Shown: positions 1-29,111 of the stretch, piece by piece
How the letters are laid out: each line of letters opens with the position of its first letter
How positions within the stretch are numbered: the stretch's first letter is position 1
Source of the DNA: an uncultured Oscillospiraceae bacterium
GTDB taxonomy: Bacteria > Bacillota > Clostridia > Oscillospirales > Ruminococcaceae
Assembly: GCA_934481385.1 (NCBI GenBank)
Contig: CAKSPD010000015.1
Span: 1-29,111, forward strand
DNA length: 29,111 bases
Direction: 5' to 3'
Program-made: the position numbers and the translations under genes
Notes under the pieces: generated by a model
Databases searched by the model: none
What the model was told of the DNA's origin: nothing
Seen by the model: the letters and a program-made list of their open reading frames with translations, nothing else

Positions 1-96
1 AGAATTAACGGCATAGCAAAAACAAATGTCGTTAATATGTACCGATACGTTAGTCGGAAATTTAAGCCTTTGGAGTGTTATACCAAACGAAAGTAG
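1..96 (+). CDS. C-terminal end of an unidentified protein (partial)
   Basis: The first reading frame is open from the window edge to a TAG at 94-96. It gives 31 residues with a markedly basic tail (several Lys and Arg in the last dozen residues). The family cannot be recognised from so short a piece. The frame contains CGA and CGG codons, which are rare in the neighbouring genes, so chance coding is possible. The 111 bases that follow hold only tiny frames, such as 128-187 and 144-215, and no convincing RNA gene. Confidence 0.35.
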   Translation, partial: RINGIAKTNVVNMYRYVSRKFKPLECYTKRK

Positions 97-207
97 CTGA
101 GGCAAAATCGGACACGTTGAAAAAGGAATGGAACATAAAAGTTATGATATTTATAGCATTTTACTTGGTTGTTATAGCTTTTTATAAGTTTTCAGTAACG
201 GTAAAAT

Positions 208-1083
208 ATGCCTAAAATACTTATAATGACAGACTCTGCCTGTGACCTTGAAATTAATGAACTTGAAACAGAGGGAATAAAGCTTATGAGCTTTAATGTT
301 TCAATAGATGATATAAGTTTCCGTGAAACTGTTGACAAATCCAAAGATGAGGTTTATCGTCTTATGGATAATAGTTCTGAAATTCCTAAAACTTCTCAGG
401 TAACTCAGTTTGAATTTCTGAAAGCATATAAGGAAGCTTACAGTGAAGGATATACAGATATAATCTATATGTCAATATCCGCAACAGCATCAAAAACTTA
501 TGAAAATTCAATTATGGCAAAAAATATGTTCTTTGATGAAGTTCCTGAAGCAAAGGGTAAAATTGATATTTATGTTGTTGATTCAAAAGGATACACTGCA
601 ATGTATGGCTATCCGTTGCTTGAGGCATCAAAAAAGGTAAAAAAAGCTGATGCAAATGCAAAGGATATAGTTGCATATCTTGAAGAATGGGCAAGCAAAT
701 CCGCTGCATATTTCGTTCCTATGACATTGAAATATGCAAAAAAATCAGGAAGAATATCAGCAGCCGCAGCATTTGCAGGTGAACTTCTCGGAATAAAGCC
801 TATTATACAGATGGCTGACGGCGGTTCAAAAATAATGACAAAGATAAGAGGGGACAAGAATATAATTCCGAAACTTATGGAATGTATTGAAGCTGAAATG
901 ACTCCGCAGACTCCTTATGTTATACTTATGGGAAAAAATGATACTCTCGCAAAACAGCTTGAAAAGGAAATGATTAAAAGATTCGGTTACAAGGCTGAAT
1001 ATTATGCTAAAATCGGTGCATCAATTTCCGCAAATGCCGGAAATGATTTGGTAGGCGTTGCCTGTCGCAGAAAGAATGTTTAA
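208..1083 (+). CDS. DegV family protein (fatty-acid binding)
   Basis: The 291-residue product is the usual DegV length. Family landmarks are visible: TDSACDL at residues 8-14, PKTSQ at 60-64, the SISATASKTY stretch at 89-98 and GRIS at 181-184. DegV/FakB proteins are soluble two-domain proteins that bind one fatty acid and, with a FakA kinase, present it for phosphorylation toward phospholipid synthesis. No fakA is in the window, so the substrate is unknown. The start at 208 is the first ATG after an in-frame stop at 202-204, but it has no clear ribosome site. The next gene begins two bases after the stop, so the two are probably cotranscribed. The lipid theme of the neighbours (patatin-like lipase, phospholipase C-like protein) fits. 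Confidence 0.9.
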   Translation: MPKILIMTDSACDLEINELETEGIKLMSFNVSIDDISFRETVDKSKDEVYRLMDNSSEIPKTSQVTQFEFLKAYKEAYSEGYTDIIYMSISATASKTYENSIMAKNMFFDEVPEAKGKIDIYVVDSKGYTAMYGYPLLEASKKVKKADANAKDIVAYLEEWASKSAAYFVPMTLKYAKKSGRISAAAAFAGELLGIKPIIQMADGGSKIMTKIRGDKNIIPKLMECIEAEMTPQTPYVILMGKNDTLAKQLEKEMIKRFGYKAEYYAKIGASISANAGNDLVGVACRRKNV

Positions 1084-1085
1084 AA

Positions 1086-1943
1086 ATGCTTGGTGTAACA
1101 TTTGAAGGCGGTGCAAACAGAACAGTTTTTTCATGCGGTGTTATTGATGCTCTTATAAAAAATAAGATTACTGCCGATTATATTATAGGAACATCAGCAG
1201 GCATTGCATATAGTGTAACATATGCTTCAGGACAGTACGGAAGAAATTATAAAATAGCAAAACAGTATATATCTGACAAACGTTATCAGGGAATAAGGCA
1301 TTTTCTTAATCCTGAAAACAGGAGTTTTTATAATCTTGATTTCGTATTTGATGAAATCCCGAATAAACTTGTACCGTTTGACTATGAAAAATACAGAAAT
1401 TTCAACGGCAGAACTGTTGCGGTTGTAACGAATATTGAAACTGGAAAAGCGGAATATCTTGATGTTCCGAGAGATGACCGGAAATTTATGTATCTCCGAG
1501 CGTCATGTTCACTTCCTCTGCTTTTTCCTGTAATTGAAATAAACGGAAGAAAATATCTTGACGGCGGAATAGCTGATTCAATACCATATGAACAGGCTAT
1601 GCGTTCAGGTTGCGACAAGAATATAGTTGTTCTTACAAGGGAAAGAGATTACCGCAAAAAGCCTGAATCAATTCAGAAACTTATTGCATTGAAATACAGA
1701 AAATATCCTGATTTTGTAAAGGCATCTCTCGAAAGACCTTATAAATATAACAAATGCGTTGAGAAACTTGAAGAACTTGAAAAGCAGAAAAAAGTATTTG
1801 TAATAGCTCCCGAAACAACTATGAATGTAGGACGTACTGAATCAGATTCCGCAAAGCTGACTGCACTATATAAGCATGGCTATGATGTTGCAATGAAACT
1901 TATGCCGTATTTGAAAAAATATCTTGGTATGCAGGACGGATAA
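1086..1943 (+). CDS. Patatin-like phospholipase family protein
   Basis: The 285-residue product has the catalytic signs of a patatin hydrolase: the nucleophile elbow GTSAG at residues 35-39 (Ser37) and the dyad aspartate in DGG at 159-161 (Asp159). An N-terminal FEGGANR segment replaces the common G-G-x-R-G oxyanion motif. Patatin-family enzymes are Ser-Asp acyl hydrolases acting on phospholipids or other esters. No signal peptide is seen, so a cytoplasmic or membrane-surface role is inferred. It resembles the bacterial YjjU-like branch in size. The gene starts two bases after degV with no strong ribosome site, which suggests translational coupling. It ends inside a hairpin shared with the convergent gene at 1958-2482. 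The actual substrate cannot be told from sequence. Confidence 0.85.
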   Translation: MLGVTFEGGANRTVFSCGVIDALIKNKITADYIIGTSAGIAYSVTYASGQYGRNYKIAKQYISDKRYQGIRHFLNPENRSFYNLDFVFDEIPNKLVPFDYEKYRNFNGRTVAVVTNIETGKAEYLDVPRDDRKFMYLRASCSLPLLFPVIEINGRKYLDGGIADSIPYEQAMRSGCDKNIVVLTRERDYRKKPESIQKLIALKYRKYPDFVKASLERPYKYNKCVEKLEELEKQKKVFVIAPETTMNVGRTESDSAKLTALYKHGYDVAMKLMPYLKKYLGMQDG

Positions 1944-1955
1944 AAAATCCGTCCT
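1933..1955. terminator. Hairpin between convergent genes, possible bidirectional terminator
   Basis: AGGACGGAT (1933-1941) pairs perfectly with ATCCGTCCT (1947-1955) around an AAAAA loop. The stop codon of the patatin-like gene lies in the hairpin, and the opposite gene stops at 1958. The following T-run is weak on both strands (TTATTA on the plus strand), so termination efficiency is uncertain. Confidence 0.5.
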
Positions 1956-1957
1956 TA

Positions 1958-2482
1958 TTACTGTGTTGCAACAGAAATTTTTTCAGACTGGTTCAAAAGC
2001 CTGCCCGCAACTTCAATACATGCCGTATAGATATAACGGCAGTCATTTTCAAGTGTTTTTGCACCTTTTGTATATTCATCATGCAGAGTTCTGAACAGTT
2101 CTGAAATTGAAAGCTTTTCAGGAATTTTAATTTTTCCGGCAAACCTTTTGAAATCGCTGTTTATAAAGCTGTGCAGACGGTTTTCATATTCAAGATGTTC
2201 ATTCAGAGTGCCTTTGAAATCGGAGTTGTGAGGAAATGTGAAACTGTCACCTATATAATGAATCATAACACCGAGATTGTAAGGCGATGCTTTTCCTGAT
2301 TTGAAAAATGAATCAAGAAACTGATGACGGTCTTTGAACATGTGTCCTTTTATATAAGTAAAAGGATTTATATCAGGAGCAATACAGCCTGCTATAAAAA
2401 CGAGTCTTTTCAGTTTTCCGCCAAAGTTTTTGAAAGTTCCTGCAATTTCCTTTGCAAGCAGATAATGGTCATATGTTTTCAT
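1958..2482 (-). CDS. Zinc-dependent phospholipase C-like protein
   Basis: The 174-residue product matches the zinc-dependent phospholipase C / S1-P1 nuclease-like fold (PF00882-type). GCIAPDINPF is at residues 32-41, a histidine in DRH at 51-53, and HYIGDSFTFPHN at 75-86. The expected metal ligands His53, His75, Asp79 and His85 are present. Clostridial alpha-toxin is the secreted member of this family. This protein is short, has no signal peptide and lacks a PLAT domain, so it belongs to the widespread small intracellular members of unknown substrate. The start is set by an AGAGGAGGAA ribosome site just upstream. It is a single-gene unit convergent with the patatin-like gene. Membership is fairly sure, activity is not. 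Confidence 0.75.
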   Translation of the reverse strand: MKTYDHYLLAKEIAGTFKNFGGKLKRLVFIAGCIAPDINPFTYIKGHMFKDRHQFLDSFFKSGKASPYNLGVMIHYIGDSFTFPHNSDFKGTLNEHLEYENRLHSFINSDFKRFAGKIKIPEKLSISELFRTLHDEYTKGAKTLENDCRYIYTACIEVAGRLLNQSEKISVATQ

Positions 2483-2649
2483 ATAAATTCCTCCTCTGTA
2501 TTTTTCTGTAATAAAGGTTTGTCCTTATAAATATTATATGCAGATTTTGAAAAGTTTGCTGAACATTCTGTGATAATTTCATGAATTTTCTGTGTCGGAA
2601 AGTATACTAAATAAAAATATTTTTTTATTTGAATTTTGCCTTAAACTAC
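2483..2649. other. Intergenic region between divergent units
   Basis: This AT-rich spacer separates the minus-strand phospholipase C-like gene from the pyrimidine operon. It carries the minus-strand gene's ribosome site and a possible TATAAT on the minus strand (2533-2538). No reading frame with a ribosome site is seen. The pyr promoter and leader begin at its right end, and nothing else was recognised. Confidence 0.5.
2533..2538 (-). promoter_or_regulatory. Possible -10 box for the phospholipase C-like gene
   Basis: The minus strand reads TATAAT here, about 50 bases before the start codon at 2482. No good -35 hexamer is found at 16-18 bases spacing, so the call rests on one box. Confidence 0.25.
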
Positions 2650-2678
2650 TGGACAAAATATTATTAATATGTTATAAT
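2650..2678 (+). promoter_or_regulatory. Promoter of the pyrimidine operon
   Basis: TGGACA (2650-2655) and TATAAT (2673-2678) are separated by exactly 17 bases, a near-consensus sigma-A promoter. Transcription would start near 2685, placing the whole attenuator-like leader (2697-2808) in the transcript ahead of pyrC. Confidence 0.7.
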
Positions 2679-2696
2679 GAATGTTAATGAAAAATC

Positions 2697-2731
2697 CCTT
2701 TAAGTTAGCCCCGCCCGTCAGGTTGATAAGG
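2697..2731 (+). promoter_or_regulatory. Candidate PyrR-binding anti-antiterminator hairpin
   Basis: A two-part stem is visible: CCTT (2697-2700) with AAGG (2728-2731) below, and AGCC (2707-2710) with GGTT (2721-2724) above, separated by an asymmetric internal loop. The loop contains CCGTCA (2715-2720), close to the CNGNGA motif of PyrR sites. This layout matches known PyrR-binding hairpins of Bacillus pyr leaders, but there is a four-base insertion before the loop motif and a G-to-C change in it. AGGTTGATA (2720-2728) can instead pair with TGTCAACCT (2784-2792), giving an exclusive alternative fold. That PyrR binds is inference. Confidence 0.5.
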
Positions 2732-2775
2732 CTTATATATCTTGCAGTTTGTATTTCTGCGATTTTGACGATTTC

Positions 2776-2808
2776 CGCTTGCCTGTCAACCTTGCAAGCG
2801 TTTTTTTT
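2776..2808 (+). terminator. Intrinsic terminator in the pyr leader (attenuator)
   Basis: CGCTTGC (2776-2782) pairs perfectly with GCAAGCG (2794-2800) and is followed at once by eight T (2801-2808). It sits 22 bases before the pyrC start codon, after the promoter and upstream hairpin. It is therefore a regulated leader terminator, not the end of a gene. The loop contains the sequence that can pair with the upstream hairpin's 3' arm. Confidence 0.8.
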
Positions 2809-2829
2809 GGAAATTTGTTAGGAGGAGTT

Positions 2830-4095
2830 ATGACTGATAATTTTATTCTGAAAAATGTGAAAATCAAAGACTGTGAACAGCCATGCGATATATATGTATC
2901 TGAAGGCATTATTAAAAAAATCGGAAATGATATTTCCGAAAATAATGCAGAAGTGTTCGACTGTAACGGACTTAATGTCATTCCGGGAATTTTTGATATG
3001 CATGTTCATTTCCGTGACCCCGGTTTTACCTATAAGGAAGATATTATTACCGGAACACGTTCTGCTCTCGCCGGAGGTGTTACAGGTGTTTTATGTATGC
3101 CTAATACAAATCCGCCTGTTGATAACCCTGAAACCCTGAAATATATATATGACAAGGCTAAGGATTCCGGAGTGGAAGTTCATCAGACTGCCTGTATTAC
3201 TAAAGGTATGAAAGGTTCTGAACTGTGTGATTATGATGAACTCAAAAATGCAGGTGCGTCGGCTCTTTCAGATGACGGCAGACCTGTTGAAAATGCTGAA
3301 CTTATGAGAGAGGCTCTTGAACTTTCAAATGAAAACGGTCTTATTATAACTTCTCACTGTGAGGATTTGTCAATAATCAACGGCGGAATTATGAATAAGG
3401 GAATAATTTCCGAAAAACTCAGTGTTAAAGGTATGGACAGAGCATCTGAAAATATTGTTACTGCAAGGGAAATACTCCTTGCTGAAAGTGTCGGGGCAAG
3501 AATACACATTGCTCATGTAAGCACTGCTGAAAGCGTTGAAATTATCCGCCATGCCAAGAAAAACGGTATTCGTGTAACATGTGAAACCTGTCCGCATTAC
3601 TTTATGCTTACAGATGAAAAGCTTCTTGCAAGAGATGCTGACTTCAGAATGAATCCTCCTCTGAGAACAAAAAAAGATGTTGATGCTGTTACAGAGGGTA
3701 TCATAGACGGAACAATTGACTGCATTGTTACTGACCACGCTCCGCATGCGACAGATGAGAAAAAAATATTTGAAAAAGCTCCCAACGGAGTTGTCGGACT
3801 GGAAACTTCACTTTCAGCAACCCTGACTGCTCTTTATCATACAGGTAAAATCTCACTTCAGAAATTAATTGAAATTATGTGTATTAATCCGAGAAAAATT
3901 CTCGGTCTTGAAATACATGACATAAAAGAGGGAGAATGTGCTGATTTTACTGTTGTTGATTTGGAAAAATGCTGGACTGTTGAACCTGAAAAGCTTCATT
4001 CAAAGTCCCGTAATACCGTTTTCAAGGGTATGACTTTAAAGGGCAAACCCCTGATGACTGTTTCAGACGGTAAAATAAGATATAACGAAATGTGA
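2830..4095 (+). CDS. pyrC: Dihydroorotase
   Basis: This cytoplasmic metalloenzyme closes N-carbamoyl-aspartate to dihydroorotate, the third step of UMP synthesis. The 421-residue product has class I dihydroorotase landmarks: DMHVHFRDPG at residues 56-65 (metal His58 and His60), SDDG at 147-150, HCED from His177, AHVST with His229, ETCPHYF near 252-258 and TDHAPH at 301-306 (Asp302). The start at 2830 has a TTAGGAGGAG ribosome site. An in-frame ATG 81 bases upstream lies before the leader terminator and is not used. It is first in the operon, so the attenuator controls it directly. It ends 11 bases before pyrF. pyrB, its usual partner, is not seen in the window. Confidence 0.96.
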   Translation: MTDNFILKNVKIKDCEQPCDIYVSEGIIKKIGNDISENNAEVFDCNGLNVIPGIFDMHVHFRDPGFTYKEDIITGTRSALAGGVTGVLCMPNTNPPVDNPETLKYIYDKAKDSGVEVHQTACITKGMKGSELCDYDELKNAGASALSDDGRPVENAELMREALELSNENGLIITSHCEDLSIINGGIMNKGIISEKLSVKGMDRASENIVTAREILLAESVGARIHIAHVSTAESVEIIRHAKKNGIRVTCETCPHYFMLTDEKLLARDADFRMNPPLRTKKDVDAVTEGIIDGTIDCIVTDHAPHATDEKKIFEKAPNGVVGLETSLSATLTALYHTGKISLQKLIEIMCINPRKILGLEIHDIKEGECADFTVVDLEKCWTVEPEKLHSKSRNTVFKGMTLKGKPLMTVSDGKIRYNEM

Positions 4096-4106
4096 GGGAA
4101 TCTAAA

Positions 4107-5021
4107 ATGTCATTTGACAGACTTATTGAAAAAATTAAAGAAACAGGAAATCCAAGCGTTGTAGGTCTTGACCCTAAGCTTGAATATGTTCCGGAATTTA
4201 TTCAGAAAAAATATCTTGATGAGGACGGCTGGAGCCTTAAAGCTGCTGCAAAAGCTATTCTTAAATTCAATCAGATGATTATTGATGAAATATGTGATAT
4301 AGTACCTGCTATAAAACCTCAGGCTGCTTATTATGAAATGTATGGTCATAATGGCATGAAAACCCTTGAAAGAACTATAAGATATGCCAAGCTTAAAGGT
4401 ATGTATGTAATAACTGACGGAAAAAGAAACGATATAGGTGCTACTATGGAGGCTTATACAAATGCTCATCTCGGTACTGTCAGAATAGGCGAAAATGATT
4501 TTGAACCATTCGGTGCAGATGCCCTTACTGTGAACGGATACCTTGGAACAGACGGAATAGCTCCTCTGCTTAAAGTGTGCAAGGAGCGTGACAGAGGAAT
4601 ATTCGTTCTTGTTAAAACTTCCAATGCCTCAAGCGGTGAACTTCAGGACAAACTTATTGACGGTGTTCCTGTATATGCTGTAATGGGTGATATGTGCGAA
4701 AAATGGGGAAGTGAACAGATAGGAAAGTACGGATATTCAAGTGTTGGTGCGGTTGTCGGAGCTACTTATCCTGAACAGCTTTGTGAACTCAGAAAGCGTT
4801 TGCCACATACAATGTTCCTTGTTCCCGGCTATGGTGCTCAGGGCGGAGGTGCAAAGGGCATCGCAGGAGCTTTTGACGGAAACGGTCTTGGTGCAATCGT
4901 AAATTCTTCCAGAGCTGTTATGTGTGCTTATAAAAAGGAAGGCTGTGACGAACACGATTTCGCTAAGGCTTCACGCCGTGAAGTTATCAGAATGAAAGAC
5001 GACATCACAGCATATATATAA
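4107..5021 (+). CDS. pyrF: Orotidine 5'-phosphate decarboxylase
   Basis: This enzyme catalyses the last step to UMP, removing CO2 from OMP. The 304-residue length is that of the longer (type 2) PyrF subfamily. Visible motifs are GLDPK at residues 20-24, KPQAAYYE from Lys70, and the catalytic D-x-K-R-x-D signature DGKRNDIGAT at 104-113 with Lys106. I place the start at ATG 4107, with GAGGG eight bases upstream. A GTG at 4092 is in frame but overlaps the pyrC stop and has no ribosome site. The gene lies between pyrC and carA in one transcript. In many genomes pyrF sits with pyrE, which is absent here. Confidence 0.95.
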   Translation: MSFDRLIEKIKETGNPSVVGLDPKLEYVPEFIQKKYLDEDGWSLKAAAKAILKFNQMIIDEICDIVPAIKPQAAYYEMYGHNGMKTLERTIRYAKLKGMYVITDGKRNDIGATMEAYTNAHLGTVRIGENDFEPFGADALTVNGYLGTDGIAPLLKVCKERDRGIFVLVKTSNASSGELQDKLIDGVPVYAVMGDMCEKWGSEQIGKYGYSSVGAVVGATYPEQLCELRKRLPHTMFLVPGYGAQGGGAKGIAGAFDGNGLGAIVNSSRAVMCAYKKEGCDEHDFAKASRREVIRMKDDITAYI

Positions 5022-5047
5022 TGCTTGATAATGAAAGGAATGGTACA

Positions 5048-6154
5048 ATGTCATTATTTAATCAGAGCGAAAAAGCATATCTTCTTCTTGCTGACGGTCA
5101 GATATTTGAGGGCAGGAGCTTTGGTGCAAAGGGTACAGTGATAGGAGAAGTTGTATTTACAACAAGCCTTACAGGATATGAAGAAACCCTTACAGACCCG
5201 AGCTATTACGGTCAGATAGTAACACAGACATTTCCGCTTATCGGAAATTATGGTGTCAATGAGGCTGACAAGGAATCAGACAAGTCATACGTCAGCGGAT
5301 ATATAGTAAGAGAATGGTGCAATCAGCCTTCAAATTTCCGTATGGAAGGAGATATAAACTCATTTCTTGAAAAAGAAAACATTATCGGTCTGCATAATAT
5401 AGATACAAGACGCCTTACAAGAACAATCCGTGAGGCAGGTGTTATGAACGGTGTTATCACAACTGAAAACGTTTATGAAAAGAAAGATGAATTTCTGAAA
5501 AAAATCAGGGAGTATGAGATAAAAGATGCTGTAAAATCCGTAACAGCAGACAGAAACTTTACATACTCTGAAGAAAATCCGAAATACAGAGTTGTTCTTA
5601 TGGATTTCGGCTATAAAAGAAATATCAGAAATGAGCTTGTAAAGCGTGGCTGTGAAGTAATTGTCGTTCCGGCATATACAACAGCCGATGAAATAAAGGC
5701 TCTTTCTCCGGACGGAATAATGCTTTCAAACGGCCCGGGAAATCCTGCTGAAAATGTTGAAATTATCGAAAATCTCAAGGAAATAGTAAAGCTTGGCATA
5801 CCGATTTTCGGAATCTGTCTTGGTCATCAGCTTATGGCACTTGCTCACGGCGGTAAAACTGAAAAGCTCAAATACGGTCACAGAGGTGCAAATCAGCCTG
5901 TTATCGATTTGGAAAGCGGAAGAACATACGTTACCAGTCAGAACCACGGATATGCTGTTGTAGGCGACAGTATAGATGAATCAATAGCTACTGTTTCACA
6001 TATAAATGCAAACGATAAAACCTGCGAGGGTATAAGATACAAAAATTCAGATGCCTTTACAGTACAGTTCCACCCTGAAGCACATGGAGGACCTCTTGAT
6101 ACAGCTTATCTGTTTGATGAATTTATTTCCAGAATGAATAAGGAGGAAAAGTAA
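5048..6154 (+). CDS. carA: Carbamoyl phosphate synthase small (glutaminase) subunit
   Basis: CarA hydrolyses glutamine and channels ammonia to CarB for carbamoyl phosphate, which feeds pyrimidines and arginine. The 368-residue protein has the N-terminal CPSase small-chain domain (residues 10-140) and a class I amidotransferase domain. The latter shows SNGPGNP at 227-233, nucleophile Cys257 in GICLGHQ, and the rest of the triad in HPEA (His342, Glu344). The ATG at 5048 is preferred because AAAGGAA lies seven bases upstream. An ATG at 5021 overlapping the pyrF stop has no ribosome site. carB starts two bases after the stop. Its place in the pyr operon suggests this synthase serves mainly pyrimidines. 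Confidence 0.96.
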   Translation: MSLFNQSEKAYLLLADGQIFEGRSFGAKGTVIGEVVFTTSLTGYEETLTDPSYYGQIVTQTFPLIGNYGVNEADKESDKSYVSGYIVREWCNQPSNFRMEGDINSFLEKENIIGLHNIDTRRLTRTIREAGVMNGVITTENVYEKKDEFLKKIREYEIKDAVKSVTADRNFTYSEENPKYRVVLMDFGYKRNIRNELVKRGCEVIVVPAYTTADEIKALSPDGIMLSNGPGNPAENVEIIENLKEIVKLGIPIFGICLGHQLMALAHGGKTEKLKYGHRGANQPVIDLESGRTYVTSQNHGYAVVGDSIDESIATVSHINANDKTCEGIRYKNSDAFTVQFHPEAHGGPLDTAYLFDEFISRMNKEEK

Positions 6155-6155
6155 A

Positions 6156-9100
6156 ATGCCGTTGAGAAGTGATATAAAGAAGGTTCTTGTTATCGGTTCA
6201 GGTCCAATCATAATAGGACAGGCTGCCGAATTTGACTATGCCGGAGCTCAGGCATGCCGAGCTTTAAAGCAGGAGGGACTTGAAGTAGTTCTTATAAACT
6301 CAAACCCTGCAACCATAATGACTGATAAGGCAATGGCAGATAAAATTTACATTGAACCTCTTACACTTGATGTTGTAAAGAGAGTAATCGAAATTGAAAA
6401 GCCGGACAGCGTTCTTTCAACACTCGGTGGTCAGACAGGTCTTACTCTTTCAATGCAGCTTGCTGAGGAGGGATTCCTTGAATCACATAATGTAAAACTT
6501 TTAGGTGCTGTTCCTGAAACTATCCATAAGGCAGAGGACAGACAGGCTTTTAAGGATACTATGGAAAAAATCGGTGAACCGTGTATTCCTTCAAAAGTTG
6601 TTGAAACTATTGATGATGCTGTTGATTTTGCAAAGGTTATCGGCTATCCTGTAATTGTAAGACCTGCTTTCACCCTCGGCGGTACAGGCGGTGGTATTGC
6701 AAACAATGAGGAAGAACTCAGGGATATTTCTAAAAACGGTCTTCGACTTTCACCTATTACACAGGTTCTTATTGAAAAGTGTATAAGTGGCTGGAAAGAA
6801 ATCGAATTTGAAGTAATCCGTGACCGCAAGGGAAATGTTATCACAGTTTGTTCAATGGAAAACTTTGACCCTGTCGGAATCCACACAGGTGACAGTATAG
6901 TTATTGCCCCTGCTGTAACATTATCAGACAGAGAATACCAGATGCTCAGAACAGCAGCAATAAACATTATTTCAGAGCTTAAAGTTGAGGGTGGCTGTAA
7001 CTGTCAGTTCGCACTTCACCCGACAAGTTTTGAATATGCTGTAATTGAAGTTAACCCGAGAGTTTCACGTTCTTCAGCACTTGCTTCAAAGGCAACAGGT
7101 TATCCTATTGCAAAGGTTGCTACAAGAATTGCTATCGGATATACTCTTGATGAAATCATAAATCAGGTAACAGGAAAGACATACGCTTGTTTTGAACCTG
7201 CTCTTGACTATGTTGTAATAAAGTTTCCTAAATGGGCTTTTGATAAATTTGTATATGCAAAGAGAACTCTCGGTACACAGATGAAGGCTACCGGTGAAGT
7301 AATGGCTATCGGCACAAGCTTTGAACAGGCTATGATGAAGGCAGTACGTTCAATTGAACTTGGCCTTGATTCTATGAATATGAAAAAGCTTGAAAAGAAA
7401 TCAACTGCCGAAATTATGCAGATGCTCCATACTGTTGATGATGAACGTGCTTTTCAGGTATATGAGGCTCTTAAACGTGGCGTATCAACAGATGAAATCC
7501 ATAAGCTTACAATGATTGACAAATGGTTTCTTGAAAAGCTTATGAACCTTGTAAATCTTGAAAAATGGCTTGCAGACGGTGAACTTACTGTTGAAAAATA
7601 CAATACTGCCAAACAGTATGGCTATCTTGATTCAACAATTGAAAGAATATCAGGTCAGAAATGCCCGATACACCGCAATGCCGTTTATAAAATGGTTGAT
7701 ACCTGTGCAGGAGAATTCAAGGCTGAAACTCCTTACTTCTATTCAACCTTTGATGAAGAAAACGAAGCAGAACAGTTTATTGAAAGAACAAATACAGGTA
7801 AGAAGAAAGTTATCGTATTTGGTTCAGGCCCTATAAGAATCGGGCAGGGTATCGAATTTGACTACTGTTCAGTACATTGCGTATGGACTCTTAAAGAACT
7901 CGGATATGAGGCTATCATATGCAACAATAACCCTGAAACTGTTTCAACCGACTTTGATACAGGTGACAGACTTTATTTTGACCCGCTTACAAAGGAAGAT
8001 GTAGCATCAATCATAGCTACTGAAAAGCCTTATGGTGTTGTAGTTCAGTTCGGCGGACAGACAGCTATCAAGCTTACAAGACATCTTTCAGATATGGGAG
8101 TAAATATTCTCGGAACTTCTGCTGATATGATTGACGCAGCAGAGGACAGGGAACGTTTTGATGAAGTTCTTGAAAAGTGCGGAATCCCAAGACCTGCCGG
8201 TCATACAGTAATGACTACTGAAGAAGCAGTAAAGGCTGCTGAAAGTCTTGGTTATCCTGTTCTTCTCCGTCCTTCATACGTTCTCGGCGGTCAGAATATG
8301 ATTATCGCACATTCTGAGGCTGATGTTGTTGAATATATGGGAATCATTACAAGCCATATGATTGAAAATCCTGTTCTTATCGATAAATATATGATGGGTA
8401 CAGAAGTTGAAGTTGATGCTATATGTGACGGCAAGGATTTTCTTATCCCCGGAATTATGGAACATATCGAACGTGCCGGAGTACATTCAGGTGACTCAAT
8501 TTCCGTATACCCTGCACAGAACCTTTCAAAGAAAATAAGAGAAACTATAATCGAGTATACAGGCAGACTTGCTAAGGAACTCAATGTTATAGGTCTTGTA
8601 AACATTCAGTATGTTGTATATAACAATCAGGTTTATGTAATAGAAGTAAACCCACGTTCTTCAAGAACAGTTCCGTATATAAGCAAGGTAACAGGAATAC
8701 CTATGGTTGACATCGCAACAAAGATTATGTTCGGTGCAACTCTTAAAGAACTCGGATATGAAAGCGGTCTTTATCCTGAGGGTGACTATGTGGCAGTAAA
8801 AGTTCCTGTATTCAGCTTTGAAAAACTTCAGGACGTTGACACAATGCTCGGCCCTGAAATGAAATCAACAGGTGAATGTCTTGGTATTGCACACAATTTT
8901 GAAGATGCACTTCTTAAAGGTCTTGTCGGTGCAGGATACGACCTCAAGAAAGAGGGCGGTGTATTTATCTCTGTCCGTGATACTGATAAGAGCGAAATTG
9001 TTGCAATTGCTGACAAATTCTCAAGAATGGGATTTGAACTTTACGGTACAAGCGGTACAGCAAGCTATCTCAACAAGAATATGATTGCTACAAATCTTGT

Positions 9101-9347
9101 AAGAAAGATTTCAGAACCTGAACCAAATACAATAACACTTCTCGAAAGCGGTAAAATTCATTATGTGATTTCCACTTCTGCAAAGGGCAGACTTCCTGCA
9201 AGAGATAGCGTTAAGCTCAGAAGAAAATCTGTTGAACGTTCAATATGCAGTCTTACTGCTATTGATACTGCAAGAGCTTTGGCAAACGTTCTTGCTACAA
9301 ACAGAACAATTGATGATGTTGAACTTATCGATATAACAAAAATATAA
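6156..9347 (+). CDS. carB: Carbamoyl phosphate synthase large subunit
   Basis: CarB makes carbamoyl phosphate from bicarbonate, ATP and ammonia delivered by CarA. At 1063 residues it is full length for the family (about 1070). Two homologous halves are clear. Each begins with a nucleotide-binding segment (VIGSGPIIIGQAAEFDYAG near residue 12 and VFGSGPIRIGQGIEFDYC near 556) and has an ATP-grasp region (RPAFTLGGTGGG, RPSYVLGGQ) ending in EVNPR. The last 130 or so residues form the MGS-like allosteric domain that binds UMP or IMP in relatives. AAGGAGG lies ahead of the start. The gene follows carA directly and is followed by a GC-rich hairpin before pyrK. No frame damage is seen. Confidence 0.97.
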   Translation: MPLRSDIKKVLVIGSGPIIIGQAAEFDYAGAQACRALKQEGLEVVLINSNPATIMTDKAMADKIYIEPLTLDVVKRVIEIEKPDSVLSTLGGQTGLTLSMQLAEEGFLESHNVKLLGAVPETIHKAEDRQAFKDTMEKIGEPCIPSKVVETIDDAVDFAKVIGYPVIVRPAFTLGGTGGGIANNEEELRDISKNGLRLSPITQVLIEKCISGWKEIEFEVIRDRKGNVITVCSMENFDPVGIHTGDSIVIAPAVTLSDREYQMLRTAAINIISELKVEGGCNCQFALHPTSFEYAVIEVNPRVSRSSALASKATGYPIAKVATRIAIGYTLDEIINQVTGKTYACFEPALDYVVIKFPKWAFDKFVYAKRTLGTQMKATGEVMAIGTSFEQAMMKAVRSIELGLDSMNMKKLEKKSTAEIMQMLHTVDDERAFQVYEALKRGVSTDEIHKLTMIDKWFLEKLMNLVNLEKWLADGELTVEKYNTAKQYGYLDSTIERISGQKCPIHRNAVYKMVDTCAGEFKAETPYFYSTFDEENEAEQFIERTNTGKKKVIVFGSGPIRIGQGIEFDYCSVHCVWTLKELGYEAIICNNNPETVSTDFDTGDRLYFDPLTKEDVASIIATEKPYGVVVQFGGQTAIKLTRHLSDMGVNILGTSADMIDAAEDRERFDEVLEKCGIPRPAGHTVMTTEEAVKAAESLGYPVLLRPSYVLGGQNMIIAHSEADVVEYMGIITSHMIENPVLIDKYMMGTEVEVDAICDGKDFLIPGIMEHIERAGVHSGDSISVYPAQNLSKKIRETIIEYTGRLAKELNVIGLVNIQYVVYNNQVYVIEVNPRSSRTVPYISKVTGIPMVDIATKIMFGATLKELGYESGLYPEGDYVAVKVPVFSFEKLQDVDTMLGPEMKSTGECLGIAHNFEDALLKGLVGAGYDLKKEGGVFISVRDTDKSEIVAIADKFSRMGFELYGTSGTASYLNKNMIATNLVRKISEPEPNTITLLESGKIHYVISTSAKGRLPARDSVKLRRKSVERSICSLTAIDTARALANVLATNRTIDDVELIDITKI

Positions 9348-9354
9348 CAAAATA

Positions 9355-9376
9355 CGGGCGGAATAATTTCCGCCCG
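9355..9376 (+). other. Intercistronic hairpin between carB and pyrK
   Basis: CGGGCGGAA (9355-9363) pairs perfectly with TTCCGCCCG (9368-9376) around TAAT. It starts seven bases after the carB stop. Only AACGTTT follows, so this is a poor terminator. It may act as an RNA stability or processing element that sets the ratio of carAB to pyrKD message. Confidence 0.6.
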
Positions 9377-9402
9377 AACGTTTATGAAAAGGGTGATACA
9401 AT

Positions 9403-10179
9403 TTGAAATATACACAGGGAAAATATATCATACTGAAAAAATCTGCAATTGCAAGAAATATATACAGTTTTGAAATACTTTGTCCGGAAGTTGCAGAAAT
9501 TGCATCAGCAGGACAGTTTGTGCATATAAAGGTTGACGGATTCACGCTCCGCAGACCGGTTTCAATATGCGGAATCGACAAGAAGAAAGGTACTTTAAGA
9601 ATTGTTTTTGAAATCAGGGGAGAGGGAACAGAAATGCTTTCACATCTCAATGAAGGCAGTCTGATAGATATGCTTGCACCTCTCGGACATGGTTTTACTC
9701 TCAATGCTGATTTTGAAAGGGTAATACTTATAGGCGGTGGAATCGGAACTCCTCCTATGCTTCCGATTGCTGATTTCTACGGCAGTAAAGCAACAGTAAT
9801 AACAGGTTTCAGAAGTGCTGATGCTGTTATACTTCAGAATGATTTCAGAAAAACAGGTGCGGAAACAATACTTTGTACTGATGACGGAACTCTCGGAATA
9901 CATGGATTTGTTACACAGCCTTTTGAAGAAATAATAAATTCTCAGAAAGTTGATGCAGTATATGCATGTGGCCCTATGCCTATGCTTAACAGAATTGCAA
10001 AAATGTCTGAAGAAAAAAATATATACTGTGAAATTTCCCTTGAAGAAAGAATGGGTTGCGGAATAGGTGCATGTCTTGTATGTGCCTGCAAGACAAAGAA
10101 AAACGATGAGGAATACTTTGCACATGTATGCAAGGAAGGCCCTGTATTCAATGCAAAGGAGGTAATTTTCAATGGCTGA
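9403..10179 (+). CDS. pyrK: Dihydroorotate dehydrogenase electron transfer subunit
   Basis: PyrK carries FAD and a 2Fe-2S cluster and passes electrons from the PyrD FMN to NAD+. The 258-residue protein has RPVSI at residues 51-55 (FAD binding), GGGIGTPP at 111-118 (nucleotide binding) and a C-terminal cysteine set Cys219, Cys224, Cys227 and Cys243, matching the family's C-x4-C-x2-C-x15-C spacing. The start appears to be a TTG at 9403 behind GGGTGA. The nearest ATG at 9384 is out of frame. Its end overlaps the pyrD start by eight bases, fitting a tight PyrK-PyrD complex made in equal amounts. Confidence 0.95.
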   Translation: MKYTQGKYIILKKSAIARNIYSFEILCPEVAEIASAGQFVHIKVDGFTLRRPVSICGIDKKKGTLRIVFEIRGEGTEMLSHLNEGSLIDMLAPLGHGFTLNADFERVILIGGGIGTPPMLPIADFYGSKATVITGFRSADAVILQNDFRKTGAETILCTDDGTLGIHGFVTQPFEEIINSQKVDAVYACGPMPMLNRIAKMSEEKNIYCEISLEERMGCGIGACLVCACKTKKNDEEYFAHVCKEGPVFNAKEVIFNG

Positions 10180-11083
10180 TTTATCTGTGAAAGTATGCGG
10201 AGTTGATTTTAAAAACCCGATAATTCCGGCATCAGGAGTATTCGGATACGGAAGGGAATATGAGGAACTTTTTCCGCTTTCAAAACTCGGAGGAATTGCA
10301 ACAAAAGGTACTACAATAACAAGAAGAACAGGAAATCTCTCTCCACGAATTGCTGAAACACCGTCAGGAATTCTTAATTCAGTAGGACTCCAGAACCCCG
10401 GAATAGATTATTTTATAGATACAGAACTCCCGAATCTTATGACAAAGGATACTGTTATCATAGCAAATATAGCAGGTTCAACAGTTGATGAATGTGTAAC
10501 CATTGCAAAGAAACTTGATGAAACAGATGTTCATATGATTGAGCTTAATATCTCCTGTCCGAACGTAAAACAGGGCGGTGCAGCATTTGGAACTTCCTGT
10601 TCAGGTGCGGAAAATATTACAGCAGAAGTCAGAAAAGCTACTAAAAAACCTCTTATTGTAAAGCTTTCACCGAATGTTACAAGCATTACTGATATTGCAA
10701 AGGCTGTTGAATCAGCAGGTGCAGATTCTGTATCACTTATAAATACACTTCTCGGTATGCGTATAGATATAAACACACAGCGTCCTATACTTAAAAACAA
10801 TGTCGGAGGAATGTCAGGGCCGGCAGTTTTCCCGATAGCTGTCAGAATGGTATGGCAGGTAGCAAATGCCGTAAAAATTCCGGTAATAGGAATGGGCGGA
10901 GTTTCAAGCGGTAAGGACGCAATTGAACTTATGATGGCAGGAGCATCAGCCGTTCAGGTAGGAGCTGCAATATTCAATGACCCGTTTGCACCCGTAAAGA
11001 TTATTGATGAAATGAATGAATGGCTTGACAGTAAGAATATAAAATCCGTAAATGAAATAGTCGGAAGCGTAAAGCCATGGTAA
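10172..11083 (+). CDS. pyrD: Dihydroorotate dehydrogenase B (NAD-linked), catalytic subunit
   Basis: This FMN enzyme oxidises dihydroorotate to orotate in the cytoplasm, working with PyrK. The 303-residue product is typical of class 1B. N-terminal NPIIPASGVFGYG (residues 15-27), TKGTT (44-48) and NSVGLQNPG (69-77) are present. NISCPNVKQGG (126-136) includes Cys129 in the active-site loop where class 1 enzymes carry their catalytic cysteine, and GMGGVSSG lies in the phosphate-binding region. The start has AAAGGAGG and lies inside the end of pyrK. Pairing with pyrK confirms the 1B type rather than a quinone-linked class 2 enzyme. The next gene begins inside its last codons. Confidence 0.96.
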   Translation: MADLSVKVCGVDFKNPIIPASGVFGYGREYEELFPLSKLGGIATKGTTITRRTGNLSPRIAETPSGILNSVGLQNPGIDYFIDTELPNLMTKDTVIIANIAGSTVDECVTIAKKLDETDVHMIELNISCPNVKQGGAAFGTSCSGAENITAEVRKATKKPLIVKLSPNVTSITDIAKAVESAGADSVSLINTLLGMRIDINTQRPILKNNVGGMSGPAVFPIAVRMVWQVANAVKIPVIGMGGVSSGKDAIELMMAGASAVQVGAAIFNDPFAPVKIIDEMNEWLDSKNIKSVNEIVGSVKPW

Positions 11084-11730
11084 AATTATATCTTGTCCGT
11101 CACGCTGAATCTATGGGCAATGTTGAGGAATTTTTTCAGGGTTCACTTGATGTTGAAATAAGTCCGAAAGGATTTAAACAGCTTGAATGTCTTAAAGAGC
11201 GTTTCAGGAATATAAAGCTTGACAGAATATATACAAGTCCTCTGAAAAGAGCTGTAAAAACTGCGGAATATGTAAATTTTTACAATCAGGCTGAAATTAT
11301 AGAAATTCCTGAACTTTCTGAAATAAATGCAGGAGGATTTCAGGGACTTGAATGGTCTGAACTGCCTGTTAAGTATCCGAAAGAATTTCACGACTGGAAA
11401 GAAAATCAGGAAAATTTTCAGTCACCGAACGGCGAAAGTATGAAAGATGTCTATATAAGAATATCCGATGCAATGAATAAAATTATTGCTGAAAACAAGG
11501 ATAAGTCAATTGCAGTTGTATGTCATGGCTGTGCAATAAAAACATATCAGTGTTATATTATGAATAAACCTCTTTCATATATGTCAGAACTCGGCTGGGC
11601 GGATAACAGTTCAGTATCAGAAATAAATTTTGATGATAATTTAAATCCTGATATTGTTTATTTAAACGACAGTTCACATCTTACTGATGAACTTTCAACG
11701 CTTAAATATTCGCAATGGTGCAGAAAGTAG
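11077..11730 (+). CDS. Histidine phosphatase family protein (phosphoglycerate mutase-like)
   Basis: The 217-residue product carries the RHAE signature at residues 8-11 (phospho-acceptor His9), an acid candidate at Glu82 (SEINAG) and the second catalytic histidine in VVCHG at 147-151 (His150). This superfamily includes cofactor-dependent phosphoglycerate mutase, cobalamin pathway CobC and many broad phosphatases. The length and motif spacing suit the small phosphatase branch. Its ATG lies inside the last codons of pyrD (seven-base overlap), so translation is probably coupled to the pyrimidine operon. A role as a nucleotide or sugar phosphatase is possible but not shown. ruvX starts six bases after its stop. 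Confidence 0.85.
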   Translation: MVKLYLVRHAESMGNVEEFFQGSLDVEISPKGFKQLECLKERFRNIKLDRIYTSPLKRAVKTAEYVNFYNQAEIIEIPELSEINAGGFQGLEWSELPVKYPKEFHDWKENQENFQSPNGESMKDVYIRISDAMNKIIAENKDKSIAVVCHGCAIKTYQCYIMNKPLSYMSELGWADNSSVSEINFDDNLNPDIVYLNDSSHLTDELSTLKYSQWCRK

Positions 11731-11736
11731 GATTTT

Positions 11737-12156
11737 ATGATAATAATGTCAGTTGATTTCGGGGATTCAAGAACAGGTATAGCCGTATGCGATAAAAATG
11801 AATTTCTTGCATCACCTGTATGCGTTATTTCTGAAAAGGATTTTGATGAATGTATACGCAAAACTGCTGAAAAGGCAGTTGAACTCAAGGCACAGGAAAT
11901 TGTTGTCGGATACCCTAAGAATATGAATAATACAATAGGGGAGAGGGCTGAAAAATGTCAGCTTTTTTCGGAAAAGCTTGCTGAAATTACAAAATGCCCC
12001 GTAAAATTATGGGACGAACGCTGTACAACAGTATCAGCCCATAATTATCTGAATGTAACAAATACAAGAGGAAAAAAACGCAAGGCAGTTGTAGATGCCG
12101 TAGCAGCAACGATAATTCTTGAAAGCTATCTCGGTTACAGAAAGAATACAATTTAA
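11737..12156 (+). CDS. ruvX: RuvX/YqgF family Holliday junction resolvase-like protein
   Basis: The 139-residue product fits RuvX in length. It begins with the RNase H-fold motif VDFGDSRTGIAV (Asp7), has IVVGYPKNMN near residue 60 and LWDERCTT near 91, and ends in the KRKAVVDAVAATIILESYL segment, whose Asp is a metal ligand in the family. Members are linked to pre-16S rRNA processing and recombination. The ATG at 11737 has GTAGGA four bases upstream. A second in-frame ATG at 11746 would also allow translation. It ends at a GC-rich hairpin that closes this plus-strand cluster. Its link to pyrimidine genes looks positional, not functional. Confidence 0.88.
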   Translation: MIIMSVDFGDSRTGIAVCDKNEFLASPVCVISEKDFDECIRKTAEKAVELKAQEIVVGYPKNMNNTIGERAEKCQLFSEKLAEITKCPVKLWDERCTTVSAHNYLNVTNTRGKKRKAVVDAVAATIILESYLGYRKNTI

Positions 12157-12178
12157 GGGCGAACAATTCTGTTCGCCC
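12157..12178. terminator. Hairpin closing the pyr-ruvX cluster, possibly bidirectional
   Basis: GGGCGAACA (12157-12165) pairs with TGTTCGCCC (12170-12178) around ATTC, right after the ruvX stop and ahead of the stop of a convergent gene. The T-tract is poor on the plus strand. On the minus strand TTAAAT follows. Confidence 0.6.
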
Positions 12179-12187
12179 CTGTACTCC

Positions 12188-12361
12188 TTACATCATTGCA
12201 GATGTTATTTCATCGATTACAGAACCTACTGCTCTGAGAGCTTTTCCGGCATTTCTTTTTATAGAACGTTTTCTGCTCATAGCAGTCTGAGAAATTCCAT
12301 AAAATGCAATGCCTGCAAAAGTTCCGGCAACAAGTCCCTTTGCGATATTCTTTTTATTCAT
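12188..12361 (-). CDS. Small membrane-associated protein of unknown function
   Basis: A 57-residue protein begins at the ATG at 12361, set by GGAGGTGATTTTGCT just upstream. A longer in-frame start would put that ribosome site inside the coding region. The layout is a short basic N-terminus (NKK), a Gly/Ala-rich hydrophobic segment (about residues 7-24) that could be one membrane helix, then a strongly basic stretch (SRKRSIKRNAGK) and an amphipathic tail. It resembles small YtxH-like membrane proteins in layout but I do not recognise the family. It is a single-gene unit convergent with ruvX and divergent from the MBL-fold gene. Confidence 0.65.
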   Translation of the reverse strand: MNKKNIAKGLVAGTFAGIAFYGISQTAMSRKRSIKRNAGKALRAVGSVIDEITSAMM

Positions 12362-12374
12362 AGCAAAATCACCT

Positions 12375-12391
12375 CCGCATATATTTTGCGG
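12375..12391. repeat. Short palindrome in the divergent spacer
   Basis: CCGCA (12375-12379) and TGCGG (12387-12391) flank an AT loop in the 67-base gap between the small membrane protein gene and the MBL-fold gene. On the minus strand the 3' arm runs into the GGAGG ribosome site of the small gene. It could partly mask that site or serve as an operator, but five base pairs is weak evidence. Confidence 0.3.
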
Positions 12392-12428
12392 AAAAATGAA
12401 AACAATATACATGAAAGGAGCTTTTTTT

Positions 12429-13049
12429 ATGAATATATATACTCTTAATCTCGGAGAGCTTGGAACAAACTGCTATATAGCAGAAACTGCACCGAATTTA
12501 TGCATAGCAATTGATATTGGCGGAAATCCCGAAAAATTTCTTGATTTTATAAAATCAAAAAATCTTACTCTTGATAAAATACTGCTGACTCATGGGCATT
12601 TTGACCATACAGGAGGAGTAAAAAAAGTTCAGGAAGAAACAGGAGCAGAAATATATATACATTCTGAAGATGCTCCGATGCTGAATGATGAAAGAATTTC
12701 ACTTTCTTCATTTTTTGGTGTTCCGCTTGATAAAATTGAAAATTTCAAAACAATTAATGACGGTGATGTTATAAAATCAGGCAATACAGAATTTACCGTT
12801 ATGCATACAGCAGGTCACACACAGGGAAGTGTATGCTATATAACAGGAGATATAATCTTTTCAGGTGATACACTTTTTTTTGAATCAATAGGAAGAACAG
12901 ATTATCCGGGCGGAGATATTGACAAAATGCGTGAATCAATCAGAAAACTGAAAAATCTGAAAGGTGATTACAAAGTTTACCCAGGACATTTTGATTCAAC
13001 TACACTCGAAAATGAAAGAAAAAATAATCCATATATGAGGAATTTATGA
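12429..13049 (+). CDS. MBL-fold metallohydrolase (glyoxalase II-like)
   Basis: The 206-residue protein has the full metal-binding set of the metallo-beta-lactamase fold: THGHFDH at residues 54-60 (His55, His57, Asp59, His60), His130 in TAGHTQGS, Asp147 in SGDTLF and His187 in YPGH. This is the small YcbL/GloB2-like type, which hydrolyses thioesters or acts as a general hydrolase. It lacks the C-terminal glutathione-binding domain of true glyoxalase II. The start at 12429 has AAGGAG eight bases upstream. The open frame extends 40 codons further up, into the divergent gene, without a ribosome site. Its stop overlaps the hemZ start (ATGA), so the two are cotranslated. Confidence 0.9.
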   Translation: MNIYTLNLGELGTNCYIAETAPNLCIAIDIGGNPEKFLDFIKSKNLTLDKILLTHGHFDHTGGVKKVQEETGAEIYIHSEDAPMLNDERISLSSFFGVPLDKIENFKTINDGDVIKSGNTEFTVMHTAGHTQGSVCYITGDIIFSGDTLFFESIGRTDYPGGDIDKMRESIRKLKNLKGDYKVYPGHFDSTTLENERKNNPYMRNL

Positions 13050-14512
13050 AACTGCCGATAATATTAACAGGAAATAATTTTAAATATGAAATTGAAGCCG
13101 TAACGAAAATTTTTATACCTGCTGAAAGATTTGATTTTTCGCATGTAAAAACTGATACAGAATATCTTGATGAATATATATCTGCTGAAAAAGATAATCT
13201 TAATCTTAAAGTAAGTGTAAAATATTCAGGTAAATATGAGGAAGGTTTTTTTACTGCTGAAAATGATGAACAGTGTGAACATGAGCTTTGCCGGCTTTTG
13301 TTTCATATTCTTAAAAAGATAACAGGAATAAATGCTCCGTGGGGAATTATGACAGGAATCCGTCCTGTAAAAAAAGCTGTTGAACTTCTTGAATCCGGTA
13401 TTGATGAAAATACCGCAAAAAAGATTCTTGCTGAAAAATATGAAATAACGCAGAAAAAACTTGACCTTGCTTTTGATACTGCAAGAAATCAGATTCCGAT
13501 ACTTCATAAGATTGATAAAAAAGCAGTAAGCCTTTATATATCAATACCATTCTGTCCGACAAGATGCAGTTATTGTTCATTTGTATCACATTCCATAAAT
13601 CAGGCATTTAAACTTATACCTGATTATATAAACTGTCTTTGCAGAGAAATAAAAATTATTTCTGATATAATAAGAGAAAGTAATATAAATGTTGATACAA
13701 TATATTTCGGAGGCGGTACACCCACATCAGTTTCCGCTGAACAGATTGAGGCTGTAATGAAAACAGTTTCAGAAAGTTTTGATTTGAAAAATGTTCGTGA
13801 ATATAATTTTGAAGCAGGACGTGCTGATACAATTACAGAGGAAAAGCTCAGAATTATAAAGAAATACGGTGCAGACAGAATATCTGTAAATCCGCAGACT
13901 TTCAATAATGAAATTCTTAAAAAAATCGGAAGAAGTCATACTGCCGAAGATACAATAAATGTATATAAAACAGCAAGAAAAATCGGTTTTTCAAATATCA
14001 ATATGGACTTGATAGCAGGTCTGCCTGATGAAACTGCTGAAAGCTTTAAAAAATCTGTTGATACTGCAATATCTCTTGACCCCGAGAGCATTACTGTTCA
14101 TACACTTACTTTAAAGCGTTCAGGAAGTCTATATGAAAGCGGAAAAGATTATCTGCTTAATAAATATAATATAGAAGAAATGGTTGATTACAGTATTAAA
14201 AATCTTATGGAGTATGGATATAATCCGTATTATCTTTACAGACAGAAAAATACTGTTGACAATCTTGAAAACGTAGGCTATTCAAAAAAGGGTTTTGAAA
14301 GCTATTATAATATATACATAATGGACGAAACTCAGACAATACTTGGTGCAGGAAGTTCAGCATCAACAAAATTCGTTACGCCAGACGGAAAAATTTCAAG
14401 GGAACGCAATTATAAATTCCCATATGAATATATTTCACGTTTTGATGAGCTTATGAAAAGAAAAGGAGATATTTCAGAATGGTTGAAAAAAATCAGCAGT
14501 TCAGAGCTTTAA
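13046..14512 (+). CDS. hemZ: HemZ-like radical SAM protein (coproporphyrinogen III oxidase family)
   Basis: The 488-residue product has a 160-residue N-terminal extension and then a radical SAM core. IPFCPTRCSYCSF holds the C-x3-C-x2-C cluster (Cys170, Cys174, Cys177), FGGGTPTS at 221-228 contacts SAM, and a HemN-type C-terminal region follows. The N-terminal domain before the CxxxCxxC core is what separates HemZ from HemN and HemW. HemZ is named for oxygen-independent coproporphyrinogen decarboxylation, but no other heme genes are in view, and many anaerobes keep it without a heme pathway, so the true substrate is uncertain. It overlaps the MBL gene by four bases and rlmD by 34. Confidence 0.85.
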   Translation: MKLPIILTGNNFKYEIEAVTKIFIPAERFDFSHVKTDTEYLDEYISAEKDNLNLKVSVKYSGKYEEGFFTAENDEQCEHELCRLLFHILKKITGINAPWGIMTGIRPVKKAVELLESGIDENTAKKILAEKYEITQKKLDLAFDTARNQIPILHKIDKKAVSLYISIPFCPTRCSYCSFVSHSINQAFKLIPDYINCLCREIKIISDIIRESNINVDTIYFGGGTPTSVSAEQIEAVMKTVSESFDLKNVREYNFEAGRADTITEEKLRIIKKYGADRISVNPQTFNNEILKKIGRSHTAEDTINVYKTARKIGFSNINMDLIAGLPDETAESFKKSVDTAISLDPESITVHTLTLKRSGSLYESGKDYLLNKYNIEEMVDYSIKNLMEYGYNPYYLYRQKNTVDNLENVGYSKKGFESYYNIYIMDETQTILGAGSSASTKFVTPDGKISRERNYKFPYEYISRFDELMKRKGDISEWLKKISSSEL

Positions 14513-15819
14513 TAACTGATATTACCGCTGAAGGAAACGGTGTCTGTCGTGTTGATGATATGGTTGTATTTGTCGCAGGAGCAGTTTCAGGAGATGAGAT
14601 ATGCGGTAAAATAGTAAAGGTTCTTAAAAATTATGCTTTTGGAATTATACTTGAAATAATTTCTCCGTCCCCTGACAGAATAACTTCTGACTGTGAATAC
14701 TCTCAGAAATGCGGTGGCTGTACATTCCGCCATATATCATATGAAGCAGAATGTAAGATAAAAAACAATATGGTAAAAAATGCTTTTCAGAGAATGAATA
14801 ATCTTTCTCCTGAATTTGAAGATTTTCTGCCCTGCGAAAATATATGTGGTTACAGAAACAAGGCACAGTATCCTGTTGCAAATATAGACGGTAAGGCTGT
14901 ATGCGGTTTTTATTCACAGAGAAGTCACAGAGTAATTCCAATTAAAAAATGCCTTCTTCAGCCTGATATTTTTCAGGATATTACTGATGATGTTCTTGAT
15001 TATATAAACAAGAGCAAAATTTCCGTTTATAATGAAAATTCGCATACAGGAATACTTCGTCATATATATATAAGACAGGCTTATCATACAAAGGAAATTA
15101 TGCTTTGTCTTGTTGTAAGAAAAAATATTATGCGTGAGCTTAAAAAACTCTGCAATATTCTTTCTGAAAAATTTTCTGATTTAAAAAGCATTGTTATGAA
15201 TATCAATCCCGATAAGACTAATGTAATTACCGGAAGTGAATGTATTACTCTTTGGGGCAGTGATTACATTACTGATATTATGTGCGAAAATAAAATCCGG
15301 ATTTCTCCGCTTTCCTTTTATCAGGTGAATACTTCACAGGCTGAAAATCTATATAAAATTGCGGAACAATATGCCTGTCCTCAGGATAAAAATATTGTTG
15401 ACCTTTATTGCGGTGCAGGAACTATCGGACTTTCTATGTCGCATAAAGCAAAATCTGTTACCGGTATTGAAATTATTCCTCAGGCTGTTGAAAATGCAAA
15501 ACAAAATGCTCTTTTGAATAATATATCAAATTCTGATTTCATTTGCGGTGATGCCGGAGAAATTTTTTCATCACTCAGTTATTCTCCTGATGTTATTATT
15601 CTTGACCCTCCAAGAAAGGGCTGTGATTCTTTTACTCTCAAATCTGTTATCAATTCTGGTTGTAAGCGTATTGTTATGATTTCCTGCAATCCTTTCACTG
15701 CTGCCAGAGATTGCAAAATTTTGTCAGATAATGGATATAATATTGAAAAGGTTTGTGCTGTCGATATGTTCCCTCGAACAAGCCACGTTGAGTGCGTAGT
15801 ATTGATGTCAAGAAAATAG
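14479..15819 (+). CDS. rlmD: 23S rRNA (uracil-C5)-methyltransferase, RlmD/RumA type
   Basis: The 446-residue enzyme methylates a uracil in 23S rRNA using SAM. It has an N-terminal TRAM domain (about 1-60), an Fe-S site with Cys72, Cys78, Cys81 and Cys158, the SAM motif DLYCGAGTIGL at 308-318, DPPRKG at 376-381, the nucleophile in ISCNP (Cys403) and the base in HVE (Glu438). The start has GGAG ten bases upstream and lies inside hemZ. The final codons use CGA, AGC, GAG and TTG, unlike the CTT- and GAA-rich body, and coincide with the proposed prophage attachment site. The 3' end was therefore probably supplied by the element, with the protein kept intact. Confidence 0.93.
   Translation: MVEKNQQFRALITDITAEGNGVCRVDDMVVFVAGAVSGDEICGKIVKVLKNYAFGIILEIISPSPDRITSDCEYSQKCGGCTFRHISYEAECKIKNNMVKNAFQRMNNLSPEFEDFLPCENICGYRNKAQYPVANIDGKAVCGFYSQRSHRVIPIKKCLLQPDIFQDITDDVLDYINKSKISVYNENSHTGILRHIYIRQAYHTKEIMLCLVVRKNIMRELKKLCNILSEKFSDLKSIVMNINPDKTNVITGSECITLWGSDYITDIMCENKIRISPLSFYQVNTSQAENLYKIAEQYACPQDKNIVDLYCGAGTIGLSMSHKAKSVTGIEIIPQAVENAKQNALLNNISNSDFICGDAGEIFSSLSYSPDVIILDPPRKGCDSFTLKSVINSGCKRIVMISCNPFTAARDCKILSDNGYNIEKVCAVDMFPRTSHVECVVLMSRK
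15784..15809. other. Putative prophage attachment site (attL/attR) in the 3' end of rlmD
   Basis: The segment begins CACGTTGAGTGCGTAGT and encodes the HVECVVL part of RlmD. From memory, the 3' end of rlmD (rum) is a known integration hotspot for serine-recombinase elements, with a similar core sequence; I cannot check this here. Three recombinase-family genes follow directly, and codon use shifts at this point. The matching copy at the other end lies outside the window, so the core cannot be defined. Confidence 0.6.
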
Positions 15820-16050
15820 GCTGAAAATCCCTATTCTACGTTGTTTTTGAGGATATATGCTTTTATGGGATACGATAAAAATGCTCTTTTTACTGTATTC
15901 CATGAGATTGAGCAGGCTAAAATATAGTGACAACAAATACACACACTACAGTTTTTGAGATAAAATGATAAATCGACAGGTTGAGTGTAGAAATTTGTTG
16001 TCATTCGTCAAAATGCACAAACGAGGATATAATTTTTATTTTGTATAAAT
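15820..16050. other. Non-coding junction region between rlmD and the recombinases
   Basis: No convincing gene is present. A 20-codon frame at 15865-15927 begins ATGGGATAC, with GAGGAT about 11 bases upstream; it may be a remnant and is not called. A widely spaced inverted repeat occupies 15928-16003. No rlmD terminator is visible directly after its stop, as expected if the original downstream sequence was displaced to the other end of the element. Confidence 0.5.
15928..16003. repeat. Widely spaced inverted repeat next to the attachment site
   Basis: TGACAACAAAT (15928-15938) and ATTTGTTGTCA (15993-16003) are perfect 11-base inverted copies, 54 bases apart. Further in, ACACTACA on the left and GAGTGTAG on the right partly extend the symmetry. 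It lies about 120 bases from the rlmD site, ahead of the recombinase terminator. It may be a protein-binding site, for example for a recombinase or directionality factor, or an RNA stem. Confidence 0.6.
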
Positions 16051-16097
16051 AAAAAGCACGCCAAAGCTACGTGAAATCCGTAGTCTTTGACGTGCTT
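16051..16097 (-). terminator. Terminator of the serine recombinase operon
   Basis: On the minus strand a long stem (arms 16079-16097 and 16054-16071, one bulged base and one G-T pair) is followed by TTTTTATTT. It lies 28 bases after the stop of the last recombinase gene, so it ends the integration operon before the rlmD junction. Confidence 0.85.
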
Positions 16098-16124
16098 AAC
16101 TTATTTCAATAGGGGAGAGAAAAG

Positions 16125-17672
16125 TCATTTTTCAATACTCACTGTCACACCTGATTTAAACTTGAATTCTAAGAAATCATCGTGAATAATAATTTGTGAG
16201 AGAAGATTTTTTACAAGTCTTTCATCAAATTTCGTGACAGCAGTCGGCTGGGATTTGATGAATCTTTGTAGTTCCTGTATTCTTTTCTTGTGTTCAGCTT
16301 TTGTGACACTGTCCATATTGCTTTGTTCCTGAAGTTCACGAATGCGAAGAATTTCTGTGGCAATATCATCATAATTTTCTCTGCGTTCAGTTCTGTCAAG
16401 GAGTTCTTGCTGTAAGACTTTCATTTTTTCTGCAAGTTTTTCATCAGTGCTGTTATGCTTGATTGCAACCTCAAGATTTGCAGTAAGTCTGTTAATATAA
16501 TCATTGCTGTTTGCAAGCATTTCATTTAGGGCATCAAGAAATGCCTCTTGTAAAACATCTTCTTTTACTGTTCTTGCTCTGCACTTGTCCTTGTTTTTCA
16601 AACGTGTAAGACATCTCCAGACAATTGATTTTTTGCCACGGTTGTTCCAATGTATTCTGCGATACTGACCTCCGCATTCTGCACAAAAAACAATCTGCGA
16701 AAACGCGTGGTTGGCACTAAATCCTTTACGTTTGCCTTCAATATCTCGTTCTGATGCTCGTCTTGCTATTTCATCCTGAACCTGTAAAAACAGTTCTTTG
16801 GGAATTATTGCTTCATGATGGTCTTCTATGTAATACTGCGGAACAATGCCATTATTCTTGACACGTTTTTTATTCAGGAAATCCACCGTATAGGTTTTCT
16901 GCAAAAGTGCATCACCCATATATTTTTCATTTTCAAGGATTTTTCTGATTGTACTATCGTGCCATCTTGGGTTTCCTCTTGCTGTTAAAATGCCGTCACG
17001 TTCCAATCCTTTAGCAATTTTCTGACAACTGCTGCCTTGCAGGTATTCAAGGAAAATTCTCTTTACAACCTCAGCTTCTTTCGGATTTACTACAAGGTTT
17101 CCGTCCTCATCCTTATCATAGCCAAGAAAATATTTAGAATTGAGTAATACTTTGCCGTGCTGATATCTGTACTGCAATCCCAGCTTTACATTTTTGGAAA
17201 TGGATTCTGATTCTTGCTGTGCTAATGATGCCATAATGGTAATAAGAACTTCACCTTTTGCGTCCATCGTGTTTATGTTTTCCTTCTCGAAGAAAACGGG
17301 GATATTAATATCTTTCAGCATTCGGATATAGTTTAAGCAATCTACTGTGTTTCTGGCAAATCGGCTGATTGACTTTGTGAAAATCATATCAATTATACCT
17401 TTCTTACAGTCATCAATCATTCTGTTGAAATCATCACGCTTTTTTGTATTTGTTGCACTGATGCCTTCATCAGCGTAAACATCAACAAGAATCCATTCAG
17501 GATTTGCTGAAATGAATTCACGGTAATGGCTGACCTGAGTTTCATAACTTCCAGCCTGTTCTTCATTGTCAGTCGATACACGGCAGTATGCGGCTACTCT
17601 TAGCTTTTTAACTTCTTCTTTGGTGGCTTTATTGCCTATTTGCTGTTTTGCAGGAATTTTTATAATATTCAT
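16125..17672 (-). CDS. Large serine recombinase (integrase), distal copy
   Basis: The 515-residue protein has an N-terminal resolvase domain with catalytic Ser33 in YCRVSTD and arginines in SISRFARN (101-108). A Recombinase domain (about 180-300) follows, then a zinc ribbon with Cys330, Cys333, Cys354 and Cys364, and a coiled-coil C-terminal part. Large serine recombinases cut and religate att sites to insert or excise elements. GAGGTAATACG precedes the ATG, and the start overlaps the stop of the small recombinase-domain gene by four bases. Sequence is clearly diverged from the other recombinase at 18043-19587, so they are paralogues rather than a recent duplication. Which one is the active integrase cannot be told. 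Confidence 0.93.
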   Translation of the reverse strand: MNIIKIPAKQQIGNKATKEEVKKLRVAAYCRVSTDNEEQAGSYETQVSHYREFISANPEWILVDVYADEGISATNTKKRDDFNRMIDDCKKGIIDMIFTKSISRFARNTVDCLNYIRMLKDINIPVFFEKENINTMDAKGEVLITIMASLAQQESESISKNVKLGLQYRYQHGKVLLNSKYFLGYDKDEDGNLVVNPKEAEVVKRIFLEYLQGSSCQKIAKGLERDGILTARGNPRWHDSTIRKILENEKYMGDALLQKTYTVDFLNKKRVKNNGIVPQYYIEDHHEAIIPKELFLQVQDEIARRASERDIEGKRKGFSANHAFSQIVFCAECGGQYRRIHWNNRGKKSIVWRCLTRLKNKDKCRARTVKEDVLQEAFLDALNEMLANSNDYINRLTANLEVAIKHNSTDEKLAEKMKVLQQELLDRTERRENYDDIATEILRIRELQEQSNMDSVTKAEHKKRIQELQRFIKSQPTAVTKFDERLVKNLLSQIIIHDDFLEFKFKSGVTVSIEK

Positions 17673-18061
17673 CGTATTACCTCTATTAAACTGTAAATAT
17701 ATTCAGCTTGTTCTTTGGGAGTGTCATGGATTTCTGTTGCTTCAAAAAAAGCAAATTCGGTGTGTATAGGAGGCGGTTTTAGACGGCTGGATCTTTTATG
17801 TTCAGAAGAACGCTTTATCAATTCTGCATTTGCTCTTGAAAATGTGTTTTTGTTTACAATTGCAGGGTGTGAATCGTCTCCGACATAACGGGCATTTTGA
17901 AGTATTCGCTTTACGGTACTATGGCAGAATGGCTGTCCTGCATTTTTAGCAGCATTTGTCATACTCATTCCTGAAATATAGGCATTAAAAATACCGACTA
18001 TAACTGACGCTTCGTGTTCGTCAATTCTGATTTCTCCGTTTTCTACTTTGTACCCGTACAT
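17669..18061 (-). CDS. Standalone recombinase-domain protein lacking the catalytic domain
   Basis: The 130-residue product matches only the DNA-binding Recombinase domain (PF07508-like) of large serine recombinases. GYKVENGEIRIDEHEASVI resembles the start of that domain, and STVKRILQNARYVGD with NKNTF its end. The catalytic resolvase domain, zinc ribbon and coiled coil are missing. The start at 18061 has AAAGGAGGAAAT, so this is an independently translated gene, not a fragment of either neighbour. It overlaps the upstream recombinase by 19 bases and the downstream one by four. I infer an accessory or specificity factor for the flanking recombinases, or a regulator. No catalytic activity is expected. 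Confidence 0.75.
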   Translation of the reverse strand: MYGYKVENGEIRIDEHEASVIVGIFNAYISGMSMTNAAKNAGQPFCHSTVKRILQNARYVGDDSHPAIVNKNTFSRANAELIKRSSEHKRSSRLKPPPIHTEFAFFEATEIHDTPKEQAEYIYSLIEVIR

Positions 18062-19587
18062 ATTTCCTCCTTTAATGTCAATCCGCATTTCAGTTTAAAA
18101 CCTATGAAGGTTCTGGAATAAACAATGATGCAATCAAGATATTCAAGAAAAGATTCATCAAAAGCAGAGAAAGTGTTTGATGATTCTATAAAATGAATCA
18201 GCTTTTCTGTTTCTTTTATCATGTGGTCATTCTGTGAATTATCAAGTTGTCTTAATTCCATGCGATATTCCTCGTTTTGTTTTTCAATTCGTGACACTTC
18301 CTGATTGAACAGCGTACTGTCAATAAGCCCTTTCACTCTCAGCTTGCGAATATCATTTTTTCTGTCTGAATTTTTCTGAATATTTTCTTTCAGATTCAGA
18401 ATACGCTGTAAATTGTCATCAGTTTTCATCAATTTAATGGATTCAAGATATGGCTTCAAAACTCGTTTATAACCAAAAATCAGTTTATTCATCATTGTTG
18501 TTAAAGCAGCTTTAATTGCTTCTTCCTTAATGAATTTTATAGAGCATTGCTCTTTATGAAAAAGGTGCGTTTTACAAGCCCATGCTACACCTGAACTTTG
18601 GGTTTGCCGTTTGAATTTACTGCCACATTCACCACAAATAATCAGACCTGAAAATGGATACCTCTTTAAATATTTTGAATCGCTTTTTATGATTTTTCTT
18701 TCATCGGCATGAATCTGTATCAATTCCTGAACTTTCTCAAATTCACTTTTGCTGATGATAGCCTCATGGTGTTCTTCAGCATAGTATCTGTCAGATTCCC
18801 CATTATTCTTATGTCTTTTAAAATTGCTGTCAGTGTAGGTTTTGTTAAATATGGCTGCACCGTAATATTTTTCGTTTGTAAGTATGCTCTTTACAGTTGA
18901 ACCTGTCCATTGACCGCCTCTGCGTGTTGGAACTCCTTGTTCCTGAAGGAGCTTTGCAATTTTGTATGTGCCTACTCCGTTTAATGCGTATCTGAAAATA
19001 TCTTTGATTACATCTACTTCATCGGAATTGATTATCATATTTCCATTTTTATCATGCATATATCCGTATGGAAGATAACTGAATTTATATATTCCGTTTT
19101 CGATGTTTTTTTGATTGCTCCATTTAACATTTTTGGATATAGATTCAGATTCACCTTGTGCCATACTGCTGAGAATTGCCAGAATCAATTCACTTTCCAT
19201 ACTGCCTGTGTCCAGATTTTCCTTTTCAAAATAGATAGGAATGTTATACGAAAGCAGTTCTCTCACAAGTGAAAGACAGTCGGTTGTATTTCGAGAAAAA
19301 CGGCTGATGGATTTTGTGAGAATATAGTCAATTCTGCCGATTCGGCATTCATAAAGCAAAGCCTGCAAACCATCTCTTGCGTCAGCTTTTGTTCCGCTGA
19401 TTCCAAAATCATAGAAAACACCTGCAAATTCCCAATTACTATGCATTTTAATCCAAGATTCATAATGCTTTTTCTGAGTGTCAAGGCTCTCTTTCTGGTC
19501 ATCAGAATCCGTTGAAACACGACAGTATGCAGCAACACGAAGTTTTTTTATTTCTTGTGGTTGTGCGTCAATTTTTCGTATTTTCAA
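18043..19587 (-). CDS. Large serine recombinase (integrase), proximal copy
   Basis: The 514-residue protein has catalytic Ser25 in YCRVSTDS, a SISRFSRNTTD arginine segment and a Recombinase domain with GYMHDKNGNMIINSDEVDVI. A zinc ribbon follows (CGECG and a later pair, CK near WACK and EQC), then a long charged coiled coil. I place the start at TTG 19587, five or so bases after AGGTGA. The upstream in-frame GTG at 19596 is part of that ribosome site. It is the first recombinase of an operon of overlapping genes. Together with the two downstream genes it forms a triplet seen in several integrative elements that use serine integrases. Confidence 0.92.
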   Translation of the reverse strand: MKIRKIDAQPQEIKKLRVAAYCRVSTDSDDQKESLDTQKKHYESWIKMHSNWEFAGVFYDFGISGTKADARDGLQALLYECRIGRIDYILTKSISRFSRNTTDCLSLVRELLSYNIPIYFEKENLDTGSMESELILAILSSMAQGESESISKNVKWSNQKNIENGIYKFSYLPYGYMHDKNGNMIINSDEVDVIKDIFRYALNGVGTYKIAKLLQEQGVPTRRGGQWTGSTVKSILTNEKYYGAAIFNKTYTDSNFKRHKNNGESDRYYAEEHHEAIISKSEFEKVQELIQIHADERKIIKSDSKYLKRYPFSGLIICGECGSKFKRQTQSSGVAWACKTHLFHKEQCSIKFIKEEAIKAALTTMMNKLIFGYKRVLKPYLESIKLMKTDDNLQRILNLKENIQKNSDRKNDIRKLRVKGLIDSTLFNQEVSRIEKQNEEYRMELRQLDNSQNDHMIKETEKLIHFIESSNTFSAFDESFLEYLDCIIVYSRTFIGFKLKCGLTLKEEICTGTK

Positions 19588-19615
19588 GTTTATCACCTCA
19601 TTTCAGTATGACATA

Positions 19616-19807
19616 TTAACTCTTTTGGAGTGATTTATCAAGCGTTTTAGGAAATAAGTCGACAAAAAGGGGAGAGAAAGTCCGGCGATTCAGTTCCGTT
19701 AATTTGTCATATTCGTCAAAGGAAATAAGGAAATTTTCATAGAGCATATCGGTCAGTTTCTGTGCCTGATAATACTGAATTTCATCAATTACTTTTTGCT
19801 GTTCCAT
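19616..19807 (-). CDS. SHOCT-like small protein at the head of the integration operon
   Basis: A 63-residue, mostly helical protein is preceded by CAGGAGG about eight bases from its ATG, so the gene is well supported. Its middle, LYENFLISFDEYDKLTEL, resembles the short C-terminal SHOCT-type helix pair (a hydrophobic helix, a turn, then an acidic E-x-D-K-L helix). Similar tiny frames often precede serine recombinase genes in mobile elements. It has no signal peptide, membrane segment or recognisable catalytic residues. Nineteen bases separate its stop from the first recombinase, so it is in the same operon. A role as a recombination or excision cofactor is a guess. Confidence 0.6.
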   Translation of the reverse strand: MEQQKVIDEIQYYQAQKLTDMLYENFLISFDEYDKLTELNRRTFSPLFVDLFPKTLDKSLQKS

Positions 19808-19835
19808 AGTAATCCTCCTGTTAAATTAATGCTTC

Positions 19836-19841
19836 ATTATA
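19836..19841 (-). promoter_or_regulatory. Possible -10 box of the integration operon
   Basis: The minus strand reads TATAAT here, 28 bases ahead of the small SHOCT-like gene and downstream of the lysis-module terminator. The -35 region is poor (AAACTT at about 17 bases), so an activator may be needed or the call may be wrong. Confidence 0.35.
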
Positions 19842-19867
19842 CATAGGACAGAAAAATGAAGTTTAAT

Positions 19868-19911
19868 AAAAAACCCCCCATAAAATATGAAAAAAACATA
19901 CTTCGTGGAGG
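19868..19911 (-). terminator. Terminator at the end of the phage late operon
   Basis: On the minus strand CCTCCA (19911-19906) can pair with TGGGGG (19880-19875), with an inner TATG/CATA pair. The final G is followed by TTTTTTATT. It lies just past the endolysin stop at 19918 and separates late transcription from the integration operon. Confidence 0.7.
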
Positions 19912-19917
19912 ATATTA

Positions 19918-20829
19918 TCAGATCATCTGATTTACTTTTTTCTGCACTTCGTTATAGTCATAACCTGCAGCGGTCAGTCTGTTTTTACGTTCACTTCCAT
20001 TGCCCCATTTACCCTGAATGACTTCACGGGCAACTTCGTCAATGGATTTCTTTGCAGGATACACTTGCTTGCCGTTGCTGTCAAAAACAGCATATCCAGT
20101 CTTGCAGGCTTTCTTCGCATTTTCAAGAGAAGAAAAAGCACCAATCTGCGACTTAGCATCAGACCATGTTTTTCTTACTCGATAAAGCTGTTTTGGAGAA
20201 GATGTTGCAGGTGTTGAAGAACCTGAATTGAGATAAGACTGCACCTTAGCTTTGAAAGCCACCCAATGAGGCAGAATATACGCAGGACACATCTTGTAAG
20301 GATTTCTTGCAGTATTGAGATAATCCACAGAGCCACTCTTTCCATCACGGACATTCAGCCAATGCGTGTGGGTATAAAGGTGATTGATGTCAAGATTGTA
20401 TTTCTTTAGAAGTGCTGCGGCAAGTCTTGCACAGTTATCCTCTGACTTCTTATCTGTAGAATTGTAAGCAGAACTCATAATACACTCAATGGCGATGGTT
20501 CTGCGGTTTCCGTTTCCGCTGCCATCAGCAGCGTGCCAGCCACTTAAGGATAGAGGCAGATTCTGCCATGCACAAGTATTGTCAACATAATAGTGAACTC
20601 TAACGTCTTTCATGTTGCCATTGACGGTTGCTCTTGTGTACTGCTCTGCAGGTGTCGTTCCACTTGCAACAGAAATCCAGTCGGTGTTGTGAACTGTTAC
20701 ACCGATAACTTTGCCCTCCATAGAAACAGAGGGCATATCGATATGATTAGGGTTATGCTTGGTGAGTAAATACTCGTTGATTTTCACTCCGTTCAAAGTA
20801 GTTGATGTATCAGGTCTTAAAATAGCCAT
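19918..20829 (-). CDS. Endolysin: N-acetylmuramoyl-L-alanine amidase
   Basis: This enzyme cuts peptidoglycan at the end of phage infection. The 303-residue protein starts with an Amidase_2 domain (about 35-185), with zinc and catalytic candidates His47 (VHNTD), His99 (WHA), Glu115 (AIEC), His154 or His156, and Cys181. A Ser/Thr-rich linker (200-212) leads to a short SPOR-like segment (214-257) and a C-terminal CW_7-type wall-binding repeat (264-300, with GKWGNGSERKNRL). No signal peptide is seen, so export depends on the adjacent holin. GGAGGACGAATAA precedes the ATG. The holin stop directly abuts this region, giving a standard lysis cassette. Confidence 0.93.
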   Translation of the reverse strand: MAILRPDTSTTLNGVKINEYLLTKHNPNHIDMPSVSMEGKVIGVTVHNTDWISVASGTTPAEQYTRATVNGNMKDVRVHYYVDNTCAWQNLPLSLSGWHAADGSGNGNRRTIAIECIMSSAYNSTDKKSEDNCARLAAALLKKYNLDINHLYTHTHWLNVRDGKSGSVDYLNTARNPYKMCPAYILPHWVAFKAKVQSYLNSGSSTPATSSPKQLYRVRKTWSDAKSQIGAFSSLENAKKACKTGYAVFDSNGKQVYPAKKSIDEVAREVIQGKWGNGSERKNRLTAAGYDYNEVQKKVNQMI

Positions 20830-21264
20830 TTATTCGTCCTCCTTTTCATCCTCAGTTCTGCCTACTTTCGTTTGCAGAACATCAATTGCTTTTTTGAATG
20901 CAGGCGGGAAAGGGATTCCCATAAGTGTTGTATTCTCGATAATGGATAGCAGTTCATTCAGACAAAAACTGATGCAGACTGCATCACGGATGTAATTTGT
21001 GCCGATGAGAATATCGATTCTCACGCCTACAACCACCATAAGTAAAATACAAAACTTCTTTGCAAGACCGACCCAGCCAGCTGTGCTGTTGAGTGTACCG
21101 CTTTCGCTGTGTTTGGATTTGCCCATTGCCGCAGTTACAATGCCTGTCACAAAATCAATGCCCATGAATACTACAAGAGTTGCAAGAGCAGAATCCCAGC
21201 CACCGAGCAGTGTTGCGATAAATCCGCCGACAATGCCTGCGATAAGGCAAATAGTATCTTTCAT
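20830..21264 (-). CDS. Phage holin (Holin_4 / TcdE-like family)
   Basis: The 144-residue membrane protein has hydrophobic segments near residues 5-20, 25-46 and 68-90. Features shared with the Cph1/TcdE/UtxA holin family include GIDFVTGIVTAA and a basic, charged C-terminus (TEDEKEDE at the end, GRTEDE before it). Holins permeabilise the membrane at a set time so the endolysin reaches the wall. GGAG eight bases upstream supports the ATG. It lies between the collagen-like tail gene, four bases upstream, and the amidase, directly downstream. Confidence 0.92.
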   Translation of the reverse strand: MKDTICLIAGIVGGFIATLLGGWDSALATLVVFMGIDFVTGIVTAAMGKSKHSESGTLNSTAGWVGLAKKFCILLMVVVGVRIDILIGTNYIRDAVCISFCLNELLSIIENTTLMGIPFPPAFKKAIDVLQTKVGRTEDEKEDE

Positions 21265-21268
21265 AAAA

Positions 21269-22573
21269 TCACTCCTTCATAAATTTAATAGACTTCACCA
21301 TCGGATGTGAATTATCCGATGTGCCTTTGAAAGCAAGGTAGTATTCTCCATCCGATATGTTTTCAAGTGACTGTATCACAGAAATGAAAGTATCGGAGTA
21401 GAGCCATTTAAATGATAATTTCAAAGCATTTTCGGCTTTGATTTCCTCGTAAATATACTGAGCAAGTTCAGAACCCATTTTATCTGTATTCGGAATAAGA
21501 TAAAATTCAGCGTCCTGCGATGCACCAACCATATAGCTTAAAAGCAGCTTCATTTTTGAAGTAATTGCAACAGGTGTCAAAAATATCACAAACACCGTTC
21601 CTGCCCAACTGAAATCGTTCTGATTGAAATACAGAGCATATTCATTTTCAGAACAGCAGAAATGCGGATAGCTCTCTGCAAATCCTGCAAGAGAACGATA
21701 ACCGTCATTATAATAAGTGTAGATGCTGTCACCGTATTTCTGCAAGGCATCAGAACCGCTTTCAAATACAGAGATATAGCTGATACCGGATATTTGCCTG
21801 ATTTGCTCTTGCAACTCTGCAATATCAGCTTTTGTTGCATAGTCTGACATATCGGGAGTGATTCCGTCCCTGCCGTCAGCACCTTTTAAGCTTTGCAGCC
21901 ATTCATTTTCTGTACCTGAAAATCCATGTTCTACGGCAATAATATAGGCGGATTTTCCATCTGTGCCGTTAATTCCATCACGCCCCAGAAGTCCGTCCGC
22001 ACCATCCTTTCCATCTTTACCCGGTAAACCATCAGCACCGTTTCTACCGTCACATCCGTCTTTACCGTTTACTCCATCCTTGCCATTAACACCTTTCAGG
22101 CTTTCAAGCCATTCAGCCTCTGTGCCAACAAATCCATGTTCTACAGCAATTTCAAATGCTGATTTGCCGTCAGTTCCTTTAGATGCAGACAGTATCTTCT
22201 GCAAAAGCTGCTGATATAAATCAGGAGTAGGCGGAACATTACTGTTTTCACCATCAAATCCTGACGGTCTGATGTGTAAAGTTTTTACAACCGTTGTTGC
22301 CCTGACTGTTTCAGTTGCTTCTGCATCATAGCCAAACAAGGACATCTTTACTGTGCCGGAAGTCAATTCAGCAGGCAGAAAACAACTCGTATTTTCTGTT
22401 CCGAGAACCCTGTTATAGGTTATTTCGTCCTGTGTGAACTGCACAACCTTATGCAATGGTTTCCAGCTGTTATCGAACACAAAATGTATCTTCACAAAAG
22501 CAATCTGGTCTGCTGCAATGATTTCATGTTCCAGCGTTTCGATGTTCTGACCTTTTACAAGAAATTTTATCAT
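21269..22573 (-). CDS. Collagen-like tail or baseplate protein (BppU-like N-terminus)
   Basis: The 434-residue protein starts at ATG 22573, behind GAGGTGAAAGC; it overlaps the upstream gene by four bases (ATGA). The N-terminal 100 residues (FVKIHFVFDNSWK, then FLPAELTSGTVKMSLFGYD) look like the beta-sandwich used to attach baseplate proteins such as BppU. Residues 161-205 are 15 Gly-X-Y triplets, a collagen-like triple helix. They are flanked by two copies of a tail-fibre module (GTDGKSA...AVEHGF...GTE.EWL.SLKG) at about 133-161 and 203-231. A coiled coil (250-265) and a unique C-terminal domain, probably host binding, follow. It is likely a trimeric fibre for adsorption. Confidence 0.8.
   Translation of the reverse strand: MIKFLVKGQNIETLEHEIIAADQIAFVKIHFVFDNSWKPLHKVVQFTQDEITYNRVLGTENTSCFLPAELTSGTVKMSLFGYDAEATETVRATTVVKTLHIRPSGFDGENSNVPPTPDLYQQLLQKILSASKGTDGKSAFEIAVEHGFVGTEAEWLESLKGVNGKDGVNGKDGCDGRNGADGLPGKDGKDGADGLLGRDGINGTDGKSAYIIAVEHGFSGTENEWLQSLKGADGRDGITPDMSDYATKADIAELQEQIRQISGISYISVFESGSDALQKYGDSIYTYYNDGYRSLAGFAESYPHFCCSENEYALYFNQNDFSWAGTVFVIFLTPVAITSKMKLLLSYMVGASQDAEFYLIPNTDKMGSELAQYIYEEIKAENALKLSFKWLYSDTFISVIQSLENISDGEYYLAFKGTSDNSHPMVKSIKFMKE
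21959..22093 (-). repeat. Collagen-like Gly-X-Y tract
   Basis: These 135 bases encode 15 uninterrupted Gly-X-Y triplets, with GKD, GAD and GRD frequent. Copies of a roughly 28-residue fibre module flank the tract, 210 bases apart (about 22091-22174 and 21881-21964). Such tracts change length by slippage or recombination. Confidence 0.85.
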
Positions 22574-23940
22574 GCTTTCACCTCTTTCCATGTTTTCGTG
22601 CTTGTGACATATTCCATATATCCGTCAAGACACTGAATTTTTGCAAGCGGAGATTCGATATCAACTGCACGGCTGTCCCAGTTTGTATTTTTCTTCACAG
22701 CGTTCCAGTCTGCAAGAGAACCCTCATAGGTAATTTGATTCAGGGATTCACAGTAATTGAAACAGCCACCCACAATTTCCTTGACATTTCTGGTAAGGGT
22801 AAGATTTTTCAGTTTTGTGCATCGTACAAACATTCTGTCACTGATGACTTTGCCGCCGTATCGCACCGTTTCAAGATACTGACACTCGCTGAACGCCATT
22901 GCACCTACGGTTGCCACAGAGGGCGGAACGGTTACGGACTTGATTGCAGTTCCTGCAAATGCATTCACGCCAAGTTCAGTAACACGTTCCGGAATCTTCA
23001 GTTCTGTTAAACCATTAAGCCTCTGATGATAAATGTAACTGTCAATATGCGGCAGAAATGCAGCCTTTTTGATTGCTGTAAGTGTAGTCGGAAGTGATAC
23101 TGTTTTTAAGTTATCACAATACTGAAAAAGTCGTTCTCCAATGCCTGTTACACCCTCTGAAACAATGACCGACTTGATATTTGCATTGTTTTGCAATGGT
23201 GACGGATTGCTGTCAGTAGAATAATCGAATGTTGCTCCGGTGCCTTTGAGGAGCAGTCTGCCGTCCGAATAAAGCACAAAATCCACGCTTTGACCGCATT
23301 TTCCGATAGAAACCACATCGCCTGTCATCTCATCAATTTTCAGCGTTAACTCGTTTATCTTTGTCGTTAACTGACTAACTGTTATATTGTAATCTTTTAT
23401 CTGCGTCTGAATTTCAGAAAGCTGAGAGAGCATATCTGTGACCTTGCATTTGCCTAAAATACAGCGGACATATCCGCAGAAATTATTGTTCTCTCTGTAG
23501 TCTGTAATGCTGAGTTCTGATGTGCCTGCATCAAGTCTGATAATGCAAAGGGTAAGATATTTCTTGTAATCTGTGTTCTGAAATCTCGGTATTGCAGGAT
23601 TGGAGGCAGGTGTTCCTGCGAGAATTTCAAAGCTGACATTGCGGACGTTTTCAGAAGTGTTGCAACAGATACCGATCGTCATATATCTTGGCAGAGATTC
23701 GTCCACATAGCGGGATAAATCATAGGTGTATGCCGTATCCGAAATGAAATAATGTCCCTGAATCCAAGCCTTTCCGCTGCCGATCGTCAGTTTCAACTTG
23801 TTTGCAGACAGTTTGAAACACTGTCCGAAGTTGTCCTGAATTCCATCACAGATAATACTGCCGAGATAGTCGTTAAAGTTCTCCGCAGTATAGGTTCTGT
23901 CAAGATTTTTAGAATTGAAAAATCCGAATGAAAATGCCAT
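22570..23940 (-). CDS. Baseplate/tail protein with BspA-type leucine-rich repeats
   Basis: The 456-residue protein has three parts. The first 160 residues begin MAFSFGFFNS and contain IGSGKAWIQGHYF, a pattern seen at the start of phage baseplate or fibre proteins. A coiled coil lies at about 168-207 (LSQLSEIQTQIKDYN, then TTKINELTLKIDEM). The C-terminal half (about 250-430) holds BspA-like LRR_5 repeats with motifs such as IPERVTELGVNAFAG and VPPSVATVGAMAFSECQ. BspA-type repeats are used by host-associated bacteria for surface binding, so the phage protein is likely an adhesion or receptor-binding component. AAGGAGG lies before the ATG. Confidence 0.75.
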   Translation of the reverse strand: MAFSFGFFNSKNLDRTYTAENFNDYLGSIICDGIQDNFGQCFKLSANKLKLTIGSGKAWIQGHYFISDTAYTYDLSRYVDESLPRYMTIGICCNTSENVRNVSFEILAGTPASNPAIPRFQNTDYKKYLTLCIIRLDAGTSELSITDYRENNNFCGYVRCILGKCKVTDMLSQLSEIQTQIKDYNITVSQLTTKINELTLKIDEMTGDVVSIGKCGQSVDFVLYSDGRLLLKGTGATFDYSTDSNPSPLQNNANIKSVIVSEGVTGIGERLFQYCDNLKTVSLPTTLTAIKKAAFLPHIDSYIYHQRLNGLTELKIPERVTELGVNAFAGTAIKSVTVPPSVATVGAMAFSECQYLETVRYGGKVISDRMFVRCTKLKNLTLTRNVKEIVGGCFNYCESLNQITYEGSLADWNAVKKNTNWDSRAVDIESPLAKIQCLDGYMEYVTSTKTWKEVKA

Positions 23941-23941
23941 G

Positions 23942-25054
23942 TTAAGCCTCCTTAAATGTTGGTGTTAAATTTCTGCCGTTGCGATCGAAACTCTCAATCA
24001 TTCCGACAAGCTGTATTTTGTTCTGTCTGATTCCAAATCTGTGGTGTTCAACTGTAACAAAATCCCCAACAAAATAGTCCACACTGTATTGAAACTGTGT
24101 GGACTGTACAGCGATCTGTGATTCTGATTTTGTTTTTGTAGGAACAAGATTCTGCTTGCCTTTCTCTTTCAGAAGTTCCGAATATTCAGCGTCAGAGAGC
24201 GGTCTTGTTTCATTGTCAACCTGTTCTTCATCTGAAATGTCCTTTGCATCAACATACACTTCATAGCGGTCGAGAGAAGAAGGTTCTGAACCCTCAAAAT
24301 ATGTGGTTCTTTTGCGTTTTTCACCTTCGCCTTTGCCTAAGACATAGGCGTAATTTTTCTTGACTGAGGTATCTGTAAAATAGGTGAAGGACAGCAGATT
24401 ATTGTATCTGTCAGAGAAAATGATGTGCGGATTGATTTCCTGTAATATACTTCTGTCAGTACCCTGCGAAAGTTTAAAAACCATTTCATACTGCTCATTA
24501 TTGGTTTTACTCAGACGTATATTTGCAGTTCCGCCGATTTTTTCGCAGATGGTATACACCCATTCCATCAGATTGTCGTAGCTGACCTGCAACTTTGTTT
24601 TTACATTCCAGCAATTTCCAGATGAACAGCCGACAATAAGTCCCGGAAGTTTTCTGATACCCGATGTACAAGCGTTATACTGTACCACATTCATTATAAT
24701 TTGAGAATATGAAACAAGTTTTGTGAAGTTGAATGTGGGATAGATGATTCTGCGTTCAAGTAAGCACATCAGAAATCTGCCTTTGATGATGAGATAGTCG
24801 CCATCTTCGGCATCGGTTTCAAGTTCCACAGATTCAATCAGTCCGAAATGTTCCTTGTCATCATCACGACCAACAATTCTGCCAGTCTGAAAAATCTCAA
24901 TATTTCGGGGAGATGCAGCAATATACACCTCAAAAGCACCACATTTATAGTATTCAATATCCCACAAAAGCGAAGAAAAGCTGTCGCAGACAGCCTCAAG
25001 TGAAATATTCAATTTATCATTCAAGACAGCCATATTGTAAATTTCAATCTGCAT
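23942..25054 (-). CDS. Siphovirus Gp37-like tail protein (ReqiPepy6 type)
   Basis: The 370-residue product resembles the Siphovirus ReqiPepy6 Gp37-like family (PF14594). It starts with a beta-rich tail-hub region (FEVYIAASPRNIEIFQTGRIV), and its C-terminal part resembles baseplate-hub folds (VQSTQFQYSVDYFVGDFVTVEH). Members replace the usual tail-associated lysin or hub in this position. The AGGAG site upstream supports the ATG, and three bases separate it from the distal tail gene. It likely caps the tail tube next to Dit and connects to the baseplate fibres encoded downstream. No peptidase motif was recognised, so a lytic function is not claimed. Confidence 0.8.
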   Translation of the reverse strand: MQIEIYNMAVLNDKLNISLEAVCDSFSSLLWDIEYYKCGAFEVYIAASPRNIEIFQTGRIVGRDDDKEHFGLIESVELETDAEDGDYLIIKGRFLMCLLERRIIYPTFNFTKLVSYSQIIMNVVQYNACTSGIRKLPGLIVGCSSGNCWNVKTKLQVSYDNLMEWVYTICEKIGGTANIRLSKTNNEQYEMVFKLSQGTDRSILQEINPHIIFSDRYNNLLSFTYFTDTSVKKNYAYVLGKGEGEKRKRTTYFEGSEPSSLDRYEVYVDAKDISDEEQVDNETRPLSDAEYSELLKEKGKQNLVPTKTKSESQIAVQSTQFQYSVDYFVGDFVTVEHHRFGIRQNKIQLVGMIESFDRNGRNLTPTFKEA

Positions 25055-25057
25055 TTC

Positions 25058-25909
25058 TCACACTCCTAAGTACGCATTTCGGTGTATCAGGCGGACTTTG
25101 ATGTTATTCAATCCATCTGACGCACGGACATAGAATTTATTTTCACCTGCTTTCAGATTCAGCCATGTAGAACCCGAAACAAGCCGATTGATGATATTTG
25201 TCACAACGCCCTCACGCTCCAGAAGAACGGTTTTATTGCCCGTTTTGGTGGTTATAGTAATCACATCGCCTTTTTGAATATCGCCTGAAATCTGCATATA
25301 TTCGTCTGTCAGAGCGTTGTAAATGGTCGGATTTTTCGCAGGTCCTCCGCTGATTTCAAGGGTGAATCCGACCTCATCACCGCTGTTATTGATCGTCATC
25401 ATATCCTGCGTATTGTACATACCAATCGGGAATGGCTCATCATTGTCAGGACAGACAAAATGAAATGCACCTCTGACACGAGAATATTCCGCAATCTGCG
25501 TTTCTGTAGAATACCAATAAATATCAGGACAGAGAATAGAGATCTGTCCGCTTGTCAGCTTTTCAAAATTCTCCACCTCACAGGTTTCCACAATACCCTC
25601 AGCATACACAGAGATATTTTTTGTGGTATAGTATATCTTGATGTAGCGTGACGGCTTGACCACCCTGTAGAGTTCATGTCTGCGGAGTTCCACACCAACC
25701 CCACGCATTTCAAAGGAAATGACCACATTTCGCTTTTCAATGAAAGCATTGTTGAGGTATGAACCGTTCATTCCTGCATAATTTGAAGTGCTGACCGTTC
25801 CGGTGGGTGGGTTCAGCCCCTTGATTTTGGAGAACATATATCGGTTTGCTGTTTTTGAAAGGTCGATCTGCTGACCTGTTTCGTTTTCGAGGATGAGTGT
25901 GTAGAACAA
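25058..25909 (-). CDS. Phage distal tail protein (Dit-like)
   Basis: The 283-residue protein matches the distal tail (Dit / Sipho_tail) pattern. Its N-terminal half has NRYMFSKIKGLNPPTG and SYLNNAFIEKRNVVISFEMRG, typical of the ring-forming domain. Its C-terminal half is a beta-sandwich (TINNSGDEVGFTLEISG, then WLNLKAGENKFYV). Dit forms the hexameric ring at the end of the tail tube on which the hub and receptor-binding proteins assemble. The start is TTG at 25909, five or so bases after AGGTGA; no ATG is available nearby. It should directly follow the tape measure gene, but an inserted plus-strand gene separates them by 706 bases. Confidence 0.85.
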   Translation of the reverse strand: MFYTLILENETGQQIDLSKTANRYMFSKIKGLNPPTGTVSTSNYAGMNGSYLNNAFIEKRNVVISFEMRGVGVELRRHELYRVVKPSRYIKIYYTTKNISVYAEGIVETCEVENFEKLTSGQISILCPDIYWYSTETQIAEYSRVRGAFHFVCPDNDEPFPIGMYNTQDMMTINNSGDEVGFTLEISGGPAKNPTIYNALTDEYMQISGDIQKGDVITITTKTGNKTVLLEREGVVTNIINRLVSGSTWLNLKAGENKFYVRASDGLNNIKVRLIHRNAYLGV

Positions 25910-25927
25910 AATTTCACCTGCCTTTCA

Positions 25928-25957
25928 TTGACTTTGTGTATATGGGTATGATATAAT
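25928..25957 (+). promoter_or_regulatory. Promoter of the plus-strand accessory gene
   Basis: TTGACT (25928-25933) and TATAAT (25952-25957) are separated by 18 bases, a good vegetative promoter. It drives the gene at 26033 against the direction of late phage transcription, which fits expression in the lysogen. Confidence 0.7.
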
Positions 25958-25976
25958 AATTATGGCAACACCGCAC

Positions 25977-25996
25977 AATTGCCAAAGCAATTTTTT
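25977..25996 (+). other. Small hairpin with T-run in the accessory gene leader
   Basis: AATTGC (25977-25982) and GCAATT (25987-25992) flank a CAAA loop, followed by TTTT. It would form a few bases into the transcript. The AU-rich stem of six is weak, so an attenuator role is only possible. Confidence 0.3.
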
Positions 25997-26032
25997 GAGT
26001 AATGTCATTGATCATGGAAAGGTGAAAAACAA

Positions 26033-26515
26033 ATGAATGTACAAACATATTTGATTAATTGTATTTCAAATAATACAGGCATCATTAAAGAACAATATGA
26101 TTTTGAATATGCGGGTATTTGTGGATATTCTGAATTAATCGGTTGGAAGATTATCTTTTTTAGAAGAAAAAAAACAAATTTGTTTCTCTCTGCAATATGC
26201 TTTTCTGATATTTACAGTAAAGAAGAAATTGAATTTTGCAATTATATATTTGAAAAATTAGATTTTAAAATAAAATTCGGATGTGATATAGAAGAAATAA
26301 TAGAATTATTTGGAAAAGAATCATATATTTCCCATATTTCCTATGATTATGATGATATTTATAGATATGTGTATTTACTTGATGAAAAAACATTTGCTTC
26401 TTTCGGCTTTTCTGATAACAAAAAATTAGTAGAAGTTGAAATGATATTTGATAAAGATATGGCTAATGATGTTTTTAAAAGTAGAAAGATAGTTTCAGAA
26501 GAATTTAAGCTTTAA
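26033..26515 (+). CDS. Unrecognised accessory protein inserted in the tail module (moron-like)
   Basis: The 160-residue protein is not recognised. It is acidic and rich in aromatic residues and Ile, with an alternating helix/strand look, and it has no signal peptide or membrane segment. GKESYISHISYDYDDIYRYVYLL near residues 95-115 is the most distinctive stretch and is very tyrosine-rich. The gene has AAAGGTGA before its ATG, its own promoter at 25928 and a strong terminator at 26591. It is more AT-rich than its neighbours and lies opposite to all late genes, between tape measure and Dit. These are moron signs: host-benefit, immunity or superinfection-exclusion roles are possible. A resemblance to small polymorphic-toxin immunity proteins is only an impression. 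Confidence 0.7.
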   Translation: MNVQTYLINCISNNTGIIKEQYDFEYAGICGYSELIGWKIIFFRRKKTNLFLSAICFSDIYSKEEIEFCNYIFEKLDFKIKFGCDIEEIIELFGKESYISHISYDYDDIYRYVYLLDEKTFASFGFSDNKKLVEVEMIFDKDMANDVFKSRKIVSEEFKL

Positions 26516-26731
26516 ATGGTGCTTTATATGACAGTATATGATATTGAAATTGTAGAACTGTTGGAAGACAAGTATGTTGCAGTTATAGGAAGGAGCGACC
26601 AAACATCGCTCCTTTTTACATCTCCACCGCATTCTTCGTCTGCCGATAGATTTCCAGCCGTGACAGTGATTTCGGGCTATTGTTGGTCTGATTTACTGTA
26701 CGGCTGTTGTCGTTATTGTAGTAATTGTTGA
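26516..26731 (+). pseudogene. Possible truncated second accessory frame
   Basis: An ATG directly after the stop of the 26033 gene opens a 71-codon frame. Its first 25 or so residues (containing YDIEIVELLEDKYVAV) look natural and acidic, like the start of a small DUF4926-like protein. The frame then runs through the terminator hairpin and into the antisense of the tape measure gene, ending in a Cys/Ser-rich tail of no apparent sense. No ribosome site is seen beyond coupling. It is best read as a gene cut off at its 3' end when the accessory segment was inserted or trimmed, but a real overlapping gene is not excluded. Confidence 0.3.
26591..26617 (+). terminator. Terminator of the accessory gene
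   Basis: AGGAGCGA (26591-26598) pairs perfectly with TCGCTCCT (26606-26613) and runs into five T. It stops plus-strand transcription right before it enters the tape measure gene. Read on the minus strand the hairpin lacks a T-run, so late phage transcription should pass it. Confidence 0.85.
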
Positions 26732-29111
26732 CAACGGAACTTTCAGAACTGCCATTCATAATCGCACCTGTCATTCCGTCAAGATTGTAGTTGAGATCAG
26801 AATTGAGCGTTACTCTCATTGTATCTGCAACACCCGAAACCGCCTTTGCTACGACCTTTTTGCTTTTGTTAATGCCGTCCGCCAAACCGTTCATGAAGTC
26901 AGGCATCCAGCTTTCAAAGTCTGTCAGCGGACCTACATCAGGAACGGAAAAGTGCAAATAACTGCGGATCGTATCAGCGATATTTGATACACTGTCAGCA
27001 AGACTGCCGATCATACTTCTCAAGCCATCAATGATGTTGGAAACAATATCTCGTCCCCAGTTCCAGGCATCAGATGCAAGACCTTTGACATAATTGACAG
27101 CATTATCAAAACCGCCCTTGATCGTGGTGTAAATACCGCTGATAATAGAACCAATTGAAGATTTCACGTTATTCCAGATGCTTGTTACAGTTGAATGAAT
27201 CGTATTCATCACCGATGAAATTGTGGAAGAAATGCTGTTCCATACGGAAGATACTGTGCTTCGGATAGCATTTACCACACTTGAAACAGCACTGCTGATT
27301 GCATTCCATACACCTGAAATGACAGAGCTTATGGTGTTCATTATGCTTGAAATGAAACTTGAAATTGCGTTCCAGACCGATGTAACAACGCTTGAAATAG
27401 TGCTTAATGTCGTCGAAATTGCTGTATAAATAGCATTCCATATTGTTTCAAAAAACATTTTAATCCCCTCAAGCAGAGGGGTAAGAAATGCAACAATCGC
27501 ATTCCATATGGTTTGTATCTTTTCCGAAATCCAATCCATCACATTGCTGATAATGATATGAATTGCCTGAAAAATGGTTTCAAACAGATATTTAAATGCC
27601 TCTAAAAGAGGCGAAATAAAGCTGTAAATCGCATTCCAGATGCTTGAAATCGTGTCGTAAATAGTGGTGCAGACAGTTGAAATAACCGTCCATATTGCAT
27701 TGAAAATGTTGGCAAAAAAGTCGTGAATACTGGTCAGAATTCCTGCGAAGAAGTCATATACAGAAGTAAAAATCGTAACCGCTGTGGTATAGATCGCAGT
27801 TGCTATCGTTGTAAAAAACGTGGAGATTGCATTCCAGATATTTGTGAAAAAGTCAGCAACAGCCTGAAAAGCGGAACAAATGCTGTCCCAGATTCCAACG
27901 AAAAAGTCCTTAATTGATGTCCACACTTCATTCCATGATGTTCCGAACCAACCGAGAAATACGTTTGCCACACCTCTCAGCGTGTTCAGAATATTGCTGA
28001 ACTGGTTAACTACAAAATCCCAGATACCTGTAAAAATGCCTTTGATACCGTTCCAGCACTGTTCCCAGTTTCCCGAAAATAAGCCGATAAATACATCAAG
28101 CACGCTCAGAATAGTATCCGTCACAAAGGTGAAAATATCCGAAATATGCTGAAATACACCCTCAAATACAGGGGCAAGCACACTGCACAAACCGTTCCAC
28201 AGAGATTTCAGCATATCGCCGAAACTCTGAAAGTTAAAGCCCAATGCATTCACTCTGTCAACGATTCCGAATGTCAGACGTTCAAAGGTAGACTTTATCT
28301 GTTCCCAGATGGAAAAAATGCTGTTTTTGAAGTCCTCATTGGTGTTCCACAAATGCACAAAGGCAGCAACCAGCGTTGCAATAATCGCAACGACAGCCAC
28401 CACAGGAGCAGAAATACCACCAATTGCAGCACCAAGCGTTGAAAATGCAGTCTTAGCACCTGCAATCATTGTCGGAATTTTTGAAATGAATGTCATCATG
28501 CTTCCGATAGAAGAAATCGTCTTACCCACAACAATCAAAAGCGGTCCCAAAGCCGCAGCCATCAATCCAATTTTGATAATGGTCTGTTTTGTTGCAGGGT
28601 CAAGGGCATTCAGCTTGTCCACAAATCCCTGTATTTTGGTGATGATGTCACGAATAACAGGCATCAGAATTTTTCCGAAAGAAATAGCCAGTTCCTCAAG
28701 CTGTGACTTCAGAATGGTAAGCTGTCCTGCGAGATTGTCCTGCATAGTTTCCGCCATTTGTAGAGAAGTACCATCACAGTTTGCAATGGCACCCGACAAT
28801 TTATCAATATCCGCAGGTGCGGCATTCATCAGAGCAAGAAATCCCGACATAGCATTTTTGCCCACAAGAGTTTCTGCGGCACTCGCTTTTTCGGATTCGG
28901 ACATCTGATCAAATGCAACCCTACAGTCTGCTAAAATATCGGATAAATTTCGCATTGAACCGTCTGAATTGGTGGTTGCGATTTCCATTTCTCCAAAGGA
29001 TTCAGAACAGAATTTGACTTCTCCCGAAAGTGCAGTCATAATGGAACGCATGGAAGTGCCGGACTGTGTAGACTTGATACCGGCGTTTGCCATTAAGCCA
29101 AGTGCTTCAGC
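26616..29111 (-). CDS. Phage tail tape measure protein (C-terminal 831 residues; 5' end outside window)
   Basis: The frame is open to the right edge. Residues just after it (EALGLMANAGIKSTQSGTS) are the hallmark of the TP901-type tape measure core, so the gene begins upstream. Tape measure proteins fix tail length and help pass DNA through the host membrane. Visible parts are the core end, two hydrophobic segments (near KIGLMAAALGPLLIVV and APVVAVVAIIATLVAAFV), then a long region of 22-residue repeats with conserved Ile/Val-Trp-Asn. The C-terminus (VPDVGPLTDFESWMPDF, NGLADGINKSKKVV) matches other siphovirus tape measures. The stop is at 26616, overlapping the accessory gene terminator by two bases. 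Confidence 0.93.
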   Translation of the reverse strand, partial: AEALGLMANAGIKSTQSGTSMRSIMTALSGEVKFCSESFGEMEIATTNSDGSMRNLSDILADCRVAFDQMSESEKASAAETLVGKNAMSGFLALMNAAPADIDKLSGAIANCDGTSLQMAETMQDNLAGQLTILKSQLEELAISFGKILMPVIRDIITKIQGFVDKLNALDPATKQTIIKIGLMAAALGPLLIVVGKTISSIGSMMTFISKIPTMIAGAKTAFSTLGAAIGGISAPVVAVVAIIATLVAAFVHLWNTNEDFKNSIFSIWEQIKSTFERLTFGIVDRVNALGFNFQSFGDMLKSLWNGLCSVLAPVFEGVFQHISDIFTFVTDTILSVLDVFIGLFSGNWEQCWNGIKGIFTGIWDFVVNQFSNILNTLRGVANVFLGWFGTSWNEVWTSIKDFFVGIWDSICSAFQAVADFFTNIWNAISTFFTTIATAIYTTAVTIFTSVYDFFAGILTSIHDFFANIFNAIWTVISTVCTTIYDTISSIWNAIYSFISPLLEAFKYLFETIFQAIHIIISNVMDWISEKIQTIWNAIVAFLTPLLEGIKMFFETIWNAIYTAISTTLSTISSVVTSVWNAISSFISSIMNTISSVISGVWNAISSAVSSVVNAIRSTVSSVWNSISSTISSVMNTIHSTVTSIWNNVKSSIGSIISGIYTTIKGGFDNAVNYVKGLASDAWNWGRDIVSNIIDGLRSMIGSLADSVSNIADTIRSYLHFSVPDVGPLTDFESWMPDFMNGLADGINKSKKVVAKAVSGVADTMRVTLNSDLNYNLDGMTGAIMNGSSESSVVNNYYNNDNSRTVNQTNNSPKSLSRLEIYRQTKNAVEM
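27114..27839 (-). repeat. Eleven 66-base tandem repeats in the tape measure gene
   Basis: Eleven consecutive 22-residue units, without insertions, start with IWN, VWN, IFN or similar and split into two 11-residue halves. Examples are VWNAISSFISSIMNTISSVI, VWNAISSAVSSVVNAI and VWNSISSTISSVMNTI, each opening one unit. The three most 3' VWN units are closest in sequence, which suggests recent duplication. Each unit fits a helical hendecad pair, so unit number would scale tail length. Confidence 0.9.

Follow-up and report, generated by a model that had tools for sequence, protein, structure and literature searches.

A putative moron cassette in an antisense slot between the tape-measure and distal tail genes of a Ruminococcaceae prophage

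Results

A single antisense gene fills the gap between dit and TMP

The window, the whole stretch of 29,111 nucleotides analysed here, carries two phage tail genes on its minus strand. The dit gene (25058-25909, TTG start) encodes the distal tail protein (Pfam SPP1_Dit, 3.4e-11; Sipho_tail, 2.5e-8; PHROG_33 Dit, 1.3e-28), and TMP (26616-29093), whose listed open reading frame (ORF) starts near the window end, encodes the tail tape-measure protein (PHROG TMP, 3.1e-137; TIGR01760, 5.7e-29). The gap between them (25910-26615), exactly the interval singled out in the original prediction, is filled by one plus-strand ORF, the cargo gene (26033-26515, 160 aa). GC content drops to 24% in 26001-26500; the neighbouring 500-base blocks have 41-43%. 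The original prediction of an autonomous single-gene insert, antisense to both tail genes and more AT-rich than its surroundings, was borne out. A short plus-strand frame (26516-26593), beginning with MTVYDIEIVELLEDKYVAVIGR, lies right after the cargo gene and resembles the start of a second, truncated cargo gene.

The promoter, ribosome site and terminator that had been proposed for the gene are all present as sequence signals. The predicted sigma-70-type promoter (TTGACT-18-TATAAT with TG before the −10 box; 25928-25957, plus strand) matches the consensus at 11 of 12 positions and stands at the same position in relatives. Among the 12 promoter-like sites of 25000-27500 it ranks first; that number of sites is not above chance (shuffle mean 9.5). 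Its −35 box begins 19 nt from the dit start codon, just past the dit Shine-Dalgarno sequence AGGTGA (25914-25919, minus strand), so that the translation signals of dit are left undamaged by the insert. The leader contains a hairpin (TGGCAA...TTGCCA, 25963-25984, plus strand), for which the fold evidence by itself is weak (−5.7 kcal/mol, z −1.2, equalled by 24 of 200 shuffles); a leader hairpin was seen, by eye, in other cassettes as well. A ribosome binding site, AAAGGTGA (26018-26025, plus strand), lies 7 nt 5' of the ATG. Downstream, folding revealed a predicted intrinsic terminator (GGAGCGA-CCAAACA-TCGCTCC-TTTTT; 26592-26617, plus strand), which an automatic scan did not pick up and whose T-run overlaps the TMP stop codon. 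Its hairpin (−14.7 kcal/mol, z −4.8) was matched by none of 200 shuffles. Five T residues follow the stem on the plus strand and the minus strand has no T-run; the terminator is predicted to work on the plus strand only.

The cargo protein is rare, constrained and tentatively modelled as BLIP/BamE-like

Relatives of the 160-aa protein were scarce, with seven proteins found among 879 candidates; a profile search reached just one more protein. No close relatives were found in IMG/VR, and a search of one genome per GTDB species gave a single homologue locus, L003 (loci are given L numbers throughout). L003 is a chromosomal homologue, 69% identical, whose neighbours are three DUF5104 genes; no phage tail genes were recognised nearby, and no toxin gene was recognised by eye within 20 kb. 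One further protein, P0006, joins a TetR N-terminus to the C-terminal ~46 residues of the window protein; it is a probable assembly chimera and was omitted from the alignments.

The cargo gene is under purifying selection: comparison with L003 over 154 codons gave a dN/dS of 0.22, 50 of the 100 differences fall on third codon positions, and about 61 of the 160 residues are invariant in an alignment of six sequences. Each of these values argues against a decaying remnant or chance ORF, an explanation that the few relatives and the truncated frame after the gene might suggest; we consider it extremely improbable and disfavour it.

The family and profile searches gave no match to a known structural family, in keeping with the original description of the protein as unknown. 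At E<=10, a sequence search of solved structures returned no chain and PADLOC no family; there was no PHROG match, and no nuclease, NTPase, HEPN or membrane signature was found with Pfam. The name DUF7738 was rejected, with 17.6 bits falling below the curated cut-off of 24.6; DUF7738 is present in two of 117 genomes, there within proteins of more than 800 aa. A glycyl-tRNA synthetase match (0.11) was dismissed as chance. Fold matches included the inhibitor BLIP and the type VI secretion (T6SS) immunity protein BtiO, all of them weak. Residues about 75-141 gave a weak BLIP/BamE-like model, a putative helix-helix-four-strand domain whose resemblance to solved chains is tentative.

The slot is nearly always filled, and its cargo changes

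Two Ruminococcus phages from human faeces, PV036433 and PV036441, have matching flanks, with another gene, of 150 aa, at the same place; the window prophage is related to human-gut Ruminococcus phages. A Dit scan gave 47 viral loci and a profile scan four further contigs, and the gap could be measured in the 52 public contigs in which both flanks are present (L007 is without TMP). The gap was occupied in 48 of these (371-2550 bp). It was empty in L012, L014, L043 and L097, where 12-14 bp, barely more than the dit Shine-Dalgarno sequence, separate the two genes. TMP and dit had been thought normally to adjoin, which does not hold in this lineage, where only these four contigs show it.

Comparison of the same locus in related prophages revealed other cargo genes, as the original prediction had anticipated. 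Counting near-identical cargo once, and including the window, there are 38 distinct gene contents, two of which (L017 and L039) have no ORF of 90 aa. All cargo ORFs in the slot are antisense to the tail genes, and GC content is below that of the own locus in 47 of 47 occupied entries. Turnover is extensive: within the cargo of the first scan, first-gene homologues in different contents were found only in L023 and L048 (40%). As the original prediction would require, the window gene itself is not a conserved core tail gene; it is absent from all 37 other slot contents.

The promoter adjoining the dit ribosome site persists as the cargo changes. A match of at least 10 of 12 positions was found in 27 of 37 distinct dit-side flanks, compared with a mean of 1.7 and a maximum of 4 in 50 shuffles, and one of at least 11 of 12 in 13 of the 37 (shuffle average 0.2). 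Between the window, L001 and L004, identity ends directly after TATAATA and restarts at the terminator stem; the genes between are unrelated, and the terminator is conserved despite the differing cargo. By a criterion like that used for the window, a terminator was recognisable in only 9 of 47 occupied entries. The exact window hairpin, used as a pattern, gave no matches in viral contigs; L041 has a variant of it.

The slot carries defence genes among many other functions

Of the 36 cargo ORFs scanned, 24 had a Pfam match at 0.01, some of them under Pfam's own cut-off. The matches comprised TraX, HSDR_N_2, the metallo-beta-lactamase fold, LacAB_rpiB, Shedu, Na/H exchanger, DnaJ, chromate transporter, PDDEXK_4, NUDIX, Fic, flavin reductase, HXXEE, HNH, VanZ, GIY-YIG, NMN transporter, Imm33, SnoaL and SMI1/KNR4, the SMI1/KNR4- and Imm33-like proteins lying slightly under the Pfam cut-off. 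In PADLOC, 7 of 10 cargo proteins matched in a set picked as defence-like, few matched among 28 others (27 slot proteins and one from a pre-TMP site), and none of 10 matched in the last set; the cargo of L017, L039, L125 and L128 was left out of these sets. One protein of the 28 matched PDC-S07 (3.6e-13), and its bearer is not L015, L016, the second L018 gene, L019, the first L021 gene or L041. PDC-S26 and PDC-S04 are also among the slot cargo of relatives. The cargo thus spans Shedu, PD-T4-3, candidate defences and restriction-type nucleases, but transporters, enzymes and immunity-like proteins are found beside them. As a dock the slot serves morons in general, and defence systems, known or candidate, are clearly in the minority.

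Two readings of the window protein can be weighed against this inventory. It may belong to an undescribed family of factors for anti-phage defence or superinfection exclusion, a tentative reading favoured by the Shedu, PD-T4-3, PDC-S26, PDC-S04 and restriction-type nucleases in the slots of relatives, and by the closest published architecture, Tab, which is described as a defence gene in the passages cited (PMC10884400). Against it stand the missing PADLOC match, the absence of Pfam nuclease, NTPase, HEPN or membrane signatures, and the mixed company in the slot, transporters and metabolic enzymes included. Alternatively, the gene may encode an immunity protein against the toxin of a bacterial competitor, a case of lysogenic conversion for bacterial warfare. 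The fold matches to BLIP and BtiO, the setting of L003 among three DUF5104 genes with no tail genes recognised nearby, and the SMI1/KNR4- and Imm33-like cargo just under the Pfam cut-off all point in this direction. The fold and family matches are all weak, however, inspection by eye of the 20 kb surrounding L003 brought no toxin gene to light, and other slots hold genuine anti-phage systems; we regard this role as possible rather than probable.

One cassette arrived with flanking DNA, and some cassettes share inverted ends

The L021 gap contains two cassettes, with a 117-bp TMP end fused to a 230-bp dit start between them. This internal dit piece is 94% identical to L031, compared with 78% to L021's own dit, and the second L021 cassette is the L031 cassette (protein 98%). 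The L021 sequence shows that a cassette arrived together with flanking tail DNA of another phage. Related cargo also occurs at different junctions: L055/L125 have EamA-family cargo at TMP/dit and L013 has it upstream of TMP (52-53%); for HNH cargo the two sites are TMP/dit in L033 and the junction upstream of TMP in L001 (40%). A second antisense insert, an HNH_2 nuclease gene between TMP and the preceding gene, was observed in L001 (13867-14844, plus strand) and also in L002.

In some slot cassettes (L001, L004, L010, L017, L030, L035, L041 and L055) an end element, CGCTAAATCGGAATTT or a variant, follows the promoter in the leader, with a copy in inverted orientation close to the stop codon. 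A matrix built from 12 slot elements was run on 39 non-redundant loci (524 kb). At a score reached 0-2 times by each of five shuffles it gave 13 matches beyond the slot, and 12 of the 13 form six inverted pairs flanking single ORFs at other junctions. The pairs in L013, L015, L017 and L023 lie upstream of TMP, L013 and L015 sharing their cargo, and those in L032 and L037 adjoin an ORF taken by eye for lysin. An independent search of viral contigs with a strict pattern of promoter plus element found 10 stretches. In 11 of 11 ORF-bearing strict-pattern cassettes the inverted copy near the stop matched at 12-15 of 18 positions, compared with 8-12 for 10 chance matches, the negative control being a looser scan of viral contigs that returned mostly chance matches; single-cassette control fractions were 0.005 to 0.07. 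The cassettes of L057 and L060 adjoin an antisense frame taken by eye for terminase. Single-ORF cassettes sharing this promoter and the inverted end element were observed away from TMP/dit in L013, L015, L017, L023, L032, L037, L055, L058, L059 and L060.

Several tests delimited this element. An unguided 18-mer test of 36 TMP/dit cassettes gave a weak result: 11 reached at least 13 of 18, and shuffles averaged 11-12. Pairing of the two ends, in 16 hand-picked cassettes (L008, L042/L051, L057 and L059 left out), was 15.0 of 18 within and 14.5 of 18 between cassettes, a slight difference (permutation p 0.028). Since this is barely above the between-cassette level, we make no claim for an RNA structure. 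The strict pattern turned up a single time across 394 bacterial genomes, in L086, which is not a cassette, and no cassette matched Rfam at the gathering threshold. In the window gap the matrix gave no match at both ends, and the best inverted match (12 of 18) was equalled in 15 of 40 shuffles. The element is therefore a finding on the cassette class and not on the window gene.

The arrangement might also be read as an antisense regulator of tail-gene expression, serving the late transcript instead of encoding a protein of benefit to the lysogen. Such a role would fit the strict antisense placement and the promoter abutting the dit Shine-Dalgarno sequence. It is very unlikely, in that four relatives have no insert, the coding sequence is under purifying selection, the cargo proteins are unrelated so that an RNA would not be the conserved part, and like-ended cassettes upstream of TMP lie on the sense strand.

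Discussion

A moron is described, in the passages cited, as a single coding region with promoter and terminator, placed between genes that adjoin in relatives and differing in base composition (PMC4378225). The window cassette shares all of these features, its promoter and terminator as sequence signals. The window gene is probably a moron cassette. Its expression likely occurs in the lysogen, and recombination within the conserved flanks likely exchanges it between phages. It differs from the morons of that description in that one junction is filled in 48 of 52 cases, the cargo is ever-changing and always backwards, and some cassettes have an inverted end element.

We propose that, as long as the prophage stays silent, host RNA polymerase would transcribe the cargo gene. 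Once induction has occurred, the late TMP-to-dit transcript may read through the cassette antisense and damp the cargo gene; this read-through is proposed because the minus strand lacks a T-run at the terminator. The gene is likely of use to the dormant phage and its host, not to the virion, and we infer that it is a lysogen-expressed immunity or exclusion gene. Its product most likely protects the lysogen, as an inhibitor or immunity-type protein. More tentatively, the fold model suggests a small cytosolic protein of this type with a BLIP/BamE-like C-terminal domain, which might neutralise either the toxin of a competitor or some component of an infecting phage, a gain that would fall to the lysogen and not to the virion.

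Judged by gene arrangement, the nearest published counterpart appears to be tab of Pseudomonas phage JBD26, which the passages cited describe as a defence gene expressed from the prophage (PMC10884400). Like the window gene, tab lies between late genes on the strand opposite to the late operon and has its own promoter; unlike it, tab stands between terminase genes and has a sense-strand inhibitor gene, of which none was seen here (PMC10884400). The Tha/Ith noncontiguous operon of S. aureus prophages shares the antisense arrangement, Tha being a prophage immunity gene turned down on induction (PMC11087260). According to the cited passages, Tha is turned off mainly via the Ith protein with mild antisense suppression, whereas here antisense read-through only is proposed, from sequence (PMC11087260). 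The P2 and P4 defence hotspots likewise offer a fixed position in the phage genome at which cargo, defence systems among it, is interchangeable; as there described, they concern other phages and another locus, and the slot here lies within the tail operon and usually holds one gene (PMC9122126).

Morons are a known kind of element; here the cargo turnover at one dock and the shared ends add to their interest, and the slot is more interesting than the window gene itself. No description of this TMP/dit slot or of these cassette ends was found in open PMC full texts. Integron gene cassettes are promoter-driven, exchangeable genes with imperfect inverted sequences at their bounds. The cassettes described here resemble them in promoter-driven exchange and inverted bounding sequences, but each has its own promoter, and the element stands at both ends instead of forming one recombination site.

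The acquisition of morons has been termed mysterious, and the cited passages report that sequences suggesting a common recombinase target were not found (PMC4378225). The double cassette of L021 and the shared inverted ends bear on how morons move. With a junction that is nearly always filled, differing cargo, a recurrent promoter side, the L021 double cassette and ends shared across junctions, this lineage makes moron exchange testable. The position-defined list of about 40 genes, many without a family match, is a source for new anti-phage and immunity proteins of gut Ruminococcaceae phages.

Taken jointly, the observations could be read as a dedicated system of mobile cassettes in temperate phages of the Ruminococcaceae type, ordered as promoter, leader hairpin, element, gene, inverted element and terminator. 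The shared ends would carry one cargo pool, anti-phage systems included, among fixed docks (TMP/dit, upstream of TMP, beside lysin, near terminase), and the window would represent the TMP/dit dock with a new immunity-type protein and eroded ends. We offer this as a speculative reading that is on balance unlikely.

Three other features of the window were observed. An Rfam RAGATH-18 RNA (67-128, plus strand; 75 bits against a gathering score of 44.9) lies in its bacterial part. A minor virion-type protein (22570-23940, minus strand), assigned to a PHROG of unknown function, has a BspA-like leucine-rich repeat C-terminus (LRR_5, 4.7e-30). Next to the lysis genes lie two full-length large serine recombinases (16125-19596, minus strand), with a shorter, 139-aa recombinase-like frame between them (17669-18088).
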